NCBI GenBank assembly: GCA_026388255.1 | Contig: JAPLKC010000089.1 | Span: 62,001-126,000, forward strand | Length of the DNA: 64,000 bases | Direction of reading: 5' to 3' | DNA from: Pseudomonadota bacterium | Lineage (GTDB): Bacteria > Desulfobacterota > Syntrophorhabdia > Syntrophorhabdales > Syntrophorhabdaceae | In this document: positions 1 to 64,000 of the stretch, piece after piece | How the letters are laid out: every line of letters begins with the position of its first letter | Numbering within the stretch: position 1 is the stretch's first letter | Notes under the pieces: model-generated | Databases searched by the model: none | Seen by the model: only the letters and a program-made list of their open reading frames with translations | What the model was told of the DNA's origin: nothing | Position numbers and translations under genes: made by a program

Positions 1-963
1 GATACACTCAATACAATCAATCCTGACTGGAGAGATTCAAACGAAGCAAAACGTCAAGTATTAGAATTAATTTCAATTTTGTTGGATGTAAATAAACATC
101 TATATTTCCGCTCTGTAGCTGCATATGCACTGGGTGAAATCAAAGACCCACGAGCAGTTGAACCCCTTGTTGTTGTAATAAAAGGTAAAAGGGATCACAA
201 CTCTGCAGAAGGCAATAGAGATGTCCACGCTGCCATATATGCTCTGTCTAAAATCAAAGATTCACGAGCAGTAGACCTCCTTCTTGACGCTTTGAAAGAT
301 AAAAGTAGGAATGTCCGTACTGCGTCTGTAATGGCATTGGGTGAAATCAAAGACCCACGAGCAGTAGAACCACTTATTGCTGCACTGGGTGACAAGAATG
401 GTGTGGTCCGCTGGGTCACTGCAACCGCACTGGCTAAAATAAAAGATTCGCGAGCAGTAGAACCACTTATTGCCGTCTTGAAAAATAAAGATAAGGATCC
501 GGGGCTCCTCGGGTATGCCATAGAAGCATTGGGTGAAATCAAAGACCCACGAGCAGTTGAAGCACTTATTGCTGCCTTGAAAAATAAAAAACATATTTAT
601 TTATATTTCCGTTCTGCGACCGTAGAAGCATTGGGTAAAATCAAAGACCCACGAGCAGTAGAACCACTTATTGCTGCACTGGGTGACAGGAATAGTGTGG
701 TCCGCTCTGCCGCTGCACGTGCATTGGGTGAAATCAAAGACCCACGAGCAGTTGAAGCACTTATTGCTGCCTTGAAAGATGAAGATAAAGATGTCCGCTC
801 TGCCGCTGCATGGGCACTGGGTGAAATTAAAGACCAACGTGCTATAGAACCCCTTATTGCTGCGTTGAAAGATGAAGATAAAGATGTCTGTTATTACGCT
901 GAATATGCATTGAGTGAGATAAATCCTGACTGGAGAGATTCACAGGAGGCAAAGCTCTGGTAG
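1..963 (+). CDS. HEAT-repeat (PBS-lyase type) protein, 5' end outside window
   Basis: The reading frame is open from base 1, so the gene begins upstream. The visible 320 residues hold eight tandem HEAT units of about 31 residues, each with a core like GEIKDPRAVEPLIAAL, forming an alpha-solenoid scaffold for protein-protein contacts. A cap motif (INPDWRDS) occurs both at the left edge of the window and at the C-terminus, which suggests that a further repeat block ending in the same cap lies upstream. The units are nearly identical at the DNA level, pointing to recent expansion or gene conversion. An in-frame TTG at 79 could be mistaken for a start, but nothing supports it. The partner and role cannot be read from the sequence. 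Confidence 0.85.
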   Translation, partial: DTLNTINPDWRDSNEAKRQVLELISILLDVNKHLYFRSVAAYALGEIKDPRAVEPLVVVIKGKRDHNSAEGNRDVHAAIYALSKIKDSRAVDLLLDALKDKSRNVRTASVMALGEIKDPRAVEPLIAALGDKNGVVRWVTATALAKIKDSRAVEPLIAVLKNKDKDPGLLGYAIEALGEIKDPRAVEALIAALKNKKHIYLYFRSATVEALGKIKDPRAVEPLIAALGDRNSVVRSAAARALGEIKDPRAVEALIAALKDEDKDVRSAAAWALGEIKDQRAIEPLIAALKDEDKDVCYYAEYALSEINPDWRDSQEAKLW

Positions 964-1074
964 GCGAACCAGATTATTGCAGGACTTATCGGGTAGATAA
1001 TCTTGCCGGTGGCATACCGTTGTGATCAGCGCATGAGATTTAAATTAGCAAAACTAAATTTATGGGGGTGTATT

Positions 1075-1257
1075 ATGCCGCAATATACATTCAAGATTAA
1101 TGATGAATACGTGACAGCAGAAGCTTTTGACCTTGAAGATGCTTTGCGAAAGGCAGGTATCCAAAAGACTGATGCCTATGAGGTTGTGGGGGAGGATGAT
1201 TTCGAGGATAAGTGTTTTCTGTCAGCGATTACAGACGACATTTTATTTGGTTCATAG
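1075..1257 (+). CDS. Small hypothetical acidic protein (60 aa)
   Basis: I chose the ATG at 1075 (MPQYTFKIND) because a G-rich Shine-Dalgarno-like stretch (GGGGGTG) sits about 8 bases upstream. An in-frame start at 1003 lacks one. The product has a beta-like N-terminus followed by an acidic helix and a Cys near the end (EDKCFLSAI). I do not recognise a family. It follows the HEAT gene in the same direction after about 110 bases, so the two may be co-transcribed. Confidence 0.5.
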   Translation: MPQYTFKINDEYVTAEAFDLEDALRKAGIQKTDAYEVVGEDDFEDKCFLSAITDDILFGS

Positions 1258-1286
1258 GCTTTTCCACATAGAAACTTGAGAAAATA

Positions 1287-3740
1287 TTAATATTCTATTA
1301 ACTCTCTATCAATATAGTCCAAGAAAGGGGTCATTTTCTTATTAAAATTTTTGTATTGTCTAAATCCTGTTATAAATAGATTTCTTTTTGCTCTTGTTAT
1401 CGCCACATAAAAAAGTCGTTTCTCTTCTTCCAGATTATCTCCACGAAAAATGGGTATAAAACCATCTACTGCTCCTGCAATAAAAACAGATTTAAATTCG
1501 AGACCCTTGCTCTGATGTATTGGAGCAACCAGTATGTTGTTGGACCTATCGACCAAGTGATCCAAATTCTGTGCCAAGCTTACATATTGCACCAACATAT
1601 GAAGAGCATCAAAAGGAATAAGATCGATACGGTCATGTTCTTCAAAAATCTTCAATAATTGATCCAGATTATCAAGACGATTTTTTTCAGTACGGTAATA
1701 TTCTTTAAAATTAAACTCTTCCATAATGTATTGTAATAGTGCCACTGGGCGCATCTCGTGAGAGCATCGCCTCAAGTCTTCTAATTTATTTGCATAATCT
1801 TCAAATATGTATTTGTATTTGTTGATAATTGTTTTTCGTTGTTCGCATTTCTTATCAATCCTTGGGATAAGTCGATGAACAAGTTCAACGGTAGCCAAAA
1901 CGTCATCCAGGGCATTATGCGTAGATTGTACATTCAATTCTAACTCTCGGCAGATATCTTCAAGTCGGTATGACTCACTTTTTATTAGCCGCCTTGCAAT
2001 CTCATAAGTATCTTCAAACAATAAATGCCCCAAGTCTATACCGCAACGATGAGCATGAGAATTGATCATGCTTATGTCATACTTAATATTGTGTCCAACT
2101 ATCAGGCGGTTTTTGCATTCTTTTCGTAATGTCTCGAAAATATCATTTGGCTCTTCACCATATTTAAGCAAATAATCGTCAGATATTTTGTGCACATTAA
2201 AAGAGCTACCAACCGATTTTGTTGATTTCAGGTACTTGTTGAATATTTCTTCCGGTTTGCCTTTATGCAATATTTGATAAGCTATTTGAATAATATTATC
2301 TTGGGATGGAGTAAGTCCGGTGGTTTCCGTATCTAATACCATGATGGAATCTTTTTTGTAATAGTAGTCGACCAATCGACCAAATGGATCATCATAACGG
2401 AGCGTTTCAATATTAAAAAAATCAGACAAGAAAAGTCCTGAATCTTCAGTCTTTGACAAAATGGACTGGAGAGGAGACTCTTTACCAAAACCTTTCACGA
2501 AACGCAAAGCAATTCGGTGTGCTGCGGAAATATCATAAGGGTTAAGAATAAGCTTCATGAAGGAAAGGGCATCTTTAATTTCTTGTCTTTTGAAAAACTG
2601 ATACTGGTCAACGGTTAAACATGGGATTCCCCAGTCTTCAAGCACCTTGCCAATATTACGGCTTAAATTATTGGTTCGGCAGAGAATTGCTATATCTTTA
2701 AAATTGCAGCGTGTATTACCGTTTGTAAGGTCTTCTATTTGACTGCAAATCCAGTCAGCTTCTTCTTCCCCTGTATCGGCGAGATGGACTTTTATATTGT
2801 TGCCCTCTTCGCAACTCTCATCGGGTATAAGGTTTGTAAATCGATGCCGAAATGATGATTTACTGAAGCTATCGGCAGCAAGCAGGAGTTTTTTTGTAGC
2901 ACGGTAGTTTTTATGCAGATTAATTATTTTTGGCTTAAAATCTGAGATAAATTTATCTTTTACTTTTACGGGCATAGCCCCACGCCACCCATATATTGAC
3001 TGGTCAAGATCACCAAAGAAGGCAACGTTGTTATTTTGCGACAATGTTTTAATTACATCATACTCCGCCATGTGAGTATCTTGAATCTCATCAATTTGAA
3101 TAAAACTAAACCGCTGCATCCATTTCTGTTTAATCGCATTAAAATTGGCAAAGATAGCACGTACATAGTAAATAAGATCGGAAAAATCCATAGCATGTCT
3201 TTTGCGTAATTCTTTTGCATACTGTTGATAAATCAATCTGTATGGAGGTTGCAATCCATACCCGGAATAACCAGACATAGTTAATTCTGAATCAATGGCA
3301 TTGGATTTAGCTTTACCAAAAACAGCAAGAGCATCGTCATTTAAATCGGAACCCATAAAAATGTTGTCATTTAAATCAGAATCCATTATTTTTTTAAGTA
3401 ATTCTTTACTATCTTCTTCATCGTAAATAACATAATCAGATGGCAAGCCAACCTTCTTTGCCTCTTTGTAGAGCACCAGGGCACAAAAACCATGAAATGT
3501 CCCCATCCATATTTGCCTTGCTGCGTCAGGTTCATACTGTGCAACACGGTCTCTTAATTGCTTTGCTGCAAGATTAGTAAATGTTAAGCACAACATTTTT
3601 TCCGGAGAGATTCCTTTATTAATAGCTTTTCGTATACGCTCTGCAAGAATAGTGGTTTTACCGGTTCCTGCAGGCGCGAGAACAAGTAACGGACCATCAA
3701 TTTTATCGATTACGCTTAATTGTTCAGAGTTAAAATTCAT
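1287..3740 (-). CDS. UvrD/Rep-type superfamily 1 helicase with an internal DnaQ-like 3'-5' exonuclease domain
   Basis: The 817-residue protein has the SF1A helicase motifs: Walker A AGTGKTT (about 24-30), DEIQD box (217-221), GDLDQSIYGWRGA (243-255), and near the C-terminus HQSKGLEF and the motif VI stretch YVAITRAKRNL. Between the helicase halves, roughly residues 465-625, lies a complete DEDDh exonuclease: DTETTG (470-475), then GHNIKYD, then HNALDD. So one polypeptide should unwind DNA and degrade it 3'-5', as in repair or in processing foreign DNA. It is transcribed towards the HEAT gene, and a pentapeptide-repeat gene lies upstream on the same strand. The ATG start is followed directly by MNFNSEQLSVI, normal for UvrD proteins. 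Confidence 0.9.
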   Translation of the reverse strand: MNFNSEQLSVIDKIDGPLLVLAPAGTGKTTILAERIRKAINKGISPEKMLCLTFTNLAAKQLRDRVAQYEPDAARQIWMGTFHGFCALVLYKEAKKVGLPSDYVIYDEEDSKELLKKIMDSDLNDNIFMGSDLNDDALAVFGKAKSNAIDSELTMSGYSGYGLQPPYRLIYQQYAKELRKRHAMDFSDLIYYVRAIFANFNAIKQKWMQRFSFIQIDEIQDTHMAEYDVIKTLSQNNNVAFFGDLDQSIYGWRGAMPVKVKDKFISDFKPKIINLHKNYRATKKLLLAADSFSKSSFRHRFTNLIPDESCEEGNNIKVHLADTGEEEADWICSQIEDLTNGNTRCNFKDIAILCRTNNLSRNIGKVLEDWGIPCLTVDQYQFFKRQEIKDALSFMKLILNPYDISAAHRIALRFVKGFGKESPLQSILSKTEDSGLFLSDFFNIETLRYDDPFGRLVDYYYKKDSIMVLDTETTGLTPSQDNIIQIAYQILHKGKPEEIFNKYLKSTKSVGSSFNVHKISDDYLLKYGEEPNDIFETLRKECKNRLIVGHNIKYDISMINSHAHRCGIDLGHLLFEDTYEIARRLIKSESYRLEDICRELELNVQSTHNALDDVLATVELVHRLIPRIDKKCEQRKTIINKYKYIFEDYANKLEDLRRCSHEMRPVALLQYIMEEFNFKEYYRTEKNRLDNLDQLLKIFEEHDRIDLIPFDALHMLVQYVSLAQNLDHLVDRSNNILVAPIHQSKGLEFKSVFIAGAVDGFIPIFRGDNLEEEKRLFYVAITRAKRNLFITGFRQYKNFNKKMTPFLDYIDRELIEY

Positions 3741-3781
3741 AGTAATGACTATTTATAGCAGTATTCTAATATGAAGATCAA

Positions 3782-4225
3782 TTACATGCAGAGCCTTATG
3801 ATACGCCCCCAATAGTATATTACAAGTCTTTTTATACGCCCCAGAAATAACTGAATATCGCCAAAATCTGCATTGCTTGTATCTGCCTCTTTCAAATCGG
3901 TTGTATCTAAATCTGCACCCACCAGATATGTGTTAATAAGATTAGTTTCAAAAAAAACAGTGTTTTTAAGGCAGGCACCAGAAAGATTTGCCCTGTTAAG
4001 GTCTGCTCCAGATAAATCCGACAAAGCAAGATTTGCCCATTTAAGATTGGTATCGCTGAGGTTTGTTCCTCTTAGATTGGCTCGAACAAGGTTCACGCCA
4101 TTAAGATTCATTCCTTGTAAATCAGCAACTGCCAAGTTAGGTGTAACACGGGGGTTAGTGTGTCTCCATTTGTTCCAAGTTTTCGGACCTTTTGTTATTA
4201 ATCCAAGATGCTCTTCGTTGGCCAT
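3782..4225 (-). CDS. Pentapeptide-repeat protein
   Basis: About 15 pentapeptide units of the A(D/N)LXX type (for example ANLRGTNLSDTNL) fill residues 35-125 and predict a right-handed beta-helix. The N-terminus has the WNKWR motif often found just before pentapeptide repeats. The C-terminus is basic and hydrophobic. I chose the ATG at 4225 (MANEEHLG) because GAGGTG precedes it at good spacing. A longer in-frame extension to 4288 has no ribosome site. Some family members mimic DNA and protect gyrase, but most have unknown roles, and nothing here decides it. It lies about 40 bases upstream of the helicase-exonuclease gene on the same strand. Confidence 0.75.
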   Translation of the reverse strand: MANEEHLGLITKGPKTWNKWRHTNPRVTPNLAVADLQGMNLNGVNLVRANLRGTNLSDTNLKWANLALSDLSGADLNRANLSGACLKNTVFFETNLINTYLVGADLDTTDLKEADTSNADFGDIQLFLGRIKRLVIYYWGRIIRLCM

Positions 4226-4535
4226 GTGCACCTCATTTTTTCGTAAGATTATATTAGCTGTATATACCTCAAGCCCATCTGATGTCAAGCGTTTGTTAAC
4301 GCAGTGTTCATTTTCTTATAAAGGCAGGCTGGGGGCCAGGTCTTGTTTTTTGCACCAACGGCACTTTTTATAAAATCAACATTTCATTCCATAATTCATG
4401 ATCAAAGTTAAAAGGCTTTAGACACGAATTGTAGGTGTACTACCCAATTTTTCATAAAATACATTCCCAACTGATTTACTCGACACATAGAGAATGCATA
4501 ACGCCTGTCATCCCTGCAGAATGCTCTAAAATGTC

Positions 4536-4564
4536 TTGACACATTGTTTATAAATTACTACAAT
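4536..4564 (+). promoter_or_regulatory. Sigma-70 promoter of ParB-like unit 1
   Basis: TTGACA (4536-4541), a 17-base spacer, then TACAAT (4559-4564). The same promoter in the same position occurs in unit 2. The predicted leader runs through the heptamer inverted repeat before the gene. Confidence 0.75.
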
Positions 4565-4593
4565 AAATAACATCATCACGGGGGATTAAAGGC

Positions 4594-4682
4594 AGTAAAT
4601 AGTGAATAGTTGATAGTGAACAGTGAATAATAATAATGATGATGGTAGTTAATAGGTTGCGACTATTCACTATCGACTGACG
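4594..4682 (+). repeat. Inverted heptamer array in the leader of ParB-like copy 1
   Basis: The forward arm is five 7-base units (AGTAAAT, AGTGAAT, AGTTGAT, AGTGAAC, AGTGAAT; 4594-4628). The facing arm is in the opposite orientation (ACTATTC, ACTATCG, ACTGACG; 4662-4682). The arms could pair as a leader hairpin in the mRNA. Just downstream the word TCGCTTGACGGG occurs twice, 20 bases apart. Confidence 0.7.
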
Positions 4683-4753
4683 ACGCCTGCTCTCGCTTGA
4701 CGGGAGCTTGTCCTCGCTTGACGGGGGATTCACTGAAATAATAAGGGGGGAAT

Positions 4754-5347
4754 ATGGCAACAAGAAAGACAAGTGTAAATCCTGAGTTTTTGTACATTCC
4801 CGTAGACAAGATTGTAGTATCGGAACAGGTTAGGTCAAACATTAGTACTGAAACAGAATCATTTAAATCTCTCATACAATCGATCAGAAATAAAGGTATC
4901 TTAGAACCACTTATTGTAACAGGACAGGATGACGGGACATATCTACTTATCTGCGGAGAGAGACGTATTGTGGCAGCACGGCAATTGGGATTTGAATCAG
5001 TGCCGGTAAGGGTTATTGAAGCAGGTAAGGAATTAGGTGATACCATAGCCCTTCAACTGACAGAGAACCTACAACGGGAAGACTTAAATCCCATAGATCA
5101 GGCGAAAGGGATTCTTTCATATATTCAGGCAAGACACCCCGATAAGGGGTATGATGTGGACGGGGTTATGAGTGAACTGGTTAGATACACCCGTAAGCCC
5201 GAAACCCTCTCGGAAGAAATCGTTAACACTGTGTTAACGATTTCTGAAATCGCCGGAAAGTCAATAATGACGGTGCATCGCACGATATCACTTTTAAAAC
5301 TTTCTTCAGAAATTCAGGCTGAAATCCGGTCAATGCTTGACTTGTAG
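4754..5347 (+). CDS. ParB/Spo0J-like protein, copy 1 (C-terminally truncated)
   Basis: The 197-residue product begins MATRKTSVNPEF and has the ParB N-terminal (CTP-binding fold) motifs GERRIVAARQLG and ENLQREDLNP. These are followed by the start of a helix-turn-helix (EIAGKSIMTVHRTISLLKL). Compared with copy 2 it loses about 95 C-terminal residues where unit 2 begins. The start has a strong GGGGGG Shine-Dalgarno. There is no ParA gene nearby, so this is an orphan ParB-like protein and not an obvious segregation pair. DNA-binding remains likely, but the truncation may remove dimerisation. Confidence 0.8.
   Translation: MATRKTSVNPEFLYIPVDKIVVSEQVRSNISTETESFKSLIQSIRNKGILEPLIVTGQDDGTYLLICGERRIVAARQLGFESVPVRVIEAGKELGDTIALQLTENLQREDLNPIDQAKGILSYIQARHPDKGYDVDGVMSELVRYTRKPETLSEEIVNTVLTISEIAGKSIMTVHRTISLLKLSSEIQAEIRSMLDL
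5215..5245. promoter_or_regulatory. Perfect odd-symmetric palindrome inside ParB-like copy 1
   Basis: Arms of 15 bases (AGAAATCGTTAACAC and its exact reverse complement) flank a single T at 5230. It sits between the codons of the ParB core and those of the helix-turn-helix. Equivalent palindromes with the same CAC-T-GTG centre but different arms occur in the other three copies or fragments, which argues for a conserved DNA or RNA function. Confidence 0.7.
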
Positions 5348-5447
5348 GTGCATCTAATAATTTTTCATAAAATACATCCCGATCTAAAATGTTCGACACA
5401 AAGGATACAAGGTCGCCGGTATTCCCCGCAGAAAGCTCGGAAACATC

Positions 5448-5476
5448 TTGACACATTGTTTCTATATATCTACAAT
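5448..5476 (+). promoter_or_regulatory. Sigma-70 promoter of ParB-like unit 2
   Basis: TTGACA (5448-5453), a 17-base spacer, TACAAT (5471-5476). Spacing and both hexamers are the same as in unit 1; the spacer differs in its second half. Confidence 0.75.
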
Positions 5477-5505
5477 AAAAAGCACCATCAAGTGAGATTA
5501 AAAGC

Positions 5506-5595
5506 AGTGAATAGTGAATAGTAGATAGTGAATAGAATGGCAACGGTTGGCACTGAATTTTTTAACTATTCACTATATACTGACGACTATTCACT
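5506..5595 (+). repeat. Inverted heptamer array in the leader of ParB-like copy 2
   Basis: The forward arm is AGTGAAT, AGTGAAT, AGTAGAT, AGTGAAT (5506-5533). The facing arm at 5565-5595 is built of ACTATTC-type heptamers. It has the same architecture and position as the array before copy 1. Confidence 0.7.
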
Positions 5596-5677
5596 AAAAT
5601 AATAAAGGGGGTAATTATAGTAACAAAGAAGACGAGTGTAAATCCTGAGTTTTTTATACATTCCCGTAGCAAACATC

Positions 5678-6556
5678 GTGGTGTTGGAACAGGTTCGGTC
5701 AAGCATTAATATTGAAACAGAATCATTTAAATCTCTTATACAGTCAATCAAAGATAAGGGTATTTTAGAACCGCTTATTGTAACCGCACAGGATGACGGG
5801 ACATATATACTCATATGTGGAGAGAGGCGTCTTGTGGCAGCCCGGCAACTTGGATTTGAATCCGTACCAATAAGAATTATTGAAGCAGGCAAAGGATTAG
5901 GTGAGACCATAGCCCTTCAACTGACAGAAAATCTCCAGAGAGAAGACTTGAATCCTATGGATCAGGCAAAGGGGATACTCTCTTTTATTCAGGCAAAACA
6001 TCCCGATAACGGGTACGATGTGAACGGGGTAATGAGCGAGTTGGTGAGCTACAAGAGGAGGCTTGAGGATGTGTCGGCATCTTTTGCATCCACTGTGGAT
6101 GCAATCATGCAAATCTCTGGGAAAGCTTATACATCCTTGTTCCGCACGATTTCACTTTTAAAACTTTCTCCTGAAATTCAGGCATCAATCCAGGCAGGAA
6201 ACCTCCTCGTTTCCCAGGGGTATCTCTTCGCCGCAAACCTCGAATGTCCTGACCTAGAAAACATATTCGATGCTGTCATAAAGACACCGGTAACCAATGC
6301 CACATTGGAAAGGATGCTCACCGCATACAAAGAAGTCAAACCTGACCCGAATAATACAAAACCAGTATCCGTGAAAAAACAGGTGAAAGGCCTTATATCC
6401 ATAAAGACAACCTTTGATAAGGGTCTTGGAACATATATAAGAGAAGACGTTGAAAAATATCTCTATGATCTGCAGGTTTTCTGTGACCATGTACAGCAGC
6501 AGATGCCTAACATCCCATACGGTAAGAAAAGGCCGCGGACAGTGAATAGTGAATAG
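5678..6556 (+). CDS. ParB/Spo0J-like protein, copy 2 (decayed 5' end)
   Basis: From the GTG at 5678 the frame gives 292 residues with GERRLVAARQLG, ENLQREDLNP, a helix-turn-helix near residues 145-175 (FRTISLLKLSPEIQ) and a basic C-terminal domain. Homology to copy 1 extends upstream to 5617. There the expected ATG reads ATA, and a run of six T at 5650-5655, where copy 1 has five, shifts the frame. The natural start is therefore lost, and translation would need the GTG, which removes about 20 residues. The last codons (VNSE-stop) come from the downstream heptamer array. It may be functional with a shorter N-terminus or may be a young pseudogene. Confidence 0.7.
   Translation: MVLEQVRSSINIETESFKSLIQSIKDKGILEPLIVTAQDDGTYILICGERRLVAARQLGFESVPIRIIEAGKGLGETIALQLTENLQREDLNPMDQAKGILSFIQAKHPDNGYDVNGVMSELVSYKRRLEDVSASFASTVDAIMQISGKAYTSLFRTISLLKLSPEIQASIQAGNLLVSQGYLFAANLECPDLENIFDAVIKTPVTNATLERMLTAYKEVKPDPNNTKPVSVKKQVKGLISIKTTFDKGLGTYIREDVEKYLYDLQVFCDHVQQQMPNIPYGKKRPRTVNSE
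6084..6104. promoter_or_regulatory. Odd-symmetric palindrome inside ParB-like copy 2
   Basis: Arms of 10 bases (TTGCATCCAC and its reverse complement) flank T6094. It sits at the same gene position and has the same CAC-T-GTG centre as in copy 1, but the arms differ. Confidence 0.6.
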
Positions 6557-6852
6557 TAGATAGTGAATAGTGAAAAGTTAAAAAAAGGAAATATGAAAAG
6601 GTAGTGAATAGTATATAGTATACGGTTTAATCCCGCTTAATGCGGGACATAGTTGAAGGGATGGGAGAACTTGTGAAGCGGGTAAAACAGTGAATAGTGA
6701 ATAGTTATGGAAGACAAGATAAAGAATTTCAAAGAGTTGAAGAAAGCTGAAGGTATGGATATCCATACCTTCATTAATGAAACCAATAAAAATGAGCACT
6801 GGTTTAATAAAATGCCTTTAACTATTCACTATTCACTAACGACTATTCACTG
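6541..6852 (+). repeat. Heptamer arrays downstream of ParB-like copy 2
   Basis: AGTGAAT-type heptamers occur at 6541-6575, 6603-6623 and 6689-6702. A facing ACTATTC-type arm lies at 6821-6852. The first array supplies the stop codon of the ParB gene. The last two enclose a small reading frame. Confidence 0.7.
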
Positions 6853-6859
6853 CGGTTAA
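6707..6859 (+). pseudogene. Small reading frame between heptamer arms, possible remnant of a four-helix-bundle (S23-type) gene
   Basis: The 50-codon frame starts MEDKIKNFKELKKAEGMDI, and its last residues are encoded by the heptamer arm. The pattern FKELK, then K and GMDI, recalls the start of four-helix-bundle proteins (FKELxVWQKGMDL), but the central words are missing. It has no clear ribosome site. I treat it as a decayed fragment; the family link is a weak inference. Confidence 0.25.
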
Positions 6860-6984
6860 GGAGTTTTAAAAGCCGTGTAGCCCCCGCCAAGCGAGGACAG
6901 GCGTATCTAAAATAAGCTTATCCCCCCTTTCAACATCTTCTCAGTATTGACTTTTCCTCCTTAGATAGGCGATATTTTAGCCTG

Positions 6985-9027
6985 ATGAAAAAAGAAGTCC
7001 AGAGACTGAAAAAAATACGCAACATAGGGATTGCAGCGCACATAGATGCTGGGAAAACCACCGTATCGGAGCGCATCCTCTATTATACCGGCAAAACCTA
7101 CAAAATAGGGGAAGTCCATGAAGGAACAGCGACAATGGACTACCTCCCTCAGGAGCAGGAGAGAGGCATCACCATTACTTCTGCCGTCACAACGTGTTAC
7201 TGGGACAGCCACGAGATTCAGATTATAGACACGCCGGGCCATGTTGATTTTACTATTGAAGTCGAGCGGTCTCTCCGGGTGCTGGACGGCATGATTGCTG
7301 TTTTTTGCGGGGTTGGCGGAGTTGAGGCACAGTCGGAAACCGTCTGGCACCAGGCAGACAGATACAGGGTTCCAAGGATCGCCTTTATCAATAAACTCGA
7401 CAGAATCGGCGCCGACTATTTTAATGTCATAGATATGATGATAGACAAGTTCGGAACAAATCCAATTCCATTGCAAATCCCTCTCGGCAAAGAAGACGGT
7501 TTTTTTGGTATTGTTGATCTGATCGCAATGAAAGCTGTTGTCTGGGACGAAGAAGATCTGGGGGCAACTTACAGGTTTATCAAAATCCCTGAAGCATATA
7601 TAAATATATCCATGGAATATCGTGAAAAACTCTTTGAAAAATTGTCGCTTCTTGATGATGAGTTCATGGAACTCTATCTGGAAGGGCATGAAATTGAAGA
7701 GTCTGTAATACACGATACGATACGGAAGGCTGCCATCTCCTTGAAATGCGTGCCTGTTATGTGCGGCGCAGCGCTAAGGAATAAAGGCATTCAACCTCTT
7801 TTAGACGGGATAATCCGTTATCTCCCCTCCCCGCTTGATGTCCCGCCTATTCAGGGCAAGAATCCCGAAACCGGCGAGCTTGAGACAAGGCAGGTAAGAA
7901 GCGATGAGGATTTATCAGCTCTTGCATTCAAGGTTGTCATGGAAGAGGGCAGAAAGCTTACCTATATACGGATATACTCCGGGGAGATAAAGGTCGGAGA
8001 GGATGTCTTCAATGTAAATATCGGAAAGAAAGAAAAGATTTCAAGAATATATAAAATTCATGCGAATCATAAAGACAGGGTAAACGAAGCAAAGGCCGGT
8101 GCAATAGTCGGCATTGTCGGTCTGAAGGAAACATCCACCGGTCACACCCTGACCAAAACAAAGCCGATTCTGCTCGAATCCATTGAGATATATCAGCCTG
8201 TCATCTCCATAGCTGTCGAGCCGCGACGGAATATAGACCAGGACAAACTTAATCAGGTGCTCCAAAGAATATCCGAAGAAGATCCTACATTTATTCTTAA
8301 GACTGATGAAAATGCATATCAGACGATTGTTTCCGGCATGGGAGAACTCCATCTCGATGTTGTTGTAAGGAGAATCAAGGAAGAGTTCGGCATTGATCTC
8401 CAGGTAGGCAAACCGCAGGTTGTGTATAAGGAAACTATTGAAGCTTCTGCGTCTATTGAGCATACATTTGAAAAAACGATAAACAACATCCTCTGTAAAG
8501 GATGGGTATCATTGAGCGTAACCCCGAACGGACGAGGAAAAGGTATTGCTACTGTCTGTCATATTACCGAGGAACATCCCGCCTTTCCATACATCGCTGC
8601 TATCGAAGAAGGCATTGCCGAATCATCCAATGTTGGCATTGTCAAGGGCTTTCCTTTGACGGATATCAAAGTGGACATAAAGGATGCATCATTCAACAAC
8701 CCGGATTTTGCCCGCCTTACCCTTAAGATGTCGGCATACGAAGGGTTCAAAAAAGCATGTAACGATGCAAGCCCTGAACTTCTCCTTCCCATTATGTCTC
8801 TTGGCATAACAGTGCCGAATGAATTCCTTGGTGAGGTTATAGGTGATTTAAATGCAAGAAAATGCCAGATTGCGAACTTGTTAACAAAAGATAAGGTTAC
8901 TGTGGTTCAGGCATATGCACCTCTGACAAAGATGTTCGGTTATTCCACAGATGTAAGGTCCCTTTCACAAGGAAGAGCATCTTTTACTATGTATTTTTCG
9001 CATTACGACAGGGTAGAAAATGGATAG
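6985..9027 (+). CDS. Elongation factor G-type translational GTPase (EF-G2-like)
   Basis: The 680-residue GTPase has G1 AHIDAGKTT (18-26), a switch region with [18 protein letters not shown]3 DTPGH (82-86) and G4 NKLD (136-139), followed by domains II-V of normal EF-G length. EF-G drives ribosome translocation or recycling. It is not in a str operon (no rpsL, rpsG or tuf beside it), and MDYLPQE in place of the usual MDWMEQE suggests a second EF-G paralogue. A TTGACT with a poor -10 lies close upstream (6947-6976), and the Shine-Dalgarno is weak. Its stop overlaps the start of birA by 8 bases. Confidence 0.9.
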
Positions 9028-9985
9028 AATCAGAGATATATTGACTTTTTTAAGAGAAAAACCGGACTACGTTTCCGGAGATTTCATTTCCACAGAGCTG
9101 GGCATATCAAGGACAGCCATATGGAAGTATATACATCATCTTGAGCGGCTCGGGTATAATATTGCAAAATTGAAAGGAAGAGGATACAAACTCATTAAAA
9201 CCCCCGATAAACTGTATACCTGGGAAATAGACCGGCATTTGAATACAGACTTTATAGGGAAAGAGATAGTATATAAAGAAATTGTCGATTCAACAAATTC
9301 ATACGCATTCAAACTTGCTCTTGATGGCGCTCCTGAAGGAACATGTGTTCTTGCCGATGCACAGAAGGCCGGCAGAGGGAGATTGAACAGAATCTGGTTT
9401 TCACCGGCTGGAGAAAACCTGTACCTGTCAATAATACTTAAACCGCATGTTCATCCTTCAAACGTATACGCCATAACATTTATTTCCTCTCTTGCCGTTT
9501 ATGACACTGTTGAGACAATAACAGGCATAAAACCGACACTTAAATGGCCCAATGATTTGCTTATCAACGGGAGGAAGATGTGCGGCACGCTGCTTGAACT
9601 TTCCACTGAGACCGACATGGTAAGATTTGTTGTCGTGGGTATCGGGTTGGACATAAATATGAAGGAAAAGGAAATAAGCGAAGAGATTGAACAGAAGGCT
9701 ACATCCCTCTTCATTGAAACAAAAATTCTATTTGAAAGAGCTCGTGTATGTGGTATTCTGCTCTCAAATCTGGAGAAATATTACCTTATTTTCAAACAGA
9801 ATGGTGAAAATGAGGTTTGTCGTATCTGGGAAGACAGGTCATGCATAAAAGGTAAATATCTGGAGATAAACCAGATGGGCCAGATATACAAAGGCATCTC
9901 CGAAGGTATAGATAATAAAGGTGCACTGCTCCTCAATATAGACGGGGAGATAAATAGAATAATAGCAGGGGATGTAATTTTTTAG
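9020..9985 (+). CDS. birA: Bifunctional biotin operon repressor / biotin-[acetyl-CoA-carboxylase] ligase
   Basis: The N-terminal winged helix (about 1-60, with [16 protein letters not shown]) is followed by the ligase domain with DSTN (90-93), the biotinyl-AMP loop [10 protein letters not shown] (115-124) and KWPND (175-179), then the small C-terminal SH3-like domain. It activates biotin and attaches it to carboxylase carrier proteins. The helix-turn-helix allows biotin-dependent repression. It overlaps the EF-G gene and precedes coaX, so the three probably form one operon. The length of 321 is typical for the two-domain class. Confidence 0.93.
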
Positions 9986-10013
9986 GATTTTTTTAATTTG
10001 GATTTTAAAAACC

Positions 10014-10041
10014 GTGAACCGTGAGCTGTGAACCATGAATA
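10014..10041 (+). repeat. Heptamer array between birA and coaX
   Basis: Four 7-base units: GTGAACC, GTGAGCT, GTGAACC, ATGAATA. This is another sequence family of the period-7 arrays found across the window. Confidence 0.55.
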
Positions 10042-10059
10042 AAATACGAGGTATAAACA

Positions 10060-10842
10060 ATGCTTTTAGTTATTGATATCGGGAATACTAATATAGTTTT
10101 CGGAGTGTACAAGGGCGACAAGCTGGTAAACCACTGGAGATTAAGCACCATCGTCCACAAGACCGTTGACGAATATGCCATACTTATTAACAGCCTGCTC
10201 TACATAGATAAAATAAAGCTCAGCGAGATAGACAGCGCCATTATATCCTGCGTAGTCCCGCCGCTTTTAATTCCCTTTGAGATTTTCTGCGGAAGATATA
10301 TGGGGATCAAGCCTATTGTAATAGGTCCCGGCATCAAAACCGGGATGCCCATACTCTACGAAAATCCTCAGGAAGTGGGCGCGGATAGGATTGTAAACGC
10401 CGTTGCAGGCTACGATAAGCATAAAACCGCCCTTATTATTGTAGATTTCGGAACTGCAACAACCTTTGATTATATAACCCCTAAGGGCGAGTATGTTGGC
10501 GGCGCTATTGCGCCGGGAATTATGATTTCCCTTGAAGCCCTTTTTGAGAGGGCAGCAAAACTCCCGAGGATAGAACTGATAAGACCGAAGAATGTCATCG
10601 GGAAAAATACCGTAAACGCCATGCAATCAGGCATATCGTACGGATATGTAAGTCTTGTGGATGGAATAGTAAAGAAGATACAGGAAGAGGTTAAAACTAA
10701 TCCCTACGTAATAGCTACCGGAGGGCTTGCCAACCTCATATTTAAGAATTCAGGCTCAATCGATGAAGTGGACGAGTTCCTCACCCTGGATGGTCTTAAA
10801 ATTCTTTACGAGAGAAACAAGGACTTTCATAAATTCAAATAA
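10060..10842 (+). CDS. coaX: Type III pantothenate kinase
   Basis: The 260-residue ASKHA-fold kinase has the phosphate-binding DIGNTN (6-11), GADRIVN (107-113) and DFGTATT (129-135), all diagnostic of CoaX. It phosphorylates pantothenate, the first step to coenzyme A, and unlike CoaA is not feedback-inhibited by CoA. It lies downstream of birA, a common pairing of cofactor genes, and is followed by a hairpin terminator. The ATG at 10060 is preceded by ACGAGG. Confidence 0.94.
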
Positions 10843-10847
10843 TGAGA

Positions 10848-10880
10848 GCCCTGCCGCATGATTTTGCGGCAGGGCGGTTT
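10848..10880 (+). terminator. Hairpin terminator after coaX
   Basis: An 11-bp perfect stem (GCCCTGCCGCA with its complement at 10865-10875) and a 6-base loop begin six bases after the coaX stop. Only a short TTT follows, so efficiency is uncertain. Confidence 0.65.
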
Positions 10881-10980
10881 ACCAATAAAACATAGGCCCT
10901 ACTACCAAAAACAGACCATGTATATCATCCAAATTGTTAAATTACTGGGAAATGCTTTTTCTGTTTGTGTTCCATGCTGT

Positions 10981-11430
10981 TTATCTTTCCAGTGGCCTTT
11001 TCTCATTTCCACGAGAAGGTGATTTGCCCTGCCATTTTTTAAGAACCATCAATCCCTTGGGATCATGATCGAGAAGTGTAAGAACGCTACTTATCGCTCG
11101 GCTTGGTAGCAAATCTCCGGATTCATATTTCTGAAAAGCACGCGGACCGCCGCCTATTATATGGCCGGCTTCTGTCTGATTTACGGCAAGTTATCTTCGG
11201 ATACGGCGTATTTCCTCCGGCTCAAGCAAGCCCTCAACTCGTGCCTTGAGGTAGTTTAGCATTCGATCAGAAACTTTCATATCCTGCTCCGTGTGGATGC
11301 TCTCATCTGAAGCATCGCAATACCAACCGGGCATATCAAATGTAATACTTTCACCCTTATAGGTGAGAGTCATGGGTCTTTTGTCCCGATGCATCGGTAC
11401 ACCGGTTTTTGGACAAAAAGGATTATTCAT
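10981..11430 (-). pseudogene. mqsA: MqsA/YgiT-type antitoxin gene interrupted by one in-frame stop
   Basis: The first 79 codons encode the zinc-binding N-domain (CPKTGVPMHRD, then GWYCD) and linker of the MqsA family. A TAA at 11191-11193 stops the frame after EIRRIRR. In the same frame translation would resume with LAVNQTEAGHIIGGGPRAF and continue through the complete helix-turn-helix to a normal stop at 10981, 149 codons in all. A single substitution (AAA, the usual Lys, to TAA) explains it. The N-domain alone might still bind a toxin, but the DNA-binding half is not made. No MqsR lies beside it; hicBA is immediately upstream on the same strand. Confidence 0.8.
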
Positions 11431-11454
11431 CGTTTTTTATTATATCCCCAAACG

Positions 11455-11676
11455 CTAAAGCTTATTAAACTCTTCTTCAGTTATACCAGCCTGGTTTATC
11501 AATTTACGCAAAAGGCCAGGGCCGAGTTCATCATGTTGAGGAATGGATAATGTCCACTGATATGCTGGTTTTGTCATCATTAAATGAGAACCTTTTTGAC
11601 GGACTGCTGTCCAGCCAGCCCTCTGAAATTTACGGACAGCATCAGCACCCGAGCAAAGTCTTAATGTCTTTCCCAT
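11455..11676 (-). CDS. hicA: HicA-family toxin (mRNA interferase)
   Basis: The 73-residue dsRBD-like fold has the key catalytic His in GSHLMM and the C-terminal LRKLINQAGITEEEF of HicA. It cleaves mRNA when freed from HicB. The start overlaps the hicB stop by one base (TGATG), so translation is coupled and the antitoxin is made first. Near the N-terminus TLRLCSGADAV replaces the usual KxxSGKEVI, reading like an inserted stretch, which may affect activity. Confidence 0.85.
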   Translation of the reverse strand: MGKTLRLCSGADAVRKFQRAGWTAVRQKGSHLMMTKPAYQWTLSIPQHDELGPGLLRKLINQAGITEEEFNKL

Positions 11677-11876
11677 CAGACAGCAACTTCAATATACCTG
11701 GAGGGGTCGTAAGTGTTTTTGGACTCCATTACTTCCAGCCATCCTTCAACAGCTTCAGCAATGTTTGCAACAGCTTCTTTATATGTTTTCCCCTGAGAAA
11801 GACAACCAGGAAGAGCAGGTACTTCGGCAACATAATAACCGGCTTCATCCTGCTCAACTATAATATGCAATTTCAT
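11676..11876 (-). CDS. hicB: HicB-family antitoxin
   Basis: The 66-residue protein has the partial RNase H-like fold of HicB (EQDEAGYYVAEVPALPGC, then GKTYKEAVANIAEA). It lacks the C-terminal DNA-binding domain of longer HicB proteins, so autoregulation would need another factor. AGGAGG stands upstream of the ATG. It forms an operon with hicA. Confidence 0.87.
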   Translation of the reverse strand: MKLHIIVEQDEAGYYVAEVPALPGCLSQGKTYKEAVANIAEAVEGWLEVMESKNTYDPSRYIEVAV

Positions 11877-12441
11877 TGTGCCTCCTTTCTTAAAAGTCTA
11901 TATAAATAAGTATTGATGATTTTGTTAATAAATTCTACCACATAACTAATATTCTGTCAAAAGACGGAGCGGGGAGCCCTTATGCCGACAGCATCAAATA
12001 CAAATTGGAAGATAGTGTGAGGGACTGGAGAATTATTAGGTTTCTATTAAATTTTGCAAAATTCTAAAAAAAACTCATTAAACCTGCCTTGGAGTATCTG
12101 AATCCAAGGATACGAATCAATATTAGGAAGTAATTAGTTTTACTGTATATTGCTTGTACAATTAACAGCACCGGCTTTCGGTGGTAGAGTAAAGCGGGCA
12201 GTAATCCTGAGCAGACGGTAACTTCCGTGTTTCATTTTGCCACACTTACTGCTGTGCCTGAGAAGGTTTTTGCCCCTGTATCGATTGTTCCTGCAGCAAC
12301 GCCTCTAAAAGTCGTGGAACCGTTAAAACCGCCCGTTCTTTTGTGATCGTAGTAAGCCAGTTGTTGGATATTAAAAAAATCTTTATCTCTTGACAGAACG
12401 CCCAGGAGTAAAGATTTGACCCTTTGCTACTCTTTCTGCTT
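11877..12441. other. Gene-free stretch with a decayed coding remnant
   Basis: No complete gene is visible. On the minus strand, roughly 12236-12420, there is a start-less open frame containing FNGSTTFRGVAAGTIDTGAKT that ends in SVAK-stop. It looks like the tail of a secreted or repetitive protein. I see no convincing promoter, RNA or repeat in the remainder. Confidence 0.3.
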
Positions 12442-13227
12442 TCATTTTTTACTGTATTTTGGGAGATAGAAATACTTGAGGAAAAGACCTGTAAACAGCA
12501 TCATGCCGCTCAATATCTGCCCCATGGTTACCATGCCCAGTATGTAGCCGATCTGCAAATCAGGCTCCCGGAAAAATTCACAAACAAATCTGAAAATACC
12601 ATAGAGCATCAGAAAAAGCGCAAAGACATCGCCTTCTCTTTTTTTTCTGTCTTTATACAACCAGAGAATAACAAACAGGACAAGTCCCTCAAAAAATGCC
12701 TCATACAGTTGCGAAGGATGCCTCGGGATGTTACCGCCCTGAGGGAATATCATCGCCCATGGCATATCCGAAGGCTTTCCGAAAAGCTCGCCGTTGATAA
12801 AGTTGCCCAGCCTTCCCAGTCCTATGCCCACAGGACCAGTCGGCACAATAAGGTCCAGCATTGTAAAAAATTTAAGACCTTTTTTCTTGATAACTATATA
12901 ACCGGTAATGAATGTTCCTATCAGCCCTCCGTGAAACGACATCCCCCCATGCCATAGAACAAATATCTCAAGGGGATTCTCCAGATAAAAACTTAGATTA
13001 TAGAAGCATATATACCCCAGCCGTGCCCCGATAATAAGACCCAGTATCAGGTAAAAATAGAGGTCATCAACCTGTGTCCTCTCTATTTTCAATGCCCTCT
13101 TTTTTATCTGGTACATAACAAGCAGATATGAAGAAACAAAACCGAAAATATACATAAGGCCGTACCATCGCACTGCAAGCGGACCAAATTTTATGAGTAC
13201 CGGATCTATATCGGGGTATTGAATCAT
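12442..13227 (-). CDS. lgt: Prolipoprotein diacylglyceryl transferase
   Basis: The inner-membrane enzyme transfers diacylglycerol from phosphatidylglycerol to the lipobox Cys of prolipoproteins. The protein (261 aa) has about seven hydrophobic segments and the Lgt signature GRLGNFINGELFG, plus H and R residues in LRHPSQLYEA-like form (RHPSQLYEAFFEG). I chose the ATG at 13227 (MIQYPDIDP) because AGGAGC precedes it. A longer frame to 13287 runs through a heptamer-like stretch. Confidence 0.93.
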   Translation of the reverse strand: MIQYPDIDPVLIKFGPLAVRWYGLMYIFGFVSSYLLVMYQIKKRALKIERTQVDDLYFYLILGLIIGARLGYICFYNLSFYLENPLEIFVLWHGGMSFHGGLIGTFITGYIVIKKKGLKFFTMLDLIVPTGPVGIGLGRLGNFINGELFGKPSDMPWAMIFPQGGNIPRHPSQLYEAFFEGLVLFVILWLYKDRKKREGDVFALFLMLYGIFRFVCEFFREPDLQIGYILGMVTMGQILSGMMLFTGLFLKYFYLPKYSKK

Positions 13228-13231
13228 TGCA

Positions 13232-13285
13232 TAAGCTCCTGTCCTGTGTCCTATGTTCAATGTTTTTAAACCTTGAACACTGAAC
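13232..13285 (-). repeat. Degenerate heptamer array upstream of lgt
   Basis: On the plus strand the units CCTGTGT, CCTATGT, TCAATGT are spaced by 7, followed by CCTTGAA and CACTGAA. It belongs to the window-wide class of period-7 arrays. Confidence 0.4.
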
Positions 13286-13300
13286 AATCTTTTTTATTGC

Positions 13301-13918
13301 CTATATTCCATTTTCTTTTAACATCTGCCACAATCCGTCTGCATCCCGAAAGACCATCCCGTTAATGCCAAAACCCTTTGCAGCCTCTACATATCTCTCA
13401 ATGTCGTCAATATAAAAGACTTCATCCCTGTCCACATCCGTCTTCTCGAATATCACATCGTAGATCCTTTTCACAGGTTTCTTAACACCCACCTTGTAAG
13501 AGAGAATCCATTCATCCATCTTATGAACAATGGGGTATGTTTCGGTAACATAAGTGAAGTGAAGCTCGTTTGTGTCACTGAGTAAAAAAACAGGGTAACC
13601 TTTTGACTTTAAATAAGATATTGCATCACTCACCTGAAGGTTCTCACTGAAAATAGGATTCCATATACCCTTGAACTCCTCAAAATCCATAGCAAGGCGG
13701 TAATGTTCCCTTAATTGGGAAAAAAATTCAATGGAAGATATCTGGCCTGTTTCATAGATATTTACAACCCCCTTTCCCCTGTCAAAGAGGAACTTAAAAA
13801 TATCATCAGGCGATATTGCCGTTTTTTTCTCCGATTTCTCATAGAGTTTTGCCGCAATCTGCCTGTGCTCAAAGGGCAGGATTACATTTCCGAGGTCAAA
13901 CACAAAAAGTTTTATCAT
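13301..13918 (-). CDS. HAD-superfamily hydrolase (YihX-like phosphatase)
   Basis: The protein starts MIKLFVFDLGNVILPFEH, where the first Asp of FDLGNV is the HAD nucleophile in the DxGN form typical of YihX-like sugar-phosphate phosphatases. LLSDTN (motif II) and YKVGVKKP (motif III Lys) followed by YIDD (motif IV) are present. The length (205 aa) fits. I chose the ATG at 13918 because GGAAAGG precedes it. The gene overlaps the end of the upstream TraB-like gene by 23 bases, so the two are co-transcribed. Substrate unknown. Confidence 0.82.
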   Translation of the reverse strand: MIKLFVFDLGNVILPFEHRQIAAKLYEKSEKKTAISPDDIFKFLFDRGKGVVNIYETGQISSIEFFSQLREHYRLAMDFEEFKGIWNPIFSENLQVSDAISYLKSKGYPVFLLSDTNELHFTYVTETYPIVHKMDEWILSYKVGVKKPVKRIYDVIFEKTDVDRDEVFYIDDIERYVEAAKGFGINGMVFRDADGLWQMLKENGI

Positions 13919-14579
13919 AGAAAAACGCCTTTCCAGGATTAAATGGGGCATACAACCCGTAAGGGTCCTGCAAATGCTGCCATCCGCAGATATGGAGAAA
14001 TTGTTTATGTTTATGATGTTTCATCAATACCGATATCCTGCTGCTTACATACTTGTCCCTGATATACATCTCATCGGTATAGGGAAAAACCCTTACCCCC
14101 TTTTCAAAAAAAAGTCTTGCAGCAGCCTTCTCTTTGCTGCCTCCGGTCCCGGTTTCCCCGTAAAGGAGTTGCCTTATATTCTTTTCTTCAAACAGTTCAT
14201 CTGTCTTCTGAAGCTTGAGATAAGAGAAATCGTCCATGTCTATAAGATGCAACGACGCATTGTGCTCTTCAGCATATCGGGATGTAACCTCATACTCATA
14301 AGGCATGTTGATATAAGCAAAAAGCTGGGAGAGTGCGTCTCTATTGTAGGGCTCATTATCGTCCTTCATCTTGTTCAGGACTGCCTCAAGTCTTTTTTTG
14401 TATTCCATGCCCCTCTCTTTTCTGAATGTCAGGCCATAATTGGAGAACTCCAGCGTAATCACTTCAGGAGTGATGCTTGAAAGCCATTTCTGGAGCAGCT
14501 CAGCGCCTCTGTCATCCCGGTGTATCACACCAAGGATAAAAAGTCTGCCTTGAATATCTTCGGGATATGCCCTGGACAT
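13896..14579 (-). CDS. TraB/TIKI-like domain protein, function unknown
   Basis: The 227-residue soluble protein has LGVIHRDDRGAELL near the N-terminus, an acidic LEF strand about 25 residues on, and HICGWQHLQDP close to the end. This distribution of G-x-x-H and C-terminal G-x-x-H motifs resembles TraB/TIKI proteins, some of which are metalloproteases. The match is by pattern only, so the family is tentative. There are no membrane segments. It overlaps the HAD gene downstream. Confidence 0.45.
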   Translation of the reverse strand: MSRAYPEDIQGRLFILGVIHRDDRGAELLQKWLSSITPEVITLEFSNYGLTFRKERGMEYKKRLEAVLNKMKDDNEPYNRDALSQLFAYINMPYEYEVTSRYAEEHNASLHLIDMDDFSYLKLQKTDELFEEKNIRQLLYGETGTGGSKEKAAARLFFEKGVRVFPYTDEMYIRDKYVSSRISVLMKHHKHKQFLHICGWQHLQDPYGLYAPFNPGKAFFYDKTFCV

Positions 14580-14818
14580 GCCTTAAATTAACATATTCTC
14601 CGGTATAAGTTTCAAGAAAAACTGTATTGTGACAGTTGTAATTTATGTCCCATGGCAGCTATGATAGTCGGTCATATTTTTTGAATACGAACATCCCACC
14701 TGCAAGCTCAGCCAAAGTCAACAAATGATTATTACCACCTGGCATGTTTTACTGTGAGAAATGATTATTTTTTACGAGACAGAGGAAGGAAGAGATCGGG
14801 GCAACCTTATTTTACCGC

Positions 14819-17800
14819 CTACTTTTCCAATACCTTCCGGATATTCATGGAAATATTGGCTATATTGAAGGGTTTTTGGATAAACCCGTGGCATCCTTTA
14901 TCCATAATCTGCTGTGCCTGATCGTTTAAGCTGTAGCCGCTGCAGAGGATTATCCTCGCTGAAGAGTTCAATTCCCTGATACGGTCAAAGGTTTCACTTC
15001 CCGAGAGTCCCGGCATGATCATATCGAGAACAATAAGGTCGATTACGTCTTTCTTTTCTTTATAGAGTATAATTGCTTCCTCTCCGTTCTTAACTCCGTA
15101 TACGTTGTACCCGAGGGACTCAAGAATATTTTTGCTCACCGCAAGGACATCGGGCTCATCATCGACTACAAGGATTGTCTCTGTGCCTCTCATAATTTCC
15201 GGAACTCCGGATGTCTCTTTCGCTATATCCTTCTCTGATGCGGGGAAGTAGAGTGCAAATGTAGTTCCCTTGTCAGGCTCACTAATTACGTCGATGAAAC
15301 CGTTATGGTTTTTTATAATGCCATAAACCATTGCAAGACCCAATCCGGTACCCCTGCCAAGCTCTTTTGTGGTAAAGAAGGGTTCGAAAATTCTTTCTTT
15401 CGTTTTCTCATTCATGCCTACACCGGTGTCGCTTATGGATATCCGTACATACCTTCCGAACGTCGTCGAATAAGGTATTGTATAATTCTCGCCAACGACA
15501 ATATTCTTAGTCTCAATGGAAAGGTCTCCTCCTGCAGGCATAGCCTGCCAGGCATTGAGGTAAAGGTTGAGCAGTACCTGTTCGATCTGGCCCATGTCTG
15601 CCTCTACAGCCCATATGTCCCTTTCGTATTTTCGATGAATGGCAATCTCCTTTTTGGTTCTGCCGAACATGTTGGAGGTCTTTTCAATCAGTTCATTCAT
15701 ATTGACCGGTTTGACCACATATTTCCCGCCCCTTGCAAAACCAAGCAGTTGCCCGGTAAGGTCTGATGCGTTTTTTACCTGCTCTTCGATACGTTTTAGC
15801 CGCTCGTAGTGAGGATGCTCTGTACTGATGTCCAGCATCATGAGCGATGCATAACCCTGAATGCCCATAAGAATGTTGTTAAAGTCATGGGCAATACCTC
15901 CTGAAAGGGTGCCGATTGCTTCCATCTTCTGGGCGTGCATGAGTTCTGTTTCCAGCCTTTTCCGCTCAGTAATATCACGGATGGATTCAATCGCCCCGAT
16001 GACATTCCCCTTGGCGTCATAAAGAGGGCTCGCCTTGGCCCATAGCGTCCTGTTCTGACCGCGTACGTAGGGTACATCTGTTTCGGTATAGAGCGTATCG
16101 CCGTCCTTTCTTATGAATGAATATTTCTTTGCAATATCATCATCCCACAAAAATAGGAAGTTCACGAGGATGGGGCGTCTCTCTCCATAAAAAGGTATGG
16201 CGTATTCATAGTCGCCCTTGCCGAGCATCATTTCCACAGAAAAACCGGTCATCTCTTCGATAGCCCTGTTCCATGAAATAATTTTCCCTTCAAGATTTAT
16301 CACAAAGGTGGCGTCAGGAAGAAATTCGATAATGCTGGAAAGGCGGCTCTCCGATCGTTTCAGCGCCTCCTCCACCCGTTTGCGCTCAGTGATGTCTTCA
16401 ACCTTGCCTTCATAATAGAGCGTCTCACCGTCCTTGTTACGAACAACACGAGCGTTTGTGGAAACCCATATTTTGCTTCTATCCTTACGATAGAGTTCAA
16501 ATTCGAAGTTAACGACAGTGCCTTTTTTTTCAAGTATTTCCCTGTATTGTTTCCGAGCTTCGGGGCTTATGAATATCTGGCTTCCAATATCTGTAACGGT
16601 TGTTATCATCTCCTGGGGCGATTCAAAACCGTGCATTCTGGCAAGGGCAGGATTGACACTTATGTATCGTCCTCCAGGTGAGGCCTGGTACATACCCTCA
16701 ATGGCATTTTCGAAGATGGAGCGGTATTTTTCTTCACTCTCCCGCAGCGCCTCCTCCGCTCGCTTGCGCTCGGTGATATCTATCAAAATAATCCTCAAAT
16801 CAACAGGCTTCTTTTCACGAATAATAGCGCTTGTATAAATAAGAACAGGGAATGTACTACCATCTTTCTTTACAGCGGTATAATCGTTACCGACTTGTTG
16901 TTTTCCAAGGGATACTCGTAGGATATTTTTTCTCGCCCTATCGTGATCCTCGGGGACAATCATCTGGAAGATATTCAAACCCTTCTTAAAGTCTTCTTTT
17001 GTATAGCCAAAGATCTTGAAGCTGTTAAAATTTGCGAATGTAATGTGCCCCTTGTCATCGCATTCTACAACGGTCTGCGGCAACGAATCAGCCAGGTCCC
17101 GGTATCGTGCTTCTTCCCCCCGTAGTGCCTCTTCGGCTAACTTGCGTTTGTTTATATCCTGAACCGTACCTTGAATGTAAAGAATATTGCCTTTTTGATC
17201 ACAGATGGGGTGGGCATTTAATAATCCCCAGACAATACTTCCATCCTTACGGCGGAACTGAGCTTCAAAATTCTCGATGAAGCCATGATCTTCCATCAAT
17301 CTGAGTGCTTTATCACGATCCTCAGGATATGCATAAATTTGGGTACCCATGTCCTTGACAGACCTGATCAAATCCTCTGGCGACGCATACCCCAATAATT
17401 TAGCGGTAGCGGGGTTTACAATGATAGATTGTCCTTCAGGGGTCGTATGAAATATGCCATCCATGGCATTTTCAAATATATCACGGTATTTCTCTGTAGC
17501 TTTCTTGAGTTCCTCTTCAATCTGCTTGTGCTCTGTGATATCCCTGAAAATCCCCTGGACTAAAGTTCTTCCATTATACTCAACGGGAGTTCCTGTTATA
17601 TCAACAGGTACCAGCCTGCCATCTTTTCTTAATACTTTTGTGTCGTAACAGAAATGGATTTCTCCTGCCGCCATCCTTGAGAAATCATGTATTACTTTTT
17701 TAAGCTCTTCCTTTGGGTGAATATGTCTTGGATTCATACCCACTAATTCTTTCCTCGAATAACCCAGAAGGTCTTCTGCCTTTTTGTTCACCTCCAGGAA

Positions 17801-17995
17801 GTTTCCCTTAGAGTCAGCAACAATTATTGCGTCACTTGCATGTTCTATTAAAGCACGGTATTTTTCTTCACTCTTCCACGGTATCTCTTTTTCTTGCTTG
17901 AGCTCAGTTTCCGATTTTTCCAGTTCGGTAATTCTCTGGTGCATCACTGCAAGTTCATTAATGAGTTGTGTTTTTGTTTTATCCTTATCTTTCAT
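14819..17995 (-). CDS. Multi-PAS hybrid sensor histidine kinase with C-terminal receiver
   Basis: This soluble kinase of about 1058 residues has no membrane segments. A short N-terminal coiled coil is followed by five PAS/PAC modules of 120-130 residues, each ending in an ITERK-type PAC motif. Then come a dimerisation domain with the phospho-acceptor His in [11 protein letters not shown], an ATPase domain (N box [11 protein letters not shown] boxes DTGVGM and GTGLGL) and a receiver with the phospho-Asp in [10 protein letters not shown]. Stacked PAS domains suggest sensing of redox state or small ligands in the cytoplasm. I chose the ATG at 17995 (MKDKDKTK); the frame extends to 18061 but that part reads like leader sequence. 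It diverges from the acyl-CoA synthetase gene. Confidence 0.88.
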
Positions 17996-18137
17996 AGTCA
18001 GTTGCCTGTACACAACTATTGATTTCAAATATAGTATACAACATTGCAGGGAATTATACATCTATCAACCACTGGAGTATTTTGGGCTGCCATGTTAGAA
18101 TAATGTTTATCGACGACCTGAGTGAGGTGCTTGTATT

Positions 18138-20279
18138 ATGGAAAAGATCTTCTACCCGCAATCAATAGTCATTATCGGACTATCGGCCAAGGCCAATAAT
18201 ATCCCCAAGCTGATTCTGGAAAATCTCCTGCGATGGGGGTACAGGGGACGCATTTTTGGAGTGAATCCGAAGAACGACGAGTTGAACGTCAGCGGGATAA
18301 AGATGTATAAGGAGGTTGAAGACCTGCCGGAAGTTCCTGATTTTGCGGTATGCCTTATACCTGCCCGCTTTGTCCCTGAATCGGTTGAAAAATGCGGAAA
18401 ACTCGGAATCACGCGAATGGCCATTCTGTCCGGAGGGTTTTCTGAATTCGGAGAAGAAGGAGAGAGACTGTCTGTTCTTCTTTTAATGGCTGCAAGGAAA
18501 TACAATATCCGATTCATGGGCCCGAACTGTATTGCCGTGGCCAATACGGGCAATGGCCTCTGCCTTCCTTTCGTTCCAATTTACCCGCCCACAAGGGGAG
18601 GAATGTCCGTTATAACCCAGAGCGGCGGCGTCGGTCTAATGCTCTTCAACCTGCTCGCCGACGAAAATGTAGGGATGGCAAAGTTTATCAGCATTGGAAA
18701 CAAGCTTGACCTTGATGAAGCCGATTTTCTTGAGTATCTGGACCAGGACCCTGAAACGGATATTATTTGTATGTACCTTGAAAGTATCGGCAACGGCAAC
18801 CGCCTTATCCAGGTCGCCAGGAAGGTCAGAAAACCTATAGTAGTGTATAAATCGAACACCACATCAGCCGGAGAAAGGGCTGCGTTAAGCCATACCAGCG
18901 CGCTCAGTAATGATGAGGATGTTATAGATGCGGCTTTTGAGGAAGCGGGAATCATTCGAATCCACAATTACGGGGATCTTGTGGCTGTTGCCAAAGCTTT
19001 TGTGCTTCCTCCCATGCGCGGGAACCGGATTATGGTCATGAGTCCGGCAGGCGGGTTTGCTGTTATTGGTGCGGATTTGTGTGAAAAAGCAGGCTTTGCG
19101 TTTGCCGATCCCGGTGAAGAATTCTATAAGAGTTTGAACAATTTTGCCAATGCAGGAGTGATAAAGTTCTCCAATCCTCTCGATATGGGAGATATTTACG
19201 ATCCGCATATGGTAGCCCACGTAACTTACGAGGTAATGCACAATGATAATGTTGACGGTGCAATTTATATCGGTCAAAAGCCAAAGATGCCTGCGGGGGA
19301 TAACGTTTTTACCGGTCTGTTCTTAACGGACCTGTCAAAGGAGACCTACGGCTCTATTCTTTCAGCAGGGAAACCTCTGGGTGTTTGCCTCTATGGACTT
19401 TCCGGGTACCTGCACACAATAAAGGAACATTCGAATTATCCGATATTCAATAATCCGGAGGAGATGGTACGGGCACTCTCCTTTCAGAAAAACTGGCATG
19501 CAAGAAAGTATACCGGTCAAGAGGCGCTTCCAAAGAACTCATATTTTAATAAAGACGATTTTCGAAAATGGATCAATGCTCATGGAGAGGTGACCGGTGA
19601 AGATTCTCTTGAGTTGCTTCGCATGTCCGGCGTCCCGGTAGTAGCCTCTGGTATTGCAGGGAATGAGAAAGATGCAGTCAAACTGGCAAAAAAGACGGGA
19701 TATCCGGTAGTGATGAAGGTTATATCACCTGATGCTCTTCACAAAACCGATGCCGGCGGGGTTTTTATAGGGGTCAGAGATGAGGATGGGGTCAGGAGAT
19801 GTTTTTCACAGATACGCCGGAATCTTGGGGGATACAAGAAGGACGCCCGTTTTGAAGGGGTACGGATACAGACAATGGCTGACGAGGGTTACGATATGTT
19901 CATCGGAGGTAAATCCGATAAATCCTTTGGTCCTGTAGTTGTTTTCGGTTTCGGGGGCATATACGTGGAGGCTTTTAAAGATATCAGTACCTGCCTGTGT
20001 CCTGCCGATGCATTCTTTGTAAGGAAGAAAATCGAATCACTTAAATCTTATGCTATCCTGAAGGGAGTCAGGGGCATGGGGCCTGCAGATATTGACGGAT
20101 ACGTCGATTCCATTGTAAGAGTATCGTGGATACTTGCGGAATTCCCGGAAATAAAGGAAATGGACATCAATCCATTACGACTCTTTAAAAACGGATCAGG
20201 CGTCTGTGCCCTCGATGCGCGTATGGTTATTGATAAAGGATGTGGTAATCCTGAGAACTCCGGGCGAGAAAGATGCTGA
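18138..20279 (+). CDS. Acyl-CoA synthetase, NDP-forming (acetate-CoA ligase-like, fused alpha and beta)
   Basis: The 713-residue protein joins the alpha half (CoA-binding Rossmann domain from FYPQSIVIIGLS, GPNCIA, TQSGGVG, and the phospho-His in SHTSALS) to a C-terminal ATP-grasp beta half (GYPVVMKVISPDALHKTD, then FGFGGIYVEAF). It interconverts acyl-CoA plus ADP and phosphate with acid plus ATP plus CoA. In anaerobes this often conserves the thioester energy at the end of acid or aromatic degradation. It is followed by an amidohydrolase gene in the same direction after 66 bases, so a shared pathway is likely. Substrate cannot be told. Confidence 0.9.
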   Translation: MEKIFYPQSIVIIGLSAKANNIPKLILENLLRWGYRGRIFGVNPKNDELNVSGIKMYKEVEDLPEVPDFAVCLIPARFVPESVEKCGKLGITRMAILSGGFSEFGEEGERLSVLLLMAARKYNIRFMGPNCIAVANTGNGLCLPFVPIYPPTRGGMSVITQSGGVGLMLFNLLADENVGMAKFISIGNKLDLDEADFLEYLDQDPETDIICMYLESIGNGNRLIQVARKVRKPIVVYKSNTTSAGERAALSHTSALSNDEDVIDAAFEEAGIIRIHNYGDLVAVAKAFVLPPMRGNRIMVMSPAGGFAVIGADLCEKAGFAFADPGEEFYKSLNNFANAGVIKFSNPLDMGDIYDPHMVAHVTYEVMHNDNVDGAIYIGQKPKMPAGDNVFTGLFLTDLSKETYGSILSAGKPLGVCLYGLSGYLHTIKEHSNYPIFNNPEEMVRALSFQKNWHARKYTGQEALPKNSYFNKDDFRKWINAHGEVTGEDSLELLRMSGVPVVASGIAGNEKDAVKLAKKTGYPVVMKVISPDALHKTDAGGVFIGVRDEDGVRRCFSQIRRNLGGYKKDARFEGVRIQTMADEGYDMFIGGKSDKSFGPVVVFGFGGIYVEAFKDISTCLCPADAFFVRKKIESLKSYAILKGVRGMGPADIDGYVDSIVRVSWILAEFPEIKEMDINPLRLFKNGSGVCALDARMVIDKGCGNPENSGRERC

Positions 20280-20345
20280 TAAATTTATCTGGTAGCTGAA
20301 TTGGCTTCAAGTAAAATAAACGTCGGAAACAAGGATAAAAACATT

Positions 20346-21173
20346 ATGAAGATAATTGACGTGCACCTCCACGTAGGACACAGATTTGAATGGACGGAAC
20401 GGGCAAAAGAGGTATGGATGGACATTGGCCCATACGTGCCGGAAATATTTGATAAAAACGGGCGGCAACTGCCGCAGGAGTATGGTGACGTTATTAAAGG
20501 CGAAGGGGTTATAGGGGGCATTCTGATCCCCGAATATTCGCCTCTCACCGCAGGGGTAATGCCCATCGAGCGCGCCCAGGAGATCCATGCATATCACCCG
20601 GAGTTAATTCCTATTGCAAATCTGAACCCGAATTATCACACTGATCTTATGCATGAATTCGAGAATCAGCTTAAACACGGGGCAAAAGGATTAAAAATCC
20701 ACTCTATCCACGGCTCTTTTTATGCAAATGACAGTAAACTCTACCCTGTGTATGAAAAATGCCAGAGAGAAGGCTTGCCTGTTATGTTCCATGCAGGCAC
20801 AACCCTTTTTAAGGGCGCAAAGATGAGACATGCCGACCCCTACACCTTCGATGATGTCATAAGTGATTTCCCGGATATGAAGGTAATCCTTTGCCATGGC
20901 GGCAGGGGATTCTGGTATCAGATTGCGGAGTTTATGATAAAAAGTTATAAAAATGTCTATATCGATGTATCGGGGCTTCCGCCAAAGAATCTTTTAGAAT
21001 ACTTCCCTTCCATGAAAAGATTTAGCCATAAATACCTTTTCGGTTCTGATTTCCCCGGTGTTCCCGGAATAAAAAAGAACTATGAAGTTATTAGGAAACT
21101 CATACAGGATGACAATGCTATGGAGTTGATCGGCTTTCAAAACGCTTATGAACTCTTAGGTTTCTGGAAGTAA
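20346..21173 (+). CDS. Amidohydrolase-2 family metal-dependent hydrolase/decarboxylase
   Basis: The TIM-barrel enzyme (275 aa) has the metal-binding DVHLHVG at the N-terminus, FHAGT, LCHGGRG and GSDFPGVPG, the order seen in the ACMSD-like amidohydrolase-2 family. Members hydrolyse or decarboxylate cyclic and carboxylic compounds. I chose the ATG at 20346 (MKIIDVHLH) because the metal motif normally begins within five residues of the start. A TTG further upstream adds a stretch without homology. It pairs with the NDP-forming acyl-CoA synthetase just upstream. Confidence 0.82.
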   Translation: MKIIDVHLHVGHRFEWTERAKEVWMDIGPYVPEIFDKNGRQLPQEYGDVIKGEGVIGGILIPEYSPLTAGVMPIERAQEIHAYHPELIPIANLNPNYHTDLMHEFENQLKHGAKGLKIHSIHGSFYANDSKLYPVYEKCQREGLPVMFHAGTTLFKGAKMRHADPYTFDDVISDFPDMKVILCHGGRGFWYQIAEFMIKSYKNVYIDVSGLPPKNLLEYFPSMKRFSHKYLFGSDFPGVPGIKKNYEVIRKLIQDDNAMELIGFQNAYELLGFWK

Positions 21174-21442
21174 TTCCAATTTGCATTCTAGCCAGGGTAA
21201 GTTGCCCGCACGACCCACCTGCCAGGTAGGTGCCCCGGCAAAAGAAATAAGTTTCCCATAAACTGTCATCCAAATAAAGACAATATTTTCACAGATATAA
21301 ATTTTTTGTACACATTTCTTTACAAACAATATAGAATAAAAAAATATTAATAAATTTAAACAATGCCGACAGGTATTAAGAGGTTCAACAATGTAAAAAC
21401 AGCATGTTCATCATCAAAAAATGGGGGTATTAGGGGGTATTA

Positions 21443-24007
21443 ATGAGAACAGTTGTAAAACATGTACTGAATGCCTGTAAAAATTCCTGTAAAACCGAAA
21501 ATGTACAGGAAGAGTTGCGCATAGTCCTGACCCGGCTTTTCGATATAATGTTTCTGGTGGGCGGAGTTTTTGGGGGTATTGCGCTCATTTTTTCAATCTA
21601 CCGGTCAATACAATACGGCTGGTATCTCGCAGTATTTTTACATACGGGCATGTATCTCTCTGCCATGATTATTCTTTTTTTTCGCCGACGGATATCTGTC
21701 ATTTTCATATTTTCAGCATTGCTTGGTCTTATCTATATAGATGTTCTGTATTCTCTTATCCACATGGGGCTTGCGAGCGCAGGTTTTGCGAGCCTCACCG
21801 TACTTTGTATCTTCGCAGGGGTTTTTCTCGGCGTAAGGGCTGGAATCATTGCTATGTGCGCCGGCGTCCTGACTGCATCATTAATCGGTACAGGTATTTG
21901 CACAGGTATGATCACCATGAAGCCCGATATTATCAGCCATATATCGGCGCCTGCTGGATGGATTATACAGATCGCATGTTTTGTTGTGTATGTAATGCCG
22001 CTCATTCTTGCAATAAACAGCATACAACAAAAAATGGTCAGGTCTCTGAATGAATCGAAGGAAACAAACAAAAAGCTTCAGGCTGAAATATTGGTAAGGA
22101 AAAGGGCTGTAGAAGAATTACAGGAAAGCGAAAAAAAATACCGTAATATCTTCGAGAATGCAATAGAAGGTATTTTTCAGGCCACACCGGATGGTGAGGT
22201 GTTAAATGTAAACCCCTCCCTGGCACGGATGGCCGGTTTTACCTCTCCGCAGGATATGATTGAATGTATCAAAGACATCGGCCAATTTTATGTCAATCCT
22301 GAAGACAGAACCCGTTTGAGAAAACTTATCAGTGAGCAGGGATACGCTGAAGGTTTTGAGGTACAGTTGTACAGGCAAGACAGAAGTATCGTATTGGTCT
22401 CCATGAATGCTCGCGCTGTTTGTGACGGGGGAGGCCGTTGCATATATCTTGAAGGAACCATAGAAGATATAACAAAACGGAAGTCCGCCGAGATCGCCCT
22501 CCGTGAGTCAGAGGAAAAATACCGCACCGTGGTGGAAAATTCCCTTGTAGGGTCTTTTATTATTCAGGACAACCTCTTCAGATTTGTCAATCCCCTGTTC
22601 TGTAAGATATCCGGATACACCTATAAGGAAATCATCGATAAAATGAGCCCCCTGGATATTGTCCTTCCCGACGAACGGGAAAAAGTACGAAAGAACCTTG
22701 AAAAACGTATGAATGGCGATACATGTCAAAGCGAATATGAACTGAAGGCAGTAAGAAAGGACGGGAAGGTTATTACAATAAAAATTCTGGGAAATTTTAT
22801 CATGTACAATGGAAAACCGGCTTCCTTTGGAACGCTGATTGACATCACAAAGGAGGTAGTACTCGAATCACAGCTCCGTCAGGCCCAGAAGATGGAGGCC
22901 ATAGGCACACTGGCAGGCGGCATAGCCCACGATTTCAACAATATCATTACCGTTCTAATAGGATTCGGCACCCTTCTTCAAATGAAAATGGATGAAGCAG
23001 ATCCCTTAAGGATATATGTGGAACAAATACTGTCGGCCTCCCGTAAGGCAGTAAGCCTGACGCAAAGTCTCCTGGCCTTCAGCAGACAGCAACCCATCGC
23101 TTTAAAACCATTAAACATCAATAATGCCGTCAGGGGAGCTGAGAAGCTTCTGAAACGTCTCATTACCGAGGATATTGCATTTACAACCGACCTGAGCGCG
23201 GAGGATATTGCAATTATGGCAGATCCAAGCCAGATTGATCAAATCCTTTTCAATCTCGTTTCCAATGCGAGAGATGCAATGCCAAAAGGAGGGAATTTAA
23301 GCATTACAACAAAAGCCTTTGAACTGGACAGAGAGTTCGTGTTGGGTCACGGGTTTGGCGAAATAGGACAATATGCACTCGTTGCAGTATCTGATACTGG
23401 TATAGGCATGGACGCAAAGACAAAAGAAAACATCTTCGATCCCTTTTTTACAACTAAAGCTATCGGAAAGGGTACAGGACTCGGTCTATCCACTGTCTAC
23501 GGGATTGTAAAACAACACGGAGGCTATATCACCACCGACAGTTGGCCCAATCAGGGGACTACCTTCAACATCTATCTTCCTGTAGTCAAAAGCACTGCCG
23601 ATAATATACGGCCTTCGGTTGAACTTATAAAAGGGGGGAAAGAGATAATTCTTGTTGCAGAGGACGATGAAGACGTGAGGCTTTTTGTCAAAGACATTCT
23701 CGGTGAGCACGGCTATACAGTCATCGAGGCAGTAAACGGAAAGGAAGCAATTGAAAGATTCAGAGAGCACAAAGGTATATCGCTCCTGGTTCTCGATTCT
23801 ATTATGCCGCACAAGAACGGTATAGATGTTTATAATGCAACAAAGATGTTCGTGCCTGGCATTAAAGCGCTATTTATGAGCGGATATACATTCGACATGG
23901 TCTACGACAAAGGCGTTGATGAAAACGAATACGATTTTATCACAAAGCCTTTGTTACCCGATAAATTCCTGAATAAAGTACGGGAAATTCTTGACAGACA
24001 GAGTTAA
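21443..24007 (+). CDS. Membrane-bound hybrid sensor histidine kinase with two PAS domains and receiver
   Basis: Residues 35-195 hold about six hydrophobic segments (MASE-like sensor). A linker helix, two PAS/PAC modules (about 225-355 and 355-475) and a kinase core follow, with the acceptor His in [14 protein letters not shown] box NLVSNARDAMP, DTGIGM and GTGLGLSTVYG. The C-terminal receiver has the Asp in LLVLDSIMPH. A long A/T-rich leader (21250-21440) precedes it. The 3' end faces the ABC ATPase gene. With no separate response regulator nearby, output must pass through another protein. Confidence 0.88.
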   Translation: MRTVVKHVLNACKNSCKTENVQEELRIVLTRLFDIMFLVGGVFGGIALIFSIYRSIQYGWYLAVFLHTGMYLSAMIILFFRRRISVIFIFSALLGLIYIDVLYSLIHMGLASAGFASLTVLCIFAGVFLGVRAGIIAMCAGVLTASLIGTGICTGMITMKPDIISHISAPAGWIIQIACFVVYVMPLILAINSIQQKMVRSLNESKETNKKLQAEILVRKRAVEELQESEKKYRNIFENAIEGIFQATPDGEVLNVNPSLARMAGFTSPQDMIECIKDIGQFYVNPEDRTRLRKLISEQGYAEGFEVQLYRQDRSIVLVSMNARAVCDGGGRCIYLEGTIEDITKRKSAEIALRESEEKYRTVVENSLVGSFIIQDNLFRFVNPLFCKISGYTYKEIIDKMSPLDIVLPDEREKVRKNLEKRMNGDTCQSEYELKAVRKDGKVITIKILGNFIMYNGKPASFGTLIDITKEVVLESQLRQAQKMEAIGTLAGGIAHDFNNIITVLIGFGTLLQMKMDEADPLRIYVEQILSASRKAVSLTQSLLAFSRQQPIALKPLNINNAVRGAEKLLKRLITEDIAFTTDLSAEDIAIMADPSQIDQILFNLVSNARDAMPKGGNLSITTKAFELDREFVLGHGFGEIGQYALVAVSDTGIGMDAKTKENIFDPFFTTKAIGKGTGLGLSTVYGIVKQHGGYITTDSWPNQGTTFNIYLPVVKSTADNIRPSVELIKGGKEIILVAEDDEDVRLFVKDILGEHGYTVIEAVNGKEAIERFREHKGISLLVLDSIMPHKNGIDVYNATKMFVPGIKALFMSGYTFDMVYDKGVDENEYDFITKPLLPDKFLNKVREILDRQS

Positions 24008-24020
24008 TACCGGATCGTAT

Positions 24021-24833
24021 TTATAGATATTCCCTTCTCAACTGTTCAATAATATCATCGGTCAGCATTTCCGATTTTCTCAGCTCTGTAAACTTATCGA
24101 GAAGGTCATCCGTTGTAAGTCGTGTCTTTTCCTTTTCGTCGATATCATCGATGATCCTGCCCTGATGCATCATGATCGTACGGGTTCCCAGTTCGAGAGC
24201 CTGCCGCATGCTGTGCGTTACCATAAGGGTTGTAAGATTTCCCCGCTCAATAAATTTTCTTGTCAATCTTATTATTTGAGACGCTGATTTCGGATCAAGG
24301 GCTGCCGTATGTTCATCAAGAAGAAGTACCTTCGGTTCCCGGATCACAGCCATAAGCAGACTCACTGCCTGACGCTGTCCACCGGAAAGCGTTCCGATGA
24401 TTGTATCAAGTCTTTCTTCAAGCTGCATCTCAAGCTCTGCCACTTGTTTTCTGAAGGATTCCAAGCGTTCTGTGTTGAGTCCCATTTTTGGATAATGCCG
24501 CTTGCCCCTGAGAAATGCGAGAAGGAGGTTTTCAGCTATGGTCATATCCGGGGCAGTTCCCATGAAAGGATTCTGGAAGACCCGTGAGATAGTGTGCGCC
24601 CTCTCAAACTCTTTCTTTTTTGTAATATCTTTTCCTGCAAGCATAATAGTTCCTGAATCGGGGAACGTTGTGCCTGCCACCATATTGAGGAGCGTAGATT
24701 TCCCTGATCCGTTGGTGCCGATAACGGTGACAAACTCGCCTTCACTGATTTCAAGGCTCACATCCCTCAACGCATAAACTTCATTTACCGTATGCGCGTT
24801 GAATTTTTTATGGATCCGGCTCAGTTGTATCAT
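24021..24833 (-). CDS. ABC transporter ATP-binding protein
   Basis: The 270-residue ATPase has Walker A GTNGSGKST (39-47), signature LSGGQRQAV (149-157) and Walker B LLLDEH (170-175). It belongs to the group paired with TrpX/TrpY-type (DUF534) importers. The ATG lies three bases after the stop of the permease fusion gene, so it is the last gene of the operon STAS - permease/binding-domain fusion - ATPase. Confidence 0.92.
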   Translation of the reverse strand: MIQLSRIHKKFNAHTVNEVYALRDVSLEISEGEFVTVIGTNGSGKSTLLNMVAGTTFPDSGTIMLAGKDITKKKEFERAHTISRVFQNPFMGTAPDMTIAENLLLAFLRGKRHYPKMGLNTERLESFRKQVAELEMQLEERLDTIIGTLSGGQRQAVSLLMAVIREPKVLLLDEHTAALDPKSASQIIRLTRKFIERGNLTTLMVTHSMRQALELGTRTIMMHQGRIIDDIDEKEKTRLTTDDLLDKFTELRKSEMLTDDIIEQLRREYL

Positions 24834-24836
24834 CTC

Positions 24837-27656
24837 TTACCTTTTAATAATGGCGGCCTTTTTCAGGAAAGCATCGGGGACAGTCACTCCGTATAGTTTT
24901 GCAAGCCCGGCATTGATGCCGATCTTCTCCGGTACAAAATCCCTGATAGGAATATTTTTCGTATCTTCGCCCTTGATTACCCTTTCCGCTATCTTGGCTG
25001 TTTCTACGCCGACCTCGAAATAGTCTGCGCCTATTGAGAAAAATGTCCCGCGTTCGATATCAGTGGGATCATTTGTAAAGTAGGGTATTTTATGCTCACT
25101 CAGTATGGTTGCCATGGTTGCAAGTGCAAGTATTACCGTGTTGTCGCCTGACGTAAAAAAGATGTCAATATCCTTATTGATAAGAGCAGACAGGGCATCT
25201 TTTACTTCGTCGGTTGTGCTTATTGTCCTTTCAATAAGTTCGTAGCCATATTTTTTTGCTGCTTCCCGGGCTTTCAGAGTACACGCCTCAGAGTTTGCCT
25301 CAGCCGGATTCCATATAATCCCGATGCGCCTTGCCCTGGGAAGTATAGCCTTTATTGCTTTGAACGTTGATTCAACAGGTTGAAACGTGGCAATGCCGGT
25401 GATATTGGGGAGATGTTCTTTTTGGTTTTTTGCAATACCCATTCGATAAGGGTCTGTAACCGTGCCGAATATATGGGGTATTTTTGAATTTCCATTTGCC
25501 GCCACCTGAAGGGCAAGGGACGATACAGTCAGGATATAATCATAATTCTGGCGGACAATATCCTGGACTATGGCCTGGGCAGTAGCATAATCATTCTGGG
25601 CATTCTTCAGATCAACGGTTAAGTTGTATTCTTTTAATATACCGCTTTTTTTAAACTCATCCATGATGCCGTCAATGGAGATCTTTAAAACATAGCTGTC
25701 AGAGAAGACAAAAAGGGCAAGCCGTTTCGGCCTTATATCGTTTTTTATTTTGTCGCCAACCATGGTTGCTTCAGAGAGTATTTTCTGTGGTATGGTTATG
25801 CCGAGTTTTTTTGATATATCAAGATTAATCCCTTTGGTGATTTTACTGTATTTTTCGAATGGTATGTCAACAGGTTTTTCGCCTTTTATAATACGATCGG
25901 CAATGCGGGCAGCCTGAATGCCGCTCAAAGAATAATCATATCCGCAAGCCCCGAGCGCCCCGTCTTTGAGTCTTTCAACATCGCTTATGAAAATCGGAAT
26001 TTTTTTCGTCTCCGATGCTTTTACAATCGATTCGAAAGCTGAAAAAACGATATTATCCGAAGTTAAAACAAATGCATCTATGCCTTTGGTGACAAGCGAT
26101 GTTGCCGCCTGATAAACCTCAGACGAGCCTGCAACAGTTGCGCCTATGAATGTAACATTCTTATACTGCGCTATGGTTTCTTTCAGTTTTTTTACATTAT
26201 ATACAGCGTTTTCCTGGGATGGGTCCCAAATGCAGCCGACTTTAATTTTCTTCGGTAATATTTCCGCAACCATTTCCATCAATTTATCTGAAGGCGCTGC
26301 ACCATAGGTTCCTGTCACATTAGGCAGATGATCTGTTTCCGACTTGCCTGCTCCCAGAATAAAAGGATTTGCAACAGTAGCAAAAACTATAGGGCGGTCT
26401 TTTATTTTGTTAATGGCAGCCTGGGTGCAACCTGTGGATATGGGAACAACAATATTAACCTTTTCATAGAGGAACTTATCAATTATTGAATTAACGGTGG
26501 TCATATCCCCGTTTGCATTTTCGATATAGTAGCTCACATTTTTCCTGTCTTCATATCCAAGCTTTTTCATCTCTTCAATAAAACTGTCGCGGGTAATGTT
26601 GAGAAGGGCATGGTCAGTCAACTGAACGACGCCTATGCGAACTTTTTTTGAAGGAGTATATACATTCGTGCTGAACAGTTTATAGCCGAGAATACCTGCG
26701 GCCGTAATTAAAACAACAGCAATAATGCCTGCGGCCAGCTTTTTGACATTGATTTTTCTTGCAATTGTTTCCGTTGAATCGACAATTTTTGAGCCTCTTC
26801 CTGCCAGCATTTTCGGGGCAATAAGGATGGCAAGCACGAAAAGTGCCGTGGTGAGTTTTAAATCTATAGGGTTTAATCCTGCGTAAAGTGCAAGTGCCAC
26901 CATGAACCTGAAAACAATGGACCCGATGATGACACTCAGTGCCTTGCCGTAAACCGACCTGATTTTTATGACCGATTCACCGATAATGACCGCAGCAAGG
27001 CCGAAAACAATAGAGCCTATACCCATGCCGATATCGGCAAAACCCTGATACTGAGCCACAAGACTGCCTGATATGCCGACAAGGCCGTTTGCAAGGGCAA
27101 TCCCGATAGTTTTGACTATGTTTACATTAACGCCTGATGCAGCGGCCATTGCAGGATTGTTGCCTGTTGCCCGCATGGTGATCCCGAAATCAGTTTTGAA
27201 AAAAATGGAGGTGAGCGCCCAGAAGACAAAGATAACAGCGCAGAAGACAATACAAAGCCAGCCTTCATAGGCCAATCCGGGATTTATTGTTTTTAAATAG
27301 TTGATAATGCCCGGCTGGTTGAGCAGGGGAATATTAGACCTCCCCATAATATGGAGATTGACAGAATACAGACCTGTCATTACAAGTATCCCGGCGAGAA
27401 GTCCGTTGATATTAAACCTGGTATGAATGAAGGCTGTAAAGGCGCCAGCCAGTGCTGCGGCAAGGAAGGAAAGCAACAGGGCTATAAACGGGTTCACCCC
27501 GGCAACGGTAAGCACAGCCGTTACAGCCGCCCCGGTAACAAAGCTCCCGTCAACTGTAATATCAGGAAAATCATGGATGCGGAAAGTAATAAAGACGCCC
27601 ATGGCCATGAAGGCATACAAAAATCCGAGATTTATGGCGCCGACCCAAAGTTCCAC
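24837..27656 (-). CDS. ABC permease fused to two tandem substrate-binding domains
   Basis: Residues 1-285 form a branched-chain-amino-acid-type permease with about eight to nine hydrophobic segments (including RATGNNPAMAAASGVN). One more membrane helix at about 307-329 carries the chain out of the cytoplasm. Residues 338-640 and 643-939 are two complete ABC_sub_bind (TrpX/DUF534-like) domains, each starting with a beta strand like VRIGVVQLTD or RLALFVFSD and each containing HLPN(V/I)TG. Normally the binding protein is a separate lipoprotein. Here two copies are tethered to the channel, so a dimeric permease would carry four. The two domains have diverged and may bind different ligands. The substrate is unknown. 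Confidence 0.88.
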   Translation of the reverse strand: MELWVGAINLGFLYAFMAMGVFITFRIHDFPDITVDGSFVTGAAVTAVLTVAGVNPFIALLLSFLAAALAGAFTAFIHTRFNINGLLAGILVMTGLYSVNLHIMGRSNIPLLNQPGIINYLKTINPGLAYEGWLCIVFCAVIFVFWALTSIFFKTDFGITMRATGNNPAMAAASGVNVNIVKTIGIALANGLVGISGSLVAQYQGFADIGMGIGSIVFGLAAVIIGESVIKIRSVYGKALSVIIGSIVFRFMVALALYAGLNPIDLKLTTALFVLAILIAPKMLAGRGSKIVDSTETIARKINVKKLAAGIIAVVLITAAGILGYKLFSTNVYTPSKKVRIGVVQLTDHALLNITRDSFIEEMKKLGYEDRKNVSYYIENANGDMTTVNSIIDKFLYEKVNIVVPISTGCTQAAINKIKDRPIVFATVANPFILGAGKSETDHLPNVTGTYGAAPSDKLMEMVAEILPKKIKVGCIWDPSQENAVYNVKKLKETIAQYKNVTFIGATVAGSSEVYQAATSLVTKGIDAFVLTSDNIVFSAFESIVKASETKKIPIFISDVERLKDGALGACGYDYSLSGIQAARIADRIIKGEKPVDIPFEKYSKITKGINLDISKKLGITIPQKILSEATMVGDKIKNDIRPKRLALFVFSDSYVLKISIDGIMDEFKKSGILKEYNLTVDLKNAQNDYATAQAIVQDIVRQNYDYILTVSSLALQVAANGNSKIPHIFGTVTDPYRMGIAKNQKEHLPNITGIATFQPVESTFKAIKAILPRARRIGIIWNPAEANSEACTLKAREAAKKYGYELIERTISTTDEVKDALSALINKDIDIFFTSGDNTVILALATMATILSEHKIPYFTNDPTDIERGTFFSIGADYFEVGVETAKIAERVIKGEDTKNIPIRDFVPEKIGINAGLAKLYGVTVPDAFLKKAAIIKR

Positions 27657-27659
27657 GGT

Positions 27660-28880
27660 TTAGGCCTCAAGCTCCACGATAGCGGCCATGCCGGCTGAAA
27701 ACTTTGAAAGACCAAGAATATGCTGGATTTTATATACCTGACATTCATTAAATACACGCATCAGTTCTTTGTCAAAATCAGCCATATTGCTGCCGATAGT
27801 GGCCTTATCGAAGATGCCTCCGTGGATATGGAAATTGCTCCCTTCAGGAATGAGAAATACCCTTTCAGAGCCGAGACAGCTCCGATCTCTCATTGCAATG
27901 CCTGTTGCTACAATAATATTATTCATGTATGACGGCTCAACCGGATAATCTATCCAATCGGAAAAATTGTCGCTGTCAAAGATGCTTTTTCCATTTGCCG
28001 GTTTTTGTTCAAAAATAGGAACCTGCTTAATGTGCATGCCCCAGAGACCTTTGGTCTCTGCGATCATACAAATGCCGATGACATTGGCATGAGATATCGC
28101 AAAAAAGCTTAGTATAATGGACGACAAGTCAACAGGACCGTTTTTCCCCTGAAACGAGAGGACATACCGGTAGTCCCCGTTAAAGCCGAAACCGTGGAAA
28201 AATTTATATGTAACAACGGAATTTTTATTAGCATTTATCAGGAAATCAACACAGGAGCGTTTTACGGCAGGATAAAAAAAGAATGTATTATTCGCTATCA
28301 TAGACTCCCCGAAAAGGAGCTTGTATTCATCGTAGTCATCTCCCAACGTTGCAAGGCCGCATCCAAACCGCATTTCTGACGGCTTTACTGTCACAACGTC
28401 CTCTTCTGTAAATGAAGAATCCGCTGTTTTATCCAGTTTTCCCACAACAAAGAGAGGAGAACTTTTCCTTTGTTCCATCTCAATATACTCTAAGACTATC
28501 CCGTCAATTTCACGGGTAATGACTTCAATTCCTCCGGAATCCTTCCGGATCAGTCCGGGTATCTCATCTTTGCTTGTTACTATGCGGAATAGCGGTATAA
28601 TACCGCTCATTTTAAAGATTTCAAAAACAGTTTCTGTGACACCTGAGAGGATGATTTCTCCTCCGGCCTTTTTCAATGATTTTTGCGTGCTGATAAATAC
28701 ACGGAGGCCTGCGCTGCTGACATAATTGACTGCCGCCATATCAACAAGAAAAATGCGCTCGCCGGAGAGTATGAGGTCATCAAATACCTTCTGGATATCA
28801 GATGAACTGAGTGAGTCAATACGACCTTTTGCAGTAATACATTTGATGGAGCTATCTTCTGTTATTGTATATTCAAACAT
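27660..28880 (-). CDS. STAS-domain protein with unknown C-terminal domain, linked to an ABC transporter
   Basis: Residues 1-110 are a STAS domain like anti-sigma-factor antagonists, with the phosphorylatable Ser in VNYVSSAGLRVF. The remaining 295 residues contain no family I recognise; they are soluble and mixed alpha/beta, with FHGFGFNGDYRYVL and FLIPEGSNFHIHGG as memorable stretches. It is the first gene of the ABC operon, three bases before the permease fusion, so it may gate or sense the transporter much as STAS domains do in SulP carriers. That role is inference. Confidence 0.7.
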   Translation of the reverse strand: MFEYTITEDSSIKCITAKGRIDSLSSSDIQKVFDDLILSGERIFLVDMAAVNYVSSAGLRVFISTQKSLKKAGGEIILSGVTETVFEIFKMSGIIPLFRIVTSKDEIPGLIRKDSGGIEVITREIDGIVLEYIEMEQRKSSPLFVVGKLDKTADSSFTEEDVVTVKPSEMRFGCGLATLGDDYDEYKLLFGESMIANNTFFFYPAVKRSCVDFLINANKNSVVTYKFFHGFGFNGDYRYVLSFQGKNGPVDLSSIILSFFAISHANVIGICMIAETKGLWGMHIKQVPIFEQKPANGKSIFDSDNFSDWIDYPVEPSYMNNIIVATGIAMRDRSCLGSERVFLIPEGSNFHIHGGIFDKATIGSNMADFDKELMRVFNECQVYKIQHILGLSKFSAGMAAIVELEA

Positions 28881-28967
28881 TATTCTTTCTTATTTTCCCT
28901 GCAATATTGCTTAGTGCCTGTTTGTTATATATAGTGTCTATGAATTGTTTTAGAGTCAATAATTCTT

Positions 28968-29252
28968 TCAAAATAACCGGTCCGGAAATTCCTCTGCAGG
29001 TTTTGGAAATTGTTTTCTTACCTTCCTCCTCTCTGAATCAGTGATGGATGGATCAAACCAAATCAAGGTCCAGGAATAAATGTCAGAACAAAAGAGGTTT
29101 GACTGCACCATTTCCTCCAGCCAAGTTTCTATGGCGTCTATCGTACGATCCACGGGCTCGCCCTGGATAGAGTCAAAATTCCAGGATGTTCCTGAAATCC
29201 ACCCTCCCGGCGTTAGATGAAACTCCTGCGACGGTTTATCTGCTGATGACAT
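28968..29252 (-). CDS. Hypothetical protein (94 aa)
   Basis: A small acidic protein rich in Trp (GGWISGTSWNFD, SWTLIWFDPS), probably soluble and beta-rich. I do not recognise it. It starts six bases after the stop of the TfoX-like gene on the same strand, so the two are likely co-transcribed. Confidence 0.6.
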   Translation of the reverse strand: MSSADKPSQEFHLTPGGWISGTSWNFDSIQGEPVDRTIDAIETWLEEMVQSNLFCSDIYSWTLIWFDPSITDSERRKVRKQFPKPAEEFPDRLF

Positions 29253-29258
29253 GATGCC

Positions 29259-29612
29259 CTACCCTACTCCTGCATTGCCTTTCATCTTAGAGGGTAATGA
29301 TCGGGCATATTCAGCCCCTTTATGTAACCATTCTATCAGATCTTCATCTGATTCATAGCCTTCGGATGAAATCATTACCCAGCCCTTCATAGGTCTTCCG
29401 GTAATGTCAAACTCTCTTGCGTGGGGTCTTTTCATTGATTCTTCATAATTATCAGGACCCACGCGTATAATGATATCATCATTCAATATGCCACAGGCCA
29501 TGTTTCCGTTAAATAAAATGCCTATCCCCCCGAACATTTTCTTTTCATTAAATCCGGGTTCTTCTTCCAAAATTTCACGGACTCTCTGAGCTAAACCTTT
29601 ATCGTATGCCAC
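29259..29612 (-). CDS. TfoX N-terminal domain protein
   Basis: The 117-residue product shows the TfoX_N pattern: KKMFGGIGILFNGNMACGI, then IIRVGPDNYEE, GRPMKGWVMIS, and a C-terminal helix. In gammaproteobacteria full TfoX activates competence; single-domain versions are common and uncharacterised. I chose the GTG at 29612 because AAGGTG precedes it. An ATG at 29645 would overlap that signal. Confidence 0.75.
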   Translation of the reverse strand: MAYDKGLAQRVREILEEEPGFNEKKMFGGIGILFNGNMACGILNDDIIIRVGPDNYEESMKRPHAREFDITGRPMKGWVMISSEGYESDEDLIEWLHKGAEYARSLPSKMKGNAGVG

Positions 29613-29684
29613 GTTATCACCTTTTTTGTTGCTGTCAATACACAAAATCCAGCCGCCACTGCATGTAGTTGGCCGGATATTATT

Positions 29685-30041
29685 TTATGCGCTGATCAAT
29701 TTGCTTCGAAATATAAAGAAAACAGCGCCCAGTATACATAGCGTAGCCCACAAATAATCTAATTTAAGCGGTTCTTTCATGTAGAAAACAGAGAATGGGA
29801 CAAAAACACTAAGCGTTATGACTTCCTGCAATATTTTTAACTGGCCTATGTTCATCTCCTGGTACCCTATCCTGTTGGCAGGAACTTGAAGGAGATACTC
29901 AAAGAGTGCGATACCCCAACTGACTATTGCTGCAATTAACCAGGGTTTTCCATTAAGTTCCCTTAAATGCGCATACCAGGCAAATGTCATAAAGACATTG
30001 CTACATACCAATAAAATAACGGCTTTAAATACAGGGCTCAT
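29685..30041 (-). CDS. DUF486 / DMT-family small membrane protein
   Basis: The 118-residue protein has four hydrophobic helices and the conserved FMTFAWYAHL, VSWGIALFEYLLQVPANRIG and LKILQEVITL of the DUF486 family, related to small multidrug-type transporters. The substrate is unknown. It stands alone on the minus strand, divergent from the rpsU operon. Confidence 0.85.
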   Translation of the reverse strand: MSPVFKAVILLVCSNVFMTFAWYAHLRELNGKPWLIAAIVSWGIALFEYLLQVPANRIGYQEMNIGQLKILQEVITLSVFVPFSVFYMKEPLKLDYLWATLCILGAVFFIFRSKLISA

Positions 30042-30339
30042 TTTTGCTCCATTACAATGTAGCTGATATTATACTGCAAGCTAAATTTCTCAAATATTAT
30101 GATTAACGATGCAGGTTGTCAAGAACAACGTCTCATGCCAATTCGGATTCAGAGATAGCACCCATAGGGCGCCCGGGCAACGAGGTAACAAAGTTATATG
30201 ATTGAAGGCTAATTAGTATCAGGAGTGTCCTGACTTTTTTGATACAAGGCCGGAACACTATTTCGCTTTCCCGTCCGCAAACAGTTATCCGGCTGACCCT
30301 TGCGGCTGATGGCTTGTGCTGTCAAACGGTACAATTCTG
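30042..30339. other. Intergenic region between the DUF486 gene and the rpsU operon
   Basis: No coding frame or recognisable repeat is visible. The right end leads into the rpsU promoter described separately. Confidence 0.3.
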
Positions 30340-30368
30340 TTGACTTTGGTCGTTATTTCGGGTTTAAT
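30340..30368 (+). promoter_or_regulatory. Sigma-70 promoter of the rpsU-rpoD operon
   Basis: TTGACT (30340-30345), a 17-base spacer, TTTAAT (30363-30368), about 55 bases before the rpsU start. Genes downstream are co-oriented and tightly packed through rpoD. Confidence 0.6.
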
Positions 30369-30423
30369 TAGCTAATTTAATTTACATATTATAGATTTCA
30401 TGTATGAAAGGAGGGAAAGATGA

Positions 30424-30633
30424 ATGCCAGCAGTTATTGTAAGAGAAGGAGAGTCTTTCGAAAGCGCCCTTAAGAGATTTAAAAAACAGTGTGAAAAAAC
30501 AGGGATATTATCTGAAATAAAGAAAAGAGAACATTACGAAAAACCAAGCGTAAGAAAGAAGAAGAAAATGCTTGCTGCAAAGAAAAGAGCATTAAAAAAG
30601 CTTAAGAGAGTAATGGACAAAGGTCTTTATTAA
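30424..30633 (+). CDS. rpsU: 30S ribosomal protein S21
   Basis: A 69-residue, very basic protein ([19 protein letters not shown], then a Lys-rich tail), as expected for bS21, which helps mRNA anti-Shine-Dalgarno pairing on the 30S subunit. AGGAGG stands at ideal spacing. It is the first gene of the macromolecular synthesis operon. Its stop overlaps the yqeY start by one base (TAATG). Confidence 0.96.
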
Positions 30634-31082
30634 TGGAATTCAGAGCAAAAATTGAAGATGGTCTTAAGCAATTCTTAAAGCAAAGAGACACTGTAAGACT
30701 ATCGATTTACCGTATGCTTCTTGCTGCCATCAAGAACAAAGAAGTTGAAAAGCTTAGGGCTCTGACAGAAGACGAATTCTACGGTATTGTAAAAACATCG
30801 GTAAAGCAACACATTGAATCAATAGAAAGCTTCAGAAAAGGGAACAGGCAGGATCTCATAGATAAAGAAGAAAAAGAGCTTGAGATTTTGAAAGGGTTTC
30901 TGCCTGCTGCCTTGTCAGACGAAGAACTTTCAACAGAGATTGAGGAAGCAATAAAGATCGTGGAAGCAAAAAACCAGAAGGATATGGGAAAGGTTATAAG
31001 ACACCTTATGGAAAAGTATCCTGGAAGAATCGACGGAAAGGCGTTAAGCGGAATGGTGCTTAAAAGACTGTCTTCACTATAA
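30633..31082 (+). CDS. yqeY: YqeY family protein (GatB/YqeY domain)
   Basis: The 149-residue helical protein shows the YqeY pattern: RLSIYRMLLAAIKNKEVEK, ELEILKGFLPAALSDEEL and DMGKVIRHLMEKYPGRIDGK. It is related to the tRNA-binding tail domain of GatB. The cellular role is not settled. Its place between rpsU and dnaG/rpoD is typical for many bacteria. Confidence 0.93.
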   Translation: MEFRAKIEDGLKQFLKQRDTVRLSIYRMLLAAIKNKEVEKLRALTEDEFYGIVKTSVKQHIESIESFRKGNRQDLIDKEEKELEILKGFLPAALSDEELSTEIEEAIKIVEAKNQKDMGKVIRHLMEKYPGRIDGKALSGMVLKRLSSL

Positions 31083-31100
31083 GACAGTCAAAGCCCCCCT

Positions 31101-33401
31101 ATGGTTGATAAAACACTATCATACCTCGATTATCTAAAACTCCTTGATTTATTTAAACAATATTCGGCAACACCCTATGCTGCCGATTTAATATCATCGC
31201 TAAGACCTCTTGGCGCCATCGAAGAAATAAAACTCAGACAGAGCAGGATTGAAGACATTATTGAGGTTATAAAGTGGGACGGGAATGTCCCCTTGTCCGA
31301 TATTCCCGATATCAGGGATGTTTTGAAGAGGACTTTTATAAAAGACTCAATCCTTGATACAGGCGAATTTTTGATGATGTCAACCTTTTTGAGGGCTTGC
31401 GACAACATTGCCAGGTTTTTAAAAAAGGCGCACGTTAAAGGGCAATATATAGAAACAATTCTGGAAAATGTTAATCCATTTCCTCACATCCTTTCTAAAA
31501 TACTAAAAACCATCAACCCTGACGGATTTATTGAAGACACTGCGACCTATGAATTATCCAAGATTAGAGCAGACCTGTTCTTATTCAGGGGAAAAATAAA
31601 AAAGCAGCTCGAAAGAATCATGGAAAGAGAAACGGTAAATCCCGTACTTCAGGATTTTTATGTGTCCATTCGAAACGGGAGATATATTATACCCTTAAAA
31701 CCCAATTTCAATCAGTTTCTGCAAGGCATAGTCCATGACTATTCCCATACATTGAAGACATCCTTTGTTGAGCCCGTTGAATGTGTAGAGATAAACAACA
31801 GCATAAATATGCTTGAGAAAGAGGAAAAGGAAGAGGAAAAAAGGGTTTTAAAAGAGCTGACCGAATATATCCGAAACTATGCCGGTGAGCTGAAAACAGA
31901 CCTCGACGCCGTTGCAGAACTCGACCTTTACCATTCCATTGCTTTATTCAGTATGAAGTTTGACTGCATAAAACCGGAAGTTGGTCCCGATGAATACATC
32001 GATATAAAAAACGCTATGAACCCCTTCATAGCAATATCAAAAAAAGACCGGACGATTCCTATAGACATATTTATGGATACGGGCAAGAAAGCAATGGTGA
32101 TAAGCGGTCCAAACGCCGGAGGAAAAACAGTTGCTTTAAAAACAATCGGGCTTTTATCCCTCATGGCACAGACGGGTTTATTCATCCCGGCATCCGGAAG
32201 GCCAAGGATCCCTGTTTTTAAAAATGTTTTTGCGATTATCGGGGATGAGCAGGATATCTCGATGGAGCTTTCCAGCTTTACTGCCCATATGACGACCATA
32301 AAAGAAATATACGAGCATGCCGTTGGAGGAGAGCTTATCCTGATTGATGAAATCGGAGGCAATACAGAGCCTCAGGAGGCCTCTGCCCTTTCAATGGGCG
32401 TCATCGATGCCTTTGTTGAAAAAGGGTGCAGGGTAGTCGTAACAACTCACCTGAATCTTCTAAAGGCCTATGGCTATACAAACCCCTTTGCCATCAATGC
32501 GGCTACGGCTTTTGATATGGAAAAGATGAAACCACTCTACAAATTAACCTATGGAATGGCAGGCTACAGCAATGCAATCAGTGTCGCAATAAATATTAAT
32601 GTCCCGGAAAGGATCATCGAGAAAAGCTATGAATATCTGGGAACACAGGAGCATATGCTCAATGAGCTTGTAAGCGCATTGGAAAATGCGAGGAAAAAGG
32701 CAGATGAGGAACTTGCGGAACTTAAAAACACAAAAGAAGAATTAAAAAAGAGACTTGCCCTGGTAAGGGGGAAGAAAGATGAAATTATTAAAACATTTGA
32801 AGAAAAATACAACCTCAGGTTATTGGAATTGGAAATAGAATTGGAAGAGATAAAAAAAGAGATTGCAAAAAATGAAAAAATGTCTATAAAGATAAGTAAG
32901 GAAAGATTAACAGCTTTAAGAAACAAATATGTTAAAAATCCGATAAAAAAACCTGATGATATTAAGATCGGTGATTACGTATTTGTTAATAGTATGGGGG
33001 GAAGCGGTTATGTTACAGATATTGATAAGGGGGGGGATATGTATGAGGTTGTGATAGGGAACCTCAGAACAAAAGTCAACAAATTTCTTGTCAGTAAAAC
33101 CTTAAAAACAAAAACATTCAAACCGGTCAGGAAAGAAGCTGAGGTTATCATAAACGTTCAGGACATTGAAATATCTGAGTTGAACCTCATGGGATTGAGA
33201 GTCGAGGATGCATTGGAAGAGCTTGACAGATTTATAGACAAAGCCGTTGTCCGGGGCACATCAAAAGCCAAGATTATTCACGGAATAGGAACGGGCAGGC
33301 TGATGAATGCAGTAAAAAACCGTCTGCTTGAAACAAAATACATAAAAAATATTGAAAGAGACGAAAGGAACGCAGGGATAACATTGGTAGAACTTTTATG
33401 A
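31101..33401 (+). CDS. mutS2: Endonuclease MutS2
   Basis: The 766-residue protein has the core and clamp of MutS2, an ATPase domain with SGPNAGGKTVALKTIG (Walker A), DEIGGNTEP (Walker B) and TTHLNLLKA, a long Glu/Lys coiled coil (about 515-610), and a C-terminal Smr nuclease domain (LNLMGLRVEDALEELD, then IIHGIGTGRL). MutS2 limits recombination and helps rescue collided ribosomes by cutting. Its location between yqeY and dnaG is less common than rpsU-dnaG-rpoD alone. It overlaps dnaG by four bases. Confidence 0.94.
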   Translation: MVDKTLSYLDYLKLLDLFKQYSATPYAADLISSLRPLGAIEEIKLRQSRIEDIIEVIKWDGNVPLSDIPDIRDVLKRTFIKDSILDTGEFLMMSTFLRACDNIARFLKKAHVKGQYIETILENVNPFPHILSKILKTINPDGFIEDTATYELSKIRADLFLFRGKIKKQLERIMERETVNPVLQDFYVSIRNGRYIIPLKPNFNQFLQGIVHDYSHTLKTSFVEPVECVEINNSINMLEKEEKEEEKRVLKELTEYIRNYAGELKTDLDAVAELDLYHSIALFSMKFDCIKPEVGPDEYIDIKNAMNPFIAISKKDRTIPIDIFMDTGKKAMVISGPNAGGKTVALKTIGLLSLMAQTGLFIPASGRPRIPVFKNVFAIIGDEQDISMELSSFTAHMTTIKEIYEHAVGGELILIDEIGGNTEPQEASALSMGVIDAFVEKGCRVVVTTHLNLLKAYGYTNPFAINAATAFDMEKMKPLYKLTYGMAGYSNAISVAININVPERIIEKSYEYLGTQEHMLNELVSALENARKKADEELAELKNTKEELKKRLALVRGKKDEIIKTFEEKYNLRLLELEIELEEIKKEIAKNEKMSIKISKERLTALRNKYVKNPIKKPDDIKIGDYVFVNSMGGSGYVTDIDKGGDMYEVVIGNLRTKVNKFLVSKTLKTKTFKPVRKEAEVIINVQDIEISELNLMGLRVEDALEELDRFIDKAVVRGTSKAKIIHGIGTGRLMNAVKNRLLETKYIKNIERDERNAGITLVELL

Positions 33402-35104
33402 GATCAACTTTGGAAGAACTACTTAACAGAGTAAACATCGTGGATGTTGTTTCTCAGCATGTTAAATTAAGGAAAAGTGGTAAAGATTTTATCGGCTTAT
33501 GTCCATTCCACAGCGAAAAAACACCATCCTTTACGGTGAGCATTGAAAAGCAGATATATTATTGCTTCGGATGTCATGAAGGGGGCAATTTAATCAATTT
33601 TATGATGAAATTCGAAAATATGACCTTTCAGGAAACCCTTGAAAACCTTGCGCATGAATACGGGGTTGAGATTAAGAAGGGAGGCACAAAAAGGTCAAAT
33701 TCATTTGATGCAATGTTGAAACTGGCTGATTTTTACCATCATAACATTAAAAACACCAGGTCTCCCCGCGAGTATCTCGCCGGGAGAGGAATAACCTCTG
33801 ATGTTATTGATGAATTTAAGATCGGTTACAGTGACAGGTCAAGACATGTAATCCAGACATTTATAAAAAATGCCGGTATACCAAGAGATATCCTTTTGAA
33901 TACAGGGATTTTAAGGATTAAGGATAATGATATATACGATATATTCATGGGCAGGATTGTAATCCCGATTTTTGATGTAAACAAAAAGGTTATAGGCTTT
34001 GGTGGAAGAACAATTGAAAAAGACGGGTTCCCCAAGTATATAAATTCACCTGAATCCCCTATCTTTTCAAAGGGCGCATCATTGTTCGGTATTGACAAAA
34101 CAAGAAAATACATAACCGAAAAGAACGAAGTATTCATTGTCGAAGGATACTTCGATTTTATTGCCTTATATACAGCAGGTCTGAAGAACGTTGTTTCCAC
34201 GCTTGGTACATCGGTAACGGAGGTGCAGCTCACAAGATTAAGAAATTATACCGAAAATATAACCCTTATGCTTGACGGTGACGAAGCAGGCATAAAAAGC
34301 GCCTTAAAGTTGATAGGCCGGCTTTCTGATATGGAGATTAACGGCAGTATGGTTGTATTACCCGATGGCAATGACCCGGATAGCTTTATAAAGAAAGAAG
34401 GGATAGACGGCCTGAACAAGGTCATCGACACAAAAAAGCCCATACTGGATTATTACTTTGACTACTGCATGGCAAAGTGGGGAGTAGGAACGCTGGAAAA
34501 CAAGAACCAATTTATAAAATCTGTTCTGCCTTACATTGAAGGCATAAGAAGCGGTGTGAAAAAAAGGCTCTATATAAAGAGATTGTCGGAATTAACCGGG
34601 GTGGAAGAATATCATTTCGGGGAAGGATTAAAGGAGAAGGCAACAGAACAACTCTCCGGCAACCATATTTCATCGAGTATTATCGAAAGAAGGGTTATCG
34701 GGGCTTTGATAGGCAAACCGGGTATGCTCGGGATATTCAAAGAAAAGGAGGTGATAAATTACATAAAAGATGCCGAAATAAAAGAGATATTGTTGAATAT
34801 GTGTGAGTTTTTTGATGAAAAAGGAGACATGGAGGTAAACAATTTTATTAACGTCCTGGGAAAGGATAGTTTGAGAGATTTGGTAACAAATGCTGTTTTT
34901 GATGTAGCGGGGTATGAGGAGAATGAATTAGAGAAGGTTTTGCTGGATTATTTCAGGCATGTAGAAAATAAATCCATAAAAGTTAAAGCAAAAAAAATTA
35001 CGGAAAGGTTATTAGAAGCAGAAAAAAGGGGAGATGAAAAGGAGATCATGGAGCTTCTTAATGAGAAACAAAAGGTGCTGGCATTTTTTAAAACCAACCA
35101 ATAA
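33398..35104 (+). CDS. dnaG: DNA primase
   Basis: The zinc-binding domain ([11 protein letters not shown], then [10 protein letters not shown]) is followed by the catalytic core, with the TOPRIM acidic residues in [11 protein letters not shown] and [11 protein letters not shown]-terminal helicase-interaction region completes it. At 568 residues it is close to the family norm. DnaG makes RNA primers for Okazaki fragments. Its ATG overlaps the mutS2 stop (ATGA), coupling translation. Confidence 0.96.
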
Positions 35105-35118
35105 AAAGTGAGGTAAAA

Positions 35119-36669
35119 ATGGCCGATAAAGCGAAGATATTTTTTTCTACTGATGAAAATCAGGAAAATAAAGAAATGTATCTTATCGTAAAAGGCAGTG
35201 ATAAACCCGAGAGCATATTCGATGATATGGAGCTTTTCGATCTGGAAGGGGAAACCGAAACAAATCTTGCAGATACTGAAAAATTTGAAGAGGTTTTTAA
35301 CGCTGATCTTGAAGAAGTATATGTTGATGAACTGGCTAATCCCATCAGACATTATATCAAAGAGATGGCTGATCTTGCATTGCTCACACGTGAAGGTGAA
35401 AAAGATATTGCCATTCGAATGGAACAGGCCAAAGAAGAAATCAGAAAAGTTATTCTTTCTTTTCCAGGCACTGTTAAAGAATTATTGAATGCCCTGTCAT
35501 CCCTGAAAACATCAAATGCAAGTATGAAAGACATAATTTTCGGCGATGACGAAGAAGATGATGAAACAGAAAGCGACATAGAATTACAGAAAGAAAAGAT
35601 AATTGAGCTTCTGGAAGAACTGAAATGCGTCTATCTGCAATTTAAAGATAACGGCAACGGCAACAGGGCAAAATACAGGGCAAAAATAAAGGCAATAATC
35701 GGCGAAATTAATTTGGGTAAAAAAATTACCGAAAATATTACCTGCAGGATAAAAAAGTATGTTGAAAGGATTTGCAGGATTGAAGTTGATATGGAAAGAT
35801 GTTGCAAAGGCAGCAGTAAGGAAAGGGAGATGCAATTATCTACACTCAATAAAAGACTGGAAAAGATTGAAAAGGAGGCCGGGGCTTCTGCGAAGGAACT
35901 CAAGTTTTATCTAAATAGGATTGAAGATGCCGAAAGGAGATGCCTCTGCGCAAAAAACGAATTGGTGAAGGCCAATCTCAGATTAGTGGTAAGCATAGCA
36001 AAAAGGTATATAAACAGAGGGCTTTCCCTTTTGGATATAATCCAGGAAGGCAACATCGGATTAATGAAAGCTGTAGACAGGTTTGAACATAAGCGAGGTT
36101 ATAAATTCAGCACTTACGCCACATGGTGGATACGACAGTCAATTACAAGGGCGATAGCCGATCAGGCAAGAACGATCAGGATCCCAGTCCATATGATTGA
36201 GACTATTAATAAAATTTTAAAAGCATCGAAAGAGCTTGTGCAGGATCTCGGCAGGGAGCCTCTTCCCGACGAAATAGCAGATTTGATCGGGTTTTCTGCA
36301 GATAAGGTAAGGAAAGTTTTAAGGATAACAAAAGAACCGATTTCTCTTGAAGCGCCGATGAGCGACGATGACGAGACTCACCTTGCTGATTTTATTGAAG
36401 ATAAACAGGCACAAACACCGCAGGATACTGTCATATCCTTTGATCTTATGGAACAGTTAAACAAGGTGCTCGCCACTCTGACGCCGAGAGAAGAAAAAGT
36501 GGTACGCATGAGGTTTGGTCTGGGAGAAAAATATGATCATACCCTGGAGGAGGTCGGGCAGGTCTTTGACGTAACAAGAGAGCGGGTGAGACAGATAGAA
36601 GCAACGGCATTAAGAAAACTGAAGCACCCTATGAGGGCAAATAAATTGATAGGTTTTGTTGAAGCATAG
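35119..36669 (+). CDS. rpoD: RNA polymerase primary sigma factor (sigma-70)
   Basis: The 516-residue factor has region 1.2 ([20 protein letters not shown]), an acidic non-conserved insert (about 140-260), regions 2.1-2.4 ([17 protein letters not shown], then [17 protein letters not shown]), region 3, and region 4.2 HTH ([20 protein letters not shown]). Region 1.1 is replaced by an acidic N-terminus. It directs housekeeping transcription. It lies 14 bases after dnaG behind a GAGG site, the last gene of the operon. Confidence 0.96.
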
Positions 36670-36682
36670 TTAACATTTTTGC

Positions 36683-36712
36683 TTGACAAGTCGGATCTAT
36701 TTTAAATATTGT
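36683..36712 (+). promoter_or_regulatory. Sigma-70 promoter of the acyl-CoA dehydrogenase gene
   Basis: TTGACA (36683-36688), an 18-base spacer, TATTGT (36707-36712), about 40 bases before the start codon and immediately after rpoD. It allows separate control of the acyl-CoA dehydrogenase/ETF genes. Confidence 0.6.
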
Positions 36713-36753
36713 ATACAAATTAGCAGTAATATATTTTTCAATGGGGGAATATT

Positions 36754-37902
36754 ATGGATTTTCAATTAACAGAAGAACAAGGGTTTTTTAAAAAAACTGT
36801 TGCCGACACAATAGACAAAATAGTTGCCCCCAGGGCTCAGGAAATAGATGAGAAGGATGAGTTTCCATGGGAACTATGGAAGGAATTTGCGAAGCTGGGC
36901 TATCTTGGATTGCGTTATCCTGAAGAAATAGGCGGTTTAAATGCAGATAAGATCATGTGCATGACTTTTTATGAAGAGATTGCTCGCGGCTCTGTAGGCT
37001 TCGCCCAGAGTGTCATAATGAATATTCTTATGGGAACATATTTCATATACCGTTTTGGGAGTGACGCAATCAAGGAGCGGTGCCTGTATCCTGCAATGAA
37101 AGGGGAAAAGATTACAACAATGTGCTTCACGGAAGATCAGTCAGGCTCCGACCTCGGCGCCACAAGAACGCTGGCTGTTCGGGACGGAGACGGCTGGCGG
37201 ATAAACGGAACGAAAATGTGGATTACAAACGGACCCATATGTGATTTCTGTACTGTCCTGGCCACAACAGATCCGTCAAAAGGTTTGAAGGGGCTGAACT
37301 TTTATTTAGTAGAAAAGGGAACGCCCGGTTTTTCAAGCGGTCAGATTATCCACAAGCTTGGATGCAGGGGCACTGTTACCGGGGAACTTGTATTCGATAA
37401 CGTATGGGTGCCATATGAAAACCTACTCGGCGACGAACCTGGAAAAGGCGTATCCTATGTAAGCGATATCCTGGACGAAGTACGGTTAATGACGGGCGCA
37501 ATGGCCCTTGGCATCGCAGGGGGGGCATATCGTGAAGCATTGGAATTTGCAAGAAAAAGGGTAGCCTTCGGACAACCTATAGGTAATTATCAGTTGATAA
37601 GAGAGAAATTTGCCGATATGGATACCATGATGAATGCAGCAAGGCTGATGATTTACTATGGCTCGTGGTTGCTGGAGAACAACATGGAAAGCAGGGTTGT
37701 TGCCGCTGAAGCAAAGATGTACGCAACTGAAGTATGTCTTAAAGTAGTTGATGAATTGACAAGAATTTATGGTGCTAATGCCTTTGCCTATGAATACAAG
37801 TCCCAGAGATATTTCAGGGATGCGCGATTCCTCCTTTACGGCGGAGGAACGCATGAAGTCTTGAAGGATTTTATTGGAAAAGTTATAATAGGAAAATTGT
37901 AA
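36754..37902 (+). CDS. Acyl-CoA dehydrogenase
   Basis: The 382-residue flavoenzyme has the FAD/substrate signatures MCFTEDQSGSDLGATRT and the C-terminal YGGGTHEVLKDFIGKVI; the catalytic base region lies near RIYGANAFAYEYKSQR. It oxidises an acyl-CoA to the 2,3-enoyl-CoA and passes electrons to ETF, whose genes follow directly. The chain specificity cannot be read. The linker to etfB contains heptamer-type repeats. Confidence 0.92.
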   Translation: MDFQLTEEQGFFKKTVADTIDKIVAPRAQEIDEKDEFPWELWKEFAKLGYLGLRYPEEIGGLNADKIMCMTFYEEIARGSVGFAQSVIMNILMGTYFIYRFGSDAIKERCLYPAMKGEKITTMCFTEDQSGSDLGATRTLAVRDGDGWRINGTKMWITNGPICDFCTVLATTDPSKGLKGLNFYLVEKGTPGFSSGQIIHKLGCRGTVTGELVFDNVWVPYENLLGDEPGKGVSYVSDILDEVRLMTGAMALGIAGGAYREALEFARKRVAFGQPIGNYQLIREKFADMDTMMNAARLMIYYGSWLLENNMESRVVAAEAKMYATEVCLKVVDELTRIYGANAFAYEYKSQRYFRDARFLLYGGGTHEVLKDFIGKVIIGKL

Positions 37903-37905
37903 ATT

Positions 37906-37998
37906 GCGAATATAGAATTTAGAATTGCAAATTTAAAAATCCATATAAAACTAATCGGTTTTTATTTGTAAATCCTGAATCTAAAATCCGTAATATCA
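37906..37998 (+). repeat. Degenerate heptamer array between acyl-CoA dehydrogenase and etfB
   Basis: Units such as AATATAG, AATTTAG, AATTGCA, AATTTAA follow each other at 7-base steps. A second group (AAATCCT, GAATCTA, AAATCCG) lies in the right half. The two halves could partly pair. Confidence 0.45.
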
Positions 37999-38022
37999 GA
38001 TTGGAATAAGGAGGCTGGTAAG

Positions 38023-38814
38023 TTGAAAATTCTGGTATTTATCAAGCAGGTTGCAGATACAGAGGCAAGAATTTTAATAAAAAGCGATAAAAAATCGCTT
38101 GAGATTGAAAACAAGTATAATATGAATTTTTTTGATGAGTTTGCTGTTGAAGAGGCCGTAAGCATCAAAGAAAAAACAGAAGGAACCTGGATTGCAGTTT
38201 GTACGTATGGCTCCAAAAGGGCCATTGAAGCATTACGGACAGCCATCGCAATGGGCGCTGACCAGGCGTTTTTACTGGATAATACCGGTCTGGATAGCGA
38301 TGACCCGTTGATTACAGCAAAGATTCTGGCTGCTTTTGCAAAACAGGAAGGCTTTGATCTTGTTTTGTGCGGCAGACAGGCAATTGATGATGAAAGTTCA
38401 AATATAGGTGCGATGGCGGCTGAATTTTTGGGGATACCCCATGTGAGTGCGATTATGAAACTGGATATTGTAGATGGAAACAAGGCATTAGTGGAAAGCG
38501 AGATAGAAGGCGGCAGGGGAACCATAGAAGTGCAATTGCCTGCGCTTTTTACTACCCAAAAAGGGTTAAATGAGCCGAGAGTCCCGCTCATTACCGGTGT
38601 TATGAAGGCAATGAAGGCAAATATACCGGCGATAGACCCCTGCTCCCTGGGTTTTGCACGGGAGATATTAGATTCAGGCGCAGCGAAAACAAATGTGCTT
38701 TTTTATGAAACTCCGCAAAGCAGGCCTCCTGTTAAGATTATTGAAGGAACAACGCCGGAGGAAAAGGTAAAAGGCCTGATAAAGGTTTTAAAAGAAGAAG
38801 CTAAAGCATTATAA
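38023..38814 (+). CDS. etfB: Electron transfer flavoprotein beta subunit (FixA-type)
   Basis: The 263-residue protein starts MKILVFIKQVADTEARI and has the nucleotide-binding GRQAIDDESSNIGAMAAEFL and the ETF-beta signature region VESEIEGGRGTIEVQLPALFT. It forms a heterodimer with EtfA. The start is TTG, preceded by AAGGAGG at good spacing. With fixC and fixX downstream this looks like the FixABCX class, which can couple NADH oxidation to ferredoxin and quinone reduction. Confidence 0.94.
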   Translation: MKILVFIKQVADTEARILIKSDKKSLEIENKYNMNFFDEFAVEEAVSIKEKTEGTWIAVCTYGSKRAIEALRTAIAMGADQAFLLDNTGLDSDDPLITAKILAAFAKQEGFDLVLCGRQAIDDESSNIGAMAAEFLGIPHVSAIMKLDIVDGNKALVESEIEGGRGTIEVQLPALFTTQKGLNEPRVPLITGVMKAMKANIPAIDPCSLGFAREILDSGAAKTNVLFYETPQSRPPVKIIEGTTPEEKVKGLIKVLKEEAKAL

Positions 38815-38827
38815 AAGAGGAGCGGAT

Positions 38828-39808
38828 ATGTCAAAGGATATATTTGTATTTATAGAATGTAAAGATGGTGCAGTGCGGAAGGTATCATTCGAACTTCTGT
38901 CAAAGTCAAAAGAGATTACTGAAAATACTTCCTCCAATTCATATGCAGTGCTTATAGGTAGTAATCTCAGGCATACAGCAGAAGAATTAAAGGCTCATGC
39001 CGATAAGATTATCATTGTGGATAATGATATTCTACAGGAATACAGGTGGGATACCTATACGCATGTAATGGAACGTCTTATAAAAAAATATAATCCCCAT
39101 ATGGTTTTCGGGGCCTCCACTATAACCGGTAAAGACCTTTTCCCAAGGCTTGCCGCAAGACTGGATGCACCGATAGTCTCTGATGCAATCGGCATAGACT
39201 TTGAAGGCGAAGATGCAAAGATTAAAAAACCGCTTTTTGGAGGGAAGATCATTTCATGGGTTGCATTCAAAGGTGGTAAAACTGCATTTGTAACATTCAG
39301 ACCCAATACTTTCTCAATTGAAAAGAAGATGCTGAACGGTGAGGTTATTGAAGAAACGGTGGATGTACAAAAAGACACGAGGGTGAATGTCCTTGGCGTA
39401 AATAAGGCCGGCACAAAAAAAATTGATTTACAGGAAGCGGATTTTATTATTTGCGGCGGCAGGGGCATGAAAGGCCCTGAAAACTTCCTGGCACTTGAAG
39501 AAGTCGCAGATATCATGGGAGGAAGGGCAGGAGCTTCCCGTGCTGTTGTCGACGCCAAATGGAGAGACTATGACGACCAGATAGGGAAAAGCGGTAAGAC
39601 CATATCTCCAAAGCTTTATATAGGCTGCGGCATATCAGGGGCCCTTCATCATACAATGGGGATGGATACATCGAAGGTTATTGTTGCAATCAACAAGGAT
39701 CCGAATGCCCCTATATTCCAGTATGCCGATTACGGCATAGTTGATGACCTTTTTAATATATTGCCTATTCTGAAAGAAGAACTGAAGAAGACAAAAGAAG
39801 AATTATAA
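38828..39808 (+). CDS. etfA: Electron transfer flavoprotein alpha subunit (FixB-type)
   Basis: The 326-residue subunit carries the FAD-binding C-domain with GGRGMKGPENF, GGRAGASRAVVDAKW, QIGKSGKTISPKLYIGCGISG and INKDPNAPIFQYADYG. It has no extra N-terminal ferredoxin domain. It starts 13 bases after etfB behind AGAGGAG. A nested hairpin with a T run follows the stop. Confidence 0.95.
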   Translation: MSKDIFVFIECKDGAVRKVSFELLSKSKEITENTSSNSYAVLIGSNLRHTAEELKAHADKIIIVDNDILQEYRWDTYTHVMERLIKKYNPHMVFGASTITGKDLFPRLAARLDAPIVSDAIGIDFEGEDAKIKKPLFGGKIISWVAFKGGKTAFVTFRPNTFSIEKKMLNGEVIEETVDVQKDTRVNVLGVNKAGTKKIDLQEADFIICGGRGMKGPENFLALEEVADIMGGRAGASRAVVDAKWRDYDDQIGKSGKTISPKLYIGCGISGALHHTMGMDTSKVIVAINKDPNAPIFQYADYGIVDDLFNILPILKEELKKTKEEL

Positions 39809-39817
39809 GCAGAAGGC

Positions 39818-39885
39818 AAGGACCGGAACCGGATTACCTGTATAATCCAGAGTCCGGTGGGCAAGTCTAAAAAGCGGTCCTTTTT
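39818..39885 (+). terminator. Nested hairpin with T run after etfA (terminator or structured RNA)
   Basis: An outer stem AAGGACCG pairs with CGGTCCTT and ends in TTTTT. Inside lies a second stem (ACCGGATTA with TAATCC and CCGGT, split by a bulge). It would end etfBA transcription before fixCX, although the proteins act together. Confidence 0.5.
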
Positions 39886-39899
39886 CGGCTATCTTCAAA

Positions 39900-39987
39900 C
39901 TCTCAGCAAACGGTGCTGAGAGTCAGTAAGACAAGGACTGTATTCGGTTTATAAGGATTAAAGAGTTTTCTAAAACTGTTTTAGAAA
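39900..39987. promoter_or_regulatory. Two inverted repeats downstream of etfA
   Basis: CTCTCAGCA with its complement (39900-39922, 5-base loop), and an odd-symmetric palindrome TTTCTAAAAC-T-GTTTTAGAAA (39967-39987). A weaker version of the latter appears near 40090-40112. They may be operator-like sites or remains of mobile sequence. The rest of the interval 39988-40235 shows no gene. Confidence 0.3.
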
Positions 39988-40235
39988 CGTACCTCATTGC
40001 GCCCATCACCCGGCATAGACTTTCTGGCCTGCCCCCTGCATTTCTCTGTCTCTATTGGCTTTGGGGAGGTTTCGGTATTTTCAGCAACAGTTTCTGAAAA
40101 TGTTTTAGAACACCTTCTCACGATTTGCAGTTCCGGAACCCGTTGCCGTGAATAAGGCGTTATGGTAAGTGAAATAAGTGAATGATGTCCCGACTGTCCC
40201 CTCCGTCTGAAACTGAGACATACTTTACTGTTTCT

Positions 40236-40472
40236 TTACGAGGCCATGAGAGCAATGTCTTCAAGCGTTACTTTTTTGAAGACATCCTTGCTGCCGAATC
40301 TCTTTACTGCATCAAGTATCTCTATACCAGCAATCTTCCCGTCAGGATCATAATCAACGACGATTCCTTCGGCAACATGCTTTGTTGTGACTGTAGTTTC
40401 AATAAAGCGAATATATAGTGCATCCACTTTCGAATCGTAAGAAATTCTAATGACTTTCCCTCCTGTGAGCAA
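40236..40472 (-). CDS. DUF2283 domain protein (putative antitoxin-like partner), start doubtful
   Basis: The family motif ISYDSKVDALYIRF, then VDYDPDGKIAGIEILDA, identifies DUF2283. Members of this family normally begin right at MxISYD. Here a strong AGGAGGG precedes an ATT codon (40449-40451) in that position, so translation would need an AUU start or the TTG at 40472 that lies before the ribosome site. It follows a broken DUF4258 gene, the usual companion. It may be decaying with its partner. Confidence 0.65.
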   Translation of the reverse strand: MLTGGKVIRISYDSKVDALYIRFIETTVTTKHVAEGIVVDYDPDGKIAGIEILDAVKRFGSKDVFKKVTLEDIALMAS

Positions 40473-40720
40473 TGATAAGTATATACCGTAATCACAACAA
40501 TTTTATTCTCTTCTTCAACAAAGACAGGCTTCACCTGTTTTATCTGGTAATATTTCTTATTCTACATTGCTTCATATATATATTCCCTTTTGCATTCCAG
40601 GCGTCCCGATTCAGCAGGCTGCCATTCAGACGAAGTAATTGTTTCAACAACCTCTTCCTTTGTTGCCCCTCTTGGAACAAGCTGTTCTGCGGCATGGGCC
40701 GAAAGTCTTATTGGCTTCAT
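40473..40720 (-). pseudogene. DUF4258-type gene with an in-frame amber stop
   Basis: From the ATG at 40720 (GGGAGT upstream) the frame reads MKPIRLSAHAAEQLVPRG and continues to YIYEAM. A TAG follows at 40562-40564. Translation in the same frame then gives NKKYYQIKQVKPVFVEEENK and IVVITVYTY, the conserved end of DUF4258. The stop stands where I would expect Trp (TGG), one substitution away. The normal terminator after VYTY is also missing. The pair DUF4258/DUF2283 resembles a toxin-antitoxin module, now inactive. Confidence 0.7.
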
Positions 40721-40773
40721 ATGTTACTCCCTTGTTCTATCGGTGTATTAAATTTCATGGTGTTCCATTGCCC

Positions 40774-40968
40774 TCAATAATGCGTATCTCCGGGGATGTC
40801 CTGCATCTTTGCCATTTTGATGCTGACGGGATGGGTCGGGTCGGAAAGTTCAAGATAGACTTTTTCGATGGCGGTAAGCTTCTGCTTGCCGTTCCAGTCG
40901 CTTGCCTGCGCCGAACCTTCGGCAGGCAGGCCTTTGAGTTCGGGGAGGTCGTTAAGGTGTTTGAGCAC
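40774..40968 (-). pseudogene. Hypothetical fragment with an inserted GC-rich repeat
   Basis: The frame contains VLKHLNDLPELKG and LTAIEKVYLELSDPTHPVS and is open upstream of the GTG at 40968 for about a dozen more codons until a stop at the edge of ParB fragment 4. The middle (LPAEGSAQAS) is encoded by a GC-rich inverted word (GCCGAACCTTCGGC). I do not recognise the family. It looks like a tail of a lost gene. Confidence 0.3.
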
Positions 40969-41013
40969 TTCGCATTCGGCGGTTTTGATCTCGTCGGGGA
41001 AGTATCTTCAGTG

Positions 41014-41083
41014 TTGACTTTCCGGATATTTCAGAAATCGTTGACACTGTGTCAACGATTTTCTCTGACACGTCCTCAAGTCT
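41014..41083 (-). pseudogene. ParB-like fragment 4
   Basis: On the minus strand this encodes RLEDVSEKIVDTVSTISEIS plus GKST, clearly the linker before the helix-turn-helix of the ParB-like copies (copy 1 SEEIVNTVLTISEIAGKS; copy 2 begins RLEDVS). Both flanks are lost. The palindrome (13-bp arms around T41048) is preserved with its own arm sequence. Confidence 0.7.
41035..41061. promoter_or_regulatory. Odd-symmetric palindrome in ParB-like fragment 4
   Basis: AAATCGTTGACAC, T, and its exact reverse complement. Compared with copy 1, the base five from the centre is changed and the opposite arm has the matching change. Confidence 0.65.
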
Positions 41084-41236
41084 TCAATTGTAACGAGCAA
41101 AACGTGCATAGCCCGGTATCTGTTTGCTGGTGGAAAACAAAAACAGTGTTCCGGCTGCATCCGGTAATAAAGTCCGGAACCCCAATCAAATCTAAAGTTG
41201 ATTATTCAAGAAAAATAGTTTAAATATGAATTAATT

Positions 41237-42526
41237 ATGGAAAAGATTGATGTAGTCATCGTCGGGGGAGGGCTTTCAGGGCTTTCATGTGCGTATATGC
41301 TTGCAGAACAGGATATGCAGGTAATTGTCGTCGAGAGGGGAGATTTCCCCGGCAGCAAAAACGTAACTGGCGGGCGGCTATACATCGAACCCATACGGGA
41401 ACTTGCCGGAACCATGCTTGACGGCGCCCCATTTGAAAGAACGGTCGTAAGGGAAAGGTGGAGCCTGCTGGGAGAAGGAAACTCCGTCGGAATAGACTTT
41501 ACCGGGGAAAAATTCAGACATGCAGCACATAGCCATACGATACTCAGGGCACATTTTGACAGATGGCTGGCGGACAGACTGATGGAGAAAGGTGTTTTTG
41601 TCATACCCAAATACAGGGTGGATTCTCTGTTGTGGGAGGGCGGAAACGTGGCAGGCATAAAGGCAGGTGAAGAGGAAATATACGCAAACGTAACAGTTGC
41701 AGCAGACGGCGCCCTTTCCTTTATGGCTGAACAGGCCGGACTTAAGCCGAAAATGAAGCCGAAGGCCTATGCTGTCGGCATTAAAGAAGTTATTGAGCTT
41801 TCTGAAGAGAAGATAAACGACAGATTTAATGTGGATAGGGGCGAGGGTGTTGCGCAACTTTTTGTGGGGGATGTGACAAAAGGTATGTTTGGCGGCGGGT
41901 TCCTGTACACCAACAGAGAAACGATCTCTCTCGGCATAGTGGTTGGAATAAGGGCGCTTATGGAAAAGTCCCCGACCATAGAAGCACATACGTTAATAGA
42001 CGCCTTTAAAGAAAGATATGAGGTTAAACGTCTTATTGAAGGGGGGACGCTTGCAGAATACGCTGCCCATATAATCCCGGAATCAGGCTATAACGGCATA
42101 TCGAAACTTTACGGGAACGGCATACTGGTAACCGGTGATGCAGCGGGCTTCGCCTTGAATATGGGCGTAACGGTAAGGGGTATGGAGTTTGCCATAGCTT
42201 CAGGTGTGATTGCAGCAGAGGCTATTATAAGAGCAAAAGCATCTAATGACTATTCGGCACAGACACTTTCCTATTATGAAAACAGGCTGAAAGAAAGTTT
42301 TGTATTGAAAGACCTGTATAATTGCAGAGAGATGCCTGAATTTCTTGATAACAGTGATTTTTTCTCATATTATCCGAACCTTTTCCCTGCCCTTGTTGAA
42401 AAAATAATGTGGTTCGGCAGGGAGCCCAAGGAAAGGTTGAGCAAGACTATATGGGAAGGACTGAAAAATTCAGGAGCACTGAGCATGAAAAGGTTAAAAA
42501 CACTCTACGGAATGAAAAAAATATAG
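41237..42526 (+). CDS. fixC: FixC-type ETF-associated dehydrogenase (FAD-dependent)
   Basis: The 429-residue flavoprotein starts with the FAD dinucleotide motif VVIVGGGLSGLSCAYMLAEQ and has GILVTGDAAGFALNMG, matching FixC/ETF-quinone oxidoreductase-like proteins. It receives electrons from ETF and, with FixX, delivers them to quinone. It is separated from etfBA by debris and needs its own promoter. The Shine-Dalgarno before the ATG is weak. The fixX start lies immediately after. Confidence 0.92.
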   Translation: MEKIDVVIVGGGLSGLSCAYMLAEQDMQVIVVERGDFPGSKNVTGGRLYIEPIRELAGTMLDGAPFERTVVRERWSLLGEGNSVGIDFTGEKFRHAAHSHTILRAHFDRWLADRLMEKGVFVIPKYRVDSLLWEGGNVAGIKAGEEEIYANVTVAADGALSFMAEQAGLKPKMKPKAYAVGIKEVIELSEEKINDRFNVDRGEGVAQLFVGDVTKGMFGGGFLYTNRETISLGIVVGIRALMEKSPTIEAHTLIDAFKERYEVKRLIEGGTLAEYAAHIIPESGYNGISKLYGNGILVTGDAAGFALNMGVTVRGMEFAIASGVIAAEAIIRAKASNDYSAQTLSYYENRLKESFVLKDLYNCREMPEFLDNSDFFSYYPNLFPALVEKIMWFGREPKERLSKTIWEGLKNSGALSMKRLKTLYGMKKI

Positions 42527-42535
42527 GTGAGTCAC

Positions 42536-42814
42536 ATGAAAGTTGATGAAAAACTTGCCCTTGATGCATTCAAAACAGATAAAGACAGCCATATTCAAAT
42601 ACGCCACGATATATGCAGGACTAAATGTAAATCAAAGTACTGCCTGTATGTCTGTCCTGGTCATCTTTACACATACAACGAAGATATGGACGAAATAACG
42701 GTAGAATACGCAGGATGCCTCGAATGCGGGACATGCAGAGTAGCGTGTATTGAAGGCGCAATTGACTGGACATATCCAAGGGGGGAGTTCGGGATTCAGT
42801 ACAGGTTCGGTTAA
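42536..42814 (+). CDS. fixX: FixX ferredoxin-like protein
   Basis: The 92-residue ferredoxin has Cys in CRTKCKSKYCLYVCPGHLY and CLECGTCRVAC, and ends with WTYPRGEFGIQYRFG, a hallmark of FixX. I chose the ATG at 42536 because AGGTGA precedes it; a GTG at 42527 overlaps this signal. It relays electrons within the FixABCX complex. Confidence 0.93.
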   Translation: MKVDEKLALDAFKTDKDSHIQIRHDICRTKCKSKYCLYVCPGHLYTYNEDMDEITVEYAGCLECGTCRVACIEGAIDWTYPRGEFGIQYRFG

Positions 42815-42815
42815 C

Positions 42816-43727
42816 ATGTCAAAAATACCGGAATTCCCCGATTTCAAACCTATTGAGTTACAAGACCGTGACATATTCCGTGAGATATTAAAACAGTATC
42901 AACCCGGTATTTCCGAGTGGACATTTACCAATCTTTTCATATGGCGGGCCCTTTATGGTTTTCAGTGGTCATTATATAAAGACTGGTTAATGGTAATCTG
43001 CCGGGATGCTAAGGATGGCGTCTATGCTATGGAGCCCATCGGACCGTCATCGAGACGTGAAGCTGCCGTTGTCCTCCTTGAATGGCTTTCACAGGAAAAG
43101 AACGGTACAGATCCCCGTATCGAGCGGGCGGATAAATTCCTTGCCTCAGAGCTTGACGGCTTGAAACACCTTGCAGTTGAGCCTGTCAGGGAGCATTTTG
43201 ATTATGTCTACCTGCGAGATGATCTTGTAACCCTTGCCGGGAACAGATACCGTTCAAAAAGAAACCATATTAACCAGTTATTTCGTTCATACAAATTTGA
43301 ATATGAGACTCTGGATCAACATCATATAGATGAATGCTTGAAGCTTCAGGAAAAGTGGTGCCTGTTAAAGCGTTGCGAGGAAGACCTGAGCCTTTCCAGC
43401 GAATGGGAGGCTGTCCGTGAAGTGTTGCACCATTACAGCGTCCTTGAACTGAAGGGCGGGGTGGTTACAGTTGAAAACAAAGTTATGGCCTTCACAATAG
43501 GCGAATTACTCAATGACGAGACGGCGGTCGTGCATATCGAAAAGGCCGATCCGGATATGCCGGGATTGTATCAGATTGTAAATCAGCAGTTCTGTGAAAA
43601 GGTATGGGAGAATGTGCTCTATATCAATCGTGAGCAGGATCTGGGTCTACCGGGCCTGCGTGAGGCCAAGCTTTCCTATTACCCCCACCATTTTGTCGAG
43701 AAATACAGGGTTATCCTCAAGGCATGA
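42816..43727 (+). CDS. DUF2156 (phosphatidylglycerol lysyltransferase C-domain-like, GNAT fold) protein
   Basis: The 303-residue soluble protein has GNRYRSKRNHINQLFRSY, LQEKWC and a C-terminal LYINREQDLGLPGLREAKLSY, which are the DUF2156 hallmarks. Such proteins transfer an amino-acyl or other acyl group, but stand-alone forms lack the membrane domain of MprF and their substrate is unknown. I chose the ATG at 42816, just after the fixX stop. Confidence 0.8.
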   Translation: MSKIPEFPDFKPIELQDRDIFREILKQYQPGISEWTFTNLFIWRALYGFQWSLYKDWLMVICRDAKDGVYAMEPIGPSSRREAAVVLLEWLSQEKNGTDPRIERADKFLASELDGLKHLAVEPVREHFDYVYLRDDLVTLAGNRYRSKRNHINQLFRSYKFEYETLDQHHIDECLKLQEKWCLLKRCEEDLSLSSEWEAVREVLHHYSVLELKGGVVTVENKVMAFTIGELLNDETAVVHIEKADPDMPGLYQIVNQQFCEKVWENVLYINREQDLGLPGLREAKLSYYPHHFVEKYRVILKA

Positions 43728-43842
43728 AAAATATCTGATATAGGCGATACAAAGGGTTTATTTCATCTTCGCCTGCCAGGTTCCTACAGGCTCTGACCCA
43801 GCAGGCACCATTATCCCTTACAGTTAATGATCGGAGGATTTT

Positions 43843-44568
43843 TTATTGCTTAACGGTCTCGCCTAATTTTTTCTGTAACCAGGATTCATATTTAGCTGCC
43901 GCAACAAGATACTCATCCACTGTATAAGGGGGTACATTAAGTTTTTTCAATATGTCAGGGTTTATTGATCCTTTTAAGGCAAGCTCTTTCCCTGCCTCTT
44001 TAATAAGGGATACGTGTCCATCTAATCTTTCCGGTTCCATCTGAATGGCAATAGAGCCGGATACACATATCTCGGCAATGGCCTCGGAGCCAAAATTCAT
44101 CGCCTGCCCGCGATATGTGGCAATAAGTGGTTCAAATGTCTCCATCTCTGGAAAACCTGCCGTTGATATGAGTATGAATTTTGCCGGCAAGCGCCATGAA
44201 TAGGAGTGCCTTACTCTGCCAAAACGGTCTTTAGTTAAAAAACCCTGCAAACAGCAAATAGAGCGGTCCATAACTCTCTTTAACTGTGCGGACATGTTAT
44301 CCGTGTACACAGGGGTCGCAAGCACCATGATGTCCGATCTCTTCATTTCTTTGTATATTTCTTCCATATCGTCTTTAATTGCACATTCCCCTAATATTTT
44401 ATGCATACAGGAAAGACAGGCCGAACATGGAGATATATTTAAGCCGGCAACATTAAATTCTGTCACTTCTGCGTTGCCGTCAATCAACCCCTCGACGAAA
44501 CCCTTGAGCAGTCTTCCTGTTACCCCTTTCTGTCCCCTTGCACTGCCGTTCAAAATCAAAACCTTCAT
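43843..44568 (-). CDS. NAD(P)H-dependent FMN reductase / iron-sulfur flavoprotein-like
   Basis: The 241-residue flavodoxin-fold protein has the FMN phosphate loop LNGSARGQKGVTGRL, a Cys cluster CSACLSCMHKILGEC as in iron-sulfur flavoproteins, and LATPVYTDNMSAQLK. It likely moves electrons between ferredoxin and an acceptor, as seen in anaerobes. AGGAGGG precedes the ATG. A related protein lies at 62.2 kb. Confidence 0.83.
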   Translation of the reverse strand: MKVLILNGSARGQKGVTGRLLKGFVEGLIDGNAEVTEFNVAGLNISPCSACLSCMHKILGECAIKDDMEEIYKEMKRSDIMVLATPVYTDNMSAQLKRVMDRSICCLQGFLTKDRFGRVRHSYSWRLPAKFILISTAGFPEMETFEPLIATYRGQAMNFGSEAIAEICVSGSIAIQMEPERLDGHVSLIKEAGKELALKGSINPDILKKLNVPPYTVDEYLVAAAKYESWLQKKLGETVKQ

Positions 44569-44640
44569 AGCACCCTCCTTTATCCAGGTATAATTTGCAA
44601 TCTACGATGTCTTGTCAAAACAAAGTGATCGTGAACGGAA

Positions 44641-45291
44641 TTACAGGATAACGAATTTCTTTATGTATTCGGTAATCTCTTCCGGGTCATCCATAATCTT
44701 GAATATGTTCAGGTCTTCTTTGGAAACCTTGCCCTGAGACAGAAGGGTTTCGTTAATCCATTCCATGAGTCCACTCCAGTATGTGGAATCTACAAGAATA
44801 ACAGGGAAAGGTCTTACTTTTTTTGTCTGGATAAGAGTGATAGCTTCAAAACACTCATCCAGCGTTCCGAATCCGCCGGGCATAATAATGAAAGCCATGG
44901 CATATTTTATAAACATAACCTTCCGTATAAAAAAATACCGGTAACTTAACTTGAGTGTTGAATATGGATTCGGTTTCTGCTCAAAGGGAAGTTCAATATT
45001 TATCCCCACCGATTTTACTCCAGCTTCTTTTGCGCCTCTGTTCGCAGCTTCCATTACGCCGCCGCCCCCGCCGGTAATGATATTAAAACCGTTTTTACCA
45101 AGCATCTTTGACAGCTTAAATGCCTTTTCATAAAGGGCTTCGCCTTTTTGACACCGCGCACTGCCGAATATACTGATAGCAGGATTTATATCGGAAAGGT
45201 TTTCAAATCCTTCAACAAATTCAGACATAATATGGAACAGCCTCCATGTATCTTTTAATGTGAATTCATCGATTACATACTGTTTTTCCAT
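44641..45291 (-). CDS. LOG family protein (TIGR00730, nucleoside monophosphate phosphoribohydrolase-like)
   Basis: The 216-residue protein has the nucleotide motif GGGGGVMEAANRGAKEAG and the catalytic PGGFGTLDE. LOG enzymes release the base from cytokinin-type or other nucleoside 5'-monophosphates; the bacterial role is mostly housekeeping. AGGAGCG precedes the ATG. Confidence 0.87.
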   Translation of the reverse strand: MEKQYVIDEFTLKDTWRLFHIMSEFVEGFENLSDINPAISIFGSARCQKGEALYEKAFKLSKMLGKNGFNIITGGGGGVMEAANRGAKEAGVKSVGINIELPFEQKPNPYSTLKLSYRYFFIRKVMFIKYAMAFIIMPGGFGTLDECFEAITLIQTKKVRPFPVILVDSTYWSGLMEWINETLLSQGKVSKEDLNIFKIMDDPEEITEYIKKFVIL

Positions 45292-45433
45292 GGACGCTCC
45301 TTTTTGCCTTGAGATTTAAAATATTCGCATATATTATTTAGATATTGGCAAAATATGTCAAATTAAAACTTAGAATTATGAAAATATAAAAATTAAAGAG
45401 TCAAAGACTGTAAGCTGTGAACAAGGCTTTATT

Positions 45434-46210
45434 ATGGGAGATATACTTATAGGTACAAGCGGTTTTTCCTTTGATGACTGGGTAGGCGAGGTATATCCTG
45501 CACATATAAAAAAGCATGAAATGCTGCCCTATTATGAAAAGACATTCGGATTCAGGGCACTTGAAGTAAACTATACATACTACTCGATGCCTTCAAGGAA
45601 AACTATGGAGTCTTTTTCGATGAGAACATCAAGGGATTTTTCATTTGTGGTAAAAGCCCACAAGGGCATGACCCATGAGAGGGCCGGCAATCTCAAAGAA
45701 CAATGCAGACTCTTTAAGGACGGGATAAACCCTCTGGGCGACAGCCTTAAGGCGCTTCTTTTTCAGTTTCCCTATACATTTTTGCCTGACAGCAAAAATA
45801 TAGATTATCTAAAGACACTGCGGCAGGAGTTTGAAGATTTTGTATCAGTAGTAGAATTCAGGAACGCAAAATGGTCTGATGATGGATATATTGATATTCT
45901 CAGAGATCTGTCTTTCGGTTATTGCATCGTTGATGAACCGAAACTGAAGGGCTTGTTGCCTTTTCACCCTGCCCTGACGTCAGATACAGGGTATTTCCGG
46001 TTCCATGGAAGGAACAAGGCATGGTTTAATGAACCGGTAAATGTGAGATATGATTATCTTTACTCGGAGAAGGAGCTTGAAAAATTCGTTGAACCGATAA
46101 GGGATATTGCAAATAAGGCAGGGAATACCTTTGTATTCTTCAACAACTGTCATCTGGGTAAGGCAGTGAAAAATGCACAGATGCTGAAGGAAATGCTCGG
46201 CAATAAATAA
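45434..46210 (+). CDS. DUF72 family protein
   Basis: The 258-residue TIM-barrel-like protein starts ILIGTSGFSFDDWVGEVYP and has FRALEVNYTYY, FQFPYTF, VEFRNAKW, YFRFHGRN and FVFFNNCHLGKAVKNA, all DUF72 (YecE) hallmarks. The function is unknown, although a nuclease-like role has been suggested for the fold. It may share an operon with the ROK gene. Confidence 0.9.
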   Translation: MGDILIGTSGFSFDDWVGEVYPAHIKKHEMLPYYEKTFGFRALEVNYTYYSMPSRKTMESFSMRTSRDFSFVVKAHKGMTHERAGNLKEQCRLFKDGINPLGDSLKALLFQFPYTFLPDSKNIDYLKTLRQEFEDFVSVVEFRNAKWSDDGYIDILRDLSFGYCIVDEPKLKGLLPFHPALTSDTGYFRFHGRNKAWFNEPVNVRYDYLYSEKELEKFVEPIRDIANKAGNTFVFFNNCHLGKAVKNAQMLKEMLGNK

Positions 46211-46211
46211 A

Positions 46212-46239
46212 GGCAAATGGCAAATGGCAAATGGCTAAA
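46212..46239 (+). repeat. Heptamer array GGCAAAT between the DUF72 and ROK genes
   Basis: Three perfect copies of GGCAAAT followed by the variant GGCTAAA, starting one base after the DUF72 stop. It also creates a spurious ATG upstream of the ROK start. Confidence 0.7.
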
Positions 46240-46251
46240 GGGGTACGACAT

Positions 46252-47190
46252 ATGCGTATAGGTATTGATATTGGCGGCACAAAAATTATAGCCGGTCTGG
46301 TTGATAAATCAGGCCTGGTGACCTTCAAAAAGAAAATCCCTACTGAAAAGGAAAAGGGTTACACAGGGGTAAGGGACAACATTGCCGGATTAATAAGGAC
46401 AATTGTTAAGGAAGGCAATATTAAAACAGAAGAGATAGAAAGGGTCGGCATAGCCTGTGCCGGGCAAATTGATAAAACAACTAAAAATATACTGTTTTCG
46501 CCGAATCTTGATTGGCATAATGTGCCCTTAAGGGGCGACATTGAAAAAATGTGCGGCATAGACACTTTTATTGAGAATGATGTAAATGCAGCAGTATACG
46601 GTGAATGGAAATTCGGATTGAAAGAAGTTCCCGATGATGTAATCGGGGTGTCTTTTGGCACCGGAATCGGGGGCGGTCTTATTATAAACAGGAGGCTGTA
46701 CAGGGGGTTTTCATATGTCGGAGGCGAGGTGGGGCATATTACGTTAAATCCTCACGGGTATAAATGCGGCTGCGGCAACACAGGCTGTTTTGAGGCATAC
46801 TGCGGGGGCTCACATATAATAGAAAGAGTAAGGACTGAAATTGAGGAGGGATATCGAGGGAAAATATGGGACATAATAGAAGGCAACATCGGTTCACTCC
46901 ATACAGGCCATATCGAAGAAGCATATCTGCTGGGAGATATGCTGTGCATAAGAATATGGGGAGAAGTTATTGAATACGCGGGTGTTGCCCTGGCAAGCCT
47001 GGTAAATCTATTAAACCCTGAGGTTGTAATACTTGGCGGCGGGGTTATATACGGGTCAAGATATTTTATAGAGGATGTAAAAGCTGTCATGGAGAAAAGG
47101 GCAATGAAAGCATCCCTTGCCGGTTTAAAGATAGAGAAGGCGCAGCTCGGCGAAGATGCCGGTATTGTGGGCGCAGTCTTTGTTGAGTAA
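46252..47190 (+). CDS. ROK family sugar kinase/regulator (glucokinase-like)
   Basis: The 312-residue ASKHA protein starts MRIGIDIGGTKIIAGLVD, has the catalytic ENDVNAAVYGEW, GTGIGGGLI, the ROK zinc motif CGCGNTGCFEAYCGG, and no helix-turn-helix, so it is a kinase more than a repressor. It probably phosphorylates glucose or a similar hexose, with the phosphohexomutase two genes downstream. I chose the ATG at 46252 over the repeat-derived ATG at 46231. Confidence 0.88.
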   Translation: MRIGIDIGGTKIIAGLVDKSGLVTFKKKIPTEKEKGYTGVRDNIAGLIRTIVKEGNIKTEEIERVGIACAGQIDKTTKNILFSPNLDWHNVPLRGDIEKMCGIDTFIENDVNAAVYGEWKFGLKEVPDDVIGVSFGTGIGGGLIINRRLYRGFSYVGGEVGHITLNPHGYKCGCGNTGCFEAYCGGSHIIERVRTEIEEGYRGKIWDIIEGNIGSLHTGHIEEAYLLGDMLCIRIWGEVIEYAGVALASLVNLLNPEVVILGGGVIYGSRYFIEDVKAVMEKRAMKASLAGLKIEKAQLGEDAGIVGAVFVE

Positions 47191-47232
47191 ACTACGGGGG
47201 ATTTCCCGCTGAACTTTAAGGAGGTAAAAATC

Positions 47233-47513
47233 ATGGCTGAAGAAATGAGGATCGGCTATCGGGTAATCGGTACGATAAAAGAAGCAAAGGGGAATGCAGC
47301 ACAGGACATAGGGTAGGAGATAAAATAGAACTGAGCGGGAGCAATTCCGGCAATATGTGCTGTTTTTTCTATCATCAACTCTTTCCCTATGTTATTATGC
47401 TACAGTTTGGCGGCGGTTTCCCTGTCGAGTGGAGAGACCCTGACGTTATTGAGCTTCAGTGTATTGATATGAAGAACACTGTCAAGATAGAGTTAAGACG
47501 TATAAAAGAATAA
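47233..47513 (+). pseudogene. TIGR04076-like gene with one frameshift
   Basis: A strong AAGGAGG precedes the ATG (MAEEMRIGYRVIGTIKEAKG). The frame stops at 47314-47316. A shift near 47294 restores GHRVGDKIELSG, CCFFYHQLFPYVIMLQFGG, DPDVIELQC and IELRRIKE-stop, the body of a TIGR04076-type protein. Family members normally have Cys right at the break; one lost T (AAT TGC to AATGC) explains both. Either a recent pseudogene or a sequence error. Confidence 0.75.
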
Positions 47514-47547
47514 TGTAACTTCTTTGCATTTAACAAGGGAGGCATAA

Positions 47548-48903
47548 ATGAATAAAGAGATTTTCAGGGAGTATGACATCCGGGGTACGGTGGAACATGA
47601 CCTGACCGATGATGTTGTGAAGAATATCGGCAGGGCTCTGGCGACCTATATGTCTGATCAAGGCAAAACAAATGCGTCTGTGGCAAGGGACGGAAGGCTC
47701 AGTTCGGAACATTTTAAAAATCTGATTGTTGAAGGCATGGTTGAGAGCGGCCTCAGTGTCGTTGATCTCGGACAAGTGCCCACCCCTTTATTTTACTTAT
47801 CCCTTTTCAATCTCGGGATGGAGGGCGGTATTATGGTAACGGGAAGCCACAACCCGCCTGAGTTCAACGGTTTCAAGGTAGCTTTCGGAAAAACTACACT
47901 TTTCGGAGATGAGATACAGGATTTGAGAAAAATAATAGAGGGCGAGAGATTTGTAAAGGGAACAGGCTCCTTCAGAGAATATAAAAATATCGTTGAGGAT
48001 TATTATACGTTCTTGCGTGGGAACATTAAACTGAATAAGAAATTTAAGGTTGTAATAGATGCCGGAAACGGTGTTGGAGGCGTGGTTGCTCTCCCTATTA
48101 TGAAGGAAATGGGGCAGGAAATAATAGACCTTTATTGTGATGTGGACGGGCGTTTCCCGAACCATTTTGCAGATCCGACAGTTGAAAAAAATCTTGTTGC
48201 CCTGAGAAAAACAGTCATTGAAACAAAGGCCGATGTAGGAATAGGTTATGACGGCGATGCTGACAGGATCGGCGTAATTGATAATGAGGGAAACATTATC
48301 TGGGGCGACTATCTCATGATAATCTTTGCGAGGGATATCTTTAAAGATAAAAAAGGCGCCTATTTTGTGTCTGAGGTAAAATGCTCGCAAAATCTCTATG
48401 AAGATATTGAAAAGCACGGCGGCATTCCTATTATGTGGAAAGCAGGTCATTCACTGATAAAGCAGAAGATGAAGGAAGTCAACGCCGTACTCGGCGGCGA
48501 GATGAGCGGTCATATGTTTTTCGCAGACAGATTTTTCGGATATGATGATGCCATATACGCATCTTTGCGGCTCCTTGAGATCATGGAAAGAGATGGCAGG
48601 CCTGTCTCCGAGTTTCTTAAAGACATCCCGAAGCTGTACTCAACTCCTGAGATACGGGTAAGTTGTCCTGACGAAATAAAGTTCGATGTAGTTAAAAAAC
48701 TTACCGAATATTATCGAAGCAAGTTTAACATTATCGATATAGATGGTGTAAGAATAGTCCTTGATGACGGTTGGGGGCTTGTAAGGGCTTCGAACACAGG
48801 GCCTATCCTTGTTCTGCGGTTTGAAGCGCAGACTGAAGAAGCGCTGGAGAGAATCCAGAAAATGGTCAATGTAGACCTTGACCGGATAATAAAGGAGAGA
48901 TAA
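47548..48903 (+). CDS. Phosphomannomutase/phosphoglucomutase
   Basis: The 451-residue alpha-D-phosphohexomutase starts with FREYDIRGTV and has the phospho-Ser loop TGSHNPPEFNGFK (98-110), the metal loop GYDGDADRIGVID and the sugar-binding GGEMSGH. It interconverts 1- and 6-phosphates of glucose or mannose for polysaccharide and LPS precursors. AGGGAGG precedes the ATG. Confidence 0.93.
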   Translation: MNKEIFREYDIRGTVEHDLTDDVVKNIGRALATYMSDQGKTNASVARDGRLSSEHFKNLIVEGMVESGLSVVDLGQVPTPLFYLSLFNLGMEGGIMVTGSHNPPEFNGFKVAFGKTTLFGDEIQDLRKIIEGERFVKGTGSFREYKNIVEDYYTFLRGNIKLNKKFKVVIDAGNGVGGVVALPIMKEMGQEIIDLYCDVDGRFPNHFADPTVEKNLVALRKTVIETKADVGIGYDGDADRIGVIDNEGNIIWGDYLMIIFARDIFKDKKGAYFVSEVKCSQNLYEDIEKHGGIPIMWKAGHSLIKQKMKEVNAVLGGEMSGHMFFADRFFGYDDAIYASLRLLEIMERDGRPVSEFLKDIPKLYSTPEIRVSCPDEIKFDVVKKLTEYYRSKFNIIDIDGVRIVLDDGWGLVRASNTGPILVLRFEAQTEEALERIQKMVNVDLDRIIKER

Positions 48904-48905
48904 AA

Positions 48906-48968
48906 TTCAATCAAGAATCATTAATTAAGAATTTCAATTATCCCTTCTCTGTTCTTAATGCCCCATTC
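48906..48968 (+). repeat. Degenerate heptamer inverted array before the radical SAM gene
   Basis: On the left are AATCAAG, AATCATT, AATTAAG. On the right, read on the other strand, are AATCAAT, GAAGAAT, GGGGCAT, TAAGAA. The two arms face each other, like the arrays at the ParB units but with a different sequence. Confidence 0.45.
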
Positions 48969-48989
48969 TTCATTGATTAAAATTATATT

Positions 48990-51329
48990 ATGAAAACCAT
49001 ACCCGGCAATATTATGAAACCTGCCCGTTACACAGGCATTGAACCAAACAGGATCATGAAAAATCCTGAGGAAGTCTCTGTACGTTTTGCCCTTTGTTAC
49101 CCGGATATATACGAAATTGGGATGTCCTATTACGGATATTTTCTTCTATACGAGCTTGCGAATACCATAGAAAGCGTATGGTGTGAAAGGTGCTTCGCGC
49201 CCTGGTATGACATGGATGATTATATGAAGTCTAAGGACATGCCGTTATGCACTATAGAGTCCGGAACACCGTTGAGTCTGATGGATCTGGTCGGTTTCTC
49301 CCTTTCCTACGAGTTGAATATAACAAATGTGCTCAACATGCTTAAACTCGGCAAAATACCATTAAGATCTGAAGACAGGGAGAAAGGCCCTATTATCATT
49401 GGCGGCGGCCCTCTTATGCTGAACCCGAGACCCTTTGAAAAGTTCTTTGATCTGATTGTTATTGGCGAAGCAGAGGAAACACTGGTTGAAATGCTGAATG
49501 TTTTTAAAAGTTTAAAGGGAGGTAACAGGGCAAACACTATCAGGGAACTGGCAAAGCTCGAAGGCGTCTATTCCCCTTTATATCCGAAAGAATCCGTGAA
49601 AAGGTCATATATCAAAGACCTTGACACCTCATATCACGCGTTAAAACCCCCTATACCCGTGTCCGGAAGCATCCATAACAGGCTGAATGTCGAGATATCG
49701 AGAGGCTGTGGAAACGGTTGCCGCTTCTGTATGGCAGGATTCGGATACAGGCCATACAGGGAAAGATCCTTTGAGAGGATTAAGGAGATCATAGATATCT
49801 CCATAAAAAACACGGGATATGAAGAAATATCCCTGCTTTCATTGAGCTCCGGCGACTACAGCTCCCTGTTTCAAACCATCTCCTATATAAAAGAGCGTCA
49901 CAAAGGGATATCTGTTTCGTTGCCTTCCTTGAAAATAGGCAGCATAAGCGAAGACGAAATCGGAGCAATAGCCGGTATCGCAAGGACCGGGTTTACCTTT
50001 GCCCTTGAATCCGCGTCTCCCGGCATAAGATGTATGATTAATAAAAACATCGATGTTGACGTGCTTTTCAATCAATTACCCCTTCTTAAAAGATGCGGAT
50101 GGAGAAAACTGAAGATGTACCTCATGATAGGCTTCCCCTGGGAAAAGGAAGAAGACATATCGATAATCAAAGAAATTGTCCGGAGATTTGAACAGGCTGG
50201 CATGGATATAAATCTGGCAATTTCTCCCTTTATCCCAAAGCCGCAGACGCCTTTCCAGTGGCTGCCCATGGAAGATGGTGATGTCCTGAGAGAGAAGATG
50301 TCCATGATAAGAATGCTGCTGCGGAAAAAGGGTAAAGCAGTAAAATACAGGGATGTTGCAACAAGCATGCTTGAGGGCATCATCTCAAGAGGCGATGCAT
50401 CACTGTCGCCGCTTTTTGAATACCTTGCAAGCAAAGGCGTAAGACTTGAAGCATGGAGAGAATTTTTTAAACCCGGGATTTACCATGAATGGTTCAATGA
50501 GAATGGAATAGACATGGAGAGGTACCTCGGGAAAAGGGGATTTGACGAACCGCTGCCCTGGGCATTTGTTGATACAGGAGTCGATAAGTCTTTCCTCATT
50601 GAGGAAACAAAAAATGCTGAGCTTGGCAAACTCACTACGGACTGTTATTCAGGCTGCGCAGAATGCGGGATAGGATGTGAAACAGGGGTTAGGGGCCAGG
50701 GACCAGGAGCAAGAGAGCAGAGGCTGGAGGTCGGAATGGAAGAATTGCCCATTGCCCATTGCCCATTGCCCATTAAAACACCCATTCAAACCGGGAAATA
50801 CGAAATACAAAATACGAGATACGGGATTGCAAAGAAATATACCATTCGCTATGGAAAATACGGTAATGCAAGGTATATCGGTCATATTGACGCCATGGAT
50901 ATCCTGCTCCGGGCACTTCGGGTTTCCGGGGTTTGGATAAAAATGCACGGAAAATACCATCCAATGCCGAATATTGCCCTATCCGATGCACTGCCTGTCG
51001 GGATTGAGAGCTTCTGTGAATTGATGGAGATAGAAACAGAGGTCGACACTTTTTCGGATAACAAGGTGTTGATAGAAATGAACAGGATATTGCCCACGGG
51101 TATGAAGATTTTTGAAATTGTTGAGAGTAACCTGAAAGATATGGTAAAAGAATATACATACATTTTAATCTCCGGTGAAAATCAAGAGCTGGAAGAATTA
51201 AAAAAATGGAGAACCAACATCAAAAACGGTTTTTATATTTGGAAGGGCAAGGGGATTAAAACGCTGTGGCAAAAAGGAGTATTCAACAGGATAATAAAAG
51301 TAGAGGATAGGAAGATACATGGGACCTGA
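48990..51329 (+). CDS. Radical SAM protein (TIGR03960-like) fused to DUF2344 domain
   Basis: Residues 1-200 resemble the B12-binding-like N-domain of this family. The radical SAM core begins near residue 238 with RGCGNGCRFCMAGFGYRPY, whose three Cys hold the 4Fe-4S cluster. A Cys patch CYSGCAECGIGC stands near residue 550. After a linker the DUF2344 domain (YTIRYGKYGNARYIGHIDAMD) follows to the end. In many bacteria this fused protein sits next to rng, as here, with the genes overlapping by 11 bases, and a tRNA/rRNA modification role is suspected but unproven. The linker at about 563-612 is encoded by heptamer repeats. Confidence 0.85.
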   Translation: MKTIPGNIMKPARYTGIEPNRIMKNPEEVSVRFALCYPDIYEIGMSYYGYFLLYELANTIESVWCERCFAPWYDMDDYMKSKDMPLCTIESGTPLSLMDLVGFSLSYELNITNVLNMLKLGKIPLRSEDREKGPIIIGGGPLMLNPRPFEKFFDLIVIGEAEETLVEMLNVFKSLKGGNRANTIRELAKLEGVYSPLYPKESVKRSYIKDLDTSYHALKPPIPVSGSIHNRLNVEISRGCGNGCRFCMAGFGYRPYRERSFERIKEIIDISIKNTGYEEISLLSLSSGDYSSLFQTISYIKERHKGISVSLPSLKIGSISEDEIGAIAGIARTGFTFALESASPGIRCMINKNIDVDVLFNQLPLLKRCGWRKLKMYLMIGFPWEKEEDISIIKEIVRRFEQAGMDINLAISPFIPKPQTPFQWLPMEDGDVLREKMSMIRMLLRKKGKAVKYRDVATSMLEGIISRGDASLSPLFEYLASKGVRLEAWREFFKPGIYHEWFNENGIDMERYLGKRGFDEPLPWAFVDTGVDKSFLIEETKNAELGKLTTDCYSGCAECGIGCETGVRGQGPGAREQRLEVGMEELPIAHCPLPIKTPIQTGKYEIQNTRYGIAKKYTIRYGKYGNARYIGHIDAMDILLRALRVSGVWIKMHGKYHPMPNIALSDALPVGIESFCELMEIETEVDTFSDNKVLIEMNRILPTGMKIFEIVESNLKDMVKEYTYILISGENQELEELKKWRTNIKNGFYIWKGKGIKTLWQKGVFNRIIKVEDRKIHGT
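50682..50826 (+). repeat. Three heptamer arrays inside the radical SAM gene
   Basis: GGGGCCA, GGGACCA, GGAGCAA (about 50693-50713); ATTGCCC repeated about four times (50747-50774); GAAATAC, GAAATAC, AAAATAC, GAGATAC (about 50796-50823). Together with spacers they keep the frame and encode a low-complexity linker (PIAHCPLPIKTP, KYEIQNTRYG). Confidence 0.75.
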
Positions 51330-52803
51330 ACTGATCATCAATGTAACCTTCAATGAAATTCGTATGGCCTTTCTGGAAAACAGCATACCTGTGGAGTTTT
51401 TTATTGAAAGGAAAAACGATAAAAATATGGTGGGAAATATTTTCAAAGGCAAAGTAGCGAGGATTGTACCTGGAATGGACGCTGCCTTTGTTGATATAGG
51501 GCTTGAAAAATCAGCTTTTTTATATGTCGGCGATATAATGCTGGACAAAGCTATGTACGAAGAATATGAAGATGCAGACCTTGTATTCCCCGTTGAGATG
51601 AATGAGAGAATAGAAGGCGTATTGGAAGAGGGACAGGAATTGATCGTACAGGTTTCGAGAGAACCTATAGGCCAAAAAGGAACTAAAGTCACTTCAAAAA
51701 TAACGCTGCCCGGAAGACTGCTTGTTCTCATGCCGTCAACTCAGCATTTCGGCGTATCAAGACGGATAGACCAGGAAGAAGAAAGAAAAAGGCTGGCTGA
51801 TATGCTCAAGGAGATATGCCCGAAAGGGTTCGGCCTCATTGCAAGGACCGCTTCCGAAAATAAAACAACAGAAGAACTGTCAGGTGACCTTAATTTTTTA
51901 ATGAGGATATGGGAGAACATCCATGAAAGGGCAAAAACCACAAGGGCGCCTTCCATATTACATCAGGACCTGGGATTGATTTTACGGGTTATCAGAGATC
52001 TCCATTCACATAACCTGAAAAAGATAGTCATTGATGATGAACTGCTTTTTAAAAAGATTGAGGAGTTCTTAAAGGAATACCTTCCGGAAGAAAAATGTGA
52101 AGCAATTTACTTTGATGAAAAAGACCCGATATTTGAAGCATACGGGATTGAAATTGATGTTGCCAAACTTGCACAGAAGAAAATATGGTTAAAATCCGGG
52201 GGGTATATCGTAATAGATTATACCGAGGCTTTGACGGTTATTGATGTCAATACCGGCAGGTATCTCGGGAAAAAAGGTCTTGAGGACACAATCTTGCGAA
52301 CAAACCTTGAGGCCGTGAAAGAGATTGCATACCAGATAAGATTAAGGAACATCGGTGGAATCATTGTTGTAGATTTTATAGATATGGAGAGGAAAGAATC
52401 GAGAGATATGGTCTTTCAAGCGCTCATGGAAGCTCTAAAAAGGGACAGGATAAAAACTTTCGTATATCCCATCAGCGAAATCGGCCTCGTCCAGATTACG
52501 CGGAAAAGGACAAGGCACAATATAGTCAACATGCTTACGGAGACTTGCCCGAACTGCGACGGCTCAGGGTATATAAAATCAAGATACACAGTTTGCTATG
52601 AAGTGTTAAGAGAGATCAGAAGCTTCTGCAGGAACGAAGAGGTCGATAGTTTGAACGTCTATCTATCTCCCGAAGCAGCAAGCTTTATTTATGAGGAAGA
52701 GAAAAGCTCAATAGAGTACATAGAAAATACCCTTAAAACAAAGGTTAATCTCATAGCCAATCCTGATTTCAGCATTGACAGGTTCCAGGTAGTAAAAGCA
52801 TAA
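51319..52803 (+). CDS. rng: Ribonuclease G/E family endoribonuclease
   Basis: The 494-residue enzyme has an S1 domain (about 35-125, GNIFKGKVARIVPGMDAAFVDIG), the RNase H-like and DNase I-like parts with catalytic Asp in VIDVNTGRYLGKK and VVDFIDME, and the zinc-link CPNCDGSG. It lacks the long RNase E tail. It processes 16S rRNA and degrades mRNA. It overlaps the radical SAM gene, so both are co-transcribed. Confidence 0.94.
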   Translation: MGPELIINVTFNEIRMAFLENSIPVEFFIERKNDKNMVGNIFKGKVARIVPGMDAAFVDIGLEKSAFLYVGDIMLDKAMYEEYEDADLVFPVEMNERIEGVLEEGQELIVQVSREPIGQKGTKVTSKITLPGRLLVLMPSTQHFGVSRRIDQEEERKRLADMLKEICPKGFGLIARTASENKTTEELSGDLNFLMRIWENIHERAKTTRAPSILHQDLGLILRVIRDLHSHNLKKIVIDDELLFKKIEEFLKEYLPEEKCEAIYFDEKDPIFEAYGIEIDVAKLAQKKIWLKSGGYIVIDYTEALTVIDVNTGRYLGKKGLEDTILRTNLEAVKEIAYQIRLRNIGGIIVVDFIDMERKESRDMVFQALMEALKRDRIKTFVYPISEIGLVQITRKRTRHNIVNMLTETCPNCDGSGYIKSRYTVCYEVLREIRSFCRNEEVDSLNVYLSPEAASFIYEEEKSSIEYIENTLKTKVNLIANPDFSIDRFQVVKA

Positions 52804-52810
52804 TAAAACA

Positions 52811-52838
52811 GTGAATAGTGAAAAGTGAATAGTGAAAA
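52811..52838 (+). repeat. Heptamer array at the 5' end of ispE
   Basis: GTGAATA, GTGAAAA, GTGAATA, GTGAAAA. It is the same family as the ParB-unit arrays, located between rng and ispE and running into the ispE frame. Confidence 0.7.
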
Positions 52839-52851
52839 GATAAAGCAGTAT

Positions 52852-53808
52852 ATGCAAGATTCGGAATCCGGAGATAAAAGTGATTTTAATATCCGTAATA
52901 AAACCGACATACAACATATCTGTTTGTCCCCTGCAAAGGTCAATCTTTTTTTAAAAGTCCTTTCAAAAAGGGATGATGGTTATCACAATATTGTAAGCAT
53001 CGTATCACCTGTTTCTCTCTATGATGTGATATATTTTGAAAATCGGGACGATGGAAGTGTAATCGTAAAGGATAACAAAAATTGTCTTCCCGAAGGACAG
53101 GCAAATACAATATATAAAGCAGTTATGCTGTTGAAAGAAAGATATGGAGTCAACAAAGGGCTAAAGATATATGTGGAAAAACATATACCGATAGGCAGCG
53201 GCCTCGGCGGTCCAAGCAGTAATGCCGCTGCCGTTTTAAGGGAACTCCCGAAATTATGGGGGCTAACCATAGATCATACAGATCTTGTGGAGATGGGAAA
53301 GGAAATAGGCGCTGATGTTCCTTTATTTCTTAACGACGGACCATGCATAATAAGGGGGATAGGCGAGAAGGTATCGCCTATCGAATTGCCCCGTTTATGG
53401 TATCTTATCGTCTATCCTGATGTGGCGTTAAAGACCCCTGATGTATACGGAGGCATAAAAATCGTATTGACAAAAGGCAAAAATGATATTAAATTGAGGA
53501 AAAATTTTGAATCTGTTCAAGAAGTTGCAGGCATCCTGGAAAACGATCTTGAGAAGGTCGCTATATTAATGTGTCCAAAAATTAAGACATTAAAAGAGAG
53601 GTTGATCGAAGCAGGCGCTTTTGGTGCGCTGATGAGTGGCAGTGGCTCTTCCGTTTTCGGTATATTCGAAAATGAGGAGCAAGCAAAAAAAACATTGATA
53701 TCTTTCGGTGATATGAAAAGTGCATTTATTGCACATAGCATACATAAGGGGGAGTTATATGGACATAACAGATATCAAGATTTTTCCGGTAGCAGAGAAG
53801 AGGGTTAA
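52852..53808 (+). CDS. ispE: 4-diphosphocytidyl-2-C-methyl-D-erythritol kinase
   Basis: The GHMP kinase of the MEP isoprenoid pathway has LSPAKVNLFLKVLSKRDDGYHN, the ATP loop PIGSGLGGPSSNAAAV (with P where GGGSSNAA is usual) and a C-terminal LMSGSGSSVFGIF. The ATG at 52852 gives 318 residues with a 30-residue N-terminal extension unlike the family. An upstream GTG (52825) lies in the heptamer array and no clear ribosome site decides the start. It is followed by spoVG with overlap. Confidence 0.9.
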   Translation: MQDSESGDKSDFNIRNKTDIQHICLSPAKVNLFLKVLSKRDDGYHNIVSIVSPVSLYDVIYFENRDDGSVIVKDNKNCLPEGQANTIYKAVMLLKERYGVNKGLKIYVEKHIPIGSGLGGPSSNAAAVLRELPKLWGLTIDHTDLVEMGKEIGADVPLFLNDGPCIIRGIGEKVSPIELPRLWYLIVYPDVALKTPDVYGGIKIVLTKGKNDIKLRKNFESVQEVAGILENDLEKVAILMCPKIKTLKERLIEAGAFGALMSGSGSSVFGIFENEEQAKKTLISFGDMKSAFIAHSIHKGELYGHNRYQDFSGSREEG

Positions 53809-54028
53809 GGCATACGCATCAATTGTATTTGACGATTGTTTCATTGTGAGAGATTTAAAGGTGATACACGGAGACAGCAAGCTTTTTGTTGCAATGCCGA
53901 GCAAGAAAATGAAAGATGGTTCTTATAGAGACACAGTCCATCCTTTAAACAATGCTACCAGGCAGAAAATTGAATTGAGTGTGATTGAAGCATACGAAAA
54001 AGAGGCCCATAAAAAACAACATGAATAA
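53759..54028 (+). CDS. spoVG: Septation protein SpoVG
   Basis: An 89-residue protein beginning MDITDIKIFPVAEKRVKAYAS with FDDCFIVRDLKVI and FVAMPSKKMKDG, near-invariant in SpoVG. It is a small nucleic-acid-binding regulator, first known from Gram-positive sporulation but common in deltaproteobacteria. AAGGGGGAG precedes the ATG. The gene overlaps the end of ispE by 50 bases. Confidence 0.93.
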   Translation: MDITDIKIFPVAEKRVKAYASIVFDDCFIVRDLKVIHGDSKLFVAMPSKKMKDGSYRDTVHPLNNATRQKIELSVIEAYEKEAHKKQHE

Positions 54029-54042
54029 ATCATAAAAACTAT

Positions 54043-54114
54043 TGGGGTGTCGTCAAGCGGTAAGACACAGGCCTTTGGAGCCTGGATTCGGAGGTTCGAA
54101 TCCTCCCGCCCCAG
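54043..54114 (+). tRNA. tRNA-Gln (anticodon UUG)
   Basis: A 72-base cloverleaf: acceptor TGGGGTG with CGCCCCA (one G-T pair), anticodon stem CAGGC/GCCTG with loop CTTTGGA (anticodon TTG at 54075-54077), T loop GTTCGAATC. CCA is not encoded. Its place before prs is common in deltaproteobacteria. Confidence 0.95.
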
Positions 54115-54133
54115 AATTTTGAAGGAGCGTTAA

Positions 54134-55069
54134 GTGGATAAATTAAGGGTATTTACAGGAAATGCTAACGTTGAGCTTGCAGATAAGATATGTAAGTACC
54201 TGGACATTCAACCGGGTAAAGCAAAAGTAGGCAGGTTCAGCGACGGTGAAATTCAGGTAGAAATTGTGGAAAATGTAAGAGGGATGGATACCTTCCTCGT
54301 TCAGCCCACCTGTCCTCCCGTAAGCGATAATCTTATGGAACTCCTGATCATGCTTGATGCAGTTAAGAGGGCTTCAGCAAAAAGGATAACTGTAGTAATA
54401 CCATACTACGGTTATGCAAGACAGGACAGGAAGGTGGTGCCAAGAACATCCATATCGGCAAGGCTTGTCGCCAACCTGATTACTTTGGCAGGCGCTTCAA
54501 GGATACTCGCCATGGATTTGCATGCCGGACAGATTCAAGGTTTTTTTGACATCCCTGTTGATCACCTTTATGCTTTACCTGCACAGTTTGAATATTTGAA
54601 AAAGATTGAAGGGGAAATCATTATCGTGTCGCCTGATGCAGGCGGGGTAGAACGTGTAAGGGAGCTTGCAAAGCGTATAAATGCATCAATTGCCATTATA
54701 GATAAGAGAAGAGAACAAGCGAATGTCTCAAGGGTTATGAACATTGTCGGTAATGTAAGAGATAAAACAGCAATACTTCTGGATGATATGATTGATACCG
54801 GCGGCAGCATTGTTCAAGCAGCCGAAGCACTTATTGAAAACGGCGCAAAGACTGTTTATGCTTGCTGTACTCATGCGGTACTTTCAGGGAATGCAGTTGA
54901 AAGAATAAATAACTCGCCAATAAAAGAACTCATTGCGACAAACACAATCCCCCTGTCGGAAGAGGCAAAAAAAGTTGAGAAAATCAAGGTGCTTGATGTC
55001 TCTTCAATACTTGGTGAAGCAATCAAGAGGATACATAGAGACGAATCTGTAAGCTCTTTGTTTATATAG
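54134..55069 (+). CDS. prs: Ribose-phosphate pyrophosphokinase
   Basis: The 311-residue enzyme makes PRPP from ribose 5-phosphate and ATP. It has [25 protein letters not shown] and the PRPP loop [13 protein letters not shown] start with AAGGAGCG upstream. It belongs to the ispE-spoVG-tRNA-prs-rplY-pth block. Confidence 0.96.
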
Positions 55070-55152
55070 AAGCAGTTGACCCCACATCGGCTTCAGCCGT
55101 CGGCGGGTCAACTTTTAATTCTTCATTTTGTAATAAAACGCTGGAGGTTTGA

Positions 55153-55764
55153 ATGGAAGAGATATTAATTAATGCAGATACCAGAAAGGGTAAGGGTAAG
55201 TCCCTTGCAAAGAAGATAAGAAAAGAAGGAGGCATCCCTGCAATTTTATACGGCAAGGATATTGAATCCTTACCTATTACAATCTCGTTAAGAGAGTGGG
55301 AAAAGCTCCGCAAGCAATTGAAAAGGAATACAATCCTTACGATGAAGCTGCCTGAGAGCACCGGTACTTTAGACAGACCTGTCATGGTGAAGAAAGTGCA
55401 AAGGACCGTAATCGGCGATACCATTTGTCATATTGATTTTTTGCAGGTTTCCATGAAAAGAAAGATCGAGGTGGAGATACCCATATACTTGACCGGTATA
55501 GCAATAGGTTTGAAAGATAATGGAATTGTTGAGCAGCATTTAAGGACAGTTATGGCCGAGTGTCTTCCATCTCAGATACCGGAAAGGGTGGATGTTGACA
55601 TAACAAACCTCGGCATAGGGGATTCCGTTCATTTACACGAGATAGTTGTACCGGGGGTAAAGTTCCTTGAAAACCCTGATGTTGCAATAGTAACGATTAT
55701 CCATACCGCAGGCGAGGAAAAGGCTCTGACCGAGGAAACTGTGGTAGCCGAAGAAAAGAAGTAG
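55153..55764 (+). CDS. rplY: 50S ribosomal protein L25/general stress protein Ctc
   Basis: The 203-residue long form has the 5S rRNA-binding N-domain (GKSLAKKIRKEGGIPAILYGKD) and a C-terminal TL5/Ctc domain (EVEIPIYLTG, then LPSQIPERVDVDITNLGIGDSVH). It ends in an acidic Glu/Lys tail. A hairpin-like stretch (55077-55112) precedes it. Confidence 0.94.
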   Translation: MEEILINADTRKGKGKSLAKKIRKEGGIPAILYGKDIESLPITISLREWEKLRKQLKRNTILTMKLPESTGTLDRPVMVKKVQRTVIGDTICHIDFLQVSMKRKIEVEIPIYLTGIAIGLKDNGIVEQHLRTVMAECLPSQIPERVDVDITNLGIGDSVHLHEIVVPGVKFLENPDVAIVTIIHTAGEEKALTEETVVAEEKK

Positions 55765-55777
55765 GGGCAAGGGTTTT

Positions 55778-56335
55778 TTGTTTTTATTGTGCGGTCTTGG
55801 AAACAAAGGCTCTGAATATCAATATACAAGGCATAATATCGGCTATCTTGTAATAGACCGGTTTTCGGAAAAATTCCACATCCCGGTAAAAAAGAAAGTC
55901 TGTGGTTGCAGGATAGGCATGCATGAAAATGTGGTCATCGCAAAACCGGACACTTTTATGAATATCTCAGGCGCACCTGTTTCATCTCTTGCAGGGAAAA
56001 TGGGTATAACGCCTGAGGATCTCATCCTCATTCACGACGACCTTGATATGGAATTCGGTAAAATCAGGATAAAACTGAACGGGGGAGACGGTGGACACAG
56101 AGGCGTCAGATCCGTTGCCGATGCCCTGCAATCAAAACTTTTTTACAGGGTAAAAATCGGGATCGGCAGAAATCCGCTTATGGAGCCGGAAGACTATGTG
56201 CTTTCCGTTTTCAGGAAAGAAGAAAGGGAAATACTGATAGAATCTTTAGATAGAGCGGCAGATGCAATACATACGTTTATCTTTGAAAGTAAAGAAAAGG
56301 CGATGAGTATGTATAACAAGAAAGATACATTGTAA
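55778..56335 (+). CDS. pth: Peptidyl-tRNA hydrolase
   Basis: The 185-residue enzyme has LCGLGNKGSEYQYTRHNIGYLVID, the catalytic His in TRHNIG, KPDTFMNISG, HDDLDMEFG and GGDGGHRGVRS. It recycles stalled peptidyl-tRNA. The start is TTG at 55778, chosen because the homology begins right there (FLLCGLGN). Confidence 0.95.
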   Translation: MFLLCGLGNKGSEYQYTRHNIGYLVIDRFSEKFHIPVKKKVCGCRIGMHENVVIAKPDTFMNISGAPVSSLAGKMGITPEDLILIHDDLDMEFGKIRIKLNGGDGGHRGVRSVADALQSKLFYRVKIGIGRNPLMEPEDYVLSVFRKEEREILIESLDRAADAIHTFIFESKEKAMSMYNKKDTL

Positions 56336-56385
56336 TATCATGTTGCCTACATTTGCCCATCTTTGATTTGTAATTGGAATAATGA

Positions 56386-58923
56386 TCATCTATCCAACAC
56401 TTCCCTGACCTTCAGCAATAGCTCATCAGGTGATAACGGCTTTGAAATGAAGTCAACTGCTTCATCATGAATACCTTTTTCGAGGACAACATCACCGGTA
56501 TACCCGCTGGTAAAAAGAACTTTGATATGTGATTTAATCTTCCTTATCTCCTCATATACCTCTTTCCCATTCTTCCTGGGCATAACTACATCGAGGATGA
56601 GGAGGACTACCGAATCTTTATGTTCCATAAAAGTCTTTATGGCATCCTCCCCGTCTATAGATTCAATAACTGTATATCCTTTGCTATGTAATATTTTTCT
56701 TATGAGCACCCTTATGTCAAGATTATCTTCTGCAATAAGGATTGTCTCTGTCCCGCCTTTTACATCCAAGGGAGCACGTTCTATTTCTTCAGCTCCATTC
56801 TTTATTCTTGGAAGGTATATCTGGAAGGTTGTTCCTTTATTTAGTTCACTGTATGCATTTATATACCCGTTGTGCTGTTTGACGATGCCATAAACCATAG
56901 AGAGGCCAAGACCCGTTCCCTTCCCCACTTCTTTGGTGGTAAAGAAGGGCTCAAAGATCTTTTCTCTCGTCTTTTCATCCATCCCGCAACCCGTATCGGT
57001 TACAGAGATCAAGGCATATTTACCAGGTTCAGCAAACCGGTAAATTTTTACAAATTCATTATCCAATTCAACTCCGCTTGCCTCTATAACAAGTCTCCCA
57101 CCTTTTGGCATGGCATCACGTGCATTTGCAGCAAGGTTCATTAATACCTGGTCTATTTGTGTTACGTCTGCCATAATGGTAAGATCTGGATCGGCAAGGA
57201 CAACATGGAATTCTATGTCTTCTGTAACGAGTCTTCTCAGAAGTTTCTCCATCCCTTTTAAAATATTATTAAGTGTATGGGGTTTAAGTGCAATTACCTG
57301 TTTCCTGCTGAAGGCAAGAAGACTCTGAGTAAGGTTGGCTGCCTTTTGTGAAGATACGAGGATCTGCTCTACATATAGTTTCTCCGGGTTATCATCTCCC
57401 ATTTTCATCTTCAAGAGACTTCCGTAGCCAATTATTGTTGTGAGGATGTTATTGAAATCATGGGCTATGCCGCCTGCAAGGGTACCTATGGCTTCCATCT
57501 TCTGGCCTTGGCGGAGCTGATTTTCAAGGTGTTTACGTTCAGTGATATTTTCGGCTGTTGTTTCGTAATAAAGTGTTGTACCCATGTTATCAAGGATTGC
57601 CCTGGCATTCATGGAGGACCACAGTTTGCTTCCATCTTTGCGGAGATGCTCTGCTTCAAAGCCTTGAACAAATCCATGGGCGTCCAAAATTTCTTTAAAT
57701 AGTTCACGGTCCTCCGGGTTAACATATATTTGATGTGATATGTCGGTAACCAAGGCTTTCATTTCCTCAGGCGATGCATAACCGTACATCCTGGCGCCGG
57801 TAGGATTGATACTTAAATAATGCCCATCCGGAGAAGTCTGAAAAATCCCCATAACAGCATTCTCAAAGATATTGCGGTATCTCTCTTCACTCTTTCTCAG
57901 AGCTTCCTCTGTCTTTCGTCTCCGTTCAACTTCCTGAACCAGAATCCGGGTTCTTAACAATATGTAGAATAAAAACCCCATACCAATCATTAAAAAGACA
58001 GCGATCAGCATAAACTTGTTCCTTAAACCCTGTAGAGCGCCCAAAAATTCATCTTCAGGCGTAGCAACTACAATGGACCAGAAGTTATTTCCCAAGCGGA
58101 TGGGCATGAACACAGCCTGTTTTGTTATTTTACTGACGACATCTCCCCGTATTCGATCAAACCGGTAGGTCGCTACACCCTGTTCGCCCCGTATCATTTT
58201 TTCCGCCATGGCAAGGATGTCGGGGAAATCCCGGCAATTGTCAAAAACAGAGTTGCCGACATGACCCGGAACCGGGCAGGAAAGCTCAATGCCGCTCTTG
58301 TCGATAACCCAGGCATAACCATCCTGGCCGATACGAATATCCTCAACATAACGCTTAGCTAAGAAATAGGATGGAAGGAGCAGTGATATAGAGCCATCAA
58401 AGGAACCTTTTTTGAAAACAGGGACATGAACGATTATCGTCTTGAAACCCCGCCTATTGGTAAAAACGTCGCTCACTACGATTTGCTGGGTACGTTTAAC
58501 TTCCTGGAAATCCTCAATCCTGGTCACAGACTTATGGATCACTTTAGGGTCGTAAGGCTCTGAGTGGAGAATCCGTCCCTGGCTGTCGATTCGAGTGATA
58601 ATGCTTATATGCTCCGAGTGTAACGAATAATACTCGCGCATCATCCTTTTCCCGGTCTCATCAAAGTCAATAATATGTCTATTTTTCGCCAGATATTGCA
58701 ACATTGCAATATGGTCATTGAAGAAAATCTCAATCCCCTTGGCAGCCTGCTTAGCGTGGACCATTTGCCTGGCATTGAGATTCTTGAGCATTTCCCGCTT
58801 GACGTTCTCATATGTCACATATAGCAGAATATTGCTGACAACTATGAAAATAACTAAAATGACAATATATTTTACGTAACTTATAATAATATTGCCTGCT
58901 GCCCTTTCCTTCACTCCTCGCAT
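56386..58923 (-). CDS. Membrane hybrid sensor histidine kinase with extracytoplasmic Cache-like sensor
   Basis: An N-terminal helix ([18 protein letters not shown]) and a second helix near residues 300-325 ([19 protein letters not shown]) bracket a periplasmic sensor of about 260 residues, dCache-like (with [11 protein letters not shown]). A PAS/PAC module, the kinase core ([40 protein letters not shown]) and a receiver with Asp in [11 protein letters not shown] follow. I use the ATG at 58923; a GTG nine bases later has better spacing from AAGGAG. The core is close to that of the kinase at 21.4 kb, so the two are paralogues. Confidence 0.88.
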
Positions 58924-59105
58924 CTCCTTGCTGTTTTTAAACCCTATGTCCGAAGTAGCCGGGTACCCGCAAAAAGGGTGTTGACTGTACATCCTTACGG
59001 CAATATCCGCAGAGCGGGCGTACCGACCTGCTCATACATAATTATATCACATGTTGATAACTTTTGGGAGATGCGGTTGCAATATTTGCATACCGCAAAC
59101 AACTC

Positions 59106-59297
59106 TTATTCAACAGAATCGGGAAAGATTATTCTGATTGCCTCAACAGGACATTCGGCAGCACAGAAGCCGCACTCTTCGCATAGCTCTTCCTGAATTC
59201 GAACTTTTTCATCTTCTAAAAAAAGGGCCAGCGGCGGACAAACTTCTACGCATGCGCCGCAACCCGTACATGAAGTTTTTTCAATAACCGGTATCAT
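59106..59297 (-). CDS. 2[4Fe-4S] ferredoxin
   Basis: The 63-residue protein has two cluster motifs, CTGCGACVEVCPP and CEECGFCAAECPVEA. It lies two bases after the FadH-like flavoenzyme gene, making it the likely electron partner of that enzyme. Confidence 0.93.
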   Translation of the reverse strand: MIPVIEKTSCTGCGACVEVCPPLALFLEDEKVRIQEELCEECGFCAAECPVEAIRIIFPDSVE

Positions 59298-59299
59298 AA

Positions 59300-61240
59300 C
59301 TATATCTCCATTCCAAGACGATAACCATCGTGTATAGCGTTGAGCAGCCTTCTCGGCTTTTTTGCATCACCGATAAAATAGACCTCTTTTTTACCTTTAT
59401 CCAGAATATTGCTCCAGCCTGATGCAATATTCCTCTGCGCTATAACAATGCTGTCAAACCCTATCGTCTTGACTTCTCCCTTAACTGTAATACTCAATTC
59501 ATTCTCGTTTACTGCCGTGACTTTTGAGTTCAACATGATATTCGCCTTTTTCTTTTTTAATAATTGTATGTACTGCCACAGATAAAAGGGATTCACATCA
59601 CGACCAAGCTTGCCGCTGCTTTCTACAATCGTAATATTGTATTCCCCGTTTTTTAAAAGATAAATTGCCGTGCCAAGCCCCGCACCTTCGCCGCCAATAA
59701 TTGCTACGCGTCTCCCAGGCATTATCCCTTTTTCCATAATGTCATTCGGGGTTAATGTTTTTATCGAAAACAATGCGGCAGGTATGTTAATATCAGCGCC
59801 TGCAGCAATTATGACTGTGTCTGCATCGCTTTCATCAAACATTCGAGAGGTAAATTCAACACCAAGCCTTATATCAACACCGTTACGCCGGCATTCGCCT
59901 TCAAGATATCTGACCGGCCTCATCAATTCTATTGCTCCTTCATCAACCTTTGATGCAAGTATTATACTCCCGCCCAAGTAATCGCCCTTCTCGTAGAGCG
60001 TAACTTTATGACCTCTTTTTGCCGCCACAGCAGCGCACTGCAATCCTGCCGGCCCTCCTCCGATAATAATGATATTCTTCCTCTTTTCTACAGAGGCAAA
60101 ACCGTAGTATCCCCATTTGTCTTCATTTTCATGACCCAAGGACGGTCTTACAGAGCACATAATGGGCTGGTGAAAATAAAGGCGTGAAAAGCAGACATTG
60201 CAGGCAATACAGGGAATAATCTCATCCTCCCTGCCCTCTTCAGCCTTCCGGGTGATTTCGGGGTCGGCGATCATGGGACGGCACGCCTCCCAGAAGTCAA
60301 TTTTGCCTTCAGCAATTGCCCGCTCCGGTATCTCCGGCAGAAACTGGCGGAAAGCCATCATGACCGGGACATTTACCACCTTCTTTATTGTCTCAGCCAC
60401 ATAGAGCCAATGCCCCATAGGCACATCCCTTGTGATTACCGATTGGGAAGACTCGTGCCAGCCTATAGTTACACTCAGGTAATCCGCCCCGGCCTCTGCT
60501 GCAAGGCGAAAGCTCTCTATGCTCTCTTCGACGGCATTCCCTCCCCGGTCATCAAGAAGCTCAAGACCACATAAACGGATGCCTACAGGCACGGCACTGC
60601 CCACTTCCGCTTTGACACCCTGTATAATTTCCATCATAAGGCGGCATCTGGCCCGTATATCACCACAGTACTCGTCCTGTCGTTTATTTGTGTAGCGTGA
60701 AATAAATGTAGAGATGAGGTAGCCCACTATACCAGACAGCTCTATTATGTCGTAGCCTGCTTTCACTGCCCTTCGTGCAGCCTTTATATGGTCATTTACC
60801 GATTCTTTTATCTCTTTTGCCGTAATTTCTCTCGGAGCTTTAAAATATGACAGTTTCTGAGGCACAATTGACGGCATGAGACAATAATCAAGGTCTACGC
60901 CCCCTTCCCTTCCGCAATGCAAAATCTGAATGCAGGATAATGCCCCGTTGTCCTTAATAACTTCGGCAATCCGTGCAAGTCCTGGTATAAAACGGTCATC
61001 GTCAATGCTCATCATACCCTTAAAGCCCTTACCCTCTCCTTTTGAGTCCGGATATGCGCCCTGGGTAGTTACAATCCCTGCTCCGCCTTTTGCCTGCGCC
61101 TCCATGTATGCCACTTCCCTATCGGAGACATAACCGTCGCCGTAATTGAAATTTGTCTCGGTTGCAGCATATTTAATACGGTTCTTTATTATAAGGGGCC
61201 CGATGCGTCCCAATGAAAAAATATGGGGGTATTTCTCCAT
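59300..61240 (-). CDS. 2,4-dienoyl-CoA reductase-like flavoenzyme (old yellow enzyme family, FMN/FeS/FAD)
   Basis: The 646-residue protein has an N-terminal FMN TIM barrel (IKNRIKYAATETNF, QILHCGREG), an iron-sulfur motif CIACNVC with a further Cys in QPIMCSV, and a C-terminal FAD/NAD domain (IIGGGPAGLQCAAVAAKRG; AIIGGEGAGLGTAIYLL). Such enzymes reduce enoate or dienoyl-CoA double bonds, consistent with acyl-CoA dehydrogenase elsewhere in the window. The exact substrate is open. Confidence 0.88.
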   Translation of the reverse strand: MEKYPHIFSLGRIGPLIIKNRIKYAATETNFNYGDGYVSDREVAYMEAQAKGGAGIVTTQGAYPDSKGEGKGFKGMMSIDDDRFIPGLARIAEVIKDNGALSCIQILHCGREGGVDLDYCLMPSIVPQKLSYFKAPREITAKEIKESVNDHIKAARRAVKAGYDIIELSGIVGYLISTFISRYTNKRQDEYCGDIRARCRLMMEIIQGVKAEVGSAVPVGIRLCGLELLDDRGGNAVEESIESFRLAAEAGADYLSVTIGWHESSQSVITRDVPMGHWLYVAETIKKVVNVPVMMAFRQFLPEIPERAIAEGKIDFWEACRPMIADPEITRKAEEGREDEIIPCIACNVCFSRLYFHQPIMCSVRPSLGHENEDKWGYYGFASVEKRKNIIIIGGGPAGLQCAAVAAKRGHKVTLYEKGDYLGGSIILASKVDEGAIELMRPVRYLEGECRRNGVDIRLGVEFTSRMFDESDADTVIIAAGADINIPAALFSIKTLTPNDIMEKGIMPGRRVAIIGGEGAGLGTAIYLLKNGEYNITIVESSGKLGRDVNPFYLWQYIQLLKKKKANIMLNSKVTAVNENELSITVKGEVKTIGFDSIVIAQRNIASGWSNILDKGKKEVYFIGDAKKPRRLLNAIHDGYRLGMEI

Positions 61241-61344
61241 GTGTTTTCCTTTTTATTTTATTCCGGCTTTCTGAATATTGCTTTATCATAGTGAGCATCT
61301 GGAAGTCAAGCAGCTCACAGAAACTCGTATCGTATCTTAACTGC

Positions 61345-61365
61345 AGTGAATAGTCGTTAGTGAAT
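61345..61365 (+). repeat. Heptamer array at the border of ParB-like copy 3
   Basis: AGTGAAT, AGTCGTT, AGTGAAT. The same three units, in the opposite orientation, border the right end of ParB-like unit 2, marking a shared element end. Confidence 0.7.
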
Positions 61366-61387
61366 AGCGTTTCTCACACCTGAGGGG

Positions 61388-62124
61388 GTCTTTTCTTGCC
61401 ATATAGGATCATAGGCACCTGTTGTTGTACAAAACACAAAAAAACTGTAGTTCATCAAGGAGTTTTTCAATGTCTTCTCTTATGTATGTTCCAAGGCCTT
61501 TTTCAAAAGTTGCCTTCATGGATACAAGACCTTTAACCTGTTTTTTAGCGGGCATGGGCTTCTTATTAGCAGGGTCAGGTTTGACATTTTTGTATGCGAT
61601 GAACATTCTTCCCAGTATGGTATTAGTTACAGGCGTCTTCATGACAGCATCGAATATTTTTATACGATCAGGGCATTCGAGTTTTGCAGCAAAAATATAC
61701 CCCTGGGAAACAGAGAGATTTCCTGCCTGAATTGCTGCCTGAATTTCAGGATGCAGTTTTAAAAGTGAAATTGTGCGATGCATCGTCTGTATTGATTTTG
61801 CAGAGATTTTAGAAATTGTTCTCACAGTGAGAACAATTTCCTCCGGGAGGGTTTCAGGCTTAAAATTATACCTTACTAACTCGCTCATCGCCCCGGCCAC
61901 ATCATACCCCTTATCAGGATGTTTTGCCTGGATATATAAAATTATGCCTTTCGCCTGATCCATGGGATTAAAGTCTTCACGCTGGAGATTCTCTGTAAGT
62001 TGAAGGGCTATGATCTCATCTATTTCCCTGCCTGCTTCTATAACCCGTATTGGTACGGATTCAAGTCCGAGTTGCCGGGAATGTACAGAAACTCAGGGTT
62101 TACACATGTCTTCTTCGTTGCCAT
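61388..62124 (-). pseudogene. ParB/Spo0J-like copy 3, internally deleted and frameshifted
   Basis: The gene starts normally at 62124 (MATKKTCVNPEFLYIP). It then jumps by deletion straight to the sequence for RQLGLESVPIRVIEAG, losing about 60 codons that include the GERR motif, and the frame is shifted at the joint. From MDQAKGI (61963) the rest reads in frame: helix-turn-helix (MHRTISLLKLHPEIQ) and C-domain. A second frameshift destroys the final GKKRP segment. An ATG at 61963 could yield a 184-residue DNA-binding remnant. Confidence 0.8.
61812..61840. promoter_or_regulatory. Perfect odd-symmetric palindrome in ParB-like copy 3
   Basis: GAAATTGTTCTCAC, one central base (A61826 on the plus strand), and the exact reverse complement (14-bp arms). 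It has the same position and centre as in the other copies, but three arm positions differ from copy 1, each with its matching change. Confidence 0.7.
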
Positions 62125-62177
62125 ATCGCCCTTTTTTTTATTAATATCGAAGCCTTACAGATACTCCGTATGACTGC

Positions 62178-62972
62178 TTAATGGTCAGACATGTGCATAG
62201 CAGCTTTTTGGAATATCTTTTCCATAATCATTTTGTTTTTTCTGATAAAACTGAATTTTAATATAAATTCAACCGGTTTTGGCATGTCAATAATATTTTG
62301 ATTTACTATTTTTTGAGTTTTATTTGAACATTTCCCATATTTTACCAGTTCTTCCCCTGCCTTAATAAATGCTTCATAGACAAACCTAATTTTTGGGTAT
62401 TTGGTTTCTTTTTCCTTATCTTTACCGTGTCCTACCAGCAAGCCTGATTTTCTTACTAAAATGCCTACTAAAGGAGCATCAAGAAATTTCGAAAAGGTTT
62501 TAAAATACGAGATAACATTTTTTGATGTTTCAGATTCAAAATTATCCTGACAGGTCAGAAGAACAAAAGGTTTGGAAATCAATTTTCTTTCTATATGATG
62601 AAAAAACAGTCCTGAATCTGACAATGCAAGTATTGATGAATCACCGGTTGACGTTACTCTATCCAGGAAGACTTTCATCAATCCGGTCATATTGAATATA
62701 TATATCGGCGTCGCATAAACAAGTATATCAGCGGTTCTCATAATATCAAACAGCTTGCCGACATCGTCTTTTTCATCATAAACACATTTCAGATAACTTT
62801 TTTGAGTATGACATACCCGGCAGCCCAGACAATGATTGATTCTTTGTTCGGCAAGAACTATTGACTCACATTGGGCGCCGGCATTTACGGCACCTTCAAA
62901 AAGTTTGTCAATGAGAAATTGTGTATATCCGTTCTTTCCACGATGACTTCCATTGATAGCAACTATTTTCAT
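62178..62972 (-). CDS. Flavodoxin-fold NAD(P)H reductase / iron-sulfur flavoprotein-like
   Basis: The 264-residue protein has the FMN loop INGSHRGKNGYTQF, a Cys cluster CLGCRVCHTQKSYLKC and YATPIYIFNMTGLMK. It resembles the protein at 43.8 kb but has a longer C-terminal tail with basic residues (LKFSFIRKNKM). It probably accepts electrons from ferredoxin-like donors. It is A/T-rich compared with its neighbours. Confidence 0.82.
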   Translation of the reverse strand: MKIVAINGSHRGKNGYTQFLIDKLFEGAVNAGAQCESIVLAEQRINHCLGCRVCHTQKSYLKCVYDEKDDVGKLFDIMRTADILVYATPIYIFNMTGLMKVFLDRVTSTGDSSILALSDSGLFFHHIERKLISKPFVLLTCQDNFESETSKNVISYFKTFSKFLDAPLVGILVRKSGLLVGHGKDKEKETKYPKIRFVYEAFIKAGEELVKYGKCSNKTQKIVNQNIIDMPKPVEFILKFSFIRKNKMIMEKIFQKAAMHMSDH

Positions 62973-63287
62973 ATTATTTCATCCTCTGACTTCTCAACTA
63001 CCTTCGCTTACCGTCAAATAATGGATACCAAAATGTTCCCGGGGAAGTCAAGAAAGTATTATAAATGTCTGTCGTCGTAAAATATCTGCTGCTGTGCGTT
63101 CCCGCGGGCGGTTATTGGAATCATACAGTTTATAAGGGAGCAAAAAGTGTTCCGGCATAGAATTGGTTAGGGCAACCACGTGATAGCACTAATAACCCCA
63201 AAGAGGAGTGGGATTCCAGGCTTGCAGCATATATATAGTTTCAGGGAGATTGAACAAGCAATAAAGACAACTTCTTAATGTTCTTTG

Positions 63288-64000
63288 CTATATGGTAAAA
63301 TTTATTGTGACTGACTGTAAATTTAGGTAGTTAGTATCAAAATCAAAATATATTTTCAACTTATATTGACCGGGGATACTATTTGAATTGAAATTTAATA
63401 TATCCGTTAATGCGCCCGGTTGTACCTGAAAACCCCAGTCATATCCATAAGGTACTTTTGCGCTCGATAGACCGGTACAGCCTGCCCCGCTGAATGTCGG
63501 TATACAAATTCCTCTATCTACTCCGGAACCGCTAAGATTTGGATTCGTCCCATCAGATGTATATGAATATCCTAAAATTCCCCCAAGATAAATATTCCGC
63601 AAACGATTACTTGTACTACCCCCATCTCTGTTCAGTTCAATATATTTTATATAAATCGAGTTATCGAAAAGGTTTGTCATGGGTATTGAAACACTTCTGC
63701 TAGCCAATTCTCCTCCGGGGCACGAAATAGTGTTGCAGTTGGCGTCTAAACATCCCTGTACCGGTTGCTGACAGGTAGCATCCACAATCGGAGTAATAAC
63801 CAAGCCACTCCCCTGTGAATAACCTGCAAATTTCTCAATTCTTACTTCTCTCTTTCCGACACCGCATTCGCCAGTTGATTTAAGGGCATAATTTGAAGTC
63901 GGCGGATTGCCAAGATATTGAACTGTGAACCTGCCCTCCCCAAAATTAATCGTTATTGCATTTCCAGGCGATAACGGGTTTGCAGGATTTAAAAAAGCCC
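63288..64000 (-). CDS. Secreted pilin-like/surface protein, 5' end outside window
   Basis: The frame is open to the window edge, so the N-terminus is missing. The visible 236 residues are rich in Gly, Ser, Asn and Thr, with several Cys in short motifs (CQQPVQGCLDANCNTISC). Upstream is a segment like NYALKSTGECGVGKREVRIE, typical of the C-terminal region of PilX-type minor pilin or pseudopilin proteins. No membrane segment is seen in this part. The assignment rests on composition and that segment, so it is tentative. Confidence 0.45.
   Translation of the reverse strand, partial: AFLNPANPLSPGNAITINFGEGRFTVQYLGNPPTSNYALKSTGECGVGKREVRIEKFAGYSQGSGLVITPIVDATCQQPVQGCLDANCNTISCPGGELASRSVSIPMTNLFDNSIYIKYIELNRDGGSTSNRLRNIYLGGILGYSYTSDGTNPNLSGSGVDRGICIPTFSGAGCTGLSSAKVPYGYDWGFQVQPGALTDILNFNSNSIPGQYKLKIYFDFDTNYLNLQSVTINFTI

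Follow-up and report, generated by a model that had tools for sequence, protein, structure and literature searches.

The gene at 48990-51329 of the window, the whole 64,000-nt stretch of DNA analysed here, raises the question of how tandem repeats with a unit of seven nucleotides came to lie within a reading frame between two conserved domains. In a single ORF a region matching NCBIfam TIGR03960 (residues 7-564, 6.7e-162, 540.1 bits, curated cut-off 462.3) is followed by one matching NCBIfam TIGR03936 (residues 616-743, 4e-24, 85.5 bits, curated cut-off 71.9), both matches exceeding their curated cut-offs. Four cysteines at the end of the first region (C552, C556, C559 and C563) are invariant in alignment A1. 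The linker between TIGR03960 and DUF2344 comprises ∼52 residues, in agreement with the about 50 residues of the original prediction, which also gave the coordinates and reading frame of the linker arrays correctly. In the AlphaFold model (shallow alignment; mean pLDDT 56) residues 551-610 are predicted to be coil and have the lowest confidence (pLDDT 23-28), with structure resuming at residue 615; EELPIAHCPLPIK is an example of the predicted linker peptide. The features of the locus are as follows.

48990-51329, + strand: coding sequence of 779 aa, B12-binding radical SAM TIGR03960 fused to TIGR03936/DUF2344 (ORF call and profile matches)
50643-50678, + strand: Cys motif CxxxCxxCGxxC, end of the TIGR03960 part and left boundary of the linker (alignment A1)
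50682-50834, + strand: variable linker, residues 565-615 (predicted coil, lowest model confidence)
50684-50725, + strand: weak, degenerate array AGGGGTT-AGGGGCC-AGGGACC-AGGAGCA-AGAGAGC-AGAGGCT, originally described as GGGACCA, score 8 (period-7 scoring)
50744-50774, + strand: ATTGCCC array, 4.4 perfect copies, score 24 (period-7 scoring)
50795-50827, + strand: GAAATAC array, about 4.7 copies with substitutions, score 14 (period-7 scoring)
50835-51197, + strand: DUF2344, residues 616-736, Pfam 2.3e-22, the frame of which must be kept (profile match)

Period-7 signal was scored as +1 for a match and −2 for a mismatch. The best score among 5000 dinucleotide shuffles of the linker was 10, and 24 shuffles scored at least 8. 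Of the three heptamer arrays originally proposed, those of ATTGCCC and GAAATAC exceed chance beyond doubt, while the AGGGGTT/GGGACCA-type array, taken alone, is marginal against the shuffles. Periods 3-6, 8-11 and 13 gave no match in the linker, period 14 is a harmonic, and period 12 yielded a single score of 8. As a period of 7 is not a multiple of 3, the signal arose at the DNA level and the linker is repeat-born, as had been proposed. Ordinary low-complexity protein evolution was also considered and is rejected, the signal being at lags 7 and 14, which are not multiples of 3.

All three units, in circular form, lack TAA, TAG and TGA, and the arrays are therefore open in every frame at any copy number. 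This does not support the earlier argument that, because each seven-base step changes the frame, keeping the arrays open needs selection. Ohno and Epplen (PNAS 1983) are said to have proposed base-oligomer repeats as primordial coding sequence, non-triplet units without stops being open in all frames. Their idea is a hypothesis on early genes, whereas here the linker of a present-day protein shows 14-bp shifts that compensate each other (see below).

Orthologues are present in all 198 relatives searched, and linkers were compared for the nearest ones, the named relatives being Syntrophorhabdus and Syntrophorhabdaceae MAGs. At the level of the order, the linker is readable in 37 Syntrophorhabdales orthologues and contains period-7 arrays in 15 of them. 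The arrays are confined to this segment, with 27 in 4,884 nt of linker compared with none in the remaining 79,629 nt of the 37 genes. At most one array was found in these linkers for periods 5, 6 and 9-11, and five for period 8. In genus g8 the linkers L012, L015, L017 and L018 have period-8 arrays (CAGAAGAG type) adjoining the heptamers. The linkers of carriers (36-70 aa) are longer than those of non-carriers (31-54 aa; p = 8e-6, relatedness not corrected), and array-free orthologues have short linkers that are unrelated in sequence. No orthologue displayed the same linker without a period-7 signal; the signal-free linkers are different sequences. Beyond the order, 45 orthologues belonging to other families of the phylum were compared. 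In two of them, L051 and L167, from two distant families, the same linker also contains arrays; in this set, 7.5 kb of linker holds three arrays and 90.8 kb elsewhere in the genes holds two.

Arrays have been gained or lost repeatedly, and their units turn over. On a tree built without the linker, four changes of state are needed, at least three of which (gains or losses) are forced by well supported branches. A same-genus orthologue (85% identity) carries AAATCAC/AAATCTC where the window gene has ATTGCCC and GAAATAC; even two species of the same genus thus have different units, and the linkers of other orthologues contain AACCCCG, CACTCAA, AGAGCGG, GACGAAA, AGTTCAG, CCGAACG, ACTATCG and more. 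The linker peptides of sister species are unrelated, and divergence among the linkers of relatives is too great for an empty site to be delimited at single-base precision. The proposal that several repeat families can occupy one spot is borne out, as orthologue linkers take up different families repeatedly, and the observation made on the window gene is real, and stronger as an orthologue-wide pattern than first reported. Each species is represented by one draft assembly, in which single arrays may be misassembled; misassembly is unlikely to explain the pattern, however, since it recurs over many independent assemblies. In a 38th linker (L041, genome G023) arrays lie beside an assembly gap, after which the reading frame, as assembled, is off. 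In L041, L044 and L045 the linker is interrupted by a gap in the assembly or by the end of a contig; repeats or strain variation may be the cause.

Comparison of close pairs revealed copy-number indels of 7n bp between species, each pair comparing one draft assembly per species. L006 and L016 (92% identity) differ by −14 bp and +14 bp, corresponding to two heptamer units each, such that the frame of DUF2344 is kept and the segment between the two indels is translated in different frames, giving SQALILPKTEQS... in one and ASLNPAEGGTIQ... in the other. L015 and L017 (93.5% identity) differ by 21 bp, or three units, and the frame is again kept. Such a pattern is expected if length varies by steps of 7 bp and the frame is all that selection preserves. 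Within single arrays, the 14 units of L013 run from ACTCCGA, ACGCCGA and ACAACGA through CCCCCGA to TCTTCAA, the unit drifting while the phase is kept, and in both L013 and L015 the unit changes along the array with phase and a CRA core persisting. A stop codon occurs in the coding-strand consensus unit of 2 of 27 linker arrays, compared with 39 of 70 intergenic strand readings, although related species do not provide independent arrays. The scarcity of stop-bearing units in the linker relative to intergenic DNA places selection in the choice of unit and orientation and in total length: selection acts on length modulo 3 and against units or orientations that bear a stop, and not at each unit. 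Whole carrier linkers are not open in all frames, off-frame stops being only mildly depleted (0.034 per codon versus 0.049 expected). A common unit motif was also sought; words including CGA, GAA, CGAA and ATTC show enrichment (z about 3-4), yet none is universal.

Period-7 arrays extend well beyond the gene. In 594 kb of its own genome 23 were found, compared with 0-3 for each of periods 5, 6 and 8-10; lowering the threshold raises the count to 45, of which 21 fall outside long ORFs, in a portion that makes up about 11% of the sequence. Array density is 13-409 per Mb in 11 sampled genomes that carry linker arrays; of 7 non-carrier genomes sampled, 6 have none and the exception, G015, has 50 per Mb (small samples in both groups). 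The state of the linker therefore follows the genome-wide load. Genic arrays occur in N-terminal or signal regions (FlgI, FlgH, FlgA and a Memo-AMMECR1 protein, and in the same-genus genome G001 also Lnt), in a TonB spacer and in an O-antigen ligase; a pilin-like protein has one preceding its N-methylation motif, and G001 has an array inside a pseudouridine synthase domain. In two syntenic blocks outside the linker, the corresponding position in G001 is occupied by a decayed array, indicating that arrays can be old and decay after birth. A Glycosyltransferase 2 gene 1.7 kb past the end of the window (G000 C89:127712-128461, minus strand) contains an array of heptamers (SSRFTVHSSHFT) within its Pfam domain, where G001 has a decayed array. 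Unit turnover was also observed outside genes, an orthologous intergenic site having GGCAAAT repeats in the window (46212-46235) and AGTGAAC/AGTGAAT in G001 (C34:78226-78245). The window further contains a 93-bp tandem repeat (628-888; 2.8 copies, 83%) whose translation resembles HEAT-type repeats.

Two candidate causes of heptamer richness were rejected. None of the 39 genomes of the family (G000-G038) has MutS (PF01624) or MutL (PF01119), and MutS is also absent from seven other genomes of the order (G039-G045), while it is present in 95 of 102 other genomes of the phylum that were searched; judged from gene content, mismatch repair has probably been lost across the order. This loss does not discriminate, however, because heptamer-rich and heptamer-poor genomes alike lack both proteins; nor are periods 5-6 expanded. 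Polymerases of the DinB/UmuC type (PF00817) are likewise present in both rich and poor groups.

The pattern in the linker probably results from heptanucleotide repeats that arise, slip and decay in situ, within a disordered linker, and are filtered by selection for frame and against stops. The segment joining the radical SAM region to DUF2344 would be a disordered spacer tolerant of changes in length. In genomes with a high heptanucleotide load, repeats would arise in it again and again through local duplication, grow and shrink in 7-bp steps by replication slippage or short-range recombination, drift through point mutation and be replaced by other units. Two filters would then act: the reading frame must be free of stop codons, and the overall length must leave DUF2344 in frame, through net changes of 0 or 21 bp or through compensating shifts. 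Length and frame would be constrained, and the sequence of residues little or not at all. We infer that slippage is the mechanism, and that the peptide has no function of its own. The original prediction spoke instead of invasion. On such a reading, arrays would be moved or copied from other loci into genes by mobile or gene-conversion-like dispersal, and the linker would be just a tolerant target. AGTGAAT behaves in a manner consistent with this proposal: it is one unit arrayed at many loci, its dimers occupying 35 positions on both strands at about 30 loci of the genome, and AGTGAAT arrays in both orientations flank two tandem, duplicated genes that are ParB-like by sequence (window 4594-6838), similar ParB-like sequence with arrays recurring in contig C34 of G001. 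The ATTGCCC dimer also has relatives with one mismatch at three other sites, and 41 matches within two mismatches versus 16 for a reversed-pattern control. Exact dimers of ATTGCCC or GAAATAC, however, occur nowhere in the 3.83-Mb genome outside the linker, which favours birth and turnover in place, and close pairs differ in place by steps of 7n bp. Dispersal into the linker is therefore unlikely.

A function for the linker peptide, for example as a charged flexible spacer in which heptamers are retained for length or composition, would be consistent with the greater length of carrier linkers and with the persistence of arrays across many species. It is difficult to reconcile with the unrelated peptides of sister species, with the middle of the L006/L016 linker being read in different frames, and with the many orthologues in which 31-42 residues suffice, making this explanation very improbable. 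It is more improbable still that the locus is a phase-variable contingency locus in which copy number switches DUF2344 on and off: although a change of a single unit would shift the frame, given a unit length that is not a multiple of 3, the full-length matches within the bacterial family are all open, with no internal stop, and the length changes observed are frame-neutral. Slippage alone does not explain why the unit is 7 rather than 5, 6, 8 or 9 nucleotides, the dispersal of AGTGAAT at about 30 loci, or the change of unit with phase and CRA core kept in L013 and L015. A dedicated process with a 7-nt register, rewriting heptamers such that the unit changes but phase and an NNNNCRA core are kept (L013, L015 and L006), and generating new protein linkers and loops genome-wide, is improbable.

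Birth and turnover of heptamers in situ can be set against known repeat systems. Heptanucleotide repeats are the commonest class of long simple sequence repeats (SSRs) in many bacteria, and polymerase slippage has been proposed as their origin (Mrazek et al. 2007, as cited in PMC4679880 and PMC4692102). The linker arrays resemble these repeats (LSSR) in being tandem 7-nt units beyond chance and over-represented above other periods, but differ from them in that many unrelated units occur per genome and at one orthologous coding site, turning over among relatives. The TAACTGA repeats of Beggiatoaceae and cyanobacteria are mostly intergenic, with some in ORFs in the stop-free orientation, and show 7-nt indels between strains, tolerance between protein modules having been suggested (MacGregor 2015, PMC4679880). 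The present system shares these features, namely mostly intergenic heptamers, some of them stop-free inside ORFs, and indels in 7-nt steps; TAACTGA, however, is one dominant unit, and in that system no orthologous linker is repeatedly occupied by different units (PMC4679880). Dispersed heptamer families, some of them intragenic, are GGGAATC in Xanthomonas and GGGGA(T/C)T in Nostoc (PMC4692102), and GGACCGG elements in Geobacter metallireducens, which has a second heptamer class too, are both intergenic and intragenic (PMC2700814). Heptamer repeats that are in part intragenic are common to these families and the present genomes, but in Xanthomonas, Nostoc and Geobacter one G-rich unit family occupies many loci and a regulatory role has been proposed, unlike the units in the linker (PMC4692102, PMC2700814). 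In the open-access literature searched, no description was found of one orthologous linker refilled by different heptamers, and none of Syntrophorhabdus with tandem repeats. Heptanucleotide SSRs are thus already known, while the repeated replacement of units at a single orthologous coding site, with compensation of the frame, appears to be new.

The orthologues constitute a natural series of about 40 in which sequence derived from repeats has again and again taken the place of one protein segment between conserved flanking domains, and the series can be used to watch tandem repeats turn into protein. It makes two questions testable from sequence alone: why 7 nt is favoured as a repeat unit in bacteria, and how non-triplet repeats become protein while the frame survives changes in copy number.
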